DNA of 64,000 bases. Source: Chryseolinea lacunae (lineage in GTDB: Bacteria > Bacteroidota > Bacteroidia > Cytophagales > Cyclobacteriaceae). Location: the NCBI RefSeq assembly GCF_016735595.1, contig NZ_JAERRB010000001.1, forward strand, positions 1,178,001 through 1,242,000, read 5' to 3'. Positions 1-64,000 of this stretch are shown here, piece after piece. The position numbers and the translations under genes are program-made. Under the pieces are notes generated by a model. The model saw only the letters and a program-made list of their open reading frames with translations, ran no database searches and was not told the origin of the DNA. Every line of letters begins with the position of its first letter. Position 1 is the stretch's first letter.

Positions 1-10
1 CCCTTCCCCT

Positions 11-625
11 ATGAACAAATCCATTTTCCTTTTCAGCATGATGTGCCTGCTTGGAGCGACCGTCGCCAACGGTCAGGCAACAGCCGTGGCCGTTAAAGGC
101 ACTCCGTATCTGGACGACAAGTATGTTGATGGCGTGGTGTTCTACGCCAGCAAAAGCCTGACGGTGCCCATTCGTTACAATGCTTTCCAGGATTTAATTG
201 AGTATCAGCAAAACGGCAAACCCCTGGTGCTGGATCCTACCACCACCATTAAAAAAGTGCAATTGGGAACCGCCGTCTTTGTGCCGCAGGCCTACGACAA
301 GAAGCTTGGCTATTTTGCCATGCTCGACAGCGGCAAGGTGACGTTGTATTCGAAAAAGAAAATCATTCTCCTGCCCGGCCGCAAAGGTGGAGCCCTCGAT
401 GGCAGCGATCAGCCACCCGAATACAAACCGAACCCCGATGTGTTCTACTACAAAATTGGGGATGGCCCGCTGCAAGAAGTCAGCAGCATCAAATCGATGA
501 TTGCCAGCCTGCCCGACAAGCAGGACGAACTGACCCAATTCGCCAAAAAAGAAAAGATATCGCCACGCAAGGAAAAGGAGATGCTTCAATTTGTTCAGTA
601 CTACAATTCGCTGAGCAAAGAATAA
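11..625 (+). CDS. Secreted protein of unknown function
   Basis: A 204-residue protein with a clear signal peptide: a lysine near the N-terminus, a hydrophobic core to about residue 17 and an Ala-Asn-Gly-Gln stretch where cleavage is likely, around residue 21. The mature part is rich in Lys, Asp, Tyr and Val and has no membrane segment or catalytic motif I recognise. The C-terminal third is strongly charged and probably helical. It is followed by an intrinsic terminator, so it probably ends its transcription unit; its promoter lies outside the window. It looks like one of the small periplasmic or surface proteins found in Cytophagia genomes. No function is proposed. Confidence 0.75.
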   Translation: MNKSIFLFSMMCLLGATVANGQATAVAVKGTPYLDDKYVDGVVFYASKSLTVPIRYNAFQDLIEYQQNGKPLVLDPTTTIKKVQLGTAVFVPQAYDKKLGYFAMLDSGKVTLYSKKKIILLPGRKGGALDGSDQPPEYKPNPDVFYYKIGDGPLQEVSSIKSMIASLPDKQDELTQFAKKEKISPRKEKEMLQFVQYYNSLSKE

Positions 626-663
626 AAAACAGGTTGATAGAACGCTTCTTTCGTGCTATGGCA

Positions 664-700
664 CAAGTCGCCCGTTGGTATCGGGCGACTTGCTATTTTT
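664..700 (+). terminator. Intrinsic terminator after the first gene
   Basis: A perfect 11-bp inverted repeat (664-674 and 682-692) with a 7-base loop is followed by a T-rich run on the plus strand. It lies in the 95-bp gap between two convergent genes. The minus-strand side lacks a T-run, so it mainly serves the upstream plus-strand gene. Confidence 0.85.
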
Positions 701-720
701 TATAGTTGACGATTCGTTGT

Positions 721-1560
721 CTACTTCGTATTCCTGAAATTTCTTTCCAGAAAAACCAACACACTATCAAAGCGCTCCTGCGGTTTGGTGTGGCCGCCCT
801 CCACCACGATGTGCTTGTGCGCATACGGAAACTTCACGGCGTCCAGTTGTTTCATCATGGCATCTGCCATTTCGCGCGATGGCCACATTTCGTCGCGGGT
901 GGCCGAGAGGAAGAGGATGGGGCCGTGGATGTTTTCAATTTTTATCCGCGCCCTCGACACGGCTTCCTTGTCTTCGATCATGATATCGAAGGCGCCGCGA
1001 AGGTCTCCCTTCATGGCCGAAGGCACGGCCGCCCAGGGCATGGGAACAAATGGCACCTCTTTGCCCGCGTATGTCCACGACGAGGTGGTTGCATTGAGCG
1101 TGAGCGCGGGAAACACAGCATAGCCCGGAACGATGCCCACCACACCGTTGATGTCGGGATATAAACTCGCCAGCAGCAACGCCAGCTCAGCACCTTTGGA
1201 ACCTCCGATGATGGCGATGCGATGGCTATCAATGTTCGGATTTTTTGCGGCCTCCACCATGGCGTCGTGCACGGCCTCCACTGGAATGCGGTCGAGTTGG
1301 GATGGAAGACCGTCCATGCCGAAGTAGCCGACAGCTAAAAATGCATAGCCCTTTTCCAGAAATTTGTTGCGTGTAGTTTCCCAGCGGTCGCTGGTCCAGG
1401 CATTGCCGCCTTCGGAGCCACCAAGGCCGACAATCAGGGGTTGGTTTGGGCCATCGCCCAGATAGAGTTGTGTATTGACTTTGCCCTGGTGATCGGGTGT
1501 AGAGTTGCAGGCAAAACAAAGCAGCAGGGCAACGCACGTGCTGAAAAACAAAAACTTCAT
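721..1560 (-). CDS. Alpha/beta hydrolase lipoprotein, BAAT C-terminal type
   Basis: A 279-residue lipoprotein: the N-terminus has a hydrophobic stretch ending in a lipobox (FAC followed by Asn at about residue 18). The body is an alpha/beta hydrolase of the acyl-CoA thioester hydrolase/BAAT C-terminal family. A glycine-rich oxyanion segment (GLGGSEGG, about residue 45) precedes a nucleophile elbow GGSKG near residue 120, where Ser is the expected nucleophile. The aspartate (SATRDEMWPS) and histidine (EGGHTKPQ) of the triad follow in the right order near residues 220 and 257. Lipoprotein versions of this family occur in Bacteroidota; the true substrate cannot be told and need not be a CoA ester at the cell surface. 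It lies 51 bp downstream of the AraC regulator on the same strand and could be its target. Confidence 0.8.
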   Translation of the reverse strand: MKFLFFSTCVALLLCFACNSTPDHQGKVNTQLYLGDGPNQPLIVGLGGSEGGNAWTSDRWETTRNKFLEKGYAFLAVGYFGMDGLPSQLDRIPVEAVHDAMVEAAKNPNIDSHRIAIIGGSKGAELALLLASLYPDINGVVGIVPGYAVFPALTLNATTSSWTYAGKEVPFVPMPWAAVPSAMKGDLRGAFDIMIEDKEAVSRARIKIENIHGPILFLSATRDEMWPSREMADAMMKQLDAVKFPYAHKHIVVEGGHTKPQERFDSVLVFLERNFRNTK

Positions 1561-1611
1561 GGGGTGCAGGGTTGGGTTGAACGAAGACTCAAACCTAGCC
1601 CCGCGGGGCGA

Positions 1612-2817
1612 TCAGAGCGTCCGGGCCGTTACGTCCGAACCACTTTGCTGCGACGGTTGCTCCTTTTTCGCATTTTTCAACACGCTGTGGTAACGCGACG
1701 GGGTGAGGCCGGTAAATTTTTTGAACGCTGCATTGAATGCCGTTTTTGAATTGAAGCCCGACTCGAGGGCCATGGCCAGCAACGTGAAATGACTAAAGGC
1801 GGGATCGGCCATTTTGGCTTTCACTTCGTCTACACGATAGGTGTTCACAAAATCGAAGAAGTTTTGTTTCTGGAGTTGGTTGAGCACTTGCGACAGGTGG
1901 TTCACGGAAATGTGAAGCTGATCGGCCAGCGCGCGGGCGCTCAACTCGCCGTCGAGATAAGGTTTGCGTTCGCGCATGAGCACGAGCAGGCGCGTGTGGT
2001 GGTCTGTTGCCTGCTGCTGGTCGAGACCCGAACGCGCATAGGCTGCATCGGCCGATTCGTCTGTCGTGTCAAGTTTGCCGGACGCGACATCGGGTGCATC
2101 CGAAAACACTGCGGTCTGCCGAAAGCCATAATATCCCAGCATGAAGATGAACGCCACGTAGCCTGCCTGCAACAACACGGATTGAAGGACCTGCCATGTG
2201 CCGCCATGCCCCACCGTGAAAATGCCCACAGGCAACAACACAAGATCAATGACCAGCCAAAGCCCGAACACTTTATTGAGCCAGTCGAGGTTGACACGCT
2301 CGGTGTTCGACAAGGCCTGAGATGTGCGCTTCTTGTAGTCGCGAAGAAGCATGTAGAACCACAGCAGGTAAAACGGATCGGTGACCAGGAACAGGACCAC
2401 AAAGATGGCCCATGGAACAGACACCGCACCGTTGATATACATGACGCCGTGAATGATCTCCGTTTCGTTCTGATAGAACACAAAGGCGTTGTAATACAAA
2501 AACGTGAGCACATAGGCGGTGAAGGGCAGCAGGGTCAGCACGGTGATGGTCAGCGGCAATCGCTTGCTGGTGGTGAGCACGTGCATATAATAAAAGAACA
2601 ACGGCCCTGCCAGCAGAAATGAGCCACGGCCCAACAACATCCAGGGCCGATCCGAAAACGCGCCGGTCGATTCCAGATAGAAGTAGCCCTGGCTCACGAC
2701 GAAAAAGATCAGGTAGCCGATGAGAAATTTATCGGCCGCGAGTTTGTTTTTCTTGCTCAGCATCAGGCTCAGCAGAAAAACAGCAATTGCCATACCCGAC
2801 ACAATCAGCAGCGGCAT
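1612..2817 (-). CDS. Membrane-embedded AraC-family transcriptional regulator
   Basis: A 401-residue protein with about seven hydrophobic helices in residues 1-250 and a C-terminal AraC/XylS double helix-turn-helix (about residues 290-385). The second helix-turn-helix carries the usual ALESGFNSKTAFNAAFKK signature and the GLTPSRY ending. This architecture, a 7-TM sensor fused to an AraC domain, is common in Cytophagia and Flavobacteriia. The membrane part is expected to sense an unknown ligand and alter transcription directly from the membrane. The hydrolase lipoprotein directly downstream is the most likely regulated gene. Start is the first ATG, at the beginning of helix 1. Confidence 0.85.
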   Translation of the reverse strand: MPLLIVSGMAIAVFLLSLMLSKKNKLAADKFLIGYLIFFVVSQGYFYLESTGAFSDRPWMLLGRGSFLLAGPLFFYYMHVLTTSKRLPLTITVLTLLPFTAYVLTFLYYNAFVFYQNETEIIHGVMYINGAVSVPWAIFVVLFLVTDPFYLLWFYMLLRDYKKRTSQALSNTERVNLDWLNKVFGLWLVIDLVLLPVGIFTVGHGGTWQVLQSVLLQAGYVAFIFMLGYYGFRQTAVFSDAPDVASGKLDTTDESADAAYARSGLDQQQATDHHTRLLVLMRERKPYLDGELSARALADQLHISVNHLSQVLNQLQKQNFFDFVNTYRVDEVKAKMADPAFSHFTLLAMALESGFNSKTAFNAAFKKFTGLTPSRYHSVLKNAKKEQPSQQSGSDVTARTL

Positions 2818-2908
2818 TCTCAGCAGGTTTTAAACTGCTTGCAAAATACAAAGAATGCCGGCATGAAAAGAAAACTTTAACGCGACCGCTGTACTGAGAA
2901 CAACATCG

Positions 2909-5344
2909 CTATTCGGATCTTAGAATTGTTGCCGGGTTTGTGTTGGCGCCGCGAAAAATCTGGAAACTCACGGTGAGCAACGCCATGCCACACAACATGG
3001 CAAAGGGCACCACAAACAAATCCCACTGCAGGCCAATGCGAAACGCAAAACTGCCGAGCCACACATAAAGACCATACCACGCCAACGGCAACCCGATGAC
3101 GCCAGCAACCATGACCAGCCGCATGAACTGCCACGACAGCAGCGACATAATGTTTTCGGTAGATGCTCCCAACACTTTCCGGATACTGATCTCCTTCCGT
3201 TTTTGCGCCGTAGTGAACGATGCCAATCCCCACAACCCCAGGCACGAGATGGCGATGGCCAGGCCTGCAAAGAGACCGAATATTTTTCCAAACTGCTGAT
3301 CGTCCTGATACTGTCGATTAAAAAAGTCGTCGAGGAAATAATAGTCGTAGGGGTTGCCCGGAAATACTTCCCGGAAGCGTGCGCCGATTTGTTGAATGGC
3401 TTCTTGCATATTGTTCCCGTCGAGGTGAATGGAGAAGGCTGATCGCGACACGGTGTCGGCCTTGAAGACGAAGGGACCATAGTCGGTTTTGAGCGAGCTC
3501 CAGTTGTAGTTCTTCAACACACCCACAATGGCCACGGTGTCGGTTTCCAGCAATATGCGCTCACGCAAAGCCTGCTCGGGCGATCCCAGGCCCAACGCCG
3601 TTACCGCGGCTTCGTTGATGAGCACCGACTCCATGTCGGAGCGGATGTTGGGATTGAAGTTTCTTCCGGCCACCAGCGTCATGTTATAGGTGTCTACAAA
3701 ATCCGGATCAACCCACACCACACTGCCTCCTTTCGAATCGCTGCGCTGATCGCCAGCGCGCAGCAGCGTAGCGCCCCAGTTGTAGCCTCCACCCGGAATG
3801 GCGGCGGACGTGGTCACGTTTATCACACCGGGAATTCTGCGAATGTCGTTCTTCAACATCACGAGCCGGTCGTTTGCATGCGCACCCTGAACAACGGTGG
3901 GTCCCTGCACAATGAGCATCTGATCGACGGTGAGTCCTTTGTGCTGCGTGCGCATGAACATGATCTGACGGTAGACGCCAAACGTGCCGGCAATGAGCAC
4001 AAGCGACGATGCAAACTGAAACACAACCAACGTTTTGCGCAGCCCAAAACCATCGCGTTCCGATTTTGCTTTCAGCATGGCCGTGATTTTGAATGACGAC
4101 AACACAAATGCCGGATATAAACCGGAGATGACCGAGCCCACCACAAACAACGTCACCAGAATCAAACTCAACCGCGGATCGGCAAAATTGAATGAAAGAT
4201 CTTTCCCGGTGATTTGATTCAACACGGGCAACAACGCCAGCGCCAATACCATGGCCAGCACAATGCCGAGGAAGTTAACAACAACCGACTCCAACATAAA
4301 TTGTCGTATGAGCTCACTGCGCAACGCACCGATGGCTTTCTTGATGCCCACCTCATGCGCCCGCTCCATGGCCTGCGCTGTGGAAAGATTGACGTAGTTG
4401 ATCCAGGCAATGGTTAAAATAAAAACAGCGATGACGATAAAAAAATAGAGCGTGGTGAATCCCGTAGTTGGATTAGGTTCGCCTTTCACACCGGGATGCA
4501 GGTGAATGTCGCGGATGGGCTGAAGACCGATCACAATCTTCACATGATCTTCTTCAAAACGTTTGTTGATGTATTTGTCGGCCAATGCCGGAAGCTTTTG
4601 GGTGACCGCGTCAACGTGTGCTTCTGGGTAGAGTTCAACGTAGGTCACAAAGTTGTTCCAGCCCCATTCGCTCCCGGCGCTGTATTGTCCGTTTGTTTTC
4701 AACACGTTGTGCAGGGGTACCAGCACATCGAAGGTGAGGTGCGAATTGCGTGGCACATTGTCGATCACGGCCGACACCTGGTAGTCGCCATCGCAGCGGC
4801 CTCCTGAAATGGTCAACACCTTTCCGATTGCATCTTCGCCCGGACCAAAATACTTTTCAGCCAGCGCCTTTGTCACCACAATGGAATTCGGATTGTCGAG
4901 TGCCGAAGTCAGATCGCCGGCAGTGGCGTTGTAGGTGAAAGCGTCAAGAAAAGTGGAGTCTACCATTTGCAGGTTGGTTTCGTGGAAGGAAACCGGGTCG
5001 CCTGTGGCCGGTTGGTAGGTGAGCACCACACTGCCGCCGTGCAACGGGTGTGTGCGGATGTAACGTTTCACCTCGGGCACTTCTGCCAGCATGGACGGCC
5101 CCAGTCCATAGGTAGATGTGAGGGTTGTGAACTTGAGGACGTCATTCTGGTAGACAGTCCGGTCTACACGATAAAGTTGGGATGCGTGTTTATGATAGGA
5201 ATCGTAGCGGCTTTCATAGTCGACATAGTTCAGGATGACGAGGCATGCCGCCACGCCTAGGGCGAGGCCGAAAATATTGATACAGGAAAACATCTTTCGC
5301 TTCAGGAGGTTGCGAATGGCCAAAACGAAGAAGACTCTCGGCAT
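2909..5344 (-). CDS. FtsX/MacB-like ABC transporter permease
   Basis: An 811-residue protein with the duplicated architecture of large Bacteroidota permeases: one N-terminal helix (about residues 20-40), a MacB-type periplasmic domain, three helices (about 280-420), another helix near 435, a second periplasmic domain, then three C-terminal helices (about 680-795). Both FtsX domains show the family loop: AHEVGIKKAIGA near residue 330 and RKEISIRKVLGAS near 715. It has no ATPase domain, so it needs a separate ATP-binding subunit, and none is encoded next to it. Such proteins are usually linked to efflux or lipoprotein/peptide export; substrate unknown. It is transcribed away from the ECF sigma gene across a 240-bp shared promoter region. 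Confidence 0.88.
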   Translation of the reverse strand: MPRVFFVLAIRNLLKRKMFSCINIFGLALGVAACLVILNYVDYESRYDSYHKHASQLYRVDRTVYQNDVLKFTTLTSTYGLGPSMLAEVPEVKRYIRTHPLHGGSVVLTYQPATGDPVSFHETNLQMVDSTFLDAFTYNATAGDLTSALDNPNSIVVTKALAEKYFGPGEDAIGKVLTISGGRCDGDYQVSAVIDNVPRNSHLTFDVLVPLHNVLKTNGQYSAGSEWGWNNFVTYVELYPEAHVDAVTQKLPALADKYINKRFEEDHVKIVIGLQPIRDIHLHPGVKGEPNPTTGFTTLYFFIVIAVFILTIAWINYVNLSTAQAMERAHEVGIKKAIGALRSELIRQFMLESVVVNFLGIVLAMVLALALLPVLNQITGKDLSFNFADPRLSLILVTLFVVGSVISGLYPAFVLSSFKITAMLKAKSERDGFGLRKTLVVFQFASSLVLIAGTFGVYRQIMFMRTQHKGLTVDQMLIVQGPTVVQGAHANDRLVMLKNDIRRIPGVINVTTSAAIPGGGYNWGATLLRAGDQRSDSKGGSVVWVDPDFVDTYNMTLVAGRNFNPNIRSDMESVLINEAAVTALGLGSPEQALRERILLETDTVAIVGVLKNYNWSSLKTDYGPFVFKADTVSRSAFSIHLDGNNMQEAIQQIGARFREVFPGNPYDYYFLDDFFNRQYQDDQQFGKIFGLFAGLAIAISCLGLWGLASFTTAQKRKEISIRKVLGASTENIMSLLSWQFMRLVMVAGVIGLPLAWYGLYVWLGSFAFRIGLQWDLFVVPFAMLCGMALLTVSFQIFRGANTNPATILRSE

Positions 5345-5554
5345 ACGATTCGTTGTTTAAGGTGTAATGAAACACAAATGCCCCGTGTGGGTGCGAAACG
5401 GTAACTCACGAAACTTGGAATGGTTACATCCCTGCCGGGTGTGTTCTAAAAAACACCTCGCGCCGTCTTCTCCGGCCTAACCCTGCTCCCAACGCCGCAT
5501 TTCTTTAAATTGCTTCACTATTTTTTTTCTGCTTGTAAGATTTCACCCCCTGCA

Positions 5555-5568
5555 TTGTACTAATACAA
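5555..5568. promoter_or_regulatory. Small palindrome upstream of the ECF sigma gene
   Basis: TTGTA and TACAA are separated by four bases (5555-5568), 16 bp before the GTG start of the sigma factor and in the divergent gap shared with the permease gene. It could be an operator or merely a chance AT-rich palindrome. Confidence 0.3.
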
Positions 5569-5584
5569 CAAACTGAAGCCTTTT

Positions 5585-6091
5585 GTGACAGACCCGGAAC
5601 AGAAACAGATTCTTGAACAATGGCTCGACCAGCACAAAGGCCTGCTTTTCAAAATCGTGAGGGCTTATGCGTTGACAGCCATGGATCGCGACGATCTTTT
5701 TCAGGAGATCGTTATCCAGGTGTGGCACTCCATTCCGGCCTTCCGGCACGAAGCGTCCGTTACCACGTGGCTTTATCGCATCGCCCTCAACACGGCCATC
5801 AAATGGACGCGAAAGGAACGAAAACACACGCAGGCCGAAGCGCTCGACGATGTTCATCATCTGCTATCCGAAAACAAAACGACAGATGAACGACTGACGT
5901 GGCTCTATGAAGAAATTCACAAGCTCGACGAAATCGACCGCTCCGTCACGTTGTTGCTGCTCGATGGTTTCAGCTATAAGGAGATGGCGGCCATGCTGGG
6001 CATCAGCGAATCGAATGTGGGTGTGAAAATTAACCGTATCAAAAAACAGCTTATCACTCAATCCAAAAACTATGACAACCCTGGAATTTGA
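5585..6091 (+). CDS. ECF-type RNA polymerase sigma factor
   Basis: A 168-residue extracytoplasmic-function sigma factor. Region 2 is visible in residues 15-85, with the DRDDLFQEIVIQVW segment (region 2.2) and TTWLYRIALNTAIKW (2.4). Region 4 lies at residues 115-160 with the helix-turn-helix GFSYKEMAAMLGISESNVG. The start is taken at GTG (5585) because the region 2 helix would be broken by the next ATG at codon 41. The gene overlaps the next one by 20 bp, so the two are translated together. By position, the overlapping membrane protein may be its anti-sigma factor or sensor. Confidence 0.9.
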   Translation: MTDPEQKQILEQWLDQHKGLLFKIVRAYALTAMDRDDLFQEIVIQVWHSIPAFRHEASVTTWLYRIALNTAIKWTRKERKHTQAEALDDVHHLLSENKTTDERLTWLYEEIHKLDEIDRSVTLLLLDGFSYKEMAAMLGISESNVGVKINRIKKQLITQSKNYDNPGI

Positions 6092-6653
6092 AGATCTGCA
6101 ACGCATCTGGGATGCGGAACACAACAAGGCTCTATTCGCGATCGACGAAACGGCGCTGCACAACCGCATTCTCACGAAGCAGAGGAAGGCACGTGCCATC
6201 ACACACATCAGCGAGTTGTTGCTCATTGTGGTGAACCTGGCCGCGGGTGGGTTTGTGTTTGGCATTACCTACTTCAATGCGCGCAGTAGCTTTTTTATGT
6301 ATGGCATGGCGGTGTGGATGCTGGCCACGGCGGTGTATGTAGCATTGAGTCGCTTGCGCAGAATCCGGGGGGACCGGCAATTTGATCGCTCGCTTCATGG
6401 CGACCTTCAGTATGCTATTTCTGTTGCCGGTTATCAGGTTCGGTTGTCGCATCTTATGCGGTTGAATGTGATTCCGATCGGTGTGTTTATTGCGCTTAGC
6501 ATGTGGGAAGGCGGCAAGCCGTGGTGGATTGCGGGGGTGACGTTGGTGATGTTGTCGGTGGTTTATTATTTCAGCGGGTGGGAACACCAATATTATAAAT
6601 CACGGAAACGTGAGTTGGAAATTCTGCAGGACAAATTGGTGACGAATCAATAG
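6072..6653 (+). CDS. Four-helix membrane protein, possible anti-sigma partner
   Basis: A 193-residue protein with a soluble N-terminal region (about 45 residues), two helices (about 48-68 and 75-92), a basic cytoplasmic linker and two more helices (about 135-152 and 157-175). It has no FecR or zinc-finger anti-sigma motif. Its start lies inside the sigma gene with a 20-bp overlap, a common layout for a sigma factor and the membrane protein that holds it. The N-terminal sequence (TTLEFEDLQRIWDAEHNKAL) resembles the short cytoplasmic head of such Bacteroidota proteins. The anti-sigma role is inferred from position only. Confidence 0.75.
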   Translation: MTTLEFEDLQRIWDAEHNKALFAIDETALHNRILTKQRKARAITHISELLLIVVNLAAGGFVFGITYFNARSSFFMYGMAVWMLATAVYVALSRLRRIRGDRQFDRSLHGDLQYAISVAGYQVRLSHLMRLNVIPIGVFIALSMWEGGKPWWIAGVTLVMLSVVYYFSGWEHQYYKSRKRELEILQDKLVTNQ

Positions 6654-7058
6654 CGTCATGAAACTAGCACTATTGGTGGTGATGGTTGTTTTAACATCGT
6701 CCATTGTGTTTGATCGGAATGATATGGAGTCTTCGTCGTTGGAGGATGCGCGCGTGGGGGATTATATTGATGGGGAAATGTGTGGCGAACACGAAAGATG
6801 CTGGGATGTTCAACGGAGTTTTTGTTTTGAAAGCGCGGTTTGTTTTTAAGAATGATGGCGGCATTGGAAATGTGCAATGTGCCTCAGATCAGGTGGCTCC
6901 GCTGGAGCCGTTCAAAGGAGTCAGTTTCTTTCTATAGACAGGAAACTCCTCCGGAGTTGTTTCCGGAGGAGTTATTGCTATGACATGGAATTCTTTTACC
7001 TATCGAGTAGCCACGGTTCGGCACGTTGTCCATCTTGATGATGGCTTCATAAACCACC
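6654..7058. other. Intergenic stretch with a weak hairpin
   Basis: This 405-bp gap lies between convergent genes. A 63-codon frame at 6658-6849 starts with a hydrophobic signal-like stretch four bases after the preceding stop, but soon loses protein-like character and may be the relic of a small secreted protein. A perfect 12-bp inverted repeat (6944-6955 and 6962-6973, loop of 6) follows. It lacks a T-run on either strand and could still end transcripts from both sides. Nothing else was seen. Confidence 0.4.
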
Positions 7059-9656
7059 TCATTCGAGTCTTACACTTTCAATGGCCACTCCGTGTTTGCG
7101 ATCCAGTTCTGTTGCCGGGATGGAGGGGCCGATGGAGAACTGTAGTGCTTCAACAGCGCTCAGGTTGAGGGGTGATTGTTTGCTGCTTTCGAAATAGTAT
7201 GGAAGGAATGATGGGTATGGGCGTGGAAGGGTGACCAGCTTCACGGGGTGGAGTTGGTTCAGGTTGAGTGTGGCTTCTGTTGCGTTGGGGTCAAGGGTGA
7301 CCGTGGCGCCATAGGCTGTTCCGTCGTTCATCACCAACGCGACCTGAAGTGTGCAGGGGCGGTCGTTCAGGGCTCTGCCTTTCACGATCAGTTTTTTGCG
7401 GAGGGGCAATTCGTCTTTGCGTGCGGCGATTTTGCGGGCAAAGGTGTAGCGGAAAGAATAGTCGTAGATTTTTTCGCCGTTCTTGTTTTCGGGATCGCTG
7501 TTGAGCAGGTGTTCAACGTTGACCACAAATTCGCCATCGCCCGGTTTGCCGTTGGGCATAAGCCCCGATGTTTTGCTCCATTGGCGCATCACGTCGCGGG
7601 CGTCGGTGATGGCGTTGAACAGGTAGAGGTCGTTTGTGTTCGACACCACGGGAACCTGGTAGGCGTTGTCATCATAAAAATCCCATTGCAGGGGCAGGCC
7701 CGTCAGTCCGGATGGATAGGTGTGCACTGCGTCTTTTTCTTTCACGGTGATGTAGTAGCGCAGAAATCCCACGTTCAGTTGGTCGCCGGGAATGGTGGCC
7801 ACATACCGATAACCTTTGTCGCGCTTCATCGCATAAGTCTGCGGGCGCCCCACGCCGAACACAATCAGTTCAACTGCTTCCGGCTCGGACGCAGATACTA
7901 CCGATGCCTCCACGTTCAATGCTTTTGCTTCTTTCACTTCCGAGGGTGGTGTGTGCAAAACATAGGTTTTGTCTAACACGGCGGCGGGTGCAGAAAATTC
8001 TTTCAATACAATGTTCTTCCATTTCTCATCGCCCTTGCGCGAGGCCGTGCTGTTCCTTTCTTTCAGCAAGTAGGTGCCGGGCAGAATGGTGAACGTATTG
8101 TTGCTGGCCTTGGTCGTGTAGGTATTGTTGTCGTTGAGTGCGGTCACGCTGAAGTCGCTGCCCAGGTCGGGCAACGTCACGGCCATGGGCCACGCGCGGG
8201 TGTTCAGCACGGCCACTTCTTTTTTGAGGCTGTTCTTTCCAAACACATTGCTCACCCAAATGGCATCGGGCAAAATTTCGAGGCGCCACACTCCTTTTTC
8301 GAGACGGTCCAGAAAGTAAGCACCAAGCCCCTCGTAGCGCACCAGGTTCGAGTTGCCGGCTCCGGCAATTTCCTCCAGGGTTTCCGGATGCGGAACGGGC
8401 GACGTGGTGGTGTTGGTGTGAAAAAACTTTTTATCGGTGATCACCTCCGCCAGGTCCTGCTCATAGCTCACCCGAAACCCGTCGAACGCGGCGTTGGCGG
8501 GATAGCGGCCATAGCTTTTGTAGAGGGGAACGGTGTGAAACACCTCCGATGCAATTTTCAAGCTCAGCGCTTTTTGCGGTGCATACACGAGGTTCATGTA
8601 GTGCGTGTTGTATTCCGTGTTGGCATAGGCCATAAACGTAGGATCGTAGGCAAAGTGGGTCGCCCACTGAATGCCGGCTTCGCGAAAACTGCGGGCCATG
8701 GCGGGGTAGATATACGAACGTCCCACATCGGCGGCGTCGAACTCATAGACCACCTTCGCGATTTTTTTAAACCCGGGGGCATTGGCAAATGGAATCACAT
8801 AGTGGTCTACGTTCGGCAAAAAATTTCCCTGGATCTCGTGTTGCGAGCCAAGGCCCGTGGGGTACCACTGAAATGTTCCGCCTTGTATGTCGCTCTTGAA
8901 GTAGGCATCGGCCAGCTGAATGCTGTGGCTGATGTTGTAGAAGATCGGTTTCTTGCATCCTGTTTTGCGCATCGCTTTCACCATGCGGTTGATGAACGTG
9001 GTCACCGAAGCGGGTGTGCCGTCGTGATGGGGTTCGTTGCTGATCTCGAATGCAACCAGGTCTTCATCGTCTTTGTAGGCCACCTTGGTGTAGGGGTTCA
9101 CGTGATTGAGAAACTGGTACAGGTAGTTTTCCTGTGCGCGAATGGCACCTTCATTTGTGAGGCAGTCTGCCTTGCCATATTTGGCTGCGAAGCCGGGCGT
9201 GTTTCCATCGGGTTCGGGATAGCCGTTGTTCCAATAGGCAATGGGTGTGATCAGCAGTTTCATGCCGCGCGCTTTCATTTTCATGAGCATGTAGTCAAAC
9301 AAGCGCAGGTGTTCGTTTCCTTCCAGCAGGTTGCCCAGCGAGTCGCTGATTTCGGTATCCCACACGTGCACGCGATAGGCATCGAAACCCAATCGTGCAA
9401 AGTGGTAGACATCGGCGTCGATGGCTTTTTCAAGATCCACGTTCAACGTCTTGGCGGCACGATAGGCGTGTGCAAACGGCGCGGTGTAGTTCACGCCAAA
9501 GCCGTGCACTTCCTTTTTTGAATCGCCCCAGCGCATCACGCCCTGCTCGTCTACATAGACCGTGTTCGATTTCTTTTGCGCAACGGATGGTGTGGACAAC
9601 CATGTGACCAGCAGGGATGCCAGTATAAATGTATAGTGTATTAAAGGATGTTTCAT
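7059..9656 (-). CDS. Secreted GH-A clan glycoside hydrolase of the galactan locus
   Basis: An 865-residue protein with a signal peptide (cleavage after about residue 26, PSVAQ). Residues 30-390 form a TIM-barrel typical of clan GH-A, close to GH5. The acid/base is the Glu of ISNEP (E208) and a candidate nucleophile is the Glu of VVYEFDA (E305). About 470 further residues look beta-rich and should form two or three accessory domains; the last part resembles a carbohydrate-binding module. It is the last gene of the SusCDE/GH53 operon, 72 bp after the endo-galactanase. It probably works on galactan-derived or arabinogalactan oligosaccharides. Family assignment beyond GH-A is uncertain, and many homologues are merely called membrane or secreted protein. 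Confidence 0.75.
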   Translation of the reverse strand: MKHPLIHYTFILASLLVTWLSTPSVAQKKSNTVYVDEQGVMRWGDSKKEVHGFGVNYTAPFAHAYRAAKTLNVDLEKAIDADVYHFARLGFDAYRVHVWDTEISDSLGNLLEGNEHLRLFDYMLMKMKARGMKLLITPIAYWNNGYPEPDGNTPGFAAKYGKADCLTNEGAIRAQENYLYQFLNHVNPYTKVAYKDDEDLVAFEISNEPHHDGTPASVTTFINRMVKAMRKTGCKKPIFYNISHSIQLADAYFKSDIQGGTFQWYPTGLGSQHEIQGNFLPNVDHYVIPFANAPGFKKIAKVVYEFDAADVGRSYIYPAMARSFREAGIQWATHFAYDPTFMAYANTEYNTHYMNLVYAPQKALSLKIASEVFHTVPLYKSYGRYPANAAFDGFRVSYEQDLAEVITDKKFFHTNTTTSPVPHPETLEEIAGAGNSNLVRYEGLGAYFLDRLEKGVWRLEILPDAIWVSNVFGKNSLKKEVAVLNTRAWPMAVTLPDLGSDFSVTALNDNNTYTTKASNNTFTILPGTYLLKERNSTASRKGDEKWKNIVLKEFSAPAAVLDKTYVLHTPPSEVKEAKALNVEASVVSASEPEAVELIVFGVGRPQTYAMKRDKGYRYVATIPGDQLNVGFLRYYITVKEKDAVHTYPSGLTGLPLQWDFYDDNAYQVPVVSNTNDLYLFNAITDARDVMRQWSKTSGLMPNGKPGDGEFVVNVEHLLNSDPENKNGEKIYDYSFRYTFARKIAARKDELPLRKKLIVKGRALNDRPCTLQVALVMNDGTAYGATVTLDPNATEATLNLNQLHPVKLVTLPRPYPSFLPYYFESSKQSPLNLSAVEALQFSIGPSIPATELDRKHGVAIESVRLE

Positions 9657-9728
9657 GATAAACTGGTTTTCACGCGCCGCGAAAATTGTCGGCGCGTTGT
9701 GTTCAAAACATAAGTGCTGCGCGAATGC

Positions 9729-10919
9729 CTAGTTGTAGGTCGCGGTCATGAAGTTGAAAGCGGGCAACGCGTTGCCGCTGAAATCGAAGTAGGCGTTGTT
9801 TTCCCACGACGAACCTGTGCCCCACAAGTCTTTCATGTCGGAGCTGATCCATGCCGGCTCCCAATAGATGATGCCCGAGGCGCCACCGGTTTTTAATTGT
9901 TGTGTCATCGCTTTCAGGATGGCCAGCTGTCCTTCTTTTGTGAAAGGAAATCCGGTGATGGGTGTTTGTGCTCCGAACTGATTGTTGTAGGAGTCGTTGC
10001 CTTGTGTGGTCCACGGATAGGCCGTTTCCAGCATCATCACGTCTTTCTTGTATTTTGCTTTGAAGCCCGCCACGGTCGAGCCCAGGCTGCTCACACCAAT
10101 GGTGGTGTGCCACAGGGGATAGTACGAAAATCCTACGATGTCGAATCCGGTGACGCCACCTTGCGTGGTCATGTTGTCGAACCACCACGTCACGTTTTTG
10201 GGATCGGCCACGTGCAGGATAATTTTTGTTTTGATGGTGGATGTTGCCGCCACATCGTTCACGGCACGGATGGCATTGTTGATTACGGCCCCCAGGTTTT
10301 GCCAGTTGCCATCACAAACGTTGCATGCCGGGAAACCCGACGGTGCGTCTGTGTAGAGCATGCCACAATTGGTTTCGTTGCCGATCTGCACAAACTCGGG
10401 CATCAATCCCTTTGCGTTGAGATAGCGCAAGGTTTTTGAGGTGTAGTTGTAGACGGAATCTTTCAGCACACCCAGGTCGCGGATGTTCTGCCACGCGGCG
10501 GGAATTTTTTGATTTTGCGGATCGGCCCAGGTGTCGGAATAATGAAAATCCAGGAGCACCGATTGGCCTTGTTCTTTCGAGAGACGAATGGATTTTTCCA
10601 CATCCAGTAAATCATTATACAATTGTGTGCCGCTGGCGCCGTACACTTCTTTTGTCCATGCCGGGTTGTGCCACAGCCTCACGCGCACCAGTGTGTTGCC
10701 GTGGTCTTTAAAAATCTTGTACGGACTTCTCACTTCGCCCTGATCTTTGTAAACACCGTTGTGGTCGAGCACCTGGTTCACAAACGAAAGATCAGCGCCA
10801 AATTGAAACGTGCCGGTTTCGGCTGGTGTGTCGTCCACGGCGGGTGAATCGTCTTTGCACTTCAGGCAACAAAACGCCGCGAGCGTCAACAAACCGAGTA
10901 TGCTTTTTCTGAATTTCAT
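9729..10919 (-). CDS. GH53 endo-beta-1,4-galactanase lipoprotein
   Basis: A 396-residue lipoprotein; the chosen ATG at 10919 gives a proper lipoprotein signal ending in a cysteine near residue 17-18, whereas upstream codons give no signal. It matches family GH53: FGADLSFV at the barrel start, VRVRLWHNP, DFHYSDTWADP, the acid/base in QIGNET (E182) and the nucleophile in MMLETAYPW (E298). GH53 enzymes cut beta-1,4-galactan, the side chain of rhamnogalacturonan I and type I arabinogalactan. With the lipid anchor it probably acts at the outer-membrane surface and releases oligosaccharides for the SusC/SusD pair. It identifies the substrate of the locus. Confidence 0.93.
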   Translation of the reverse strand: MKFRKSILGLLTLAAFCCLKCKDDSPAVDDTPAETGTFQFGADLSFVNQVLDHNGVYKDQGEVRSPYKIFKDHGNTLVRVRLWHNPAWTKEVYGASGTQLYNDLLDVEKSIRLSKEQGQSVLLDFHYSDTWADPQNQKIPAAWQNIRDLGVLKDSVYNYTSKTLRYLNAKGLMPEFVQIGNETNCGMLYTDAPSGFPACNVCDGNWQNLGAVINNAIRAVNDVAATSTIKTKIILHVADPKNVTWWFDNMTTQGGVTGFDIVGFSYYPLWHTTIGVSSLGSTVAGFKAKYKKDVMMLETAYPWTTQGNDSYNNQFGAQTPITGFPFTKEGQLAILKAMTQQLKTGGASGIIYWEPAWISSDMKDLWGTGSSWENNAYFDFSGNALPAFNFMTATYN

Positions 10920-11016
10920 TGCTAACAATTTGGTAAAAAGTAAAGGGAAGAGGCCGCTTTGATTTTTCACAAAAACAAACCCCTTCCTTATAATATCAAT
11001 CAAAGGCCTGCATCGG

Positions 11017-12099
11017 TCATTCCATCACAATGGTGCCGTTGTTCAGGTCCACGGTGATTTTGTGTGAGGCCGTGGTGCCCACAAACTTAAAGTTTTTGTC
11101 GCCATCGTTCACGGCCTGCAGCAACGGATCGACAGCGCCGGTGAAACTTGCCGAGTTCACGGTACCCGCACCCCAGTCGGCCTTGGTGAAGAAGCGGAAG
11201 ATGCCGTTGTTGTTGAATGTTGTGCTGGTGGTGAACACGCCGTCTCTCAGCCACGTGAGTTGCACGGCCTTGGCCAGATCCCAACCCTGCACCGCGTCGC
11301 CGATCATCATCAACGCAGGTTTCTCAACGGCTTCCATGGTGATCACTTTCAATTTTGTATCGGCAACGATTCTGAAAAAGCCTGACGTGCCGTTGAAAAT
11401 AAAATTACCGTCGCCATCGCCGGCTTCAATCAGGTTGGCGTCTACACTGCCGCCGGCAAAGAAGGGCCAGTTGTAGGGCTTTGCATCCCACGACAAGGTG
11501 GCAAAGAAACGGAACTTGCCTCCCTTGTGAAACTCGGCAATGGTTTCATACTTGCTCGGCGCCACACTTCTGGTCTCCACCGCCAGCGGCAGATCCCATC
11601 CCAGCAGCGCATCGCCGATCATGTAGATGGGCGGAAACGTTGTGGCATAGGGTGTCATCTTTGTGCTCTTCACGGTGGAGAAGAGCGGCGCCACGTTGGC
11701 GTTGATGGTTGACTTTACCCGAAATTCTACCGATGCTTCTTCGTCGGGATCAAAACCGAGGTCCAGCAGTTTGCTGTTCATGGCGCCCACCAGCACGGTG
11801 GTGTTCAAGGTACCGGTCGTGCCCAGGTCTATGGCTCCGGCAAAGTTGTTGCCTGCCTTGTCTACCTGCAACGTGTAGGTGGTGGCGGCCTGAAAACCAA
11901 AATCGGGTGCGGTCCACGAAAACTCTTCGAGGGGCTTGGCGGCATCATCCAGGGTCAGCACATAGCTGGTTTTGGATGGATCCTGTAGCGTGTTGGCTGC
12001 CACATCGTCTTTCAGCTTTGCCTTGATCACATCGTCTTCGCAGGCCATCATGCCCAGCGCGACGATCATATTCAGGATTAGAATGAATGTATTTTTCAT
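11017..12099 (-). CDS. SusE/SusF-like surface glycan-binding lipoprotein
   Basis: A 360-residue lipoprotein (lipobox GMMAC, Cys about residue 20). An N-terminal SusE-type Ig-like domain (about 25-145, with the ETWTAPDFGF-like EFSWTAPDFGF strand) is followed by two tandem repeats of the SusE/F starch-binding type. Each repeat starts with a MIGDALLGWDL or MIGDAVQGWDL motif and contains FRFF and a GDGNF or GDKNF segment. The internal duplication is obvious (about residues 155-255 and 258-358). It should bind galactan at the cell surface and sits between SusD and the endo-galactanase in the operon. Confidence 0.9.
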   Translation of the reverse strand: MKNTFILILNMIVALGMMACEDDVIKAKLKDDVAANTLQDPSKTSYVLTLDDAAKPLEEFSWTAPDFGFQAATTYTLQVDKAGNNFAGAIDLGTTGTLNTTVLVGAMNSKLLDLGFDPDEEASVEFRVKSTINANVAPLFSTVKSTKMTPYATTFPPIYMIGDALLGWDLPLAVETRSVAPSKYETIAEFHKGGKFRFFATLSWDAKPYNWPFFAGGSVDANLIEAGDGDGNFIFNGTSGFFRIVADTKLKVITMEAVEKPALMMIGDAVQGWDLAKAVQLTWLRDGVFTTSTTFNNNGIFRFFTKADWGAGTVNSASFTGAVDPLLQAVNDGDKNFKFVGTTASHKITVDLNNGTIVME

Positions 12100-12117
12100 G
12101 TTCGTTTGCTTTAGGGA

Positions 12118-13695
12118 TTAGTAACCAATGACCACCTGACGCAGGTTTGTGTTGGCCGCCAGATCCGATGCGGGAATGGGAAAGAGATTGCGGAAGGCTT
12201 CTGTGGCCGTGCCCGCTTTTGTATTTCCTTTCCAGTTCCACAGATACGTGCCGCCGGTCAACAGGCCGTAGCGAATCAGGTCGGTGCGACGATGACATTC
12301 CCACAGCAGTTCGCGCGCGCGTTCGTCAAGCACAAACGCGGTGTTTAATTGACCGGAGGTGATGTTGCCCGAAGCGTTGCCATAGGCTCTTGTGCGCAAG
12401 GCGTTCACAAAGTCAAGCGCTTGTGTGGCCGTTCCTCCTGTTCCTCCACGCAGCACGGCTTCGGCATACATGAGGTATGCATCGGCCAGGCGGAACATCG
12501 GAAAGTCGATGTCTACAAAATCGGGATTGCCACCACTGGGTGCCGGGCCGCCGGCGAGTGTCTTGTTCTTGAACTTTGTTACGGCATAGCCATCGGTGAA
12601 TGTGCCCACGTCGTTGATCTCAAGTTGCTGACCACTGGTGTAGAATTGCGCGCGCACATCGGTGGCGCCACTGGGGTCGGCAAACTTGGCTACAAACTCG
12701 GGTGTTACGCGGTTCTGTGCCCAGCCACCGTTCACACCAAAGTCGGCGGGCACCATGGAGCCACCAATCTGTCCGTGAACAATAAACGACATGCCGCCAT
12801 AGGTCTGTGTGTTTTTGGCGTCGTGGTTTATCGGGAAGATAATTTCCGGGCTGGTGTTGTTGTCGGCGCGGAAGTTCAGGAGGTAGTTTGCCGCGAGTGC
12901 ATACTTGCCCGACGTAAATACTTTATTCAGTGCCGTGATGCATTCGGTGTAGCGCGGCGACTTGATGTAGGTTTCGGCGTTGAGATAGAGTTTTGCCTGC
13001 AACATCCACAGCGCGCCTTTGTCGGCACGGCCATATTCGAAGCGCGGTTCGCCCAGTTCGTTTTCAATGGCCGTCAACTCGGAGTCGATGTAGGCAAACA
13101 GTTCTTCGGGATTGGTTTGCTTCGGAGAGAATGCGCCGGGAATATCCGTTTCGGTTACGAAGGGAGGATAACCAAACAAATCAAGCGCATGATAATACGA
13201 CAGCGCGCGGAGAAAGCGTGCTTCGGCATGAAACTTCTTCACGTCGGCATCGGTGGAACCTTGTGATGCGCGGATGAATTCGTTGCAATATGAAATGGTG
13301 AGCATCATGCGTGTATACATGGCCGAGATAAAAGAGTTTGTCGCCGTCCAGGTTTGCCAGTGCAGGGGACGAATGCCGCCGTCTTCGGCCCAGGTGTAGA
13401 CTGCTTCGTCGGTAGGAAGCTCTTGCAAATTCCAGTAGGCACGGAGATACACGCCAAAGCCCACATCGAGATTCGAAATGTCGGAGGCTTCGCCGGGACC
13501 AACCTGGCCAGCCACCACATAGCTCGAATACAGTTTTGCCAATCCCATTTTATAGTCGGCCGGTGTTTTATAGGCATCGGCCGAGGTGACCGAGTTGGGG
13601 CCCAGCGATTCCGGGTCGAGGTCGCTAACACAGGAGGTAACCATGAAAAGCATGGCAACGCCCGCGGTGATGAGGTTTACTATTTTCTTTTTCAT
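12118..13695 (-). CDS. SusD/RagB-family glycan-binding lipoprotein
   Basis: A 525-residue lipoprotein (lipobox VTSC near residue 22). It shows the usual SusD course: an N-terminal TPR-like helical part with RFLRALSYYHALDLFGYPPFV near residue 170, a SusD-like central part, and the C-terminal RagB segment with PMFRLADAYLMYAEAVLRGG, LDERARELLWECHRRTDLIRYG and FPIPASDLAAN. It forms the lid of the SusC pore encoded 7 bp upstream and captures oligosaccharides. Spacing shows translational coupling with SusC. Confidence 0.95.
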   Translation of the reverse strand: MKKKIVNLITAGVAMLFMVTSCVSDLDPESLGPNSVTSADAYKTPADYKMGLAKLYSSYVVAGQVGPGEASDISNLDVGFGVYLRAYWNLQELPTDEAVYTWAEDGGIRPLHWQTWTATNSFISAMYTRMMLTISYCNEFIRASQGSTDADVKKFHAEARFLRALSYYHALDLFGYPPFVTETDIPGAFSPKQTNPEELFAYIDSELTAIENELGEPRFEYGRADKGALWMLQAKLYLNAETYIKSPRYTECITALNKVFTSGKYALAANYLLNFRADNNTSPEIIFPINHDAKNTQTYGGMSFIVHGQIGGSMVPADFGVNGGWAQNRVTPEFVAKFADPSGATDVRAQFYTSGQQLEINDVGTFTDGYAVTKFKNKTLAGGPAPSGGNPDFVDIDFPMFRLADAYLMYAEAVLRGGTGGTATQALDFVNALRTRAYGNASGNITSGQLNTAFVLDERARELLWECHRRTDLIRYGLLTGGTYLWNWKGNTKAGTATEAFRNLFPIPASDLAANTNLRQVVIGY

Positions 13696-13702
13696 AGGTC
13701 GA

Positions 13703-16700
13703 TTAGTAAGTAAGGTTAACGCCCAGCATGAACACCCTGGAGCGCGGATACAAATTGTTGTCGATGCCGTTGTTCACCTCCGGATCGAGGCCTTTATACT
13801 TCGTGATGAAGAAGGCGTTTTGCACCGTGAAACTGATGCGTGCCTTCAGCTTCTGGGTGAACAGTTTGTCTACACTATAGCCCATGCTGATGTTGTCCAT
13901 CTTGAAGAACGATGCGTTGTAGACATAATAGTCTGAAAATGTTTGCAGGCTATAGAACTGTGTGTCGTTCACGCTGGCGGGCAGGTTGTTGAAATAGCCC
14001 GTGGAGTAATAGAAGTTGGAATAGTTTGCACCGGTGAACACGTTGTTATAAACATAGTTGCCCAGGCTGAGACGACCCGACATATAGAAATCGAATTTCT
14101 TATAGTTCACGCGCGTGTTCACGCCGAAGAGGTGATCGGGTTGTGGTTTGTGATAACGATACTTGTTGTTTTCGCTGGCCGTTACGTCGCCGCCTTGTCC
14201 GGAGCGATCCACATATAATCCTTCAACGGGTTTGCCTTCTGCATTATAAACCTGCTGATACACCAGGAACGTGTTGATGGGATAACCCACCTGGATGTTC
14301 TGAATGTTTTTCTGCAAGCCCAAACTTCCGGTGGCGATGCCGGCATAGGTTGGATCGTCGGTTTTCAACAGCTTGGTCACTTCGTTGTCGTTGTGCGTGT
14401 AGTTGACGCCCACGTTCCATTCGAGGTTTTTGGTTTGCACCACCTTGGCGTTCAACGTCACCTCGATGCCTTTGTTGACGAGGTTGCCCACGTTGGTGAT
14501 GAGGTAGTTTGAAAAGTTGCTACCGGCTGCCACAGGAATGGAGTTGATGAGGTTGCTGGTGTTGCGCTGGTACACGTCGATGGTACCGGTGAGTTTGTCT
14601 TCCAGCAAACCAAAGTCAAGACCAATGTCGGCCTGCCCGGTGGTTTCCCACTTCAGGTTAGCATCGTAGGGTTGCGGACGATAGGTGTTGGTGAAGGAAT
14701 TGCCAAACTGATATTGTGACGTTGACGAACTCAGTTGATAGGTAGACAAGTAAGGATAAGGGTTGTTGCCCGACACATCCTGTTGACCCGTCACGCCATA
14801 GCTGGCGCGCAGCTTCAGGTCGGAGAAAACTTTTGAACCCGTCATGAACGATTCCTTGCTGATTCGCCACGCCACCCCTGCGGCCGGAAAAACGACCCAC
14901 CGGTTTTGTTTGGCAAAGCGCGACGATGCATCGTCGCGGAAAGAAAGTGTGACCAGGTATTTTTCATTGAACGCGTAGTTTACACGACCAAAGAACGAGA
15001 GCAACACATTGGGATTGGAAACAAACTGACGGGGCACCGCTTTGCCTTCGGCGTTGGTTTGATAGTCGGTGTATACGCTCTCGTTGCCATTGCGTCCGAA
15101 GTTGGAGCCATCGCGGTCAAAGCGCTGATAGGAATAACCCAGTGTGACATCGAACTTATGGTTGTCGATTTCCTTGGCATAGTTGGCATACAAATCCAGC
15201 AGTCGCGACTTGTTGATGCCGGTGTAGTCGATGCGCTGGCCGCCGCCGTTGGCAAACGTGAAGGCTGCATCGTTGGTGGCATTGTTGTGGCCTTTGGAAG
15301 TGGTGTAGTCCATGCCGGCGTTCACGGTAAGTTTCACGGCGGGAAGGAACGGAAGACGGTAGTCAACTTTCACGTTGCCGAGGCCGCGATACACATTCGA
15401 GCGGTTGTCGGTTTGCATGAGCAAGGCCACGGGGTTGCTGGTGGCCAGCGTGATGGGATCGCCGTTAGGATCGAGTGTGGTGGCCGAAGCCGGTCCCACC
15501 CATGCAAAATAACCACCCCAACGCGTGCTGCCGTTATAGACCGGTTGCGTGGGGTCGTAGGCCACGGCTGCTCCCACTGCGCCGGTGTTGCCAAAGTTTT
15601 GTTGTGTATAGCTTCCTTTAAACGACACGCTCACATCGAGGTCGCCATCCAGAAAACTGGGTGTGAGGTTCACGTTCAAGGAGCTGCGTTTGAAGTCGGT
15701 AGTTTTCAGAATACCTTCCTGATCGGTGTAGCCATACGACACGCGATAGGGCAACACTTTATAAGTGCCCGACACGCCGATGTTGTGATCGTGCGACACG
15801 GCGGTTTGATAGATTTCTTTTTGCCAATCGGTGTTGGCGGTGCCTTGCCGTTTTGCAGCATCGGCCGTGAAGCCCGACAGTTTTCCTTCTGACAGCAACT
15901 CGCTTGCTTTGGCGCGTATCTCGTCGCCGCTAAGCACATCTATATATTTCATGGCGTTGGCCACCGACACACTGCCGTTGTAGGTGATCTGCGGTTTGCC
16001 ATTCTTGCCTTTTTTTGTAGTGATGATGATGACACCGTTTGACGCGCGCAGACCATAGATGGCGGTGGCGGAAGCATCCTTTAATACAGTATAGCTTTCG
16101 ATGTCGTTGGGGTTGATGGCCGCCAGTGAGTTTGACAAGCCACCGATGGCCGTGTTGTCAACAGGAAAACCATCGATCACAATGAGGGGATCCTGGCTGG
16201 CCTGTATGGAGCCGTTGCCGCGAATGCGGATGGTTGATGCGCCACCGGGGGCACCGTCGTTGGTGCTTACCTGCACACCGGCGATTTTTCCGATGAGCAT
16301 GTCCTGCGGCGACGACATGATACCTTTATTAAGGTCGCGCGGGGTGACCGACGCCAGCGAACCGGTCACGTCTTTCTTTTCCTGCTGGCCATAGCCCACC
16401 ACCACAATTTCGTTGAGCGCCTGCACATCGGGACTCAAAACAACGTCGAGGGTGGTTTGGCCTGCCGCCGCCACTTCCTGCGAAGCATAGCCGACAAAAG
16501 AAAAAACCAACGTCGCGTTTGTGCCCACCGTGATGGTATAGAATCCCTCACCGTTTGTGACCGTTCCGTTCAACGTTCCTTTCTCCAGAACATTGACACC
16601 CGGCAGCGGAGTGTTGTCATCGCCGGAGAGAATTTTCCCCCGGATGATTTGGTTTTGGGCCATCGCAGCGAGGCTGCCCAGCATCAAAAACCAGATGGTT

Positions 16701-16720
16701 GTTAGTAGCTTTAGATTCAT
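13703..16720 (-). CDS. SusC/RagA-family TonB-dependent outer-membrane transporter
   Basis: A 1005-residue protein with a signal peptide ending in MAQ near residue 22. An N-terminal carboxypeptidase-regulatory-like domain follows (about 25-105, RGKILSGDDNTPLPGVNV). Then come the TonB box region and the SusC signature LNEIVVVGYG, a plug domain with DGFPVDN and VLKDASATAIYG, and a beta-barrel ending in an aromatic residue (NLTY). It imports galactan oligosaccharides with the SusD protein and TonB-ExbBD energy. It is the first gene of the operon and lies divergent to the hybrid regulator. Confidence 0.96.
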   Translation of the reverse strand: MNLKLLTTIWFLMLGSLAAMAQNQIIRGKILSGDDNTPLPGVNVLEKGTLNGTVTNGEGFYTITVGTNATLVFSFVGYASQEVAAAGQTTLDVVLSPDVQALNEIVVVGYGQQEKKDVTGSLASVTPRDLNKGIMSSPQDMLIGKIAGVQVSTNDGAPGGASTIRIRGNGSIQASQDPLIVIDGFPVDNTAIGGLSNSLAAINPNDIESYTVLKDASATAIYGLRASNGVIIITTKKGKNGKPQITYNGSVSVANAMKYIDVLSGDEIRAKASELLSEGKLSGFTADAAKRQGTANTDWQKEIYQTAVSHDHNIGVSGTYKVLPYRVSYGYTDQEGILKTTDFKRSSLNVNLTPSFLDGDLDVSVSFKGSYTQQNFGNTGAVGAAVAYDPTQPVYNGSTRWGGYFAWVGPASATTLDPNGDPITLATSNPVALLMQTDNRSNVYRGLGNVKVDYRLPFLPAVKLTVNAGMDYTTSKGHNNATNDAAFTFANGGGQRIDYTGINKSRLLDLYANYAKEIDNHKFDVTLGYSYQRFDRDGSNFGRNGNESVYTDYQTNAEGKAVPRQFVSNPNVLLSFFGRVNYAFNEKYLVTLSFRDDASSRFAKQNRWVVFPAAGVAWRISKESFMTGSKVFSDLKLRASYGVTGQQDVSGNNPYPYLSTYQLSSSTSQYQFGNSFTNTYRPQPYDANLKWETTGQADIGLDFGLLEDKLTGTIDVYQRNTSNLINSIPVAAGSNFSNYLITNVGNLVNKGIEVTLNAKVVQTKNLEWNVGVNYTHNDNEVTKLLKTDDPTYAGIATGSLGLQKNIQNIQVGYPINTFLVYQQVYNAEGKPVEGLYVDRSGQGGDVTASENNKYRYHKPQPDHLFGVNTRVNYKKFDFYMSGRLSLGNYVYNNVFTGANYSNFYYSTGYFNNLPASVNDTQFYSLQTFSDYYVYNASFFKMDNISMGYSVDKLFTQKLKARISFTVQNAFFITKYKGLDPEVNNGIDNNLYPRSRVFMLGVNLTY

Positions 16721-16734
16721 AAGTTTGTGTTATG

Positions 16735-16769
16735 TCAAACGATTGCAAATTGGCTTCAAACGATTGCAA
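16735..16769 (-). promoter_or_regulatory. Direct repeat at 21-bp spacing before SusC
   Basis: The 14-base word TCAAACGATTGCAA occurs perfectly twice, at 16735-16748 and 16756-16769, exactly 21 bp apart, 14 bp upstream of the SusC start. Two direct half-sites 21 bp apart is the arrangement bound by AraC at araI. The site is a candidate target of the divergent hybrid regulator's AraC domain. Its closeness to the start codon means it could overlap the promoter -7 element. Confidence 0.65.
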
Positions 16770-16999
16770 CGGACGCAAAAAATCATACAGGAATGGATAG
16801 ATTTCTTACCCGGCGCTATTACAAATCCTGCTTTTTTAGCCATGAAACCGGCGGAATGTGGCAAGGCATTCTAAAAATGAAGATTGTGACGGGTTGCGGA
16901 TTTTCGGGCATCGCAACGTTCAATGTCCAGCCTGAACCGGCGCTTTTTTGCTACACTATTTTGCGCTAAAATTCGGTAACTTCAATAGACGTGGGTGCG

Positions 17000-19900
17000 A
17001 TGATCCGGAGCATTTTTCTTTTTTTAGGTGTGGTGGCAAGCTGCTTTTTGGCGCAGGTTCAGGTTGGGCGCGCGCAATCCACCTTCTTCTCCACCCTCAC
17101 CACCCGCAAGGGCCTGCCCTCGAACATCATCAGCGCCATTGCCCAGGACAATCACCATTTTATCTGGATTGGAACGGCCAATGGCGTGTGTCGCTATGAC
17201 GGCTATCGTTTCAAGGTTTTTAAACGCGAAGAGTCTCTTCACTCCCTGCCTGCCAACGAAACCAGTTCATTGTTGGTGGATGGCGACGACCTGTGGGTGG
17301 GCACATGGCAAGGGCTCTGCAAGATCAACACCCTCACCTTCGAAGTGACGCGCATCGACCTGAAGGGCAACAACGTGGTGCGCACTCTATATAAAGACGC
17401 TCACCACAATCTCTGGATCGGCACCACCACCGGGCTGGTGCGCTTTAACCGCCAGAACAACCAGTTCAAAACCTTCACCACCGAAAACAGCCGCCTGAGC
17501 CACAACACCATTCGCGCCATTCACGAAGATGCCCGCGGAACCCTGTGGGTGGGCACCTACGACGGGCTCAATCAATTTGGACCGAACGAGATGTTCGAAT
17601 CGTTTGACCTGAAAGGCGACTACAAGCCCGCGCTGAAAAACAATCTCATCTGTGACATCAAGCCCGTGAATGGTGTCGACTCCTTATTATGGATCGGAAC
17701 AGAAACCGGTCTTTGCCTCTTCAACACGCGCTCGCATCGCTACACCGCCTACACGGCGGCCAATTCGAAGTTGAGCAACGAAGTGGTGAAGAACATCTAT
17801 TCCGACGCCGAAGGCACACTTTGGCTGGGCACTGATTTCGGGCTAAACCTGTTCGATCCCAATACCAACACGAACCGCGCTTACTTTCACAATCCACAGG
17901 TTTCGTATTCCATTGCCAGCAACGTGATCTGGCAGATTTTTGAAGACGATGGCGGCGTGATCTGGCTGGTGACTTCAAATGGTCTGAGCCGCATCGACAA
18001 GCACCAGAATTTTTATCGCTACCACGAAGTGACGCACCAAACGCATCAGCAAACCGTGGGCAACCAGGTGAAGGCCATGCTGGTGACGCGCAAGGGTGTG
18101 ATCTGGCTGGCCACCATTCACGGCGTGATCCGCGAAGATCCTGAAACCAAAACGCGCACGTGGTTCGACATCGACTCGCCCCCGGCCAGCCGAATCCTGC
18201 TGAACAACGTGAACACGTTAAAGGAAGATGACTATGGCCGCATCTGGATTGGCACCGCGGGCGGCATCAACGTGTGGGATGAAGGTCAGAAAAAAATGTA
18301 TGCACTCACCGCGCGCTCCGACAACGGACTCACGTCGAACTACATTGCCAACTTCATTCAAGGTTCCGATGGTTCGTTTTGGGTGAGCGCGTGGGAAGGC
18401 GGTTTGTTTAAAGTGGTGAGTGGTTTTCAGAATCTCGATGCCATTCGCTTCGAACTGGTGGGCGATTTCAGTTCCGAAAAAAACACCTATGCCCTGAACG
18501 CCCTCTGGGCCATTCGCGACAACGCATTGCACCGCATCGATGTGAACACGTTCATAACAAAGAAGATCAAGGGCTTTGACGATGTGGCGCAGGGCAAAGA
18601 CATCTACAGCCTTTATGCTTCGCCCAAGGGGAGCCTGTGGGCTGGCACGCAAAACGGGTTGATCGAATACAAACCCCAGGCCGACTCTGCATTTTTCTAT
18701 CCCATCATCACGGGCAACGATGTGGACCTCAACACCATCATTGCCGACGTGCACGGCAACGTGTGGGCGGCGGCCAACAACTTTGTTATCAAATTTAAAA
18801 CGGCCGATCACACGTTCGAAATATTTCCCCTCGACAAAGAGCTTCCGCTGAAAACATTTTCAAACAGCTGTGCAGCACGCACGTTGACCGGTGAGATTCT
18901 GTTTGGAGGCGACAACGGCTACATCAGCCTCTCCCCTTCCATCCGCCCCAACACCTACACGCCCAACATTTACCTGACCGGCCTCGAGATCAACAACCAC
19001 GTGATCTTTGCCCGCGAGGTGCTCGACGACAACGTGTTGCTGAATGAAGACATTGCCTTTGCCAAAACGCTTACGCTGGAATATGCCCAACGCTCTATCG
19101 CCTTCGAGTTCTCGGCCCTGCATTATTGGCAACCCGACATCAACGTGTATGCCTACAAGCTGGATGGCTTTGACGACGACTGGAAGTATGTGTCGGGTTT
19201 GAAAAATTTCGCCGTCTACTCCAATCTTTCGCCAGGCAGCTATACGCTGCACGTGAAGGGCACCAACAACTATGGCCTGTGGAGCGACAAGTTGGCTTCA
19301 ATGCAAATTGTGGTGAAGCCTCCGCTGTTTCTCAGCCCCATGTTTATCATCCTGTATGTGATTCTGCTCATTGTGCTGGGCGTGGTTGCGCTGCGCATCT
19401 ACCTGGTGAGAATTCATTTGAAGAACGAGGTGAAGATTGCGCGGCTGGAAAAAGAACATGCCGAAGAGATTGTTCAAACCAAACAACAGTCGTTCACCAA
19501 CATTTCGCACGAGCTGCGCACGCCCATCAGCCTCATCATTCCGCCCATTCAACAAATCATTAAACACGGCAACCTGGATGAAGAAGACCAGAGCCTGATT
19601 TTGCTGGCCGAGAAAAATTCGCAACGCCTGCTTCGCCTCATCAACCAAATTCTGGATTTCAGAAAGCTGGAACATGAAAACCAGTCGCTGAAGATCACGC
19701 AGTTTGATTTGATTCCGTTCTGCAAAGAATTGTATTCGCTATTTTCGGACAAAGCCGCGCGCAAAGAAATAGAGTTCACGTTCCACACACCGCTGGAAGA
19801 ATGTTTGCTGTGGGCCGATACCGAAAAGGTGGAGACCATTTTGTTTAATCTTTTATCGAACGCGTTCAAGTTCACGCCCAAGCGTGGCACCATTGCCGTG

Positions 19901-21097
19901 ACCATCGACGAAGTGGAGCCGCGAAAGGGGTTTGAACAGGGAGCTGTGCAAATCACCGTGTCGGACTCGGGCATTGGCATTGCTCCGGCCGAGCAGTCGA
20001 AAATATTTGAGCGCTTTTATCAAACACGCGAGGCCCGCAAGATTGAAGACGGGTCGGGCATCGGCCTCACGCTGGTGGCCGAATATACCAAGTTGCTGCG
20101 CGGCGATGTGAGCGTGGAAAGTTCCAAAGGCAAAGGCACGTGCTTCACATTGTGTTTCCCCTTGGGCAGTGCGCACTTTCCCATCGACAACCGCGAGCCC
20201 AACAAAGAGATCAGCATCCTTGCCACCAAGGCCGCCGCCGAAAACGAAGACCATCGCTATGAGTTTGGTCTGCGGTCTGACAAGCCCCTCATTCTGATTG
20301 TGGAAGACAACACCGACATGGTGAACTTTATCCAGATCAGCCTGAAAGAAAAATATAACTTCATTACCGCCGAAAATGGCGAGGAAGGGTTTCAGAAGTG
20401 TCACAACTTCATTCCCGACATCATTGTGAGCGACATCATGATGCCCGTGATGGATGGGCTGGCCTTTTGCCGCAAGGTGAAGGCCGATCCGAAGACAAGC
20501 TCTGTGCCCATCATTCTGCTGACGGCAAAAAGCCTAACGTCTCAAAAAGTGGAAGGCATTCGCGTGGGCGCCGACATCTACCTCACCAAGCCGTTTGAGA
20601 TTGAAGTGCTGGAAGCACACATCGACCACCTGCTGGAACGCAAGGCCGAGCTGTCGGAATATTTCAGACACGAGCTCATCACCGAACCGCTGGCCGACTC
20701 GGGAAAAGAAAACGAAGACAACCGTTTCCTGAAGAAAGTGATGAACACCATTGAAGCCAACATCTCCAACTCCGAATTCAGCGTGGAGCTGCTCAGCGAA
20801 GAAATGGGCATGAGCTCAACCCACCTCTACCGCAAACTGAAAGCGCTCACGCATTTGTCGGCCAACGAGATCATCAAAAAATATCGCATCAAAAAAGCGT
20901 CGCTGCTGCTGAAGAACAAGGAAGGCAACATTTCGGAAATCATGTATGACGTGGGCTTCTCCAACCTGTCGTATTTTTCCAAATGTTTCAAGACGGAATA
21001 CGGTCTCAGCCCCAAGGAGTATCAGCAAAAGATGAGCAAAACCACGTTCGATCTGGAAGAAGATCTGCAACCCGAAAACGACCGTCCCCACGCCTGA
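17000..21097 (+). CDS. Hybrid two-component regulator of the galactan locus
   Basis: A 1365-residue single-chain two-component system. It has a signal sequence (1-27), about fourteen propeller repeats of the two-component regulator type (30-700, many WIGT/WVGT-DGL blades), a Y_Y_Y domain (about 705-775, ending SDKLASMQIVVKPP) and one membrane helix (about 785-810). The histidine kinase has the H box NISHELRTP (H837), followed by an ATPase with GSGIGL. A receiver domain carries DIMMPVMDG (D1145), and an AraC helix-turn-helix pair ends the protein. The periplasmic part should bind a galactan-derived oligosaccharide and activate the divergent Sus operon. The start is placed at ATG 17000; a GTG at 16991 is also in frame. 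Confidence 0.95.
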   Translation: MIRSIFLFLGVVASCFLAQVQVGRAQSTFFSTLTTRKGLPSNIISAIAQDNHHFIWIGTANGVCRYDGYRFKVFKREESLHSLPANETSSLLVDGDDLWVGTWQGLCKINTLTFEVTRIDLKGNNVVRTLYKDAHHNLWIGTTTGLVRFNRQNNQFKTFTTENSRLSHNTIRAIHEDARGTLWVGTYDGLNQFGPNEMFESFDLKGDYKPALKNNLICDIKPVNGVDSLLWIGTETGLCLFNTRSHRYTAYTAANSKLSNEVVKNIYSDAEGTLWLGTDFGLNLFDPNTNTNRAYFHNPQVSYSIASNVIWQIFEDDGGVIWLVTSNGLSRIDKHQNFYRYHEVTHQTHQQTVGNQVKAMLVTRKGVIWLATIHGVIREDPETKTRTWFDIDSPPASRILLNNVNTLKEDDYGRIWIGTAGGINVWDEGQKKMYALTARSDNGLTSNYIANFIQGSDGSFWVSAWEGGLFKVVSGFQNLDAIRFELVGDFSSEKNTYALNALWAIRDNALHRIDVNTFITKKIKGFDDVAQGKDIYSLYASPKGSLWAGTQNGLIEYKPQADSAFFYPIITGNDVDLNTIIADVHGNVWAAANNFVIKFKTADHTFEIFPLDKELPLKTFSNSCAARTLTGEILFGGDNGYISLSPSIRPNTYTPNIYLTGLEINNHVIFAREVLDDNVLLNEDIAFAKTLTLEYAQRSIAFEFSALHYWQPDINVYAYKLDGFDDDWKYVSGLKNFAVYSNLSPGSYTLHVKGTNNYGLWSDKLASMQIVVKPPLFLSPMFIILYVILLIVLGVVALRIYLVRIHLKNEVKIARLEKEHAEEIVQTKQQSFTNISHELRTPISLIIPPIQQIIKHGNLDEEDQSLILLAEKNSQRLLRLINQILDFRKLEHENQSLKITQFDLIPFCKELYSLFSDKAARKEIEFTFHTPLEECLLWADTEKVETILFNLLSNAFKFTPKRGTIAVTIDEVEPRKGFEQGAVQITVSDSGIGIAPAEQSKIFERFYQTREARKIEDGSGIGLTLVAEYTKLLRGDVSVESSKGKGTCFTLCFPLGSAHFPIDNREPNKEISILATKAAAENEDHRYEFGLRSDKPLILIVEDNTDMVNFIQISLKEKYNFITAENGEEGFQKCHNFIPDIIVSDIMMPVMDGLAFCRKVKADPKTSSVPIILLTAKSLTSQKVEGIRVGADIYLTKPFEIEVLEAHIDHLLERKAELSEYFRHELITEPLADSGKENEDNRFLKKVMNTIEANISNSEFSVELLSEEMGMSSTHLYRKLKALTHLSANEIIKKYRIKKASLLLKNKEGNISEIMYDVGFSNLSYFSKCFKTEYGLSPKEYQQKMSKTTFDLEEDLQPENDRPHA

Positions 21098-21104
21098 TCA
21101 AAAA

Positions 21105-21134
21105 CAAAACGCCCGCTCCAACCGGAACGGGCGT
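21105..21134 (-). terminator. Terminator for the minus-strand hydrolase gene
   Basis: Inverted repeat arms of 11 bp with one mismatch (outer ends 21109 and 21134). Read on the minus strand, the hairpin is followed by TTTTGTTTTT. It lies 62 bp beyond the stop of the minus-strand hydrolase and 12 bp beyond the stop of the hybrid regulator, so it may also help end the plus-strand message. Confidence 0.7.
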
Positions 21135-21195
21135 GAAGACAGGATTGGGATGGCCGCCCGATAAAATATACCGAACGGCCTATCCCAAACTTTTC

Positions 21196-22038
21196 TTAAA
21201 TGTGACTTAACAACACCGGCCAAAGCGATGACTCGAATCGCTTCCGGAAGACACCGCTGTGTCCTACTTTGAGCCGCGTGTAGCGGGTTGTGTCAATTTT
21301 TAAAATGCGTGTGGGCGCATTCGGAAAAAAATTCATCATGAGCGAAACAGTTTTGTCGTTGGCAATGTAGTCGTCGCTGAAGTAGATGGCGGTGATGGGT
21401 GTTTTGATTTTATAAAACCGGTCCGTCTTCAGGTGTCGCGCAATGAAACCGCCGTAGTAGTTTTTGCTGAGGCACCACGAACGCCATTCGAGCAGCGCAT
21501 TGGGCGGCAGGTTTTCGCCCCAGCCTATTTTTTTCATCTGGCCATAGCCATAGTAGCGAATCATGAGCGGGCCGATCACAAACCACAACAACCAGATGAC
21601 GGCTTTCATTGGATACGGAAAGTAGCGCCAATAGCCAAGCGCCGCGTTGATGGCGATGATCTGCTTGATGTGTTGATGCTGATCCAGAAAACCCACCAGC
21701 TGCGCGCCGATGCTGTGGCCTATCCACACGATGTCGCGACAACCGCGTTCTTCCACCAAATAGTTCAACATCGTGTTCATGTCGAGCGTGCCCCACTCGT
21801 GCAGGAAGATGGCCGACTGTTTCAGATCTGGCGGGGCCGACTCCCCTATGCCGCGGTAGTCGAACAACAGCACGGTGTAGCCGCCCTTCACCAGGTAGTT
21901 TGCAAAATTGAGATAATACTCCTTCTTAATACATGTGGCGGAACTGATCACTACCGTTCCGCGCACATCCGTTTCAGGTATTCCAAGCAGTCCGTGCAAC
22001 ACATAGCCATCGGATGCTTTCAACATTAGTTTTTCCAA
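21196..22038 (-). CDS. Alpha/beta hydrolase
   Basis: A 280-residue cytoplasmic-looking protein without a signal peptide. It has LLFDYRGIGESAP near residue 60, a nucleophile elbow GHSIGAQ near residue 107 (Ser nucleophile), an insertion with a hydrophobic lid (WLLWFVIGPLM), an Asp near DDYIAND and a C-terminal VGHSG histidine. It resembles the predicted hydrolases annotated as COG4757-like. Substrate unknown. The gene faces the hybrid regulator tail to tail and is preceded at 33 bp by a possible small gene on the same strand. Confidence 0.8.
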   Translation of the reverse strand: MEKLMLKASDGYVLHGLLGIPETDVRGTVVISSATCIKKEYYLNFANYLVKGGYTVLLFDYRGIGESAPPDLKQSAIFLHEWGTLDMNTMLNYLVEERGCRDIVWIGHSIGAQLVGFLDQHQHIKQIIAINAALGYWRYFPYPMKAVIWLLWFVIGPLMIRYYGYGQMKKIGWGENLPPNALLEWRSWCLSKNYYGGFIARHLKTDRFYKIKTPITAIYFSDDYIANDKTVSLMMNFFPNAPTRILKIDTTRYTRLKVGHSGVFRKRFESSLWPVLLSHI

Positions 22039-22071
22039 GAGGGTTTTTGATTAAAGCGTGAATCAAAATAG

Positions 22072-22230
22072 TCAGACGGGATTCATGTCCTCGTTGCACA
22101 GTCGTGCGAGTTTGTAGAAAAAGAGATACACATTTTCGAAGCGTTCCTTGCCGGGGAAACGAAATGTTCGCTTGGGCCGATCACTATTCCCAGTGATGGT
22201 GTGGTGGGGAGGAGAGGGATTTTTTTTCAT
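22072..22230 (-). CDS. Possible 52-residue small protein
   Basis: An open frame from an ATG at 22230 to a TGA at 22072 on the minus strand encodes 52 residues. The N-terminus is MKKNPSPPHH and the rest is basic and aromatic (FRFPGKERF, YLFFYKLARL). It lies 33 bp before the hydrolase gene and could be co-transcribed. No family is recognised; reality rests on position and on the protein-like composition of its second half. Confidence 0.35.
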   Translation of the reverse strand: MKKNPSPPHHTITGNSDRPKRTFRFPGKERFENVYLFFYKLARLCNEDMNPV

Positions 22231-22365
22231 GATGCTTGTGTGTTTTATTTTATAACATCACAAATCTGCGTTGAAAAAAAGTGAATGTATGGTGATGTGG
22301 TTGCAGTGACGGGTATGCTCGTTGCATTTGTGATGCACACAAAAAGTTGATGCATTTTTTTACCA

Positions 22366-25128
22366 CTATGCCGACATGCGATCGGAATATTCGCGCGGTG
22401 ACACGCCGTATTTTTTCCGGAACCGTTTTGAAAAATAGGATTGCTCCGAAAAACCAACCGCATACGCTATCTGCGACAACGTGTCGGATTTGTTTTCGAT
22501 GAGCTTCGCGGCATGTTGCAAACGCAAGTCGCTTATCAGCTCGCTGGGCGATGTGTCGAGAATCATCTTCACTTTGCGAAACAGCTGTGCGCGACTGAGG
22601 CACATTTCGTCGGCAAGTTTTTCTACACCAAACGCTGTATCCCCCAGATGCCGGTAGATGATTGCCGTGATGTTGTCGATGAACCTTGCTTCGATGCTCG
22701 ATGGCACCGGCAGTTGCGTGGCCGGTGCAGCATGGGGCGCGTTTTCAAATCGCTTGCGGTAGTGTGTGGCCAGGTTCTTTCTGTTGTTGATGATGCCCGC
22801 CACGCGTGCTTCCAGTTCCTGCATGGAAAATGGTTTTGCCAGGAAGGCATCGGAACCCAGTTGAAGCGCGGCGATTTTTTCGTCGTGGCCCACTTTTGCG
22901 GTGAGTAGCACCACGGGAATGTGATGTGTGCGCTCATCCTGCTTTAGCCGTTTCAAAAATTCAACGCCGTCCATCTCGGGCATCATCACGTCTGACAAGA
23001 TCAGGCTTGGCATTCGCGCGGTCGCGATCTGCAATGCTTCACGGCCGTTGGTGGCGGTGAAGATGTTGAATGCGTTTTTGAAATGATCGCCGATGAACCG
23101 ACGAAGTTCCTGGTTGTCTTCCACAATCAACAACGACTCCGCGAAATGCTCCACCGGTTCGTCGTCGCTGTCGCGCACCGACAATGTGGGCTCGGGCACC
23201 AGCGACGAAGGAAGAATGACAGCCGGCAATGCGTCGGCCGACGATCGCACCAAGGGCAACACCACTTCTACTGATGTGCCCTGTTCCAGTTCGCTGCTCA
23301 CGGAAATGGAACCGCCGTGCACGTTCACCAACTCCCGCACCAGGGCAAGACCAAGGCCTGTGCCCGGCATGCTGGTGTTTTCCATTTCGCCCGATTGATA
23401 GAAGGGCGTGAAGATATGCGGCAGGTCGTCGGCCGAAATGCCCTTGCCAGTGTCGGCAATGCAAATGAGCAAATTGTTCAGGGCATTGTCGACCGTGATG
23501 TAGATGGCAATGGTTTCGTTTGCCGGTGTGAACTTGAAGGCGTTGGACAACAGGTTGGTCAGAATTTTTTCCAGCTTGTCAGGATCGAATGCAAACGGCA
23601 TGTCGGGCACCGACAAGGTGTAGGTAAACGAAATGTGCTGGCTTTGCGACCACGCCTCGAACGACGCGAGCAACGGTGTGAGGAACTTTGTGAGGTCGCC
23701 GTCTTGCCTGTGAACTTCCATTTTGCCCGCTTCCAGTTTGGAAAGATCCAGCACCTGGTTCACCAGTTCGGCCAGGCGGTTGGCGTTGCGCATCACCAGC
23801 TTCAGATCGTCTTTGTCGTGTTGGGTGAGGGTGGGCGACTTTAGTTTTTCTTCGAGGGGCGCCAGGATCAGGGTGATGGGTGTCCGGAACTCGTGCGAGA
23901 TGGAGGTGAAGAAACGCGAGCGGATGGCATCGGCTTCCTGAAGTTTTTCGTTCAGTTGTTTTTGTGTGACCAGTAATTGCCGGGCCTTGCGGTTGCGCAG
24001 GCGCTGAAGCCTGAAGATGACCCCTCCTAGTATGAGCAGCAACACCGCCACCATCACCAGACCTTTTCGCCACAGCGCCTCGGTTTTCTTTTCCTGCTCC
24101 AGCAGCATGATGGTCTGCTCTTTCTTTTCGGTCTGATAGCGTGTTTCCAGTTCGGCAATCTGTTTGTATTTCTCTTCGTTCATGGTGCTGTCGCGGGCAG
24201 CCATGTAGGCGTCGACATAGTGGCGAACGTCGTCCACTTTTCCCTGGTGAATTTTGAGGTCGATCAGCCCTTGATAGATGTGAGCCTTTTGTACAATGAG
24301 TTTATTTTTGATAGACACCTGCAGGGCTTCCGTCAGATACTTTTCGGCGTTGGTGTAGTCTTTGAGTTGAATATAAATGTTTCCCAAATCGCCCAGCACG
24401 TTCAGTTCGGCGGCATGGTTCTGCACCTCGCGTGCCGCCCCGAGTGCGCGCAGCTCGTAGGCGATGGCCACCGTGGGATTGGTCTCGTGATTGATCCACC
24501 CCAGCTGACACAGAATGTGCGGAAGGAAATAGCGCACGTTGTGTTTGTTGGCCAGCACCAGGCTTTTTTCAAGGTAGATGCGTGCACTGTCTTCTGCCTG
24601 GTGAACGTAGTGCCACATGCCTACGGAACAATAGACCTTTGTGAGCAGTGACATGTTGCGGGTTGCCTGTGCTGCACGTATGGCTTGTTCATAGTAGTGT
24701 TTTCCTTTTTTCTGATCGCCCAGGTTCACATAGATGTTTGCCAGCACGCGACAGGCTTCCCCTTTTTCATTGAGGTCGCCACGCTGCTCGGCCAGGGTGA
24801 GTGCCTTCATGGCATGATCGATGCCATTGTGATAGTTGGCCGACAACTGGTGTGCCATGGCCAGGGCATTGTGGGCCCTGATCACACCGGGTTCAAAGTT
24901 CAGCGAGGTGGCCAGCGTCAGGGCGGATGTGCCATAGTCGAGAATCTCGTTGTTGCTCACGCCGATGTAGGCTCGCGAAAGACTTGTCAACAGGTTTACC
25001 CGCTGGGTGTCGGTTGCGTTGTGTTGTTGCAGTAGCCGCTTCAGGCTGTCGATTTGAATGTCTTTTTGTTGCGCATGCCCCACAGCCGTGCACATCACGC
25101 AGAACCCCGCGATCAGAAATCTTTTCAT
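22366..25128 (-). CDS. TPR-type hybrid sensor kinase/response regulator with AraC domain
   Basis: A 920-residue protein. The ATG at 25128 is preferred because it gives a signal peptide (MKRFLIAGF...HAQ). Tetratricopeptide repeats fill residues about 40-320 (pattern ALTLAEQRGD, KGKHYYEQAI, NAEKYLTEAL). A coiled linker and a membrane helix follow (about 355-375). Then come the kinase H box SISHEFRTP (H412), an ATPase with GTGLGL, a receiver with DVMMPEMDG (D713), and an AraC domain with QIAYAVGFSEQSYFSKRF. Unlike classical hybrid regulators the sensor is a TPR array rather than a propeller. No Sus operon adjoins, so its target is elsewhere or is the neighbouring hydrolase or 7-TM gene. Confidence 0.93.
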   Translation of the reverse strand: MKRFLIAGFCVMCTAVGHAQQKDIQIDSLKRLLQQHNATDTQRVNLLTSLSRAYIGVSNNEILDYGTSALTLATSLNFEPGVIRAHNALAMAHQLSANYHNGIDHAMKALTLAEQRGDLNEKGEACRVLANIYVNLGDQKKGKHYYEQAIRAAQATRNMSLLTKVYCSVGMWHYVHQAEDSARIYLEKSLVLANKHNVRYFLPHILCQLGWINHETNPTVAIAYELRALGAAREVQNHAAELNVLGDLGNIYIQLKDYTNAEKYLTEALQVSIKNKLIVQKAHIYQGLIDLKIHQGKVDDVRHYVDAYMAARDSTMNEEKYKQIAELETRYQTEKKEQTIMLLEQEKKTEALWRKGLVMVAVLLLILGGVIFRLQRLRNRKARQLLVTQKQLNEKLQEADAIRSRFFTSISHEFRTPITLILAPLEEKLKSPTLTQHDKDDLKLVMRNANRLAELVNQVLDLSKLEAGKMEVHRQDGDLTKFLTPLLASFEAWSQSQHISFTYTLSVPDMPFAFDPDKLEKILTNLLSNAFKFTPANETIAIYITVDNALNNLLICIADTGKGISADDLPHIFTPFYQSGEMENTSMPGTGLGLALVRELVNVHGGSISVSSELEQGTSVEVVLPLVRSSADALPAVILPSSLVPEPTLSVRDSDDEPVEHFAESLLIVEDNQELRRFIGDHFKNAFNIFTATNGREALQIATARMPSLILSDVMMPEMDGVEFLKRLKQDERTHHIPVVLLTAKVGHDEKIAALQLGSDAFLAKPFSMQELEARVAGIINNRKNLATHYRKRFENAPHAAPATQLPVPSSIEARFIDNITAIIYRHLGDTAFGVEKLADEMCLSRAQLFRKVKMILDTSPSELISDLRLQHAAKLIENKSDTLSQIAYAVGFSEQSYFSKRFRKKYGVSPREYSDRMSA

Positions 25129-25238
25129 ACGTGTAAAAAATGATTGCTTTAAGTTAACGGCTCCGGTAACGGTTATTAATCGCCGGAGCGTAACAAATGT
25201 TGCAACACGTTCGCGGCAACAGCCCACAACAGGGGACT

Positions 25239-25270
25239 ATGCAACCAAATTACCCTGGAATGCAACCAAA
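25239..25270 (-). promoter_or_regulatory. Second 21-bp-spaced direct repeat, before the TPR hybrid regulator
   Basis: ATGCAACCAAA occurs at 25239-25249 and again at 25260-25270, exactly 21 bp apart and 111 bp upstream of the regulator's start. Closer to the gene is a hairpin with 7-bp perfect arms (25160-25166 and 25183-25189). The spacing matches AraC-type tandem half-sites, so autoregulation, or control of the divergent 7-TM gene, is possible. Confidence 0.5.
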
Positions 25271-25467
25271 GGAAACCGCATGATGCATGTTCAGAATGAG
25301 ACGCATGGTTGAGGTCATACCCATATTCCGGTATGCGCATCCGCATCGATTTTTATTCTGCGCGTGTTCTTGCAAGACGCAGGCCGAAGCTTTAACTTCA
25401 TTACCCTCGCCTGCCCGAAACCGTGATAGACCGCCATTGCGACGGCGCTGTTATAAAAGAACATCCT

Positions 25468-26220
25468 ATGAGAGCGGCCTACACTATCTATCCGAAGATC
25501 AGTTTCTTCATCGTCTTCCTGTTTTTACTTTCTTTCGTCGCCTTCTATCCGCGCTATTTCGCCACGCTTCACGCATCGCCCTGGCACATCCACGTGCACT
25601 ATGTTCTGATGATGGTGTGGACCGCCATGCTCATTGTTCAACCGTGGCTGATTTCAAAAAAGAAGTTTGCCGCGCACCGCGCCTTTGGCCGGCTTAGCTA
25701 TTTTTTGGTGCCGCTGGTGGTGGCCTTTGGCTACCTGATGTTGCGCAATGGCTATTATCAATCCATCGCCGATCTGCAACATGAGGTAGACGCCGGCACA
25801 AGCACAAAGACGCCAGCGGAAATCGTGCACCTGGCCCGCACCTACACCGGATTGCCCGTCTATTATTTTATGGTGCTGATCCTGTTTTATCCGCTGGCCA
25901 TTCTCAACAAAACCAAACCGCTGGTGCACGCCAAATACATGGTGGCTGCATCACTGAGCATCATCGGCCCGATTATGGATCGCGCTATCTACTTCACGAC
26001 CGTAAATACAGGCAACACACCGATCTTTGGCCCGGAGTATGTTTCCTTTTTTATCATCGATGCCATCCTACTGTATGTGCTCTTTCTTGACTACAAGAAC
26101 AAAACATCGACACTGCCTACCCTTGTTTGTCTCTTGGTTTTTGTTGGGGAGCAGATTGTTTATGCGTTCTTTCTGGACTCCGGGGCGTACCAACTCTTTT
26201 CCGGGTTGCTGCTGTTCTAA
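25468..26220 (+). CDS. Seven-helix membrane protein of unknown function
   Basis: A 250-residue integral membrane protein with about seven helices. Several histidines cluster at helix ends (HASPWHIHVHY near residue 40; AHRAFGRLSY near 75; LVHAKYM near 155), a pattern reminiscent of small haem- or metal-binding membrane proteins such as the DUF2306/cytochrome b561-like group. The family is not identified with certainty. An ATG at 25468 is used because it places the first helix close to the N-terminus; in-frame codons 45 bp upstream encode an unlikely polar extension. It is transcribed divergently from the TPR hybrid regulator. Confidence 0.75.
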   Translation: MRAAYTIYPKISFFIVFLFLLSFVAFYPRYFATLHASPWHIHVHYVLMMVWTAMLIVQPWLISKKKFAAHRAFGRLSYFLVPLVVAFGYLMLRNGYYQSIADLQHEVDAGTSTKTPAEIVHLARTYTGLPVYYFMVLILFYPLAILNKTKPLVHAKYMVAASLSIIGPIMDRAIYFTTVNTGNTPIFGPEYVSFFIIDAILLYVLFLDYKNKTSTLPTLVCLLVFVGEQIVYAFFLDSGAYQLFSGLLLF

Positions 26221-26349
26221 CTCTGGCGCCGGAGCGTAGTGCATTGTCGCCAGCCTCCAAGACATATCAACCAATTCACAAAATGGCGGCATTCCCACCG
26301 ATTTAAACGGTTGCAGTGGATGTTCAATCACAAAACGCAACCTAATTTA

Positions 26350-26373
26350 ATAAGTATACGTTTGTTTACTTAT
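26350..26373. promoter_or_regulatory. Palindromic operator before the TetR gene
   Basis: A 24-bp imperfect palindrome: 10-bp arms (26350-26359, 26364-26373) that match at nine positions around a 4-bp centre, ending 20 bp before the TetR start. Size, symmetry and position are those of a TetR-family autoregulatory operator. Confidence 0.65.
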
Positions 26374-26393
26374 GTTTGTGAAACGATTTGCCC

Positions 26394-26990
26394 ATGCGCC
26401 CCAAGGACCTCGATAAAGAAAAAGCCATCCGCACCATGGCGCTCCAGATCATTGCTGAAGAAGGCCTGGAAAATCTCAGTATGCAGAAACTGGCGAAGGC
26501 GGCCAACATTTCGCCGCGCACCATCTATATAAAGTATGAGAACAAGGAAGACCTGCTCATTAAACTCTTTGTGGAAGAAGTGCTGGGTGCCTATGAACAG
26601 GCCACGCTGAAAGACTTTCGCGAAACGATGGACTTCGAGACTGGTGTGAAAAAAATCTGGCTCAACCTGTTTGCCTATTGCAAAACCAACAAGGAGGCGT
26701 TTGTGCTGATGCAGTATGGCAAATCGTCGCCGCTGCTGAACAAAGCCTTTCAGGAAAAAAACATTACCGAAGGGCAGTTCTTCGCTCCCATTCACCGCTT
26801 TCTGAAACGTCACGCCAAAAACGGCACCATCAAGAGTTTCCCCATTGCCGTGCACCGTGCCCTTTTGTTTTCTCCCATACTCGACCTGGTGAACGAATAT
26901 TTTGAACACAAAGACCGGCCGCGCCAGATCGTGACCGAAAAGGTGATCCTGGAATGTTGCGACATGGTGATCAAGGGAATGCTTCTGTAA
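26394..26990 (+). CDS. TetR-family transcriptional repressor
   Basis: A 198-residue regulator with an N-terminal TetR DNA-binding domain. Its helix-turn-helix is NLSMQKLAKAANISPRTIY, followed by KYENKEDLLIKLF, at about residues 25-60. The C-terminal ligand domain resembles TetR_C_11-type domains. The ATG at 26394 is preferred over a TTG two codons earlier. It is followed after 29 bp by the flavin monooxygenase gene on the same strand and preceded by a palindromic operator. Repressor and enzyme therefore probably form one self-regulated operon, induced by a ligand that may be the enzyme's substrate. Confidence 0.88.
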   Translation: MRPKDLDKEKAIRTMALQIIAEEGLENLSMQKLAKAANISPRTIYIKYENKEDLLIKLFVEEVLGAYEQATLKDFRETMDFETGVKKIWLNLFAYCKTNKEAFVLMQYGKSSPLLNKAFQEKNITEGQFFAPIHRFLKRHAKNGTIKSFPIAVHRALLFSPILDLVNEYFEHKDRPRQIVTEKVILECCDMVIKGMLL

Positions 26991-27019
26991 GAAAAATCAA
27001 CATTTAATTATTTAAGGAA

Positions 27020-28177
27020 ATGAACATCCTCAAAAACAAAACCATCGCCATTGTGGGCGGTGGTCCGGGCGGGCTCACGCTTGCCCGTTTGCTGCAACTG
27101 AAAGGTGCCCACGTGAACGTGTATGAACGCGACGTGAACAAGGACGTGCGCGTGCAAGGTGCAACCCTCGACCTGCACGAGGAGTCGGGACTGAATGCCC
27201 TTCGCCATGCCGGGCTGATGGACGCGTTCAACGCGAACTTCCGCCCCGGTGCCGACAAGATGCGCATCGTTGACAAACATGCTACGGTGCTGGTAGACGA
27301 ACCGGTGAACACCACAGAATTGTCGCGCCCGGAAATTGATCGCGGCCCACTCCGGAAAATACTTTTGGAATCGCTGGACCCCGACACCGTGATCTGGAAC
27401 AGCTACCTGTTGTCGCTCACCCCCGTTGCCACAGGCTGGCAACTTCAATTTCAAAACGGCACAACGGCAACGGCCGACATCGTGATTGCCGCCGACGGAG
27501 CAAACTCTAAAGTGCGGCCCTTCATCACACCGCTGAAACCTTTCTACTCTGGCGTGACGATGGTGGAAGGCAGCGTGTATGATTCGGCAACGGCCGCACC
27601 CCGCATGCACGCCCTGCTGGACGGTGGAAAAATATTTGCGATGGGCGACGAAAAAACACTGATCGTTAGTTCTAAAGGCGATGGCAGCCTTGTGTTTTAC
27701 ACCGGTTCGAAAACCGCCGAAAGCTGGCACCGCACCAACGGCATCGACTTCAACGACAGAGCCGAAGTGAAGGCGTGGTTTCAACAGGAGTTTCCCGGAT
27801 GGAATGATGTGTGGCTCGAACTGTTTGACACCTGTTCTTATCCCCTCACGCTCCGCCCGCAATATTGCATGCCGCTTGACCAGACCTGGACCGCTCAACC
27901 CAACCTGACCATGTTGGGCGATGCCGCCCACGTGATGCCGCCCTATGCCGGCGAAGGTGTGAACATGGCCATGCTCGACGCGCTGGAACTTAGCCAGTGC
28001 CTCACCAACGATGCCTTTGCCGATGTGCAAACCGCCATTGCGCACTATGAAAAACACATGCTGCTCCGCTTCGCCGAGGTGGCCCAGATGACGCTGGACC
28101 AAACCGCTTCGCTGCATTCGGCGAACGGGCTCGCGGGAATGATTGAGATGTTTACGGATGCTGAACGCCGCGACTAA
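27020..28177 (+). CDS. FAD-dependent monooxygenase related to TetX tetracycline destructases
   Basis: A 385-residue class A flavin monooxygenase. The Rossmann motif is IVGGGPGGL (13-18), then VYERD (about 34-38), an R44-to-H53 stretch ending in TLDLH, a DG motif AADGANS near 163, and the second FAD motif GDAAHVMPPYAGEGVN (D301). These segments follow the TetX family closely, including VYERD, TLDLH and SLDPDTVIW. From memory of TetX, the residues contacting tetracycline (Gln192, Arg213, His234) do not seem kept here; the His position reads Val in GSLVFYTG. So it is a homologue whose substrate may be another aromatic or polyketide compound. It lies in an operon with TetR and meets the tag gene after one base. 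Confidence 0.88.
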   Translation: MNILKNKTIAIVGGGPGGLTLARLLQLKGAHVNVYERDVNKDVRVQGATLDLHEESGLNALRHAGLMDAFNANFRPGADKMRIVDKHATVLVDEPVNTTELSRPEIDRGPLRKILLESLDPDTVIWNSYLLSLTPVATGWQLQFQNGTTATADIVIAADGANSKVRPFITPLKPFYSGVTMVEGSVYDSATAAPRMHALLDGGKIFAMGDEKTLIVSSKGDGSLVFYTGSKTAESWHRTNGIDFNDRAEVKAWFQQEFPGWNDVWLELFDTCSYPLTLRPQYCMPLDQTWTAQPNLTMLGDAAHVMPPYAGEGVNMAMLDALELSQCLTNDAFADVQTAIAHYEKHMLLRFAEVAQMTLDQTASLHSANGLAGMIEMFTDAERRD

Positions 28178-28178
28178 A

Positions 28179-28727
28179 CTACTTCGCGTTCCACGCAGGC
28201 TTTGCCTTCAGCACTTTTTTGTAGACGGGGCAATCGGCTGTGTGGGCGCCGGGCAGGATGCCGATGCTCATCAGGAACTCGTTCACGATTTCGCCACCGG
28301 TGAACCGAAACGTTTTCTTGAAGAGCTTCACCCATTCTTCCTTTGACCTGGGATGATTGACCATGAGCCAATTTTCGAATGAGCCGTGCTCCTTCTGAAG
28401 CTTCAGAATTGTTTTTGCGTTTTCGATGGCGGCATTAATTTTCAGGCGGTTGCGGATAATGCCCGGATCGCCCATGAGTCTTTCGCGATCGGCTTCCGAA
28501 TAGCCGGCCACTTTTTTGATGTGGAAGTTGTGGTAGGCCAAACGGAAGGTCTGCTCTTTTTTCAGGATCGTTTCCCAGCTCAGACCGGCCTGGTTGATTT
28601 CCAGGATTAACCGGCAAAACAGTTCATTGTCGTCGTGGATGGGGAAGCCGTAGTGATGGTCGTGATATTTTTTGTGAACGACTTTCTTTTCGTCGGTCAT
28701 GAAGGCTATGTAGCTGCAATAGGACAT
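28179..28727 (-). CDS. tag: DNA-3-methyladenine glycosylase I
   Basis: A 182-residue protein matching Tag throughout. The N-terminal zinc cysteine (Cys4) and YHDHHYGFP are followed by LEINQAGLSWETILKKE (catalytic Glu before the QAGLSW segment), YSEADRERLMGDPGIIRNRLKI near residue 80, and the C-terminal zinc pair in HTADCPVY. It excises 3-methyladenine from alkylated DNA. Length is normal for the family. Its stop faces the monooxygenase stop with one base between. It is the third alkylation-repair gene in the window, with MGMT and AlkA at about 49.4-50.7 kb. Confidence 0.94.
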   Translation of the reverse strand: MSYCSYIAFMTDEKKVVHKKYHDHHYGFPIHDDNELFCRLILEINQAGLSWETILKKEQTFRLAYHNFHIKKVAGYSEADRERLMGDPGIIRNRLKINAAIENAKTILKLQKEHGSFENWLMVNHPRSKEEWVKLFKKTFRFTGGEIVNEFLMSIGILPGAHTADCPVYKKVLKAKPAWNAK

Positions 28728-28768
28728 GAGTGCGGTCGTTGAATTAAAAAACTATGTAAACGGAATGT

Positions 28769-29692
28769 TCACTGAAACGACTGGCGAAATTCCACGGGCG
28801 AGACTTTTGTTTTTTGCTTGAACACTTTGTTGAACGACTGCGGATGCTCAAAGCCCAGCTTGTAGGCAATCTCTGCCACCGACAGCGTGCTGGTGCTTAA
28901 GAATAATTTCGCTTTTTCTATCAGTCGTGCGTGAATGTGTTGTTGGGTGTTCTGGCCTGTGAGCGCCCGCAGCATGTCGCTGAGGTAGCGCGGTGAAACG
29001 TTTAGCTGTTCCGAAAAATGTTGAACGGATGGCAAACCGGTGACCAGTGTTTTTTCGTTTTCGAAATAGTCGGACAACAACGTTTCGAAGCGCGACAGCA
29101 AATCGTTGCTGGCCATTTTGCGGGTGATGAACTGCCGGTTGTAGAAACGCTTGCTGTAGCTCAGCAACACATCGATGTGCGACAACATCACGTCCTGACT
29201 AAAATGATCGATGGCCGACGAAAGCTCCAGCTCGATGTTTTTGAACACACCGATGATGATCTCTTTTTCTTTCTCCGACAGGTAGAGCGCTTCTGCCACC
29301 GCGTAGGAGAAGAAGCCATACTTTGCGATGTTTTTTCCCAGCGGATGATTGCGGATGAAATCGGGATGAAACAACAGGGTGTAGCCTCCATAGTCTGCCT
29401 CGCCCTCGCCGGCAGAGATGACCTGGTTTGGTGAAATGAAAGAGAGGCCGCCTTCGTCGAAATCGTAATACTGCTGGCCGTAGCGGATCTTGCCTTTGAA
29501 ACTCTTCTTGTAGGACACCTTGTAGAAATTAAGGATCATTCCTTTCGAAAGCTCGGACGTGTCGGCGGTGATGGTGCCATAGTCTACCAGGCTCACCAGC
29601 GGGTGCAGCGGCTTCGGCAAGCCGAGGGCCGCGTGCAACGCCGAGATGGAATTAAAGACCTGGGGTTGGTTTGCTTCTTTCGCCACGTTCAA
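28769..29692 (-). CDS. AraC-family transcriptional regulator
   Basis: A 307-residue regulator with an N-terminal cupin-like sensing domain (about 30-190; SFISPNQVISAGEGE, YTLLFHPDFI) and a C-terminal AraC DNA-binding domain (about 205-305). The second helix-turn-helix reads SVAEIAYKLGFEHPQSFNKVFKQKTKVSPVEFR. It lies 51 bp downstream of the SDR gene on the same strand, the frequent pairing of an oxidoreductase with its own regulator in Bacteroidota. Effector unknown. Confidence 0.9.
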   Translation of the reverse strand: MNVAKEANQPQVFNSISALHAALGLPKPLHPLVSLVDYGTITADTSELSKGMILNFYKVSYKKSFKGKIRYGQQYYDFDEGGLSFISPNQVISAGEGEADYGGYTLLFHPDFIRNHPLGKNIAKYGFFSYAVAEALYLSEKEKEIIIGVFKNIELELSSAIDHFSQDVMLSHIDVLLSYSKRFYNRQFITRKMASNDLLSRFETLLSDYFENEKTLVTGLPSVQHFSEQLNVSPRYLSDMLRALTGQNTQQHIHARLIEKAKLFLSTSTLSVAEIAYKLGFEHPQSFNKVFKQKTKVSPVEFRQSFQ

Positions 29693-29743
29693 AAACCTGT
29701 ATGCTTTTCCAAAAACACTAAGCTATCAACATTTTCAGACATG

Positions 29744-30565
29744 CTAAACGTTTGCCGGTTCGGGCGTGTTGAAAAACAGATGTTTCAGCCCGATGCGAAA
29801 GGCTTCGGTGCCCTGCGTTTGCCGTTGTTCAAAAATACGGTTGGCGTCGTTGCCCGCGCGGTAGCGCAGTTGATCTTTGCCGTCGGTGGCCGCTTCATAG
29901 ACCACCTCGGCAATGGTTTCGGGTGCTGTGAATTCGACGAGGGTGCCGTTGGCAAAAAGCTCGGACAATCTTTTGAACAACCCGTCGTAGGCTTTGTCTG
30001 ACGCCACTTCCATCACGTTCATGTAGTTGCTTTTTATGCCTCCGGGCGCCACGGTTTTGATGCCGATGTTGAATTGTGCCAGGTCATAGGAAATGCTTTC
30101 GCTCCATCCTTCCAACGCCCACTTCGTTGCATTGTAGACACTGGACAGTGGATTGGACGAAAAGCCGCACACCGATGTGGTGGTGATGAAGAGGCCACTC
30201 TGTTTTTGGCGGAAGTGTGGGATGAACGCTTTGGTGACGCGAAGCACGCCCAGCAGGTTTGTGTTTATCTGCGCAACAATCTGTTCGTCGGTGCAGGCCT
30301 CCAACGGACCCACCAGTCCAAAGCCGGCGTTGTTGAACACCACATCCACATCGGCCAGCGCGAGAGCATCGTGCACCGTGTTTTCTATCTGCTCTACGTT
30401 GGTGACATCCAGTGGCAGCAGCGTGACATTCGGCAGCCGCGCCAGTTCGGTTTCCTTTTCGGGTTTGCGCATGGTGGCGATCACGTTCCAACCGTTGGCG
30501 TGAAACAACAGTGCGGTGGCTTTTCCGAGACCGGCCGATGCACCGGTGATAAAAATTGTTTTCAT
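29744..30565 (-). CDS. Short-chain dehydrogenase/reductase
   Basis: A 273-residue classical SDR. The cofactor motif TGASAGLG is at residues 7-14, and RKPEKE after strand 2 suggests NADP. LDVTN lies near 52 and NNAG near 80. The catalytic set is TTTSVCG (Ser, about 133) and YNATK (Tyr-x3-Lys, about 146-150), with APGGIKSN after. It resembles the many SDRs annotated as short-chain oxidoreductases of unknown substrate. It is the first gene of an operon with the AraC regulator. Confidence 0.92.
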   Translation of the reverse strand: MKTIFITGASAGLGKATALLFHANGWNVIATMRKPEKETELARLPNVTLLPLDVTNVEQIENTVHDALALADVDVVFNNAGFGLVGPLEACTDEQIVAQINTNLLGVLRVTKAFIPHFRQKQSGLFITTTSVCGFSSNPLSSVYNATKWALEGWSESISYDLAQFNIGIKTVAPGGIKSNYMNVMEVASDKAYDGLFKRLSELFANGTLVEFTAPETIAEVVYEAATDGKDQLRYRAGNDANRIFEQRQTQGTEAFRIGLKHLFFNTPEPANV

Positions 30566-31148
30566 GGTTATGCTGATGTTTGATTATGCATCAAAGGTCA
30601 ACACCCGGTGGTGGCGCACTGTAGCCGAAATGGTTTGTGTTGTAGTCGAATTGACGGGCGGTGCAGGCCTTCAAAGATGGCGACTACTTCGACACATTGA
30701 AGGCGTTGATCGCATAAGCCGGCATGGCCACGGGGTGTCGCATACCTTCGCTTAGATTTATCCGTTATGGAAGCGCTAAAGAATTTACACTATTTTTTTC
30801 GCACATCAGCTCTGACGCGATCGTTTGTTTGATAGCGAAAGAAATTTCTAACACATGCACTGTTGGGTTTTATTTTAATGATAGTTTGAACTTTGAGGCT
30901 GGGCAGCGGGAGACGCCTGCTGCTGCCAGACCTCCTTTCCAGACATTTGCGCCCCTGAATGACCCCGATTCCGGCATTCACCACCATCTCCAGTCTAGCT
31001 CCTAACCTCCTGTCAATCAAGACAGACCGGCATCTTTCGTCCCGTCAAAGCGTGTCTTTCTAAAAATTAGTAAAAAAACTTTCGCATTCCTGTCCAATCC
31101 TGAAAGTGTGATTGTCTTCCTGCCATAAAACGATAAACAAACATCAAC
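30566..31148. other. Divergent intergenic region with a gene relic
   Basis: A 583-bp gap between the SDR (minus) and AhpD-like (plus) genes. At 30655-30717 a plus-strand frame reads AVQAFKDGDYFDTLKALIA and then stops, like the C-terminal tail of a lost gene; upstream codons are closed by stops. The rest is AT-rich with no convincing gene. Promoters of both flanking genes should lie here. Confidence 0.4.
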
Positions 31149-31601
31149 ATGGAAAAACGACTTAACATTTTCGAAACAGGACCCAACGCAGTGAAGACTC
31201 TTTTTGGTATGGGCGCTTATTTAAAGAAGGCATCGATTGAGGCATCGCTTCACGAACTGATTGTGTTCCGGATTTCGCAAATTAATGGATGTGCCTATTG
31301 CCTCGACATGCACTATAAAGATGCGCGCGCCAAAGGTGAAACCGAACAACGGCTCTATGGCCTCAGCGCGTGGCACGAAGCTCCTTATTACACACCCCGC
31401 GAACGCGCTGCCTTTGCGTGGGCCGAAGCGGTGAACAAGTGCGAGGTGCCCGACGAAACGTATGCCGCCGCAAAGCAGGAATTTTCGGACCTGGAACTGG
31501 TGGACCTCACGCTGACCGTAGCCTCTATCAACGCCTGGAACCGGATCAACATTTCGTTTCCCCAGGCGGTGGGCACCTATCAGGTTGGACAATTCGGATA
31601 A
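31149..31601 (+). CDS. AhpD-like carboxymuconolactone decarboxylase family protein
   Basis: A 150-residue protein of the CMD/AhpD family. The redox pair is in NGCAYCLDMHYKDAR (CxxC near residues 51-54 with the following His), the peroxidase-type active site of AhpD. ERAAFAWAEAV (about 88-98) is the second family signature. Expected to be a small cytoplasmic alkylhydroperoxidase-type oligomer. It heads a cluster with a 58-residue protein, a DGPF-domain protein and an ECF42-type sigma factor, all on the plus strand, a typical setting for this family. Confidence 0.92.
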   Translation: MEKRLNIFETGPNAVKTLFGMGAYLKKASIEASLHELIVFRISQINGCAYCLDMHYKDARAKGETEQRLYGLSAWHEAPYYTPRERAAFAWAEAVNKCEVPDETYAAAKQEFSDLELVDLTLTVASINAWNRINISFPQAVGTYQVGQFG

Positions 31602-31646
31602 TCTGACACACAAACTTAACTTCACCCATCCAAAACCAGCGAACCG

Positions 31647-31823
31647 ATGAAAGATTTGCTTTCAGCCCTTCGTCATCATCCCAAGGGCGATGCCGACGAA
31701 GCCGACAAACCCCGCGAGGCCGCCGACGTGCACCTTCACCAAACCAGCACCAGCGATGGCGATGAGTATGTGGACGAAGCACTGCGCATGCACGAGCAAC
31801 CTTTTGGCTCGCCGGAAGAATAA
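31647..31823 (+). CDS. 58-residue acidic small protein
   Basis: An ATG at 31647 opens a frame of 58 codons ending in TAA at 31823. The product begins MKDLLSALRHHPKG, is rich in Asp, Glu and His, and ends in QPFGSPEE. It has no signal or membrane segment. It lies between the AhpD-like gene (45 bp upstream) and the DGPF gene (64 bp downstream), all in one direction, which supports it as a real member of the stress cluster. No family is recognised. Confidence 0.55.
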   Translation: MKDLLSALRHHPKGDADEADKPREAADVHLHQTSTSDGDEYVDEALRMHEQPFGSPEE

Positions 31824-31887
31824 TTTTTTCTGACGGCACACCACCGAACGTTTCGATTTTTACACGCATTAAAAAAAACAAATAATC

Positions 31888-32235
31888 ATGAACGAATTTC
31901 TTTTAGTGATTCACCGCGATCTGAAGAGCAAAGACGCGAGCCCATCGCCCGAGCAAATGCAGCAGGCCATTAAACCTTTTCAGGATTGGATCGGCAGCAT
32001 TGCCGCCCAAAACAAACTGGTGAACCCGCCCAAGCGCTGGGATGCCGACGGACGCGTGGTGAAACAAAACAACGTGGTGCTGAACGGACCCTATGCCGAA
32101 ATTAAAGAATCGGTGGGCGGCCTGTTCCTGATCCGCGCCAACGACTATGACGATGCCGTGGAGATTGCCAAGGGCTGTCCCATCATTCAATGGGGTGCCG
32201 TGGTGGAAGTGCGCATGGCTGTGCCTACCACCTGA
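31888..32235 (+). CDS. DGPF/YCII-domain protein
   Basis: A 115-residue protein of the YCII-related (DGPF) family: MNEFLLVIHRD at the N-terminus, VVLNGPYAEIKESVGGLFLI near residues 64-84 with the DGPF-like NGPY motif, and CPIIQWGAVVEVR at the end. These small alpha-beta barrel proteins are known as genomic partners of ECF42 sigma factors, one of which follows after 58 bp. Enzymatic function not established for the family. An intrinsic terminator lies between the two genes. Confidence 0.9.
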   Translation: MNEFLLVIHRDLKSKDASPSPEQMQQAIKPFQDWIGSIAAQNKLVNPPKRWDADGRVVKQNNVVLNGPYAEIKESVGGLFLIRANDYDDAVEIAKGCPIIQWGAVVEVRMAVPTT

Positions 32236-32247
32236 TGTGATGAACCG

Positions 32248-32286
32248 AAATGCCTTTGTATTTTCGCAAAGGCATTTTCTTTTTTT
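32248..32286 (+). terminator. Terminator or attenuator just before the ECF42 gene
   Basis: Perfect 11-bp arms (32248-32258 and 32267-32277), loop of eight, then TCTTTTTTT. It ends 7 bp before the ATG of the sigma gene, so any sigma message from upstream must read through it. Confidence 0.8.
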
Positions 32287-32293
32287 CTAAAGC

Positions 32294-33526
32294 ATGAACG
32301 ACCAGGCACTCATTCCCCACCTCTTCCGCACCGAATATCGCAACATTGTGTCGGTGTTGTGCTATCGGTTTGGCATTGCGCACATTGAAGAGGCCGAAGA
32401 CCTGGTGAGCGACACCTTTTTGGCGGCCACCGAGCAGTGGAGCCTTGACGGTGTTCCCGAAAACCCGCGGGCGTGGCTTTATGCCGTGGCCAAAAACAAA
32501 ACCAAGAACCACATTAAACGCGATGCGTTGTTTGAACAAAAGCTGGCTGTGGAAATAAAATACAACGCAGAAAAATCGGAAGCGTTCGACATTGACCTTT
32601 CGCAAAAAAACATTGCCGACAGTCAGCTGGCCATGATGTTTACGGTGTGCAACCCCGTGAACTCGCCCGAGTCGCAGATTGCCCTGGCCCTGAACCTGCT
32701 CTGCGGTTTTGGCAGCCCGGAAATTGCCGACGCATTTCTCACCAACAAAGAAGTGATCTACAAACGCCTTCAGCGCGCCAAAGAAAAACTGAAGGAGGCC
32801 CACATAAAAATTCAACAGCCCACGCTCCCGGAAATTGCCGAGCGTCTCGACACCGTGATGACCACGCTGTATCTTTTATTTTCCGAAGGCTACTACTCCA
32901 CCTCACAAAACACCACGCTGCGCAAAGACCTTTGCCTGGAAGCCATGCGGCTGAATGCGCTGCTCATTGAAAACGCCACCACCAACCGCCCCTCGGCCAA
33001 TGCGTTGCTGGCACTCATGTGTTTTCACGCCTCGCGCTTCGATGCGCGCCTCACTGCCGACGGCGAAGCCATTCTCTATCAAGAGCAAGACGACACCCTG
33101 TGGGACAAAAATCTGATTGCCCAGGGAACCCATTTTCTGAACATGGCATCTACGGGGCCAGCGGTCACAAAATATCACCTGGAGGCAGGCATTGCCTATT
33201 GGCACACGCAAAAAGAAAACACGGATGAAAAGTGGCAGAACATTCTGAGTCTTTACAACGAGCTGCTGATTCTGGAATATTCGCCGGTGGCGGCCCTGAA
33301 CCGAACGTTCGCCCTCGCCAAAACCAACGGCAAGGCCGAAGCGATTCGCGAAGCCGAAAAACTGAAACTGACCGACAACCCCTTCTACTACTCATTGCTT
33401 GGCAGCCTCTATTCTGATTTAGACAACGGCAAGGCTATACAACATTTTGAAGCCGCCCTGGCGATTACAAACTCGCCGACGGATAAGGTGACGCTGGCGC
33501 GGAATATTGAGCGCCTAAAGACATAG
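32294..33526 (+). CDS. ECF42-type RNA polymerase sigma factor with TPR-like C-terminus
   Basis: A 410-residue sigma factor, far longer than ordinary ECF factors. Region 2 is at residues 10-80 (EEAEDLVSDTFLAA, NPRAWLYAVAKNKTKNHIKR). Region 4 is at about 120-165 (GFGSPEIADAFLTNKEVIYKRLQRAKEKL). The C-terminal 240 residues are helical and repeat-like (SEGYYST, LCLEAMRLNALL, EAGIAYWHT, YSPVAALNRTFALA), the domain marking group ECF42. Sigma factors of this group lack a classical anti-sigma factor and depend on this extension. The DGPF protein gene directly upstream supports the assignment and should be a target. Confidence 0.92.
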   Translation: MNDQALIPHLFRTEYRNIVSVLCYRFGIAHIEEAEDLVSDTFLAATEQWSLDGVPENPRAWLYAVAKNKTKNHIKRDALFEQKLAVEIKYNAEKSEAFDIDLSQKNIADSQLAMMFTVCNPVNSPESQIALALNLLCGFGSPEIADAFLTNKEVIYKRLQRAKEKLKEAHIKIQQPTLPEIAERLDTVMTTLYLLFSEGYYSTSQNTTLRKDLCLEAMRLNALLIENATTNRPSANALLALMCFHASRFDARLTADGEAILYQEQDDTLWDKNLIAQGTHFLNMASTGPAVTKYHLEAGIAYWHTQKENTDEKWQNILSLYNELLILEYSPVAALNRTFALAKTNGKAEAIREAEKLKLTDNPFYYSLLGSLYSDLDNGKAIQHFEAALAITNSPTDKVTLARNIERLKT

Positions 33527-33557
33527 CTGCCCTGCCCTGTTTGACGAACGTTAAATT

Positions 33558-33582
33558 AGCCTCCCTTGGTGGGGCTTTTTTT
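33558..33582 (+). terminator. Probable terminator after the ECF42 gene
   Basis: A short GC-rich imperfect stem (about 33558-33575) followed by seven T residues, 32 bp beyond the sigma stop codon. Confidence 0.5.
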
Positions 33583-33724
33583 CCACACTCCCGGGAAGCA
33601 TCAGCGTTTGGGTTGCCGTGTGCAGGTTTTTCCAACAAAGGCCGCCCCGTGCCACCTCTCTTACCGAAATTGTTTAACACAATCCCTCAAAAAGCGTTAA
33701 ATTCATATAATCTAACGCGCAACA

Positions 33725-34120
33725 TTGAACAAATCTATACTCTGCCTGCTCATAGACGACGATCAAGATGATCAGGAAATTTTTTCCATGGCGCTGGAAG
33801 AGGTGGACCGGGAGATTGAGTGCATTATGGCAAACAACGGCATCTCGGCCCTGAACACCCTGCGGTCGGACAACGCGCCAACTCCCGACTACATTTTTAT
33901 TGATCTGAACATGCCCAAAATGAATGGCCTGGAGTGCCTGCAGGAAATTCAAAAACTCTCGCACCTGAAAGATGCGCGGGTGTTTATGTATTCCACTTCT
34001 GTGGATGACTATGTGCTTCAGAAAAGCAAGGCGCTTGGCGCAATGGAATTTATTGTGAAACCCACGGGCATCACGCCCCTGATCGAAAAGTTGTCGGAGG
34101 TTTTCACGCAAAACAGATAA
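33725..34120 (+). CDS. Single-domain response regulator
   Basis: A 131-residue receiver domain without output. Acidic pocket LLIDDDQDDQEIF near residues 8-20, phospho-acceptor FIDLNMPKMNG (D60), Thr/Ser switch in MYSTSVDD, and Lys in IVKPTG. Start is a TTG at 33725; no ATG fits before the first beta strand. It precedes the PAS histidine kinase by 3 bp, so the two form a phospho-relay pair. Receivers of this type often belong to the Rcp1-like group working with phytochrome-like or PAS kinases. Confidence 0.9.
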   Translation: MNKSILCLLIDDDQDDQEIFSMALEEVDREIECIMANNGISALNTLRSDNAPTPDYIFIDLNMPKMNGLECLQEIQKLSHLKDARVFMYSTSVDDYVLQKSKALGAMEFIVKPTGITPLIEKLSEVFTQNR

Positions 34121-34123
34121 CGC

Positions 34124-35734
34124 ATGGCCACCCTCCACACGCCTTCTACCGAACGGGACTTCATTAAAGCCATTGACGAACTGCGAAAGAGTGAGGAGCG
34201 CTATCATAAAATGATTGCCGAGGTGGAAGACTATGCCATCATTCTGCTCGACACCGACGGCATCATTCAAAACTGGAACAAGGGCGCCGAAAAAATAAAA
34301 CAATATAACGAGTCGGAAATTCTGGGGCAGCACTTCAGCAAGTTCTATCTGCCCGAAGACCTTGCGCGCAACCTGCCTAATGTTCTTTTAAACGAAGCCA
34401 AACAAAACGGCCGCGCCACACAAGAGGGCTGGCGCAAACGAAAAGACGGCTCGCGCTTCTGGGGCAGCATCACCATCACGGCGCTGCACGATTCTGACAA
34501 CGCGCTTATCGGCTACTCGAAAGTGACGCGCGACCTCACCGAACGCAAACTTGCCGAAGACGAGCAACGCAAGATTACCGAAGACCTGCGGGAAGCCAAT
34601 GCCGAACTGATGCTGAGCGAAGAACGCTATCACCAAATGGTGGCCGAAGTGCAGGACTACGCCATCATTCTGCTCGACCCCGAGGGCAACATTCAGAACT
34701 GGAACATGGGTGCGCAATACATCAAAGGCTACTCGTCGGAAATTATCGGTCAGAATTTCAAACTCTTCTACACGGCCGAAGATCAACGCAACAACCTGCC
34801 GGGTTCCCTGCTCGAAAAAGCGAAGTCCACAGGCAGGGCGGTTCACGAAGGGTGGCGTGTGCGCAAAGACGGCACAAAATTCTGGGGCAGCATTGTGATC
34901 ACGGCCCTGCACAACAAAACGGGCGACCTCATTGGCTACACGAAAGTGACGCGCGACCTCACCGAACGAAAACAAGCCGAAGAGAAACTGCTGGCCTATG
35001 CCAAAGAACTCGAAATTCGCAACCGCGACCTCGAACAGTTTGCCTATGTGACCTCGCACGATTTGCAAGAACCCCTGCGCAAGATCAGAACGTTTACCGA
35101 CATCATTGAGAAAAATCCCGACAACACCGCGCTGGTGAATCGCTATTTTGCCAAAATAAACAAGGCGGCCGAACGCATGACCGACCTCATCAAGTCGGTG
35201 CTCAACTATAGTCGCCTCTCGCAAAACTCGTCGCCGCTCGCGATGGTTGACCTTAACGACGTGGTGGCGCAAGTGAAAAGCGATTTCGAATTGCTCATTG
35301 CCGAGAAGCAGGCGGTGATTGTCCACGACACACTGCCCAGCATTCCGGCAAACCGCCCGCAGCTGGAACAACTGTTTTCTAACCTCATCAGCAACGCCAT
35401 CAAGTTCAACGAAAACAACCCTGTGATCACCCTTCGCGCACGCACCGTGAACACGCACGAGGCACTGAACCCACCCCACGACCTGCCCGCACAAATGCTA
35501 ATGGAAATTGCCGTGGCCGACAACGGCATTGGTTTCGAGCCGCAATATGCCAAGCTCATCTTCACCATGTTTCAACGCCTCGAAGACCAGGCCACCTATG
35601 CAGGCACGGGCATTGGCCTTGCGCTGTGCAAAAAAATTATGGAGAACCATCACGGCTACATCGCCGTGGCGAGCGAACGCGGCAAGGGAACCACGTTCTA
35701 TGTGTACTTCCCACTGCATCCACCACAGCACTAA
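34124..35734 (+). CDS. Cytoplasmic PAS-PAS sensor histidine kinase
   Basis: A 536-residue kinase with no membrane segment. Two tandem PAS domains (about 20-140 and 162-285) are highly alike: both contain ERYH-M-AEV-DYAIILLD, WRKRKDG or WRVRKDG, FWGSI-ITALH and YTKVTRDLTERK-AE. The internal duplication is obvious. The kinase core has SHDLQEPLRKI (H312) and an ATPase with SNLISNAIKF, DNGIGF and GTGIGLALCKKI. The bacteriophytochrome-like H box DLQEPL is typical of kinases that signal to single-domain receivers like the one encoded just upstream. Confidence 0.94.
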   Translation: MATLHTPSTERDFIKAIDELRKSEERYHKMIAEVEDYAIILLDTDGIIQNWNKGAEKIKQYNESEILGQHFSKFYLPEDLARNLPNVLLNEAKQNGRATQEGWRKRKDGSRFWGSITITALHDSDNALIGYSKVTRDLTERKLAEDEQRKITEDLREANAELMLSEERYHQMVAEVQDYAIILLDPEGNIQNWNMGAQYIKGYSSEIIGQNFKLFYTAEDQRNNLPGSLLEKAKSTGRAVHEGWRVRKDGTKFWGSIVITALHNKTGDLIGYTKVTRDLTERKQAEEKLLAYAKELEIRNRDLEQFAYVTSHDLQEPLRKIRTFTDIIEKNPDNTALVNRYFAKINKAAERMTDLIKSVLNYSRLSQNSSPLAMVDLNDVVAQVKSDFELLIAEKQAVIVHDTLPSIPANRPQLEQLFSNLISNAIKFNENNPVITLRARTVNTHEALNPPHDLPAQMLMEIAVADNGIGFEPQYAKLIFTMFQRLEDQATYAGTGIGLALCKKIMENHHGYIAVASERGKGTTFYVYFPLHPPQH

Positions 35735-35744
35735 GAAACATTGT

Positions 35745-35885
35745 CTTGGCCGTGCCCCCGCCAGCCGGCGGGGTCGCGCTGTCCGTTGCAAGTCCGGCGC
35801 TCCGCAGACCAGCACACTTCGGGCTTTCTACTACCATCGCTCACGGACGTTTCTCTACGATTATGCAGTTCGAAAAACGGTGAGC
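35745..35885. repeat. Candidate dispersed intergenic repeat
   Basis: The 325-bp gap downstream of the kinase holds a GC-rich stretch beginning with a perfect hairpin (CCCCGCC, 35756-35762, and GGCGGGG, 35767-35773) and continuing through words such as TCGCGCTGTCCGTTGCAAGTC and CGGGCTTTCTACTACCATCG. From memory, similar strings recur between genes in many Bacteroidota genomes. A 22-bp core resembling it appears at 44934-44955. No gene is supported in 35735-36059; short frames here are artefacts of the repeat. Confidence 0.45.
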
Positions 35886-36030
35886 GCATGAGACCAAAAA
35901 TTTAATGACCGCATCCCTTCCCTGCGACGTTCATGCCCGGGCAAACCTGTTCACATGCGAACAACCCAAATGCCGACCGCCTTGCTATTTGCGCTGGTTT
36001 GCCCGATGTAGCGTTTGGCACAATTATTAC

Positions 36031-36050
36031 TATTCCTACATTTAGGAATA
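36031..36050. promoter_or_regulatory. Perfect palindromic operator before padR
   Basis: TATTCCTA and TAGGAATA form a perfect 8-bp inverted repeat with a 4-bp centre, 9 bp upstream of the PadR start. Position and symmetry fit an autoregulatory operator of the PadR repressor. Confidence 0.7.
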
Positions 36051-36059
36051 AAGTCAGGC

Positions 36060-36407
36060 ATGAAAAAATATCAACTCGGCGAGTTCGAAGAAATTGTTTT
36101 GCTCACCATTGGCGTGCTCTTCAACGAGGCCTATGGTGTGTCGATCAAAAACGAAATTCAAACACGCCTGTCGCGCACCGTGAGCATGGGCGCACTGCAC
36201 ACGGCGCTGGTGCGCCTGGAAGACAAAGGCTATATTAAAACCTTCGACGGCGAAGCCACGGAAGAACGCATGGGCCGACCAAAAAAATATTTTCAGATCA
36301 CGGCCCTCGGCAAAAAAGCCATGGCCTATTCGAAAGCCACACGCGACGAGCTGTGGAACGCCATTCCGAAAGTGGTTTTTAAACTTGAACCGCTCGCCGG
36401 GCGCTGA
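36060..36407 (+). CDS. PadR-family transcriptional regulator
   Basis: A 115-residue PadR winged-helix repressor: MKKYQLGEFEEIVLLTIGVLF at the N-terminus, GVSIKNEIQTRLSRTVSMGALHTALVRLEDKGYIK (recognition helix and wing, about 24-60), then RPKKYFQITALGKKAM. The ATG at 36060 is used because the PadR fold starts there. Its stop overlaps the ATG of the permease gene by one base, so the two are co-translated. Such padR-permease pairs are widespread in Cytophagia. A perfect palindrome lies directly upstream. Confidence 0.93.
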   Translation: MKKYQLGEFEEIVLLTIGVLFNEAYGVSIKNEIQTRLSRTVSMGALHTALVRLEDKGYIKTFDGEATEERMGRPKKYFQITALGKKAMAYSKATRDELWNAIPKVVFKLEPLAGR

Positions 36408-38989
36408 TGATGAAAAACGCTCCGCCAAAAATTTTTATGCGCCTGTTCCGGTGGTATGCACGCCCGTCGCTGGTCAATCACATTGAAGGCGATCTGATTG
36501 AAGACTACCAACAACGCCTGAAAACATCCGGACCGCTGAAAGCAAACCTGGGCTTTGCCAAGGATGTGTTGTTGCTGTTCAGGCCCGGCATTGTGAGACC
36601 CATTTTTGAATTTAATTCTGCAAACAACCTTCCCATGTTTAGAAGCTATTTTAAAATTGCCTGGAGAAACCTGTTGAAGAACAGAGGCTATTCGTCTATC
36701 AACATTGTGGGCCTGGCCGCGGGCATGACGGTGGCCACCCTTATCGGCCTCTGGATTGCCGACGAGCTTTCGTTCGATTCGTATTTCGACAATCACGCGC
36801 GCATTGCCGAAGTGATGCTGGACCAAACCGACAAAGGCATTGTGTATACCGGCCCCACCATTGCTTCGCCTGTGGAAGAACCGCTGCGCAGCAAGTTTGG
36901 CGGCGACTTCAAAGCCATTGCGCTCTGCTCTTATGCCAACGAAACCATTGTTGCGTTTGGCGACAAAAAACTGGTGATGCCCGCGCGCTGGGTGCAAGCC
37001 GACTTTCCCGAAATGTTTACGCTGCACATGCTGGCTGGCACACGCCAGGCCCTGAAAGATCCCTCCACCATTTTGCTGAGCCGCTCTGTGGCCAAAGCCT
37101 TGTTTGGCGATGCCGACCCCATGAACAAGATGGTGCGCGCCGACAACCGACACGACCTGACCGTGGGCGGTGTGTTTGAAGACCTGCCGCAGAACACCAC
37201 GTTTGCCAATACCAAAATGCTGATGCCGTGGCACAACCCCCAGAACTGGAACTTTACGGTGACCGACTGGGACAACCATTCGTGCCTGCTGTTTGTGCAG
37301 CTGGCCGACCACGCCAACCTTGAACAGGTGTCGCAAAAAATCAGATCGCTGCCCACACCACACATCAAAGACTGGAAAGAAGAGATCACCCTCTTTGCCT
37401 TCGACAGGCTGCACCTCTATGGCTCCGAACAACTTAATGGCGAAGCCAACAATGCGCACATTCAATTTGTGTGGCTCTTTGGCACCATTGGTGGTTTTGT
37501 GTTGCTGCTCGCTTGCATCAACTTCATGAACCTTTCCACGGCCCGAAGCGAGAGCCGCGCCAAAGAAGTGGGCATCCGCAAAACCATTGGCTCGGTGCGC
37601 GGCCAACTGGTGGGACAATTTCTGACCGAGTCGATTGTGGTGGTGCTGGCTGCCTTTGTGCTTTCACTCGTGCTCACGCAACTGACCCTTCCGTTCTTTA
37701 ACACCCTGGCCAACAAACAAACCACCATTCCGTGGACGAGCCCCGCGTTCTGGATGACAGCCCTGGGCTTTGCGTTGTTTACGGGTTTGATTTCGGGAAG
37801 CTATCCGGCGTTTTATCTGTCGGCCTTTAACCCTGCGCGTGTGCTGAAGGGCGCTGTGAAAACGGGACGTCTTGCTTTGCTGCCGCGCAAGGTGCTGGTG
37901 GTGGTGCAGTTCACCGTGTCGGTGACGCTGATCATTTGCACCGTGGTTGTTTTTAAACAGGTGGAGTTTGCTAAAAGCCGCATGGCCGGGTTTTCGCGCG
38001 ATGGCCTCATTACCGTTTACATTAACACGCCGGAGCTGAACACCCATTTTGATATGATTGCCAACGAGGCGATGCGCACCGGTGCCATAGAGAACGTGGC
38101 GCGCACGTCGCAGTCGCCGGCACACTTTGGCAACAACAACAGCGTGGAGTGGCGTGGCAAAGATCCCAACCTGGTGATCTTCTTTAACAACGTGGCCGTG
38201 ACGCCCACGTTTGGAAAAACTGTGGGCTGGAAAATTAAAGAAGGCCGCGACTTTCATGCCCACACACCCGACTCGACTTCGGTGTTGCTGAACGAAGCGG
38301 CCATTAAAGTGATGGGCTTTAAAGATCCAATTGGCGAGACCATTGTGTTCTGGGACAAACCCTACACCGTGGCCGGCGTGGTGCACGACATGATTACGCA
38401 ATCGCCCTATGAGCCCGTGCAGCCCGCCATTTTTTTGCCCGACGGCTGGATGGGTGTGATTTTGATGAAGTTGAATCCGGCACTTACCGTTCAGGAAGCC
38501 ATTGCCAAACTGGAGCCTGTGTTTAAGAAAAATAATCCTTCGGGCCCGTTCGAGTTCAGCTTTGTGGACCAGGCGTTTGGCCACAAGTTTGCCAGCGAAG
38601 AGCGCATTGGAAAGCTGGCGGCGTTCTTTACCATTCTGGCTGTGTTCATTTCGTGTCTGGGGCTTTTTGGTCTTGCCTCTTTTGTGGCGGCACAACGCAC
38701 CAAAGAAATCGGCATACGCAAAGTGCTGGGTGCGTCGGTGACCAACCTGTGGCAAATGCTGTCGAAAGACTTTGTGGTGCTGGTGCTGATTTCGTGTGCC
38801 ATCTCCATTCCCCTGTCGGTGTGGCTGATGGGCGACTGGCTGGAACACTATGACTACAGAACGTCCATTACGTGGCATGTGCTGGCGGGATCGGCGTTTG
38901 GTGCGTTTGCCATTACGTTGCTGACGGTGAGCTTTCAGGCGATTCGGGCGGCGGTTAGTAATCCGGTGAAGAGTTTAAGGTCGGAGTGA
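36407..38989 (+). CDS. FtsX-type ABC permease with N-terminal prefix domain
   Basis: An 860-residue permease. Residues 1-75 form a soluble prefix domain (PPKIFMRLFRWYARPSLVNHIEGDLIEDYQQR) seen in permeases paired with PadR regulators. The usual duplicated MacB/FtsX core follows: helix at about 95-115, periplasmic domain, helices about 355-500 with the loop AKEVGIRKTIGSVRGQL, second periplasmic domain, and three C-terminal helices with TKEIGIRKVLGASVTNLW. No ATPase is encoded nearby. It shares layout with the permease at 2.9-5.3 kb but lacks a prefix domain there. Likely role: export or antimicrobial resistance under PadR control; substrate unknown. Confidence 0.9.
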   Translation: MMKNAPPKIFMRLFRWYARPSLVNHIEGDLIEDYQQRLKTSGPLKANLGFAKDVLLLFRPGIVRPIFEFNSANNLPMFRSYFKIAWRNLLKNRGYSSINIVGLAAGMTVATLIGLWIADELSFDSYFDNHARIAEVMLDQTDKGIVYTGPTIASPVEEPLRSKFGGDFKAIALCSYANETIVAFGDKKLVMPARWVQADFPEMFTLHMLAGTRQALKDPSTILLSRSVAKALFGDADPMNKMVRADNRHDLTVGGVFEDLPQNTTFANTKMLMPWHNPQNWNFTVTDWDNHSCLLFVQLADHANLEQVSQKIRSLPTPHIKDWKEEITLFAFDRLHLYGSEQLNGEANNAHIQFVWLFGTIGGFVLLLACINFMNLSTARSESRAKEVGIRKTIGSVRGQLVGQFLTESIVVVLAAFVLSLVLTQLTLPFFNTLANKQTTIPWTSPAFWMTALGFALFTGLISGSYPAFYLSAFNPARVLKGAVKTGRLALLPRKVLVVVQFTVSVTLIICTVVVFKQVEFAKSRMAGFSRDGLITVYINTPELNTHFDMIANEAMRTGAIENVARTSQSPAHFGNNNSVEWRGKDPNLVIFFNNVAVTPTFGKTVGWKIKEGRDFHAHTPDSTSVLLNEAAIKVMGFKDPIGETIVFWDKPYTVAGVVHDMITQSPYEPVQPAIFLPDGWMGVILMKLNPALTVQEAIAKLEPVFKKNNPSGPFEFSFVDQAFGHKFASEERIGKLAAFFTILAVFISCLGLFGLASFVAAQRTKEIGIRKVLGASVTNLWQMLSKDFVVLVLISCAISIPLSVWLMGDWLEHYDYRTSITWHVLAGSAFGAFAITLLTVSFQAIRAAVSNPVKSLRSE

Positions 38990-39427
38990 GATCTGCTTGT
39001 TTTGTTTTGCCGAATCTATTGCTGGGTGCTTGAGTTGTTCTTGTTTCGAAAGCTAATGCGATGGTGGGCTAGTGTTCTTTTTGGTGCTGAGCGTTTGGTG
39101 CGATAGGAGAAAATCTGCCTGGGAGTTCTTTTGCTTTTCATAGCCCCGCTCCCGGGCCGCGGGGGCCCCGCATGCCCCCATCAGGGCTAAACCTTACCCG
39201 CACTTGCCATGACCAGGCCGAAGGTAAGCTTATGCCCTGATGGAGGCATGCTGGAGATTGGGTGTGGCTTGAGTGTGAGGGGGAGGGATGGAATAAATGC
39301 AAGGTAGCGTTATGACCCAAAAGGGTTATTGAGCTTCACGCAATGAGGCATTAATTTGAATGCAATATTTAGCCACAACCCGCCTTAGTGGATTCTCACC
39401 CCTGGGGCATTAAAAAAACCTGACACT
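38990..39427. other. Intergenic region without a gene
   Basis: A 438-bp gap between two plus-strand genes. It holds a very GC-rich block (about 39143-39175) and the long inverted repeat described separately at 39170-39251. No coding frame is supported. Confidence 0.5.
39170..39251. repeat. Long imperfect hairpin element
   Basis: Outer arms of 18 bp (39170-39187 and 39234-39251) match with one mismatch; an inner part (about 39188-39198 with 39224-39233) extends the stem by some ten pairs with one bulge. The whole is an 82-bp stem-loop. It has no T-run and is too large for an ordinary terminator; it may be a palindromic mobile repeat. Confidence 0.7.
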
Positions 39428-40693
39428 ATGCGTTCGATTATTGAAGGCCAGAGGATGCGCGTTAAAAAAGCTTCTATGAAGGCGCAAAATGTAGTTTCTT
39501 CAAGCATTGACAGAAGGACTGCCTTAAAAAATATTTCGTCGATGGTGGCGGCGGTGACGCTGCCTATTGCTGCGGAATCGAAAGAAAAAGACTCAACGCA
39601 AGAATTGCAATCGGACAAACCGCCAAAACCCTTGCGCAAGATCGCTACTGAAGAAGCGTTCAATATTCCTGAAATAGCGGAGGCGATCGCAGACGTGGTG
39701 AAGGAGGGAGGAACAAATCTGGATTTACTTCTTTTGAAACAAATTTATGCCGCGCCCCGCACGTCGCCGCCGACATCGTCGTTGCCCGAAAATGCTGTTG
39801 CTGATCGGGACCGCGCTGCGCTGAGTCTCCTGCCAAAGCTTCTTGATTTGAACGAGATACGGCTGGCTGACATGGAAAAAAGTGGCGTCGACATGCATGT
39901 TCTTTCACTGGCCATGCCCGGTGTGCAAATTTTTGAGCGCGACAAGGCTGCACAACTGGCCAGTCTTTCGAACGACCGTTTGAGTGAAGCCATTCGCCGC
40001 AATCCGAAACGATTTGCCGGTCTTGCCAGTTTTGCTCCTCACCATCCGGGCTCGGCGGCAAAAGAAATGCAACGGGCCATTCATGACCTGAAGCTGAACG
40101 GCTTTATTGTGAACTCGCACACCGAAAATTTCTATCTTGATGATGCCCGGTTTTGGCCCATACTGGAGGCTGCCGAAGCACTAGGCGCCCCGTTGTATAT
40201 CCATCCACGCGCGCCGTCTGACGGCATGGCTGCTCCCTTTCGTGACTACCGTTTGGAAGGAGCCGTTTGGGGCTACGGTCTTGAAACCAGTACACATATT
40301 CTACGGCTGATCTTTAGCGGCGTTCTGGACAAGTTTCCGAAGCTTCAAATTGTTATTGGACACATGGGCGAGGCGCTGCCGTTCTGGCTGTGGCGGCTCG
40401 ACTTTATGGGGGCACCCGGTGCACGCGCCGGCCGCAAGAATGCGCTCAAGCCCAGTGAATATTTTCAACGCAATATCTCCATCACAACCAGTGGTGTTGA
40501 AGATCCGCTTGCCCTTCGCTTCTGCATTGACAAAATCGGAATTGATCGCATTATGTGGGCCATTGATTATCCTTTTCAACCTACGGCACCGGCTGTCGCA
40601 TTTATTGAATCTGCACAACTCTCGGACACTGAACGCGCTAAAATTGCGCATGGCAATGCGGAACGTATTTTCAAAATTAAACCGGTGGACTAG
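39428..40693 (+). CDS. Amidohydrolase of the 2,3-dihydroxybenzoate decarboxylase type, exported
   Basis: A 421-residue amidohydrolase-2 protein. An N-terminal leader with twin arginines (IDRRTALKNISS, then an Ala/Val stretch, about residues 27-50) suggests Tat export of a folded metalloenzyme. Metal ligands fit the non-oxidative decarboxylase group: TEEAF (E75 with Ala77 in place of the second His), IHPRAPS (H259) and IDYPF (D380), with GHMGEALPFWLWRLD between. In 2,3-dihydroxybenzoate decarboxylase the same E-x-A pattern occurs. The start may instead be the ATG at 39476. Substrate probably an aromatic carboxylate; not certain. Its 3-prime end overlaps the convergent hypothetical gene by 17 bp. 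Confidence 0.87.
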   Translation: MRSIIEGQRMRVKKASMKAQNVVSSSIDRRTALKNISSMVAAVTLPIAAESKEKDSTQELQSDKPPKPLRKIATEEAFNIPEIAEAIADVVKEGGTNLDLLLLKQIYAAPRTSPPTSSLPENAVADRDRAALSLLPKLLDLNEIRLADMEKSGVDMHVLSLAMPGVQIFERDKAAQLASLSNDRLSEAIRRNPKRFAGLASFAPHHPGSAAKEMQRAIHDLKLNGFIVNSHTENFYLDDARFWPILEAAEALGAPLYIHPRAPSDGMAAPFRDYRLEGAVWGYGLETSTHILRLIFSGVLDKFPKLQIVIGHMGEALPFWLWRLDFMGAPGARAGRKNALKPSEYFQRNISITTSGVEDPLALRFCIDKIGIDRIMWAIDYPFQPTAPAVAFIESAQLSDTERAKIAHGNAERIFKIKPVD

Positions 40694-41045
40694 TTGGTGG
40701 AAAAGCCAGGAAAAGAAGTCTCATGCTATTTTTTATAATTATTATAATTAAACTCTTCTGGCATAAGTAACAGAATCTAAAATTTATGCAAATCAATTTC
40801 AATCTGATGAACACAAAATATTTTTCAGCATTGGCGAGTGGCTTGCAAATGGCGATGTGCTCTTCAAAGCTGTTTGCTCTGGCGCAACATTCAAATATGT
40901 GCTCGTTGGTTATGTGAACAAAATCGTTCATGTAGTGCCTCGTGATTTGCGAAACAATGTTCTCGGCACCGTGTAGGTGATAGCCTGGGTAGTTTATGCC
41001 TGGTATGTTGGCTTTGATATAGGCGGCGAGCTCGTTAACGGTCAT
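40677..41045 (-). CDS. Hypothetical protein, possibly damaged at the C-terminus
   Basis: A 122-codon frame starting 4 bp after the preceding stop. Residues 1-70 look like a real globular protein (MTVNELAAYIKANIPGINYP; HYMNDFVHITNEHIFECCARA). After about residue 75 the sequence becomes unlike protein, with repeated Ile and a Pro-rich end, and runs into the 3-prime end of the amidohydrolase on the other strand. This suggests truncation or a frameshift when the region was rearranged. The base composition is AT-rich like its neighbours to the right. Family unknown. Confidence 0.5.
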   Translation of the reverse strand: MTVNELAAYIKANIPGINYPGYHLHGAENIVSQITRHYMNDFVHITNEHIFECCARANSFEEHIAICKPLANAEKYFVFIRLKLICINFRFCYLCQKSLIIIIIKNSMRLLFLAFPPTSPPV

Positions 41046-41049
41046 GACA

Positions 41050-41418
41050 CTATGTGATGAGGTGAAGTTGGGCGGGGTTTAGCTGAGCGTCGAGGAGGGT
41101 GTCGATTTCTTGGAAGAAGTTTTTTGCGGGGACGTGATAGGTCGTAGTGTTTTGTATTTCTTTGACGATGGCGCTGTAGGTGGCAAGGCTGATTTTGGAA
41201 GCGGCGAGGTCGAGAAGCTTTTCCCTGATGATGTACTTATGATGGTTGTCGACTTTTAGATAGAATTTGAATTCTAGGTAGGTTGTGAGGTCGTTTAGGA
41301 TGCGGTTGATCAGGTTGGAGCGATGCTCCGATAAGATTTCCTGGATTCGGAAGAGGGTGACGTTTTGGTCTGCTTCTTCGAGATGTTTTACGTCGTTTGC
41401 TATTCTGATGACTTTCAT
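41050..41418 (-). CDS. Hypothetical protein, first gene of a small operon
   Basis: A 122-residue, mostly helical, charged protein (MKVIRIANDVKHLEEADQNV; ILSEHRSNLINRILNDLTTY; AASKISLATYSAIVKEIQ). No signal or membrane segment and no motif I can name. It is followed after 4 bp by the second gene, and preceded by two small ACTA/TAGT palindromes in the likely promoter. A pair of small coupled genes with an operator in an AT-rich island recalls toxin-antitoxin layouts, but nothing in the sequence proves this. Confidence 0.7.
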   Translation of the reverse strand: MKVIRIANDVKHLEEADQNVTLFRIQEILSEHRSNLINRILNDLTTYLEFKFYLKVDNHHKYIIREKLLDLAASKISLATYSAIVKEIQNTTTYHVPAKNFFQEIDTLLDAQLNPAQLHLIT

Positions 41419-41426
41419 ACACCATT

Positions 41427-41467
41427 ACTATTAGTTTTTCTAAAGATAAATAACTAATAATATTAGT
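41427..41467. promoter_or_regulatory. Two ACTA...TAGT palindromes upstream of the hypothetical pair
   Basis: ACTATTAGT (41427-41435) and ACTAATAATATTAGT (41453-41467) are palindromes sharing the same half-site, placed 8 and 34 bp before the start at 41418. They look like paired binding sites of one regulator. Confidence 0.45.
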
Positions 41468-41590
41468 ACTTTAAAATGGCGATTCTAAATCGTAAGGTTC
41501 TGGTTTTCAGTTACAAAAATTCAGAGAAAACGATACTCTCGATCATTCTCCCTTGTAAATTCACTTACAAAAGTGTATCATTACAATAGA

Positions 41591-41637
41591 GCCCATCAAT
41601 AGCAGCAGTGCTATGGATGGGCTTTTTTTATTTTTTT
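41591..41637 (+). terminator. Orphan strong terminator
   Basis: A 14-bp stem with one mismatch (41591-41604 and 41609-41622), loop GCAG, followed by TTTTTTTATTTTTTT. It is a first-class plus-strand terminator, but no plus-strand gene ends before it: the nearest gene to the left is transcribed away from it. It may end a small RNA from 41468-41590, act as a leader attenuator of the gene at 41676, or mark the old end of a displaced gene. Confidence 0.85.
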
Positions 41638-41675
41638 GAAATTCGACACGTCGGCAACGCCTTCCAATTCATCTT

Positions 41676-42266
41676 ATGGAAAAACTTACAACCCTGAACC
41701 TCACATTCGACCGAATTATAATTCAACTAGTGACCCCCGGTCTAATAGCCGCCTATCCATACATTCTCCTTTTTTTTCACGAGCGCGAGGACTCTAAGGA
41801 ATTCTTTTTATCCAATAAAGACGGAATATTTATCGCCTTTCTGATCGTTATCGGACTGATTGTTGGACTACTGCTTGAAAACATAGGAAGCCGAATTGAA
41901 CTACACTACTACGATCGAAAACAAAAAGAAAAGGATAGTGGCTTTGTTGATACTTGGCAAAAATTTCTACAGCTTCCTATAAAAGGGGATGGCGAAAATG
42001 AGCCGGTGGGACACGGCTATATCCGGAATATACTTTTTAGAATGAAATTTGAACTTTCCGTTGGCGTTGCGCTGCTGTTTATGGTTGTCGGCTTGGGAAT
42101 CTATAATGCGGACAATACAATTTTTAAAAGTTGCTATTTGAATCTACTTCTCGTCTACGTTCTTCCAATTGCTCTAAGTCTCTACTTGATTCTGTTCGAA
42201 GGATACGCTAGCGCAAAGATTCTCGGAGAAACGCGAAAACTTCTGGTCATCAAATATTACAAATAG
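41676..42266 (+). CDS. Four-helix membrane protein next to the Shedu-like gene
   Basis: A 196-residue integral membrane protein with helices at about 15-33, 48-68, 125-142 and 150-170. Between helices 2 and 3 is a cytoplasmic segment of some 55 charged residues (RIELHYYDRKQKEKDSGF). No family recognised. It starts 38 bp after a strong terminator, is AT-rich compared with the flanks, and is followed on the same strand, after a 396-bp degraded-looking gap, by the DUF4263 nuclease gene. A role as accessory of the defence gene is possible but rests only on proximity. Confidence 0.75.
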   Translation: MEKLTTLNLTFDRIIIQLVTPGLIAAYPYILLFFHEREDSKEFFLSNKDGIFIAFLIVIGLIVGLLLENIGSRIELHYYDRKQKEKDSGFVDTWQKFLQLPIKGDGENEPVGHGYIRNILFRMKFELSVGVALLFMVVGLGIYNADNTIFKSCYLNLLLVYVLPIALSLYLILFEGYASAKILGETRKLLVIKYYK

Positions 42267-42662
42267 ACATCCGTCGACTAAGCCAGAATATATTGAATAT
42301 GTGTTCCAACCCTTTAAGAACGAACGATCTTAATAATTCAATGGCGCGGCTAAAGATGAAATATTTTTTGCCATTAAAATAATGGAGGAATGCCTGGTTT
42401 ACTCGAGGAACTCAAGAATAGCAAGTCGTTAGAACTTTCTTTAACAAATAATGAACGATTTCTTTGAACTCTTGAGCCGGGATTCTAAAAAAAACGAAGC
42501 CTCATTAGTATGAAGGTACAGCCGAAGAAAGCCATCTCGAAATATGACGCATCAACGTGGATGCATGTATTAGCAGAAGAGCTATGAATAATATCTCATC
42601 CACTACAGGGCGACGGTCAAGTAAATTATGAAAGTGATTAATAATCTTTATTCAGATAAGTT
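42267..42662. other. AT-rich gap with chained tiny frames
   Basis: Between the membrane protein and the nuclease three short plus-strand frames overlap one another: 42390-42467 (MPGLLEELKNSKSLE...), 42451-42513 (MNDFFELLSRDSKK...) and 42510-42587 (MKVQPKKAISKYDAS...). Each has protein-like composition and 20-25 codons. They look like one decayed gene broken by frameshifts, or less likely three coupled microproteins. Confidence 0.4.
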
Positions 42663-43946
42663 ATGCCAAAAGGAACCGAGTCGCGGACTAAAAACACGAA
42701 GCAACTTCAAACGTACTACTTTCAGCTTGAAGGGGGTAAGGAAAAACAGCTCTCAAGGGAGATTATCAAAGTTGGGAAAGGCTTCACGCAGATTCACTAC
42801 CCAATTGGATTCAAGGGTGGACCGAAATACAAAACAATTAAGAGGTTTGTCTACAAAGGGTTTCCTCTGAACGATCTTCCAGTCGGAGTTTCTGCATCAC
42901 CGACCAAGGGGTATGGATTCACAAGGCACCTGAAGACGTTCGAAAAGTTCATCGACAAAGAGTACAAGTTTGACGATATCGTCATTGAAAAAGGCGGCAC
43001 GATACTTTTCGACCCCAAAAAAAAGGAACTACTGTTGAATGAGTCGGTATTGAGGGATCTAAAGAATTCCTTCGACACCATTGATCGCAGGAGTAAAGAT
43101 GAAGCGAAGCAAGCATTGGAGACTGTCCTGCATGATTTATTTCCAAAGGTTTTCAAAAAATCAAAAAAGAATTCTTACAGAGCCGGTACCCTTGCCTATA
43201 CAATTAATTCATGGGGTAATTCGATGGACGAGTTCTCTGAAAATGATAAGCAAGCAATTCGCGATCTATTTGATAAGCTGTCGCTTAAGGACGGCTTCTT
43301 GTCCGATGACTCTCTAAAGAAGACGAAGGAGATCATCGACGTTCAGTATTTGCAAAAAACACTTATCAAATATCAAAAACTTTTAGGGACGCCAACGGCA
43401 GAAAAACGGTGGCAAGATTTCTTAAGAACAAATAGTTGGATTTTTTCCAGCATCCTTGCTCAACCTGTTATACTCTATCAGGCGGAAGCATTTGTTGGTG
43501 GCAAAAAGCTAGACAATACCAACGGAAAAATCACTGATTTTCTCCTGCAAAACTCACTCAGCGATAATATCTCATTCCTGGAGATCAAGACGCATAAAAC
43601 AAGCCTTTGTGAAAAAAATGCGTATCGTGGTGATGACGTTTTTAGCCCCTCAAATGATCTCGCGGGCTCTATTATTCAAGTCCTCAACCAACGCGACACT
43701 TTTCAGAAGGAATTTTATGCAAACCGGTATAAATCAGGACAAGGCAAGAAGCCAGAAGAAGTTCCGAGGTACGAGACGTATAACTCGAAATGCATCGTCC
43801 TTTGTGGAATGCTCAAAGATTTAACTCCGAACCAACGCAATGCTTTTGAGTTATTTAGAAACAATAGCCGTGATGTGGATGTATTTACATTTGACGAGCT
43901 GGAAGCGAAGATTTCAGCATTGCAGAACTTGATGAACAGAAAATAA
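42663..43946 (+). CDS. Shedu-type (DUF4263) antiphage nuclease
   Basis: A 427-residue protein whose C-terminal half (about 235-405) matches the SduA/DUF4263 domain. The sequence RWQDFLRTNSWIFSSIL is followed by a PD-(D/E)xK-type core: Asp in KITDFLLQN (D292), then Glu-x-Lys in SFLEIKTHK (E307, K309), and a downstream SIIQVLNQRD helix. The N-terminal 230 residues are a separate, Lys-rich part that in this family varies and probably senses the trigger. Shedu proteins are single-gene phage-defence nucleases in many bacteria. Start ATG at 42663. The gene is AT-rich relative to the chromosome around it, and lies next to a membrane protein and possible relics, consistent with a transferred defence locus. 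No restriction-modification genes are present. Confidence 0.85.
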   Translation: MPKGTESRTKNTKQLQTYYFQLEGGKEKQLSREIIKVGKGFTQIHYPIGFKGGPKYKTIKRFVYKGFPLNDLPVGVSASPTKGYGFTRHLKTFEKFIDKEYKFDDIVIEKGGTILFDPKKKELLLNESVLRDLKNSFDTIDRRSKDEAKQALETVLHDLFPKVFKKSKKNSYRAGTLAYTINSWGNSMDEFSENDKQAIRDLFDKLSLKDGFLSDDSLKKTKEIIDVQYLQKTLIKYQKLLGTPTAEKRWQDFLRTNSWIFSSILAQPVILYQAEAFVGGKKLDNTNGKITDFLLQNSLSDNISFLEIKTHKTSLCEKNAYRGDDVFSPSNDLAGSIIQVLNQRDTFQKEFYANRYKSGQGKKPEEVPRYETYNSKCIVLCGMLKDLTPNQRNAFELFRNNSRDVDVFTFDELEAKISALQNLMNRK

Positions 43947-44094
43947 CCTTTATGAATATAATAACTGTTGTGCTACCTGGTTTGAGATTTATATGGCCAT
44001 AATTTTACGTCAAAATCAACGTCAACGCAACAAATCTCCGATGCGTTAATGATTTCGCGCGCCCAGTGATTAACTCAAGTGGAGCTGAAAAAAA

Positions 44095-44337
44095 TCACCC
44101 GTTACCCTCCGGCGCCGCCTCAAACGCTTTCCGCTTCTCATCCATCCACGCCACCATGGCATCGGGCGATGACATACTACTCCGCATTTCATTCATGGCC
44201 TGGATGTGGTCTGCGTCGCCTTGCTGCACTTTTTCGCGGGCGTGTTTGCTGACCATCATGGCGAGCTCGTCGAAGGTGTTGGCGGTGAAGGTTTGGTTGC
44301 AGGCGCCGCCCAGTTGGTGGCAGGTCATTGTTTTCAT
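44095..44337 (-). CDS. DUF1059-family small protein
   Basis: An 80-residue protein with the DUF1059 signature: MKTMTCHQLGGACNQTFTANTFDELA, two cysteines and HAREKVQQGDADHIQAMNEM. Proteins of this family are small, soluble and of unknown function. The C-terminal 20 residues go a little beyond the usual length. It is downstream of the lipoprotein gene on the same strand with 27 bp between. Confidence 0.88.
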   Translation of the reverse strand: MKTMTCHQLGGACNQTFTANTFDELAMMVSKHAREKVQQGDADHIQAMNEMRSSMSSPDAMVAWMDEKRKAFEAAPEGNG

Positions 44338-44364
44338 GTGTGCTGAGGTTGGTTGAATTTTTTT

Positions 44365-44811
44365 TTATAGTTTCTCGAAGGTGAGGAAGTCGGTGCCGCC
44401 GTTGCCGCCGCTGATGTGGCGGAGTTCGATTTTTGTGCTGGTGATGGAGAGGATTTCCCAGTCTTCGGTGAGTTCCTGAAAAGCGCTGGGTGTTGTGAAG
44501 GCGATGTTGAAGTCGATGTCGTCGTAGTTGGGGTTATCGTCGCTGCTGTCGTTATCGGTTATGGACCAGGTGCCGGTGTGGCCGGCGCTGATGCTGCTTG
44601 CCTTGAGCTCGCCGGCGTCGTTGAACATGAAGGCAAAGCCGTTGAAGTTGCTGGTTTGGTCGGAGCCGGAATCTTCGAAGCGGGTGATTTGCCAGGGACC
44701 TTGTTTGGCTATGTTTTCGACGTTGGTGGCCTGGGTGCTTTTTGAGGGGGAGTCGTCGTGGCAGGCGGCCAGGGAGAGGGCGGCCAGCAGGAAAAGGATG
44801 GTTGTTTTCAT
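44365..44811 (-). CDS. Lipocalin-like lipoprotein
   Basis: A 148-residue lipoprotein (lipobox LAAC, Cys17). The mature part has a lipocalin-like beta pattern: GPWQITRFEDSGSDQT, FAFMFNDAGELKASS, GTWSITDNDSS, and ELTEDWEILSITSTKIELRH, which is typical of small lipocalin-like lipoproteins of Bacteroidota. It is acidic. Function unknown; likely anchored in the inner leaflet of the outer membrane or the surface. Confidence 0.82.
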   Translation of the reverse strand: MKTTILFLLAALSLAACHDDSPSKSTQATNVENIAKQGPWQITRFEDSGSDQTSNFNGFAFMFNDAGELKASSISAGHTGTWSITDNDSSDDNPNYDDIDFNIAFTTPSAFQELTEDWEILSITSTKIELRHISGGNGGTDFLTFEKL

Positions 44812-44932
44812 GGGGGCTGTGTTTATACGTTAAACATTGGTGAAGATAAAAAGAATGAACGGATTGGTGGGACGTTTATTTGATCGGTGTGGGTGGTTGG
44901 GCAAGTCGGAGACTTGGGGGAGGTGGGGCACG

Positions 44933-44948
44933 GTCCGCCAGCTGGCGG
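44933..44948. repeat. Perfect 16-bp palindrome
   Basis: TCCGCCAG joined to CTGGCGGA without a loop, in the divergent gap before the SMP-30-like gene. Together with the next bases (GATCGCGCC) it resembles the core of the candidate repeat at 35758-35780. Confidence 0.45.
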
Positions 44949-45068
44949 ATCGCGCCGGGAATCGTGCCGGGACCATTGAAAAGAATTTATGGCTGTCTGT
45001 ACCAAGTTTGATTGCCGGGTGGTTGCGGGGGTGTAACTTCGCCGTTAACCATTTTAAATTAAACCCTC

Positions 45069-45881
45069 ATGAAAATTACACTTTCGTTTCTTTTTGCTTT
45101 GACGCTTGGTGTGAGCCAGGCACAACATTCTATTGAAAAAATCTGGGAGAGCGACACCACGCTGGCCGTGCCGGAGTCGGTGCTGTTTGACAAAACTATT
45201 CTCTATGTTTCACTTATTGACGGCCAACCCTGGGATGTTGACGGGAAGGGCGAGATTGCCAAGGTGGACACCAACGGAAAAATTGTGAACGCCACGTGGG
45301 TGACCGGTCTGAATGCTCCGAAAGGGATGGGCATCTGGGATAAAAAATTGTATGTGGCCGATGTTTCGGAAGTGGTGGTGATTAACACCGCTACGGGAAA
45401 GATTGAATCGAAAATTGCTGTGGACGGTGCCACCGGACTGAACGACATTACGATCGACAAAAAAGGTGTTGTGTATGTTTCTGACTCCAAGCTGGGACGG
45501 GTACATCAGATTAAAAAAGGCAAAGCAGAACTTTATCTCAGCGACCTGAGGGGTGTGAATGGCCTGAAGGCTGTTGACAACGATCTGTATCTGCTCACGG
45601 CCAACGACGTGTTCAAAACCGGTGCCGACAAAAAGCTGGTGACCGTGGCCACCACCGAGATGGGCGGCGATGGCATTGAGCCGGTTGGGAACGGCGACTT
45701 TGTGGTGTCGTGCTGGCCCGGGTTGGTCTACTACCTGGAGAAAGACGGCAAGCTGACCACGTTGCTCGACACGCGCGAGCAAAAACGAAACACTGCCGAC
45801 ATTGGCTACAACGCCGCCGAACGCATTGTTTATGTTCCTACGTTTTTCAAGAAGTCGATTGTGGCTTACAAACTGAAGTGA
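45069..45881 (+). CDS. Secreted SMP-30/gluconolactonase-like beta-propeller protein
   Basis: A 270-residue protein with a signal peptide (cleaved after SQAQ, about residue 19). Propeller strands repeat through the mature part (PESVLFD, GEIAKVDTNGKIV, GLNAPKGMGIWDKKLYVADVSEVVVI, GLNDITIDKKGVVYVSDS, GVNGLKAV, VPTFFKKSIVAYKL), as in the SMP-30/gluconolactonase/LRE family. The motif EPVGNGDFVVS is also usual. Periplasmic lactonase activity is possible, but metal ligands are not clear enough to assert it. Next to it lies the PQQ sugar dehydrogenase, whose product would be a sugar lactone. Confidence 0.82.
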   Translation: MKITLSFLFALTLGVSQAQHSIEKIWESDTTLAVPESVLFDKTILYVSLIDGQPWDVDGKGEIAKVDTNGKIVNATWVTGLNAPKGMGIWDKKLYVADVSEVVVINTATGKIESKIAVDGATGLNDITIDKKGVVYVSDSKLGRVHQIKKGKAELYLSDLRGVNGLKAVDNDLYLLTANDVFKTGADKKLVTVATTEMGGDGIEPVGNGDFVVSCWPGLVYYLEKDGKLTTLLDTREQKRNTADIGYNAAERIVYVPTFFKKSIVAYKLK

Positions 45882-45963
45882 GCGGTTTGCTTTGTGCCCT
45901 GTGTGGGCGATGAAAAACCGTTTGCTCTTTATCTTTAATTTCGAAACACTAATTTTTTTTATA

Positions 45964-47202
45964 ATGACCAAGACTATTCCCCTACTCGTTGCCGGAGCGG
46001 CCCTTGTGCTTGCCTCGTGTGGACCTAAAAAAACAGAACAGACCGCGCCGGTTGCCGATAGCGCAGCCGTGGCCAACGCGCCCGTGGAGACCAAGAAAGC
46101 AAACAGCGACTACAAGCCTGCCTTTGAAGGACAGACCCGCACCGCCGGCGTGAAATCGGCAACAGCCTATGAAGGAACCTTGCTTGACAGCACACTGACC
46201 AGACCGTGGGGCATTGCCAGCCTGCCCGACGGACGATTTGTTGTTACGGAAAAAGGTGGCTCCATGAAAATTGTTACGGCCGCCGGACAAGTGGGCGCAG
46301 CCCTTGGCGGCATGGTGAAAGTGGACAGCGACGGACAAGGCGGTTTGCTGGGCGTGTGCATTGACCCGGCCTTTGAACAAAACAGAATGATTTACTGGGC
46401 CTTCTCGGAACCCGTGACCGGCGGCAACCTGACGGCGGTGGCGAAAGGCAAACTATCGGCCGACGAAAAGAAGCTGGAAGGTGTGAAGGTTATTTATCGT
46501 GCCACACCGGCGTTTAAAGGCACGCTCCATTTTGGTGGCCGTGTGAAGTTTGCCAAAGATGGCAACCTGATTGTGTCGACAGGCGAGCGCTCGGATCTTG
46601 AAACCAGACCCCAAGCACAAGACCTGAACTCGGGCCTTGGCAAAGTGATTCGCATCACCACCGATGGCAAACCCGCAGCGGGCAATCCGTTTGAAGGCAA
46701 GGTCGGAGCAAGACCTGAGCTGTATTCGTATGGCCACCGGAATGTGCAGAGCATTGCGTTTCATCCGGAAACCGGCGACCTGTGGGAAGCCGAGTTTGGA
46801 CCACGCGGCGGCGATGAGCTTAACCGCATTGAGGCTGGAAAAAATTATGGCTGGCCCACAATCACCTACGGCATTGAATATTCGGGCAAGAAGGTGGGCG
46901 ATTCTATTCAACAGAAAATGGATCTTGAACAACCCACGTATTATTGGGACCCCGTTATTTCGCCCAGCGGTATGACGTTCTATAGCAGCGACAGCATTCC
47001 GGAATGGAAAAACAATTTGTTTATTTCATGCCTCAGCGGCATGCACATTTGCAGGCTGATTATCGAGAACAACAAAGTGGTTGGCGAAGAACGATTGCTG
47101 GCCGAAGTTGAACAACGCTTCCGCGACATTGCAGAAGGAAAAGATGGTGCGCTGTATGCGGTTACTGATCAGGGAAGGTTGTATCGGATTTATAAGAAGT
47201 GA
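45964..47202 (+). CDS. PQQ-dependent aldose sugar dehydrogenase lipoprotein
   Basis: A 412-residue lipoprotein (lipobox LASC, Cys19; ATG 45964 chosen for this reason). The soluble glucose/aldose dehydrogenase propeller is plain: TRPWGIASLPDGRFVVTEKGGSM, GQGGLLGVCIDP, LHFGGRVKF, STGERSD, YGHRNVQSIAFHPETGDLWEAEFGPRGGDELN, GKNYGWP and SGMTFYSSD. The conserved His and Arg around these motifs bind PQQ and substrate in the family. It oxidises aldoses in the periplasm or at the surface to lactones, passing electrons to the respiratory chain. It lies 82 bp behind the SMP-30-like gene on the same strand and ends at a strong terminator. Confidence 0.93.
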   Translation: MTKTIPLLVAGAALVLASCGPKKTEQTAPVADSAAVANAPVETKKANSDYKPAFEGQTRTAGVKSATAYEGTLLDSTLTRPWGIASLPDGRFVVTEKGGSMKIVTAAGQVGAALGGMVKVDSDGQGGLLGVCIDPAFEQNRMIYWAFSEPVTGGNLTAVAKGKLSADEKKLEGVKVIYRATPAFKGTLHFGGRVKFAKDGNLIVSTGERSDLETRPQAQDLNSGLGKVIRITTDGKPAAGNPFEGKVGARPELYSYGHRNVQSIAFHPETGDLWEAEFGPRGGDELNRIEAGKNYGWPTITYGIEYSGKKVGDSIQQKMDLEQPTYYWDPVISPSGMTFYSSDSIPEWKNNLFISCLSGMHICRLIIENNKVVGEERLLAEVEQRFRDIAEGKDGALYAVTDQGRLYRIYKK

Positions 47203-47225
47203 GCGGTCGCTTTTAAATAATCTAG

Positions 47226-47264
47226 AAAAAAAGGGTTTCTGCATAAGAAACCCTTTTCTTTTTT
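47226..47264 (+). terminator. Strong terminator after the sugar dehydrogenase gene
   Basis: Perfect 11-bp stem (47230-47240 and 47246-47256) with A-rich and T-rich flanks; T-run on both strands, so it is bidirectional in principle. Confidence 0.9.
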
Positions 47265-47518
47265 ACGCCAGGGCAGTTGGGGCATAATCCCCCAAATAGC
47301 CGCCGCCCAGGGCCAAATCTCCTCTATTGAACATTCAGAAAAGTGGCTTTTCATTTTGACGGGGGCGACGTGAGATTTGGCATGTATTTTACCATAGTGA
47401 CCGCAAAAGACACCACACTTGGGTGAAACGAAACTATTTTGATGGAATTCAGGGTTTCGTATGGAGAAAAACGAAAACTTTGTTGAACATCTAAGGCACT
47501 TACTTCTTTAACGGAAAC
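47265..47518. other. Intergenic region
   Basis: About 250 bp between the terminator and the esterase gene. No gene, repeat or hairpin of note; the promoter of the esterase gene should lie here. Confidence 0.4.
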
Positions 47519-48094
47519 ATGCAAAACATTCTCTTTTTTGGCGACAGCATTACGGCGGGCTATGGGTTGGCAAATCCGACGACGGAGTCTTTTCCGGCGT
47601 TGATCCAGCAAAAAATTCAGCTTGAGCATCTGCCCTATAAAGTGACCAACGGGGGCTTGAGTGGCGACACATCGTCGGGCGGGCTGAGCAGGCTTGATCA
47701 CTGGCTACGGCAGCCGGCGGATGTGTTTGTGCTGGAGCTTGGCCTGAACGACATTATCCGCGGTCTTCCCAACTCGTCTACCCATCACAACCTGGAAAAG
47801 ATTCTTCAAAAGGTTTCGCTCAAGTATCCTTCGTGCCAGCTGGTGATTCTTGGCGTTGAAGTTCCCTTGTTTAGCTCGGCCGAAAAAATTGAGGAGTTCA
47901 GAAAGATTTTTCGTGCGCTGGCCACGGCACACGGCGCCGTGTTTGTGCCGTCGTTGCTGGAGGGTGTGGTGGGTGTGAAACACCATATTCTCAAAGACGG
48001 TCTTCATCCTTCTGACAAAGGTCACCAGGTGATTGCCGAAACCGTGTGGGCTGTGCTGAAACCTTTGCTGGCACCGCAGCTGCACAAGCTGTGA
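47519..48094 (+). CDS. SGNH-family esterase (TesA-like)
   Basis: A 191-residue SGNH hydrolase with all four blocks: FFGDSITAG (Ser10), GGLSGDTSSGG (Gly49), LGLNDIIRG (Asn77) and DGLHPSDKGH (Asp160, His163). The order and spacing follow TesA/arylesterase enzymes, the group with acyl-CoA thioesterase, lysophospholipase and arylesterase activity. No signal peptide, so probably cytoplasmic here, unlike the periplasmic E. coli TesA. Length is normal for the family. Its end faces the response regulator gene with 3 bp between. Confidence 0.93.
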   Translation: MQNILFFGDSITAGYGLANPTTESFPALIQQKIQLEHLPYKVTNGGLSGDTSSGGLSRLDHWLRQPADVFVLELGLNDIIRGLPNSSTHHNLEKILQKVSLKYPSCQLVILGVEVPLFSSAEKIEEFRKIFRALATAHGAVFVPSLLEGVVGVKHHILKDGLHPSDKGHQVIAETVWAVLKPLLAPQLHKL

Positions 48095-48097
48095 AGT

Positions 48098-48481
48098 CTA
48101 TTCCGAAGTGATGCTGGCCATGAAACCGCGCAAGGCCATCACCAGGTCGCTGAAGCTGTCGGGCTTTTTCAGGAATTTGACGTGGGGGTCGGAAAAATGG
48201 GCTGTGAGGGTGGGATTGAATTCGGTGCTGATGAGCACGATGGTGAGCGCACTCATCCCCGGAAGCGCACGGATGATATCTACGGATTCGTATCCCCCCA
48301 GCAAGGGCATGTTCACATCGATGAACAACAGGTCGGGTTTCAGCGTGCCTTCCTTTAAACACGCCACTATGTTTTGACCGCTTTCAATTGCAATGCAGGG
48401 CTGATGGGGATTTATTTCCAACAGCGCTTCACAAAACAGCACCCGGTCGTCTTCATCATCATCTACTACGACTATTACCAT
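48098..48481 (-). CDS. Single-domain response regulator
   Basis: A 127-residue receiver domain alone: VIVVVDDDEDDRVLF near the N-terminus (acidic pocket), LLFIDVNMPLLGG with the acceptor Asp55, a Ser switch in LISTEFNP, and Lys in FLKKPDSF. No kinase is encoded beside it. It is related in length and style to the receiver at 33.7 kb and is probably a partner of a PAS or phytochrome-like kinase elsewhere. Confidence 0.9.
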   Translation of the reverse strand: MVIVVVDDDEDDRVLFCEALLEINPHQPCIAIESGQNIVACLKEGTLKPDLLFIDVNMPLLGGYESVDIIRALPGMSALTIVLISTEFNPTLTAHFSDPHVKFLKKPDSFSDLVMALRGFMASITSE

Positions 48482-48837
48482 GGCCTATCTTTGATTTGAC
48501 TTTGAAAGGGCGTTTCTCACCGTATGGATACACGCCAGTAAGCAGAAGTTGATAATAACCATGCCGTGTTTGCGAAACCCGTTAGATTGAACGATTCGCA
48601 GGTGTGCGTTGCTCCCCCATCGTGAAGTTGGGCAATTCGTTTCACGCTTATGGTGCGGCCGTCACCTTATGTCTACAACGCTGCCGGCACGCATCGGGAG
48701 TAAATTATTTGTCACTTGAGTTTGTGCCCACCTGCATTCCATATGATTTCTGTGTTCTGCGTGAAGTTTTAGTTTTATCTTCAGGTTAACGTATGACGCA
48801 CGGGGTATCGCCCTGGCATTTGCAGACACGGACCATT
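48482..48837. other. Divergent intergenic region
   Basis: A 356-bp gap between a minus-strand receiver and a plus-strand VOC gene. It should hold both promoters. No gene, repeat or terminator was recognised. Confidence 0.4.
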
Positions 48838-49269
48838 ATGACTAAAGTTAATCCCTACCTGTTTTTTGACGGCAACTGTGAAGAGGCTTTTCTCTTTTAT
48901 AAGTCAGTTTTCCGGAGAGAGTTCAACTACTTAGGACGCTACAAAGACGTTCCGAAAACAGACCGGCACATCTTTGCCGCGCACGACGAAAAGATCATGC
49001 ATGTGACATTGCCGATCAGCGACGAAACCACCCTGATGGGCTCGGACCATGCAGAATCGCATTCCGCATCAGCATCGGGACCGGTTGATAATTTTGCGCT
49101 CTACATCAATACGGACAGCCGGGCCGAAGCAGACCGGTTGTTTAGTGAACTTTCGGTTGGTGGTGACATTAAAGTGCCCATGACAGAAACCTTCTGGGGA
49201 TCTTACTATGGAATTTTTAAAGATCGATTTGGAATCAACTGGAAGATAACGTTTGACTTGCCGCGATGA
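48838..49269 (+). CDS. VOC-family protein, PhnB/3-demethylubiquinone-type
   Basis: A 143-residue vicinal-oxygen-chelate protein: VNPYLFFDGNCEEAFLFYKSVF at the N-terminus, AHDEKIMHVTLPI, NFALYINTDSRAEADRLFSELSVGG, and WGSYYGIFKDRFGINWKITFD at the end. This is the PhnB-like group, often annotated glyoxalase or 3-demethylubiquinone methyltransferase-like, whose real function is unknown. The ATG at 48838 starts at the conserved VNPYL region; upstream codons have no family match. Confidence 0.9.
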   Translation: MTKVNPYLFFDGNCEEAFLFYKSVFRREFNYLGRYKDVPKTDRHIFAAHDEKIMHVTLPISDETTLMGSDHAESHSASASGPVDNFALYINTDSRAEADRLFSELSVGGDIKVPMTETFWGSYYGIFKDRFGINWKITFDLPR

Positions 49270-49446
49270 ATAAACCTTCTAGCTCAAAAAAAATACGGCT
49301 TCTGGTTTGATGTGGCCGGGCCATCTCCCTATGCTGTGACGCCTGCCAATTTGGAGCACACAGTTCTATTTTTACTGCCGATGTCGCAACCTGATGTAGT
49401 GTTTGATGGTTTATGGTTTGACAACGACATGATTAAAACGGTGCGC

Positions 49447-49944
49447 ATGGAATACGCTTACACAACCATCAACTCCCCCGTCGGCATTTTGAAATTGATT
49501 GCCAGCACACAGGCACTGGTCGCCATTTTGTGGCAACACGACGATGGCGAGCGCGTGTCGGTGCATGGCGATGCCGAAAGGGATGATGCACATCCCATAC
49601 TCCTGGAAACAAAAAAGCAGCTGACGGAATATTTTGACAAGAAGCGCGAAACCTTCACGCTTGCGCTGGACTTTGAAGGGACGGGGTTTCAGAAAAAGGT
49701 GTGGCAGGCGTTGCTCACCATTCCCTATGGCACCACCACAACCTATGGCCACATTGCCGAACAGGTTGGCAATGCAAAAGCCGTTCGCGCTGTGGGCGGT
49801 GCGGTCAACAAAAATCCGATCTCGATCATTGCCCCGTGTCACCGGGTGGTGGGCAGCACGGGCAACCCGGTTGGGTTTGGCGGAGGGCTTCACAACAAAG
49901 CCATTCTGCTACGCCTGGAAGATCGGAATCCTTCGCTTTTTTAA
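49447..49944 (+). CDS. ogt: Methylated-DNA--protein-cysteine methyltransferase
   Basis: A 165-residue O6-alkylguanine-DNA alkyltransferase. The N-terminal domain begins MEYAYTTINSPVGILKLIAS. The active domain has FQKKVWQALLTIPYGTTTTYGHIA, RAVGGAVNKNPISIIAPCHRVVGS with the acceptor Cys131, and GFGGGLHNKAILLRLE. Start at ATG 49447 gives the family length; ATG 49429 and an earlier GTG are in frame. It repairs O6-methylguanine by suicidal transfer. It runs into an AlkA-type glycosylase 84 bp downstream, so the two probably form an alkylation-repair unit. There is no Ada regulatory domain here. Confidence 0.93.
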   Translation: MEYAYTTINSPVGILKLIASTQALVAILWQHDDGERVSVHGDAERDDAHPILLETKKQLTEYFDKKRETFTLALDFEGTGFQKKVWQALLTIPYGTTTTYGHIAEQVGNAKAVRAVGGAVNKNPISIIAPCHRVVGSTGNPVGFGGGLHNKAILLRLEDRNPSLF

Positions 49945-50028
49945 ACGTGGTGCGCAACTCTGTTGGTGTATTTTCGTCTTCACTTCTATTGTGGCTTCAC
50001 CAACACCCCTTCATATCCCCCAACCTTT

Positions 50029-50697
50029 GTGATACAAACCTTCTCGACCGAAAACTTCCACACGCTGTGCGACACGCTGGCCGCGCAGGATCGTGCGCTG
50101 GATCTGATTCTGAAAACGCATGGCTACCCGCCCATGTGGACAAGACCCAACACGTTCGAATCGCTGGTGCACATCATTCTGGAACAACAGGTGTCGCTGG
50201 CTTCGGCACTGGCGGCGTTAAATAAACTCCGTGACAAGATAAAAAAGATAACGCCCGAACGACTTCTGTCGCTGACGGACGAAGAACTGAAAGCGTGCTA
50301 TTTCAGCCGGCAGAAAATGGTGTATGCACGCCTGCTGGCCGAAGCCATTCAAAACAAAACGTTTGTTCCCAAAGCGCAGGAGAAATTATCCGACAGCGCG
50401 GTGCGTACCAACATCGTGGCCCTGAAAGGTCTTGGGAACTGGAGTGCCGATATCTACCTCATGTTTGTGTTGCGCCGGGCCGACATTTTTCCGCCGGGCG
50501 ATCTTGCCGCCGTGAATGCCCTGAAGCAGGTGAAGAAGTTGCCCAAGGATGTTGATCCTGAAAAGTTGCTGAGCATCACGAAGCGATGGCAACCCTATCG
50601 CAGCGTGGGCACCATGATGTTGTGGCATCATTATCTGGAGACCCGGAAAAAACCGAGTGCTGCCGGGGAGAAGATCAAGAAAGCGATATCGTTGTGA
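50029..50697 (+). CDS. DNA-3-methyladenine glycosylase II (HhH-GPD family)
   Basis: A 222-residue AlkA-like glycosylase. A GTG at 50029 is the likely start, since upstream codons form a hydrophobic stretch unlike the family. HVHIILEQQVSLASA-type LVHIILEQQVSLASA lies near residue 42. The helix-hairpin-helix is LKGLGNWSADIYLMF (about 128-142), and the catalytic Asp158 follows in FPPGDLAAVNAL. WQPYRSVGTMMLWHHYLE ends the domain. It removes 3-methylpurines. It lacks the N-terminal TATA-like domain of E. coli AlkA, as many bacterial homologues do. It is convergent with the DUF4302 gene, 30 bp away. Confidence 0.92.
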   Translation: MIQTFSTENFHTLCDTLAAQDRALDLILKTHGYPPMWTRPNTFESLVHIILEQQVSLASALAALNKLRDKIKKITPERLLSLTDEELKACYFSRQKMVYARLLAEAIQNKTFVPKAQEKLSDSAVRTNIVALKGLGNWSADIYLMFVLRRADIFPPGDLAAVNALKQVKKLPKDVDPEKLLSITKRWQPYRSVGTMMLWHHYLETRKKPSAAGEKIKKAISL

Positions 50698-50727
50698 TAT
50701 CGCTATTCTGCCTGACGACAATTCTCC

Positions 50728-52098
50728 TTACTGCGCGGGCAAGTATCCGCCGAAATGATAGTCTTGTTCCTCCTGGCTAAAAAATCCGGCCACCACGTTG
50801 AAGCCGCCGCCGACATACTTCACGGCAAACGTGTCGTTGTCGAAATGATTGAGCATGCCGATGAGGTCGTTGTAGAGCAGGCCTCCGTTCTGGTCGACGT
50901 CTTCCATTTTAAATTTCAGAATGCCGCCGTCGCGTAGCTGATACGAGTATGTGTATTGCGCTGCGTAGAGACTGACTGAACCGTTTTGTCCGGGCTGTGT
51001 GAACGTGACCACAAATTGCATGAGGCCGGTGTTGGGTGGGAACACCAACCGGATGTCGCGAAGGGTCAGGCGGTAGAGACCGTTGTATAGTGCGGCCGCC
51101 GTTTCATTGTAAAGATCCGTGAACGCGTCTGACTGGCCGGGCAGCGGGTAGATGCCTGCGCCTTCGGGCAAGGTGGCGGTGATCAGTTTTTTGTCGAGCA
51201 GGCTGGCGAGCGAAACTGTGGGTTCAAAAATGAACGTATCTTCCGAGCCCACCAGCGGCAGGCCATCGGCTTCGTTCACGAAATAGGATTTTGTTTCGTC
51301 GTTCCACAACAGCGCGTGGACGGAAAAGCCGTGAATGGTGATGGGGGCTTTCAGCACGATGCCGTTGATTGAAAACGTGTAGGAGGTGCGTGGCGATTTG
51401 ATGGTTGTGCCGTCGCTGTCGATGTACTGGAATGACACCAGCTTTTGTGGAATGCTCAGCGCCATGGGCACCACCGTTTGGTCGGGCAGGGTGAGGCGAT
51501 AGCCGTTGAAGGCTGTGAGGTAGGCGGACGTTTCCTGTAACAAATCCAGAATCCGATCGCCCACAATGGCGCTTTGTTCTTCGGCGCTGGCTTTCACCAA
51601 CACCAGTTCGGCGCTGTGTTGCACACCCTTCATCACCACGCTGTCGCCCGCGGTGCGCACAATGGCAAACTCAAAATCCGACAACAGGCCACTGCCGGGC
51701 AGACCGTTGTTCACGTTGCCGTCGGGATCGGCTGGCAAGTGAATGTAGGAGTAGGTGGTGAAGCTTAGCGTGGCACGTTGCAGGGCCTTTAGTGCCCAGG
51801 TGGTTTCCATGGGCTCTCCTGCTGTTTCCTCGTTAAAGTCCGAGAGCATCGTTACCTGTCCGCCGGGTTTGAAATCGAAATAATAAAAATAGCCTGCGCC
51901 GGTGCCCGTGTAGAGCGATGCCTTCCAGCCATTGGGTGCGTTCATGAGCAGGGTGTTGTATTGGTCCAGTTCGGCCTGCGCGCGCTGGTCGGGTGTTTCT
52001 TTAAAGATGGTGTCATAGTTCCGGTCGCACGCGGTTGTCAACAGCAATGCACAGAGCCAGACGATGCCAAGGGTGGGCTGTATAAAAAGTTTCTTCAT
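50728..52098 (-). CDS. DUF4302-domain lipoprotein
   Basis: A 456-residue lipoprotein (lipobox TTAC, Cys24; ATG 52098 chosen for the signal). The N-terminal half matches DUF4302: DTIFKETPDQRAQAELDQYNT, NAPNGWKASLYTG, YFYYFDFKPGGQVTMLSDFNEETA. This family belongs to SusC/SusD import operons that also code for an HExxH lipoprotein, and here it is the last gene of such an operon, 13 bp after it. Probably a surface-exposed binding protein; substrate unknown. Confidence 0.9.
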   Translation of the reverse strand: MKKLFIQPTLGIVWLCALLLTTACDRNYDTIFKETPDQRAQAELDQYNTLLMNAPNGWKASLYTGTGAGYFYYFDFKPGGQVTMLSDFNEETAGEPMETTWALKALQRATLSFTTYSYIHLPADPDGNVNNGLPGSGLLSDFEFAIVRTAGDSVVMKGVQHSAELVLVKASAEEQSAIVGDRILDLLQETSAYLTAFNGYRLTLPDQTVVPMALSIPQKLVSFQYIDSDGTTIKSPRTSYTFSINGIVLKAPITIHGFSVHALLWNDETKSYFVNEADGLPLVGSEDTFIFEPTVSLASLLDKKLITATLPEGAGIYPLPGQSDAFTDLYNETAAALYNGLYRLTLRDIRLVFPPNTGLMQFVVTFTQPGQNGSVSLYAAQYTYSYQLRDGGILKFKMEDVDQNGGLLYNDLIGMLNHFDNDTFAVKYVGGGFNVVAGFFSQEEQDYHFGGYLPAQ

Positions 52099-52111
52099 CG
52101 TTGTCGGGTCC

Positions 52112-53488
52112 TTAATTTTCCAATACACCAAAACAGAAATTTGCGGGAGAGTCTTGTGGATAGAGTCCAACATACACCTCGCCGCCACACGATTCCACCC
52201 AGTCGAAACGGAACGTCCGGTTCGCGAAGAATGCGTTGAGCGCTCCCACACCAAGGTCGTTGTTGAGATACATGCCGTTCTCGTCGGCATAGCTCATCAA
52301 CACCGCGATGGTGCCGTCGTCCTGGGGAATGAGGAAATAATAGAATGTTGCCTGCTTGTATACTTTGTCTTCGTCGCTCAGATCGTAGTAATATAATTTC
52401 AGGGCGAGTTCGTCGGCGGCGGTGTAGTAGAGTTTGAAATTGTAGTCAAGAGCAAGACCGGCTTCGTGCAACACGCGATTGTCTTGTGCGAAGCGCAGCG
52501 AAAATTCGCTCGGCTCTGCCATTTGACTCAGGTCAAAACGCACGGTGGTTTTTTCTTTTTCAAAGCCCCACACATCGGCCAGCGGTGGCAGTTCTTCGGG
52601 GCCTTCGCCGGGAGGTGCAATGGCGTTGATGGCTTCCTGCACCTTGGTTTGCAACGCATAAAAATCGATGTTGAACGACTCGCGATAATATTGCACCACG
52701 AGCGCTTCTTTCTTTCGCAACAGTGAAAGGCTGTTGCTGTTTGTTCCACACGCCAGAATAGCCTCATAGCCTTCCTTGCCTTCGATGAGCATGGTGGCAA
52801 TCATCTCCACAAAATCTTCGTCGGGCGACGCCATGGCATAGTTGGTGATGAACCCGGCCCCGCGTGCCTGCGCCACCGAGTTGAAACGCCAGTCGCTGGT
52901 GTATAGTCCGGGTGTTATTTCGCGGAAGGCCGATGGATAGGAAAGTGTTTGATTGAGGATGTGGCCAAATTCGTGTTGCACAATGTGCATGAGTTGCTTC
53001 ACGGCCGAACGTTGTGTGGGATCGAACGCGTTCACCACATAGAGCATCACCTTGCGTCCGCCTTCGGCTGTGCCCAGCGTAAACGTGCCGTCGGGGTTGT
53101 AGCGCGCACTGCCGATGGTGACAAACTGTTTCGGGCAATATTGTTTCACAAAGGTGGCGCCGGCCAGATCGGAATAGGGATCGATCCACACTTTTTTCAC
53201 CACCTCCATCACCGGCCGGATCTGCGAAACTTTGGGTGGCACAAGCGTGCGGAAAAGATCGCCTTCGGATGCATCCCAATGATATTTCACTTCGATGTTG
53301 TAGGGGTTTGTGAAATTGGACAGCAGCCATTTGTCAAGCTCCGAATCGGGATGGTTGTTGTCGTTGGTCACATAGTCGGTCCTGGAAGGATCGACCGCTT
53401 CGTTGTAGCCATCCTTGCACGCCAGCGGCAACACCAGCAGGAGGAGCATCAGCATCCCTATCGATAGTTTCTGTGTCTTCATGATCAT
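52112..53488 (-). CDS. Substrate import-associated zinc metallohydrolase lipoprotein
   Basis: A 458-residue lipoprotein (lipobox PLAC, Cys24). A gluzincin-type motif HEFGH lies at residues 172-176, within MHIVQHEFGHILNQ, and a downstream Glu in DEDFVEMIATMLIEG (about 225-235) could be the third zinc ligand. This is the family described as TonB/SusC-linked zinc metallohydrolase lipoproteins. It presumably hydrolyses a peptide-like or other compound before uptake through the adjacent SusC. Start may be at 53488 or 53482. It lies 14 bp behind the SusD gene in the operon. Confidence 0.92.
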   Translation of the reverse strand: MIMKTQKLSIGMLMLLLLVLPLACKDGYNEAVDPSRTDYVTNDNNHPDSELDKWLLSNFTNPYNIEVKYHWDASEGDLFRTLVPPKVSQIRPVMEVVKKVWIDPYSDLAGATFVKQYCPKQFVTIGSARYNPDGTFTLGTAEGGRKVMLYVVNAFDPTQRSAVKQLMHIVQHEFGHILNQTLSYPSAFREITPGLYTSDWRFNSVAQARGAGFITNYAMASPDEDFVEMIATMLIEGKEGYEAILACGTNSNSLSLLRKKEALVVQYYRESFNIDFYALQTKVQEAINAIAPPGEGPEELPPLADVWGFEKEKTTVRFDLSQMAEPSEFSLRFAQDNRVLHEAGLALDYNFKLYYTAADELALKLYYYDLSDEDKVYKQATFYYFLIPQDDGTIAVLMSYADENGMYLNNDLGVGALNAFFANRTFRFDWVESCGGEVYVGLYPQDSPANFCFGVLEN

Positions 53489-53502
53489 GGTCGTTTGGGG
53501 CG

Positions 53503-54978
53503 TTAGCGCGGATTTGGGTTGAGACCGCCAACCGAAATAGCCTCGGCCGGAATTTGCAGTGTGCGTCGCGGATCGTTTGGTCCCAGCGTCAGGCTTTGTC
53601 CGTCGTACGATGTGTGTGTTACCGGAATTTTGTGCCGGAGAATGTCGAACCACCGCAGACCTTCGTGCAAAAATTCTACACGGCGCAGTTCCAGTATGCC
53701 GCGCACGATGGCCTTCTTGTTGTCGGTTTCCTCATAGAGATTGTAGAGGCGGTTAAACGTGACGTTGTTCACCTTGGGGTCGTAGTTGAGCACCCGCATG
53801 CTGATGAAGCGGTTCATGTCGTCGAGTGCTTCGTGAAGCTGCACCTGCATGGCCAGCGCTTCCGCACGACTCAGCAACACTTCTTCTACCGAGAACAACG
53901 GGATGATGGCATACGAATAGCCCGTGCTGGCGTTCATGCCCGTGCGCACAAAGTGTTCGCGAAACTTGAACACAAAATTCACCCCGGTGTTGGTATAGTA
54001 TGTTGAATAGGCATAGTTGCCCGCAGCGGGATTGTTGAGGAAAAACATTTCTGCTCTCCTGACCGCGCCGGTGGAATAGCGCAGCTGGTTGAAGCTCGTG
54101 CCCCAGTTCGATTGCGTGTCGCACAACAACAGGTTTGCTTTTTCGGTGGAGCGTGTGTAGGTCAGCGTCAATTCATTCGACGTGAGCGTGCGGTAGGTTG
54201 TGGTCCAGGGGCGCAGCATCGACGGGATGTCGTTCACGTTGAGCACGGCGTTGGCGTGTTCAATCACTTTGTCATATTCTTTTTTGAACAGATAGAACCG
54301 TGTGGCAAAAGCATGCGATGCGGCCCGTGTGAAATGAAAGCGTGCAAGGTTTGCGCCGTTTGTGCCTGATCCTTCATAGGCATGATCGTCGATGAGGGGC
54401 AGGCCTTCGGTGAGATCCTTCTCGATCATGGCATAGACATAGGCCACGGTTTTGCGATCGTATAGTTTGAGCGACACGGTTTCCGGATCGGTCACATAGG
54501 GAATGCCCTGATCGCCCGTGGCGGTTTGGGGATCATACATTTTGGCAAACAGGCTCACCAGCATGAAGTGCGAATAGGCTCTTGCCAAAAGTGCTTCGCC
54601 TTTCTGCGCGTCATAAAACGTTGAGTCGTTGCTTTGGCGGATGGCACGCAGGGCGTGATTGGCTGCCGCGATGGCGGTGTAGCATCCGTTCCAGTAAAAT
54701 TCGGGCGAGTCCTGCCACGTAGCCGACGCATCGCGCCAGAACCAGGGGTCGCCGTTGGTCACGTCTTCGGTGCCACCAAAGTTGTCTTCCACGTTGTCGG
54801 ACAACGCTTCACAAAAGGGAATGTAGTTCGCCTCCGGATATGCCGTCACCAATAGCTCCGCGATCTTCTCTTTCGAATCGAGACTGGCCCGGTTGTCGGG
54901 CGTCTCCGATAAAAAGTCGTTGCAGCCCGTCATCAACACCACGGTGGCTGCAAACAGGATCGATACTTTCTTTTTCAT
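53503..54978 (-). CDS. SusD/RagB-family lipoprotein (import operon)
   Basis: A 491-residue lipoprotein (lipobox MTGC, Cys19; ATG 54978). SusD features include NDFLSETPDNRASLDSKEKIAELL, a WYWNGCYTAIAAANHAL-like stretch near residue 105, KGEALLARAYSHFMLVSLFAKMY, and the C-terminal ELRRVEFLHEGLRWFDILRHKIPV. It works with the SusC encoded 48 bp upstream. Its companion genes (metallohydrolase, DUF4302) suggest a non-polysaccharide substrate, for instance peptides or a metal-binding compound. Confidence 0.94.
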   Translation of the reverse strand: MKKKVSILFAATVVLMTGCNDFLSETPDNRASLDSKEKIAELLVTAYPEANYIPFCEALSDNVEDNFGGTEDVTNGDPWFWRDASATWQDSPEFYWNGCYTAIAAANHALRAIRQSNDSTFYDAQKGEALLARAYSHFMLVSLFAKMYDPQTATGDQGIPYVTDPETVSLKLYDRKTVAYVYAMIEKDLTEGLPLIDDHAYEGSGTNGANLARFHFTRAASHAFATRFYLFKKEYDKVIEHANAVLNVNDIPSMLRPWTTTYRTLTSNELTLTYTRSTEKANLLLCDTQSNWGTSFNQLRYSTGAVRRAEMFFLNNPAAGNYAYSTYYTNTGVNFVFKFREHFVRTGMNASTGYSYAIIPLFSVEEVLLSRAEALAMQVQLHEALDDMNRFISMRVLNYDPKVNNVTFNRLYNLYEETDNKKAIVRGILELRRVEFLHEGLRWFDILRHKIPVTHTSYDGQSLTLGPNDPRRTLQIPAEAISVGGLNPNPR

Positions 54979-55026
54979 CCGATTACGTTTTAATACTTCG
55001 TTTTCAAATTTCATCTCCACCTTTCA

Positions 55027-58000
55027 TCACAAGGTTAGTTTTAGCGACAGCGTGATTTGTCGCGGCACCGGCAGCGCCACCCCGCCCGAGCTAAAGAACT
55101 CCGGGTCCTGTCCATACAATTTTTTGTCGGCATAGACCAGCCACAGGTTTGTGCCCGTCACACTGACGGACGCATTGGTGAATGTGGTGCCGGACACCAA
55201 TTTGTTGGGGAGCATGTAGCTGAGGGAAATGGTGCGCATCCGCACAAACGAACCGTCGGCCACGCGGGCGTTTGAATAGTTGTAGGTGTTGTAGGGATAG
55301 GTTGAGCTGAGGCCCGCCAGTACGTTGAGGTCGGCAATGGCCGGAATGTCGGTGCTCTTTTCATCGCCCGGCCTAATCCAACGGTCAAGAAATTCGCGCG
55401 GCATGGCGTCGAGGTCTGAGTAGCCATTTTTGAATGAAGGGTTGAGCCTGATTTTGTTTCCGGCCTGGTAGGTGAAAAACACGTTCAGCGTAAGTTGCTT
55501 ATAGCGGAACGTGTTTGACAAACCTCCGGTGATGGTGGGATCGACCGACCCTTCATATTTGAGATATTGTGTGTTGAGGCTTTGCAGAAAAACATTCGTG
55601 CCCAGTTTGCCTTCGTGATCGATGAACGTGGGCACGCCGTTCTCCGGGTTCAGGCCCTGATAGTCGATGGAAAAAAGTCCGCGCACCGGGTAGCCCTGTT
55701 GCGCGCCGCCGTCCTGGAACACCAGGTTGTAGATGCGTGGCTGATTCTTCAGGTTGGTGATGCGGCTCTTGTTGTGGCTGAAAACAAAGTTGGTTGTCCA
55801 CGTCAGTCCGCGGCGATCATAGAGTGTGGCGCCCAGCGAAAAGTCTATGCCGTGCGATTTCATGTCGGCATAGTTGATGGCCTTGTAGGGTTCGCCGCCA
55901 ATGCCCGATGTTTTGATGACGCTGATGAGGTCGAAATGATTCCGGTTGTAGTAGTCGAAGGTGACGGTGAATTTGTTGAAGAAGCCCGTGCTTAATCCTA
56001 CGTTCAGTTCATATTGTTTTTCCCACGTCAGGTCCTGATTCTCCAATCCGTCGATGATGATCTGCGACTCGGTTTCGTCGAAGTGTGGATGGGGTGTGGT
56101 GCCGCTGCGATACACCACCGACGAGTTTGTGGCATTGCCCACGTTTGCCGTGAGACCGTAGCCCGCCTTGAGTGTGAGGTAGTCGATGGCGCGCGCGTTG
56201 CTCATGAAACGTTCGGCATCGAGGTTCCACGCGCCGCTCACGTTCCAGGTGGGAAGCCAGCGGGCCGTGCGGGCTTCACCCAGTTTGTTCGAGCCGTCCA
56301 TGCGCGTGGTGGCGTTCAGCACATACTTGTCGTTGAACGCATAGTTTGCCGACGCATAGAAGCTTGCATAACGTTCTTTGGAATAGCCCATGCCGAAATA
56401 GTTGAAGTTGCCTTCCAGCAGTTGTTTGATGATGAGATAGTCGGTGAATGCCACACCGCCTTTGTTGAATTGATAGCCGTAGCCGTTGTTGTAGGAATTC
56501 TGCCGGTCGATCATGCGCAACTCGTGACCCGCCACAAAATTCACCTGGTGTTTGGTGTTGAACACCTGCTTCAGCGTAAGCTGATTTTTCACATAGTAGC
56601 TTCGCATCTGGTCGTCGGACCGGTTATAGAAACCGCCTTCGGGCAACACCACCACGGGGTCGAGGTTGGGATAGTCGGGATTGTAATAGAGAAATTTGTT
56701 TCCCTGGCGGATCACCTGCGAGCCAGCGGCGCGATAGGCATTGGCCATATTTGAATCGTCGCCCACTTTGTGTTCGGTGGTGGTGCGCACGTCGCGCACG
56801 GCGCCGACAAATTCATACTTCAAGGCTTTTACGATCTGATAGCTGAAGTCGCCCTGCAGGCGAAGGTCGAGCAGGTTCAGGTCGATGAAGTTGGTCTGCG
56901 ATTCTTTGATGATGTTGAACGGTGCATAGTTGCGTGTGAAATATTCCAGGTTGCCCGCGCCATCTTCGGCGGTGAGCACGCGGCTGGTGTTGAGGGCATA
57001 GCTGAAGGGGTTGATGTCGAAGTCGCGGTTGTAGCGTCCTTCCACCACATCGACCTGTCGTGCCACGGTGCCGGGCACGCGTTGCTTGCGCGACGAGCCG
57101 TTGGCGGTGAGGCCGAAGCGAACCTTGTCGGAAAGTTTGAACGTTGCGCTGGCATTCAGGGTGTAGCGGTCCACGTGGTCGGCAATGGTCCAGCCGTTGT
57201 CGTCATAGTAGCTTGTGGAGAAATACAACTGCGACACCTCCGTGCCCGACGACACTCCGAGGGAATGTTCCTGCACAAACGAATTTTTGAAGAGCTCGTC
57301 GAACCAGTCGGTGTTGACCAGCGCATAGCGCTGCAAAAACGCGCGACGCTCCTGCGGCGTGTTCAACAATTCGAACTGATCGGTTTCTTCGTTGAACGAG
57401 CTGTTGATGATGTCGTACATTTTTTTGTAGACCCCACCGTTTGGTCGCGACACCAGGTCGGAATGATTCAGCAACCCCTTGCGCTCCATCTCGGCATAGA
57501 CCGACATCTGATCGGCCGAGTTCAGAATGTTGTAGTTGTTGTAGGAAGGCTTGAGATAGGTTGAGAAGTTTCCCGTGTAGGTGATGACCGGCTTGCCCAC
57601 ACGTCCTTTTTTTGTTTTGATAACAATCACCCCGTCTTTGGCGCGCGCGCCATACAACGCCGTGGCCGAAGCGTCTTTCAGGATGGTGATGCTCTCGATG
57701 TCGTCGGAGTTGAGTCCTGCCACCGAAGAACCGATGAGGGTGTTGGGATCACCCGTGGTAAGTTGTTCCGCAGAAATATTCACCACGTCTTCCAGCACCA
57801 CGTTGTCGACCACCCACAAGGGTTTGTTGTCGCCGGTGATGGACGTGGCACCGCGCACTCTGATTTTTGGCGCAGCCCCAAACGTGCCCGACACATTTTG
57901 CACCGACACGCCCGCAGCGCGGCCTTGCAACATGCGACTCACATCGAGGGTGCCGTCGGTTTTAAAATCTTTCGAGGCCAGTGTCACCACCGCGCCCGTG

Positions 58001-58665
58001 AACAAACGCTTGTCCACTTCCTGATAGCCGGTAGAAACCACGGTGACTTCGTTCAGCGTTTTTGCCTCCACCGCCAACTCGATGTTGATGGTTGTTTCGT
58101 TGGTCACCTTCACTTCGGAGCTGATATAACCCACAAACGAAAACACGAGCGTGACACCGGGGTCCACGTCCAGCACATATTCACCATTCACATTCGTAAC
58201 AGTTCCGGTGCCCGTTCCTTTCACGGTCACGTTCACACCGGGCAGCGAAGATTTTATGTCGGCACCCGTCACTTGTCCGCGCACTCTTATTTTTTCGGGA
58301 CTGTCTTTCAGCACGATCACGATCAGCTTGCCCTCCAGAAATTTATGAGTGAGCTGTGTGTTGTTCAGCATGCGAATGAGCAGGGCACCGATGGGTTCGT
58401 TCTGTGCCGTGAGTGAAATTTTCTTTTCCAGGTCTCGAAACGAATCGTTATAGAAAAAAGAATATCCGCTCTCGCGCTCAATGGCATGCAACGCCTGACG
58501 GATGGTGACATCCTTCAGCTCAAGACTCACGTTTTGAGAATGCGCCGTGCCCGCCAGCGAAACACCGAGGGGGATCAATAGTAGCAAAAGCCAGATTTTC
58601 ATAACCAACGCCGTTTTAAGTAATACTGGCCACAGGTTTCCTTGGCCGTATCCATTTTTTTTCAT
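55027..58665 (-). CDS. SusC-family TonB-dependent transporter with STN domain
   Basis: A 1212-residue outer-membrane transporter. After a signal segment (about 24-43) comes a secretin/TonB short N-terminal domain (about 45-120: VSLELKDVTIRQALHAIERESGYSFFY), the domain by which such transporters talk to a FecR anti-sigma factor. A carboxypeptidase-like domain (about 128-212, VRGQVTGADIKSSLPGVNV), the plug with VDNVVLEDV and ILKDASATALYGARA, and a barrel ending in LKLTL follow. Ligand binding should signal through STN to the FecR and ECF sigma genes upstream. The substrate is unknown. It starts 184 bp after FecR. Confidence 0.96.
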   Translation of the reverse strand: MKKNGYGQGNLWPVLLKTALVMKIWLLLLLIPLGVSLAGTAHSQNVSLELKDVTIRQALHAIERESGYSFFYNDSFRDLEKKISLTAQNEPIGALLIRMLNNTQLTHKFLEGKLIVIVLKDSPEKIRVRGQVTGADIKSSLPGVNVTVKGTGTGTVTNVNGEYVLDVDPGVTLVFSFVGYISSEVKVTNETTINIELAVEAKTLNEVTVVSTGYQEVDKRLFTGAVVTLASKDFKTDGTLDVSRMLQGRAAGVSVQNVSGTFGAAPKIRVRGATSITGDNKPLWVVDNVVLEDVVNISAEQLTTGDPNTLIGSSVAGLNSDDIESITILKDASATALYGARAKDGVIVIKTKKGRVGKPVITYTGNFSTYLKPSYNNYNILNSADQMSVYAEMERKGLLNHSDLVSRPNGGVYKKMYDIINSSFNEETDQFELLNTPQERRAFLQRYALVNTDWFDELFKNSFVQEHSLGVSSGTEVSQLYFSTSYYDDNGWTIADHVDRYTLNASATFKLSDKVRFGLTANGSSRKQRVPGTVARQVDVVEGRYNRDFDINPFSYALNTSRVLTAEDGAGNLEYFTRNYAPFNIIKESQTNFIDLNLLDLRLQGDFSYQIVKALKYEFVGAVRDVRTTTEHKVGDDSNMANAYRAAGSQVIRQGNKFLYYNPDYPNLDPVVVLPEGGFYNRSDDQMRSYYVKNQLTLKQVFNTKHQVNFVAGHELRMIDRQNSYNNGYGYQFNKGGVAFTDYLIIKQLLEGNFNYFGMGYSKERYASFYASANYAFNDKYVLNATTRMDGSNKLGEARTARWLPTWNVSGAWNLDAERFMSNARAIDYLTLKAGYGLTANVGNATNSSVVYRSGTTPHPHFDETESQIIIDGLENQDLTWEKQYELNVGLSTGFFNKFTVTFDYYNRNHFDLISVIKTSGIGGEPYKAINYADMKSHGIDFSLGATLYDRRGLTWTTNFVFSHNKSRITNLKNQPRIYNLVFQDGGAQQGYPVRGLFSIDYQGLNPENGVPTFIDHEGKLGTNVFLQSLNTQYLKYEGSVDPTITGGLSNTFRYKQLTLNVFFTYQAGNKIRLNPSFKNGYSDLDAMPREFLDRWIRPGDEKSTDIPAIADLNVLAGLSSTYPYNTYNYSNARVADGSFVRMRTISLSYMLPNKLVSGTTFTNASVSVTGTNLWLVYADKKLYGQDPEFFSSGGVALPVPRQITLSLKLTL

Positions 58666-58740
58666 AGAATTCGCTGGGATTAGGTAAAATAATATCGTTC
58701 CACTCCGTCACAGGGTTGGTAACTGTTTTGTCTGTCCTAA

Positions 58741-58783
58741 GGGATCAGGAGATGTGTCAGCATCTTTTGATCCCGCTTTTTTT
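58741..58783 (+). terminator. Plus-strand terminator between FecR and SusC; possible antisense RNA end
   Basis: A 14-bp stem (58741-58754 and 58761-58774) with loop TGTCAG and a seven-T run. On the plus strand all 14 pairs form (two as G-U); on the minus strand two of them become A-C mismatches and no T-run follows. The functional direction is therefore opposite to every gene here. No plus-strand gene precedes it, so it probably ends a small antisense RNA made near the SusC start. Confidence 0.75.
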
Positions 58784-58849
58784 CAGGCGATGACTATGGT
58801 TATGTGAGGTTGTATTGTCTTTTCATCGATCGGGGTTTAAGGTTTGTTA

Positions 58850-59905
58850 TCAAGGTGTGGGTGTTGTCTGATATTTTGATTTCGTGTTTTTGTTCTCGCG
58901 CAGTGTCACGCTTTTTTCGTGAATCACAAATTCGATCGGCGACGTGAGCGCCAGCGCCTTCAACACTTGTTCCAAACTGAATTGCTGAATGCGGCCGGTA
59001 TATTTGTAAGCCTCCAGGTTTTCGTCTTCAAACTGAATGGTGACGTTGTAGAGCCGTTCGATTTTTTTTGACAACTCGCGCAACGATTCGCCGCGCACGG
59101 TCAGCCAGCCGTCTTTCCAATCGGCTTCCGCAGCACCATCGATATTTTTCTGAAGCACCAGCGGATGTGTGCCGCGTTCGGCGGGCAATCCCTGCAGGGT
59201 GAGTTTCTCGTTGGGGCGAATCAATATTTCTTCGGCCACACCGGCGGCGTTCACGCGGTTCACTTTCAGGCTGCCGCGGATCAGGGTGGTGCTCACCTCA
59301 TCGTCGTCGCGATAGGCTTTCACATTAAATGCTGTTCCCAACACCGAAATCTCGTAGGCCACGGTTTGCACTTTGAAAGGAACCTTGCGTTTCTCCACAT
59401 CAAAAAACGCTTCGCCTTCCAATGCCAGGTCGCGATTGTCGCTTCCGAAATGTTGATCGAACGAAATGCGCGAGCCGGCATTCAGCCACACGTGCGAGCT
59501 GTCGGGCAACGTCACATAGGTGCGCGCACCGGCCGGCGCTTCAATTCGCGTGAGGAGGGTTTGGGTGGTCGACGGTTTGCTGAACATCCACGCGCCATAG
59601 GCACTCACGATCACAAAGGCAAGCATGGCCGCATAGCGCAGCCACGTTGTCAACACAAATTGCTTCGCGGGTTGTTGTGTGGTCCGGATCTTTGCCAGCA
59701 CCGTTTGCCAGTCTTCGCCCACATTGATCTTTGCATAGGCCGAGGCCTCGAGGGCATGCCAGTGTTTTTCGATCAATGCAAAATCATTTTTAAATTTTTC
59801 ATTGCGCAGCACAACCTCCCACTCTACTTGCTCGGCATCGGAAAGACCTTCTGTTAACCGCTTCGAAGCGAGATACCAGTTTCTGTCGTCGTTGTTTTCT
59901 TCCAT
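58850..59905 (-). CDS. FecR-family anti-sigma factor
   Basis: A 351-residue protein. Residues 1-95 are the cytoplasmic sigma-binding head (DRNWYLASKRLTEGLSDAEQVEWE). A membrane helix follows (about 97-117), then the periplasmic FecR domain (EAPAGARTYVTLPDSSHVWLNAGSRISF; GEAFFDVEKRKVPFKVQT) and the C-terminal STN-like DUF4974 domain (GRIQQFSLEQVLKAL). ATG 59905 is preferred over an upstream in-frame codon. It should hold the ECF sigma factor of 62 kb, from which it is separated by the T9SS gene, an unusual order. Signals reach it from the STN domain of the SusC protein downstream. Confidence 0.95.
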   Translation of the reverse strand: MEENNDDRNWYLASKRLTEGLSDAEQVEWEVVLRNEKFKNDFALIEKHWHALEASAYAKINVGEDWQTVLAKIRTTQQPAKQFVLTTWLRYAAMLAFVIVSAYGAWMFSKPSTTQTLLTRIEAPAGARTYVTLPDSSHVWLNAGSRISFDQHFGSDNRDLALEGEAFFDVEKRKVPFKVQTVAYEISVLGTAFNVKAYRDDDEVSTTLIRGSLKVNRVNAAGVAEEILIRPNEKLTLQGLPAERGTHPLVLQKNIDGAAEADWKDGWLTVRGESLRELSKKIERLYNVTIQFEDENLEAYKYTGRIQQFSLEQVLKALALTSPIEFVIHEKSVTLRENKNTKSKYQTTPTP

Positions 59906-59940
59906 CGTGTTTGTATAAAAATGATTTCCTGTTTTGTCGA

Positions 59941-61833
59941 TCAATGCGCGCCCGTGTCTTTCACCACCATGAGCTTGCGGGCTGTGGTGTTGCTTCCGCG
60001 CAGGCGCACCACATAGGGTCCTGCCGGAAGATGCGCCACATCAAGTTCCACACGCTCGTGTTTGCCCGCTGGCATAAACCCTTTGTCCTGAACATGCACC
60101 GTCTGGCCCATCGTGTTTGTTACTTCCAGCACCACGTTGGTGGGTCTGTGCAACAGCATGTCGATGTTGGCTTTTTCGTTTGTGGGATTGGGGTAGAGTT
60201 CAGAGAGCTCGTAGGAGAAAGGACCTTCAACGCCCAGGGGCACTTCGAATGTGAAGTCCAGGTTCACCACACCGTTGGCGGCGTTGGGATCGCCCGGGCC
60301 CGCGCCTTCGCCTGTTACACGAATGAAAAACTCCTGCCCATTGGCCACCGGGAAATTCGAAATGCGCGATTGCAACACCAGTGCGCTTTCGTCGATGTCT
60401 TTGCTGCACGCCAGCTGGTCGCCGTTCACATCCTGAATGAGCAGCATCGTGTTGAACTTGCTCGTGGACAGATCGACCGTGATCACCCCCGCGGCCGGTG
60501 CTTTGAAATGCCACCACACCGAGTTCGATCCATCTTTGGCCGAACCATTGTTGGGCGTGGCACAATAGGCAAGACGCTCCACCACAATCTCTGTTTCGAA
60601 CGTGGCCTTATAGTTGTAAGAACCCGTGTGCACGGTGGTGCCGGGCGAAGGTTCAATTTCAATGGCATCGGCATAGTTGTCGTTCACCGGCACATCGGGC
60701 ACCACGGCATGGGTGGCTGCTGTTGTGCTCAACGTGGTGGCATGTTCAACACCGTTCACCACCACACGCTCGAACGTGGCATCCACTTCGGGATAGGGAA
60801 AGGTGAGCACGGCATCGTCGGCTTCGAGCGTATACATGAGCCAGAAATAGTTGTCGCCGCGTGCAAGGTCCTGAAAACCTTCGATGGTGAATTCATTTCC
60901 GGGATCGGTAATCGAGCCATACACGTCGGCATACACTTCGCCTGTTTCTTCATTGGTAGACAGGAACGAATCGCCATAGGTGGTGTAGAGCATGGCTTTC
61001 TTGATCTTCACTTTGGGAGACGAGGCGGCCGTGGTGAAGGTGAGCGCCGAAATGTCGGCGCTGCCGTTGTCGCCCGCTGTGCGCACCACCACGCTGATGA
61101 TGACCGTGGTGCCCGACTCCACCACGCGGATCACGTTGCTGAACGAACCAAATATTTCTCCCGCGGTATAGTCGAGCGGCTGCACGGCGCGTACCCACAC
61201 GTTGTCGAGATACCAGTTCTCGCTTCGGGGAAATGGATTCTCCGGGTCGGAGCTCTCGCCCGTCACCGGATTTTTATGCACGAACGCAATGTAGATGGGC
61301 TTGTCTTTGTAGGCGGCAAGGTTGAGCAAGAGGCGCTCGGAATATAAATAGCCGGGAAACTCCGGTTCCGTATAACTCTTCAACACCGTGGTGAAGTCGG
61401 CGCGGTTAGCGGTCTTGGTAGAGATGCGTACTTCGTAGGTTGATCCATAATCATCCCACACAAACTCCTGGCCCGAGTCGAAGATGAGGTAGTCGTTGGC
61501 GCGGGGTGTGATCTGCGGCGTGACCAGCCAGTCTTCGTCTATTTTTCCGGGCAGCGCATACTCCACGCCGCTGGTCATCACTTTGGGACCAAAGAAGCCA
61601 TAGACCGAGCGCACCCAGCCGTTGCCCTGGTCGCCGTTGAGCGAATAGGATTTCCAACCCACGGGCACTTCGCCCGAGGCGGTGCCGTCGAACGTTTCAT
61701 AAAACGTGGGGTCCTGTGCCCGGGCCTGCAGCGTGGCCATCGCCAACACCACCGCCATGAATCCCTTCCGGAATTCAATCCCAATCCTAACCTTGCCGAC
61801 GCGAGAAAAGAAGACCGTAAAAATTCTATCCAT
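59941..61833 (-). CDS. Type IX-secreted protein with choice-of-anchor J domain
   Basis: A 630-residue exported protein. The signal sequence may start at the second Met (residue 26, MAVVLAMATLQARAQ). A choice-of-anchor J/cleaved-adhesin domain occupies about 42-210 (FYETFDGTASGEVPVGWKSYS; DEDWLVTPQITPRANDYLIFDSG; YLDNVWVRA). Further beta-rich segments follow, and the last 85 residues are a type A T9SS sorting domain (YPNPTNEKANIDML; LEVTNTMGQTVHV; LDVAHLPAGPYVVRL; KLMVVKD). It is sent to the surface by the Por system. Lying between sigma and FecR genes, it may be a surface receptor or hydrolase for the imported substrate. Confidence 0.9.
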   Translation of the reverse strand: MDRIFTVFFSRVGKVRIGIEFRKGFMAVVLAMATLQARAQDPTFYETFDGTASGEVPVGWKSYSLNGDQGNGWVRSVYGFFGPKVMTSGVEYALPGKIDEDWLVTPQITPRANDYLIFDSGQEFVWDDYGSTYEVRISTKTANRADFTTVLKSYTEPEFPGYLYSERLLLNLAAYKDKPIYIAFVHKNPVTGESSDPENPFPRSENWYLDNVWVRAVQPLDYTAGEIFGSFSNVIRVVESGTTVIISVVVRTAGDNGSADISALTFTTAASSPKVKIKKAMLYTTYGDSFLSTNEETGEVYADVYGSITDPGNEFTIEGFQDLARGDNYFWLMYTLEADDAVLTFPYPEVDATFERVVVNGVEHATTLSTTAATHAVVPDVPVNDNYADAIEIEPSPGTTVHTGSYNYKATFETEIVVERLAYCATPNNGSAKDGSNSVWWHFKAPAAGVITVDLSTSKFNTMLLIQDVNGDQLACSKDIDESALVLQSRISNFPVANGQEFFIRVTGEGAGPGDPNAANGVVNLDFTFEVPLGVEGPFSYELSELYPNPTNEKANIDMLLHRPTNVVLEVTNTMGQTVHVQDKGFMPAGKHERVELDVAHLPAGPYVVRLRGSNTTARKLMVVKDTGAH

Positions 61834-61966
61834 AGAAAACCATTAGGGTGAAGCGCTGCTTGAATTATGCTACAGACAGCAAAAGGATGAGCACCCCTTA
61901 AAAGGTTTTCGGATTTTTTTGAATATTTTTCTTGAGACGCTGCGGCGCGCCACGGAAAGACGCGTG

Positions 61967-62542
61967 TCAGAAGAGGGCGGTCAGTGCGTCGCAGCAAAAC
62001 ATCGCGAGGGTGATGACCCACTCGGCCAGGCGCTTCAGGGCAATGGAAATCTGGGTTTCAACCGTTTTCACGGAGATGTTGAGTTGGGTGGCGATGGCCT
62101 GGTGCGAGAGCCTGTTCATGCGGCTCATGACAAAAATCTCGCGGCATTTTTCGGGAAGGCGGTCGATGGCCTGCATCAGAATTTCTTCCTGCTCGGCGGC
62201 CATCATGTGTTCGAGCGCATTGTCGTTCGACACCAGGGGATAGTTATACCCCATCATGCGTTTCTTCTCCACCTTGTCTGACGCGATGAAATTGAGACAG
62301 GCGTTGCGCACACTTTGATAGAGATACATGCGCAGTGAAAAGCGGATGTCGAGCGTTGCCTGCTTTGACCACATGCGCACAAAAAATTCCTGCACAATCT
62401 CCTTGGCATCCTCCACGTCGCCCACATATTTTATGGCGAACACGGTGAGCGGACGGTAATAGAGATCGAACACGAGCTTGAATGCTCGTTCGTCTCCGTC
62501 GCGCATCCGACGAATCACATCCTCTTCCAGGTTTTCTTCCAC
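61967..62542 (-). CDS. ECF sigma factor of the import operon
   Basis: A 191-residue FecI-like sigma-70 factor: region 2 (about 20-90, FKLVFDLYYRPLTVFAIKYVGDVEDAKEIVQEFFVRMW) and region 4 (about 125-175, DRLPEKCREIFVMSRMNRLSHQAIATQLNISVKTVETQISIALKRL). A hydrophobic tail (ITLAMFCCDALTALF) follows, common in Bacteroidota factors of this group. It begins the operon, before the T9SS and FecR genes, and should activate the SusC promoter when freed. Confidence 0.95.
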   Translation of the reverse strand: MEENLEEDVIRRMRDGDERAFKLVFDLYYRPLTVFAIKYVGDVEDAKEIVQEFFVRMWSKQATLDIRFSLRMYLYQSVRNACLNFIASDKVEKKRMMGYNYPLVSNDNALEHMMAAEQEEILMQAIDRLPEKCREIFVMSRMNRLSHQAIATQLNISVKTVETQISIALKRLAEWVITLAMFCCDALTALF

Positions 62543-62766
62543 AGGCTATTTGCTCCACTGCCGCACGGGTATGACCACATCGCCTCAAAAAAACGATCAG
62601 GGCTTCCGGGCAGGCGGATAAAAATAGCAAAAAAGTTTATCGCGCAACTTCAAACGATTGTTCGACGGCGGTGGGGCTGGATTTCCCGCGGCTTTAGCAA
62701 GAGGATGAAGGCGGGAATTTTTCCCGGTTGATCTTTGGATTATTTACAAAAAATGAAGGCGCCGCA

Positions 62767-63528
62767 TTATCGCGTCTCCAGCCAGTTCAAAAAACCGCTG
62801 GTCTTTTCTTTTCCGATGAGCAGTTTGTCGGGCGTGGGCACCGTGAGTTTAACAAACAGCTTTCTGTCAAAATAATGCTCCACCTCCTTCACGGCACTGA
62901 AGTTGACGAGGTACTGGCGGTTGAGCCTGAAAAATTGTTTGACCGACAACATGGCCTGCACCTGGTCCATAGTCTGTGTGAGGTTGTATTCCTGCCCCTG
63001 GAAGGTCACGATGGTGGTGGATTCGTTTTTGATGTAGATGAACGCGATGGCGTCGGTTTGCACCGTGGTGTATTTGTTGCTCTTGAAAACCAGGAAGCTT
63101 TTTTTGCCTTCGTCGAGCCCCATTTTTTTTAGCAGCCCATCCAGATCGGGTTGCTGATTTTGCTGGAAGAAGTTTTTAAAGTTATCGACTTTTTCGAATG
63201 CTTCTTCCAGTTGTTCTTTCGAAAACGGCTTCAGCAAATAGTCGATGCCGTTTGCTTTTATGGCGTCCATGGCATATTCGCCAAAGGCGGTGCAGAACAC
63301 CACGGGGCATTGAATTTTCACGGCCTTGAAGATGTCGAAGCACATGCCATCGGAAAGCTGCACGTCCATGAAGATGAGGTCGGGCTGTGCGTTCTGCGTC
63401 AAAAACTCCACGGCGCTTTCGATGCTCTGCAGTTGCGCCACCAGGGTGGCGTCGGGCCGGAGTTTTGCGATGAGTGCCGCCAGCGACTTCGCCGCTTTTA
63501 TTTCGTCTTCAATGATTACTATTTTCAT
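62767..63528 (-). CDS. LytTR-family response regulator
   Basis: A 253-residue regulator: a receiver domain (1-120, MKIVIIEDEIKAAKSL, acceptor FMDVQLSDG Asp55, CTAFGEYAMDAIKANGIDYLLKPF) and a C-terminal LytTR DNA-binding domain (about 150-250, IAFIYIKNESTTIVTFQGQEYNL, FRLNRQYLVNFSAVKEVEHY, LLIGKEKTSGFLNWLE). ATG 63528 is chosen as it starts the receiver. It overlaps the 3-prime end of the LytS-like kinase gene by 20 bp, so the pair is co-translated. Targets unknown. Confidence 0.95.
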   Translation of the reverse strand: MKIVIIEDEIKAAKSLAALIAKLRPDATLVAQLQSIESAVEFLTQNAQPDLIFMDVQLSDGMCFDIFKAVKIQCPVVFCTAFGEYAMDAIKANGIDYLLKPFSKEQLEEAFEKVDNFKNFFQQNQQPDLDGLLKKMGLDEGKKSFLVFKSNKYTTVQTDAIAFIYIKNESTTIVTFQGQEYNLTQTMDQVQAMLSVKQFFRLNRQYLVNFSAVKEVEHYFDRKLFVKLTVPTPDKLLIGKEKTSGFLNWLETR

Positions 63529-64000
63529 GAATGATGGGAAGTTTGATAGAGAATGTGGTCTCACTGACCTTGATCTCGATCTTCTTGTTGATTAAATGGA
63601 TATAGCGCTGATTGATGTTCTCAAGTCCCATGCCGGTTGATGCTTCCGGGGTGCGTTTAAGTTGCAAGGCATTTTCCACCACCAGCTCATCGCGCTCGGC
63701 GTAGACACGAATGTGAAGCGGCCGGTGCAACGACACAACATTATGCTTGATGCAATTCTCTACGAGCAGTTGCAGTGTGAAGGGAGGAATGAATGATGCA
63801 TAAAGCGCCTTGTCGATGTCGATGTTCAACGCGAAACCTTCTTCGAAGCGTGCTTTCAGCAGGAACACATAGGACTGCAATATTTCCAGCTCTTCGGAAA
63901 GTTTGATCAGGTTAAGCTTGCGGCTCTCCAACGTGAAGCGATAGAAATCGGAGAGCTTGAGTATAAAATCTTCGGCATGCGCATCGTGGCTTTCCACCAT
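63509..64000 (-). CDS. LytS-type sensor histidine kinase, cut by the window edge
   Basis: Only the C-terminal 163 residues are present; the gene continues beyond the right edge. Visible are the end of the His_kinase domain (FILKLSDFYRFTLESRKL, LSEELEILQSYVFLLKARFEEGF) and the ATPase with N box LQLLVENCIKHNVV and G box STGMGLENINQRYIHL. This marks the LytS/YehU group, normally membrane-bound. It signals to the overlapping LytTR regulator. Confidence 0.93.
   Translation of the reverse strand: MVESHDAHAEDFILKLSDFYRFTLESRKLNLIKLSEELEILQSYVFLLKARFEEGFALNIDIDKALYASFIPPFTLQLLVENCIKHNVVSLHRPLHIRVYAERDELVVENALQLKRTPEASTGMGLENINQRYIHLINKKIEIKVSETTFSIKLPIIHENSNH

Follow-up and report, generated by a model that had tools for sequence, protein, structure and literature searches.

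A probable stand-alone Shedu (SduA) nuclease gene in an AT-rich patch of the Chryseolinea lacunae genome

The 64-kb stretch of DNA analyzed here (the window) belongs to contig 1 of a 7.9-Mb genome and carries a gene that a first-pass annotation had read as a Shedu-like nuclease with a possibly new N-terminal sensor, located in a probably transferred antiphage segment. The locus raises the question of whether this gene encodes an anti-phage nuclease, what its N-terminal half represents and whether it was acquired from elsewhere. In the interpretation favored here, with a probability of roughly 0.85, it encodes a stand-alone Shedu (SduA) anti-phage nuclease and was probably acquired horizontally. 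The gene and the two parts of its product are:

42663..43946, plus strand: sduA, Shedu immune nuclease, 427 aa (ORF with an ATG; Pfam SduA_C, PADLOC SduA and 8ti8 matches)
42663..43226, plus strand: putative N-terminal regulatory region, residues 1-188 (AlphaFold2 model and PADLOC SduA profiles; role as regulator extrapolated from other Shedu proteins)
43398..43901, plus strand: C-terminal PD-(D/E)xK nuclease domain, residues 246-413, with D292/E307/K309 (Pfam SduA_C, invariant residues, Foldseek match to 8ti9)

The assignment of the C-terminal domain to DUF4263/SduA was borne out by HMM searches, in which Pfam SduA_C/DUF4263 covered residues 246-413 (E 1.3e-24, 87.6 bits, cut-off 27) and 16 PADLOC SduA profiles matched the product at E up to 1, 15 of them below 0.001. 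The best of these, PDLC00384, extends over residues 69-426 (E 3.2e-72) and PDLC00380 over residues 72-424; a search against NCBIfam gave nothing relevant. In a single-sequence search of solved chains, nothing but the SduA of B. cereus (8ti8; residues 210-424, E 5.5e-34) matched at E up to 1, and E. coli SduA joined the matches when a 15-row profile was used (E 9.2e-11). The closest full-length relative, encoded at locus L056 in the Flammeovirgaceae MAG contig JAHEZH010000072.1, is 67% identical over the full length of the window SduA, and the start codon is supported by the fact that the L056 ORF begins in register.

The nuclease core recognized in the first pass, D292 ... E307-x-K309, was likewise confirmed. 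None of the three residues varies in the 15 rows of a first alignment or in the 35 rows of a second, composed of the window protein and 34 homologues picked from 94 fetched loci for spread and N-terminal coverage, and they face D251, E266 and K268 of 8ti8 in an ungapped part of the pairwise alignment. The 8ti9/8tia chain of B. cereus SduA has Ala at the position of E266, a replacement that would fit an inactivated construct. The AlphaFold2 model of the whole protein, built from the 35-row alignment (mean pLDDT 84.9, pTM 0.54), matched the nuclease domain of 8ti9 (Foldseek E 4.4e-12, TM 0.88 by target length), with a poorly modelled stretch at residues 276-288, near D292 in sequence (pLDDT below 50). 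The alignments thus place the sduA product as a full-length SduA with a complete C-terminal PD-(D/E)xK Shedu nuclease domain that has all three catalytic positions.

The N-terminal part had been described as Lys-rich and unlike anything known. Its composition was as stated (35 Lys in residues 1-230, 15%), but the second claim did not survive the search of PADLOC, whose SduA profiles match the window's N-terminal region even when it is taken alone (PDLC00384, 1.6e-8; PDLC00380, 1.4e-4). Both profiles match most of the window protein, leaving residues 1-68 uncovered, and at E up to 0.01 they detected 29 (PDLC00384) and 28 (PDLC00380) of 35 sampled N-terminal regions; the nearest relative over this region is 55% identical. 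According to a grouping drawn after the data were seen, the sampled regions separate into 12 compact ones (the window protein plus 11), for the most part 187-192 aa in length, and 23 of a longer form, and a comparison of the profiles of the two groups, aligned separately, gave a probability of 97.9% (E 3.4e-13). Since PADLOC SduA profiles match most sampled regions and the two groups are related, the N-terminal region is not a novelty of the window protein; as judged from these profiles, it is a family trait common to most sampled relatives. The proposal of a new N-terminal sensor cannot be kept as it was worded, the domain lying within two existing PADLOC SduA profiles and being common to most of the relatives sampled.

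Several other leads on this region were followed and discarded. The comparison between the compact and longer groups replaced one in which the N-terminal alignment was set against a member from a rhizobial plasmid (99.6%), because the alignment contains a near relative of the latter, L124, and the two sides are not independent. Compared to longer-form SduA proteins, the window protein has a shorter, positively charged N-terminal region, and net charge was positive in 12 of 12 compact-group rows (window included) vs 5 of 23 longer-group rows; as a sign of DNA binding this charge was set aside, since it is positive in just 17 of the 35 regions and the compact group was delimited post hoc. A Pfam scan of the window's N-terminal region detected no domain, and the winged-helix family PF22166 matched a single one of the 35 regions (8.4e-6), with no match to that of the window. 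The best PDB profile match of the N-terminal alignment, the designed protein 4hhu (E 1.4e-4, profile positions 164-215), was read as helix composition, as matches of this type fall on the long helix described below. Gu et al. in 2025 are said, going by the title and by citing papers, to have handled Shedu N-terminal domains as a class.

Modelled alone, again from a 35-row alignment, residues 1-188 reached a pLDDT of 90.0 and a pTM of 0.79. In the AlphaFold2 model residues ~1-126 form a beta-rich alpha/beta domain (strands 4-11, 15-22, 28-37, 40-45 and 61-65, helix 88-100 and further strands to 126), followed by a long helix at residues 127-159. A Foldseek search of the PDB with this model gave no significant fold match among the best 50 of 193 matches (E up to 10; best E 0.33), and no solved SduA chain appears among the matches listed (best 50 of 193). 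A viral fold library produced a single match below 0.001 (4.9e-4), with a TM of about 0.1, which was rejected. As to architecture, an N-terminal domain and a nuclease are fused in a single protein, the two parts being joined by helices in the model, and this arrangement, a compact alpha/beta domain joined by helices to the nuclease, is common to other SduA proteins. In the fold search (best 50 of 193) the N-terminal domain did not resemble that of a Shedu of solved structure; within the family these domains vary (PMC12904381, PMC12409362).

Compared with B. cereus SduA (8ti8, 8ti9, 8tia), the window protein is alike in the nuclease domain, both by sequence and by Foldseek and with the catalytic D/E/K aligned, whereas its N-terminal part gave neither a sequence alignment nor a fold match (best 50 of 193). 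The nuclease part is also shared with E. coli SduA (8ps4, 8ps5) by profile and fold, but the superposition at full length is poor. The full-length match to 8ps4 (461 columns, rmsd 17.5, TM 0.37/0.39) was considered as a sign of a shared N-terminal clamp and rejected, and 8ps4 is absent from the best 50 of 193 matches of the N-terminal model alone.

E. coli SduA is described as a homotetramer whose N-terminal clamp binds DNA ends and which nicks at a fixed distance (PMC12904381), and diverse N-terminal regulatory domains are mentioned for type I Shedu (PMC12409362, PMC12137116). By analogy with these descriptions, the window protein would form an oligomer in which the N-terminal part holds the nuclease inactive. 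What this part may recognize is some trait of the incoming DNA, with free ends or linear intermediates as the likeliest candidates, and binding would lift the block, so that the nuclease would cut near the end and the phage DNA would be destroyed while the cell survives. For the window SduA the DNA-end mechanism is an assumption, because its sequence alignment with solved SduA chains is limited to the nuclease half; in more general terms, the protein would be expected to stay autoinhibited until its N-terminal region reads a signal that frees the nuclease.

Concerning the origin of the gene, the first pass had delimited an AT-rich segment at 40.7-44.0 kb with mostly unknown genes. The features around sduA are:

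41441..44060, no strand: AT-rich patch proper, GC 0.33-0.41 by part (GC profile; left limit from the genus-typical gene pair)
40677-41418, minus strand: gene pair, 122 + 122 aa, genus-typical
41676..42266, plus strand: 196-aa ORF, probably a membrane protein (hydrophobic stretches by eye), with no significant Pfam, PADLOC or NCBIfam match

The deviation in composition is clear, as positions 40691-44060 have a GC of 0.400 and the 1078 other stretches of the same length in the window, which overlap one another, have a mean of 0.524 (SD 0.011) and a minimum of 0.494. Its extent had to be revised. All 6 genus genomes, own included, encode relatives of the 122-aa product of 41050-41418 (weakest 30% identity), with three matches in the genus genome G003, where a relative of the second ORF of the pair follows in the same order (39% over 75 residues, 2.6e-17). 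These comparisons make the left part (40.68-41.42 kb) look like native DNA of the genus, and the patch proper was accordingly restricted to ~41.44-44.06 kb. The description of the segment as holding mostly unknown genes needs a similar adjustment, as two of the four ORFs are this genus-typical pair of unknown function, and one ORF is nearly unmatched. The latter, the 196-aa ORF, matches 2 of 296 phylum genomes, own included; it lies upstream of sduA within the AT-rich patch and no sign of its working with sduA was found. The GC3 of sduA (0.473; native neighbors 0.51-0.68) deviates less than its overall GC.

Marks of a mobile element were scarce. A tRNA search of the 64-kb window and a Pfam scan of seven ORFs for an integrase were negative, and the repeats of the patch are just short imperfect two-copy pairs. 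Promoter-like sites in the patch number 11 vs 7.4 in shuffles and terminator-like sites 2 vs 3.7, and the single Rfam match (E 0.74) falls outside the patch. With no tRNA in the window, no integrase in the seven ORFs and only short imperfect repeats in the patch, the transfer of sduA rests on composition and distribution. Outside the patch, positions 39075-39300 hold one copy of a GC-rich element that looks palindromic by eye. Dozens of partial copies (75-88% identity) are dispersed over the own genome and the genus genomes G001 and G002, frequently paired in opposite orientation with a few hundred bases between them.

To look for an empty site, the flanking proteins and flanking DNA were compared with the genus genomes. 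The nearest genes that G001 and G002 share with the window correspond to its positions 34.1-35.7 and 50.7-52.3 kb; the intervals between them measure about 49 and 36 kb, and no gene of the window's 36-50 kb stretch was detected there at 1e-15. In G003 a copy of the left neighbor (78%) has a different right neighbor. The 36-50 kb stretch is a variable region in the genus, the site differing as a whole. Because the surrounding 36-50 kb differs too, an absence of the AT-rich patch alone is not demonstrable.

Relatives of SduA escaped single-sequence scans of the genome and viral collections and were found by alignment-based ones. SduA matches were detected in none of the five other genus genomes, in 2 of 59 related genomes and in 12 of 395 phylum genomes (own included in both counts). 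Relatives occur in 134 plasmid records, many of them annotated 'Shedu immune nuclease family protein', and 14 IMG/VR contigs encode one. Horizontal acquisition is argued for by the AT-rich patch together with this patchy distribution. The transferred antiphage locus of the first pass is upheld in this sense by the family searches, the composition and the lack of a match in the other genus genomes (0/5), except for the native-looking left part of the segment. The presence of relatives on plasmids and IMG/VR contigs could also suggest that sduA is a Shedu-fold PD-(D/E)xK nuclease with a housekeeping or mobile-element role instead of one in phage defence; given the defence neighborhoods of relatives, the sparse distribution and the fact that none of 50,697 phage records matched at 1e-5, this is highly improbable. 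As separate observations, one identical 469-aa Shedu protein was found in nine records (L067, L068, L071-L075, L131 and L037) from unrelated genera (e.g., Stenotrophomonas, Pseudomonas and Pseudochrobactrum), a Citrobacter plasmid and an IMG/VR contig, suggesting a widely mobile element, and a Gracilibacteria MAG contig encodes a 44% identical SduA (L052:7001-8203; tblastn, residues 18-426), the C-terminal part of which is spanned by a 250-aa ORF under code 25.

Relatives of SduA are found alone, beside other defence genes or within type I restriction-modification (R-M) operons. At L056 a GmrSD gene lies upstream and SIR2_2 and HerA-type genes downstream, whereas the window sduA has none of them adjacent. 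In L046, which encodes a 47% identical relative, the order is hsdM, a 158-aa gene, hsdS, sduA and hsdR (hsdS identified by Pfam; hsdM and hsdR by similarity to annotated L035 genes, 4.4e-69 and 1.7e-70). Among the 92 scanned loci with an SduA ORF, out of 94 fetched and representing 84 distinct SduA proteins, a same-strand type I R-M gene is present within 3.5 kb at 15, and two or more kinds of subunit occur in this range at 11, the latter count being probably a lower bound as some loci end at contig ends. Three of the 11 plasmid regions read, of the 134 matched records, contain the arrangement hsdS-hsdM-RhuM-hsdS-sduA-(HAD or DUF3800)-hsdR-SprT. Shedu genes embedded in type I operons were noted in L035, L036, L045, L046, L054, L060, L077, L083 and L087, in most cases with hsdS immediately upstream and hsdR following; RhuM, HAD or DUF3800, and SprT genes accompany several of them.

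These arrangements, from the L046 gene between hsdS and hsdR to the 11 of 92 loci and the three plasmid operons, raise the alternative that the window sduA is a type I R-M accessory protein. Against it, 77 of the 92 loci, L056 as the closest one included, yielded no same-strand type I gene in the 3.5-kb range, and the window ORF is intact with its catalytic residues invariant, which makes an accessory role quite unlikely. No hsdM, hsdS or hsdR gene is adjacent to the window sduA, and the one Methylase_S match in the source genome (27.1 bits, cut-off 22) lies on a different contig. The reading of sduA as a stand-alone anti-phage nuclease is supported by the family matches, the invariant D292/E307/K309 and the match of the nuclease model to 8ti9, as well as by the defence neighborhood of L056, the position of L046 in a type I R-M operon and the Shedu annotations on plasmids.

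A bolder and rather doubtful extension would be that the uncharacterized, compact, Lys-rich N-terminal fold recognizes an invader signal other than that sensed by the Shedu clamps of B. cereus and E. coli and that, in the part of the clade wired into type I R-M operons, Shedu serves as an additional nuclease responding to R-M products, e.g., linear DNA ends.

With this locus, a Shedu member is recorded in a genus whose other sampled genomes have none. Its compact, confidently modelled N-terminal domain, for which no solved relative was found, makes the protein suitable for structural work, and the recurrent hsdS-sduA-hsdR placement in relatives suggests that an end-sensing nuclease may be linked to the DNA ends that restriction produces.
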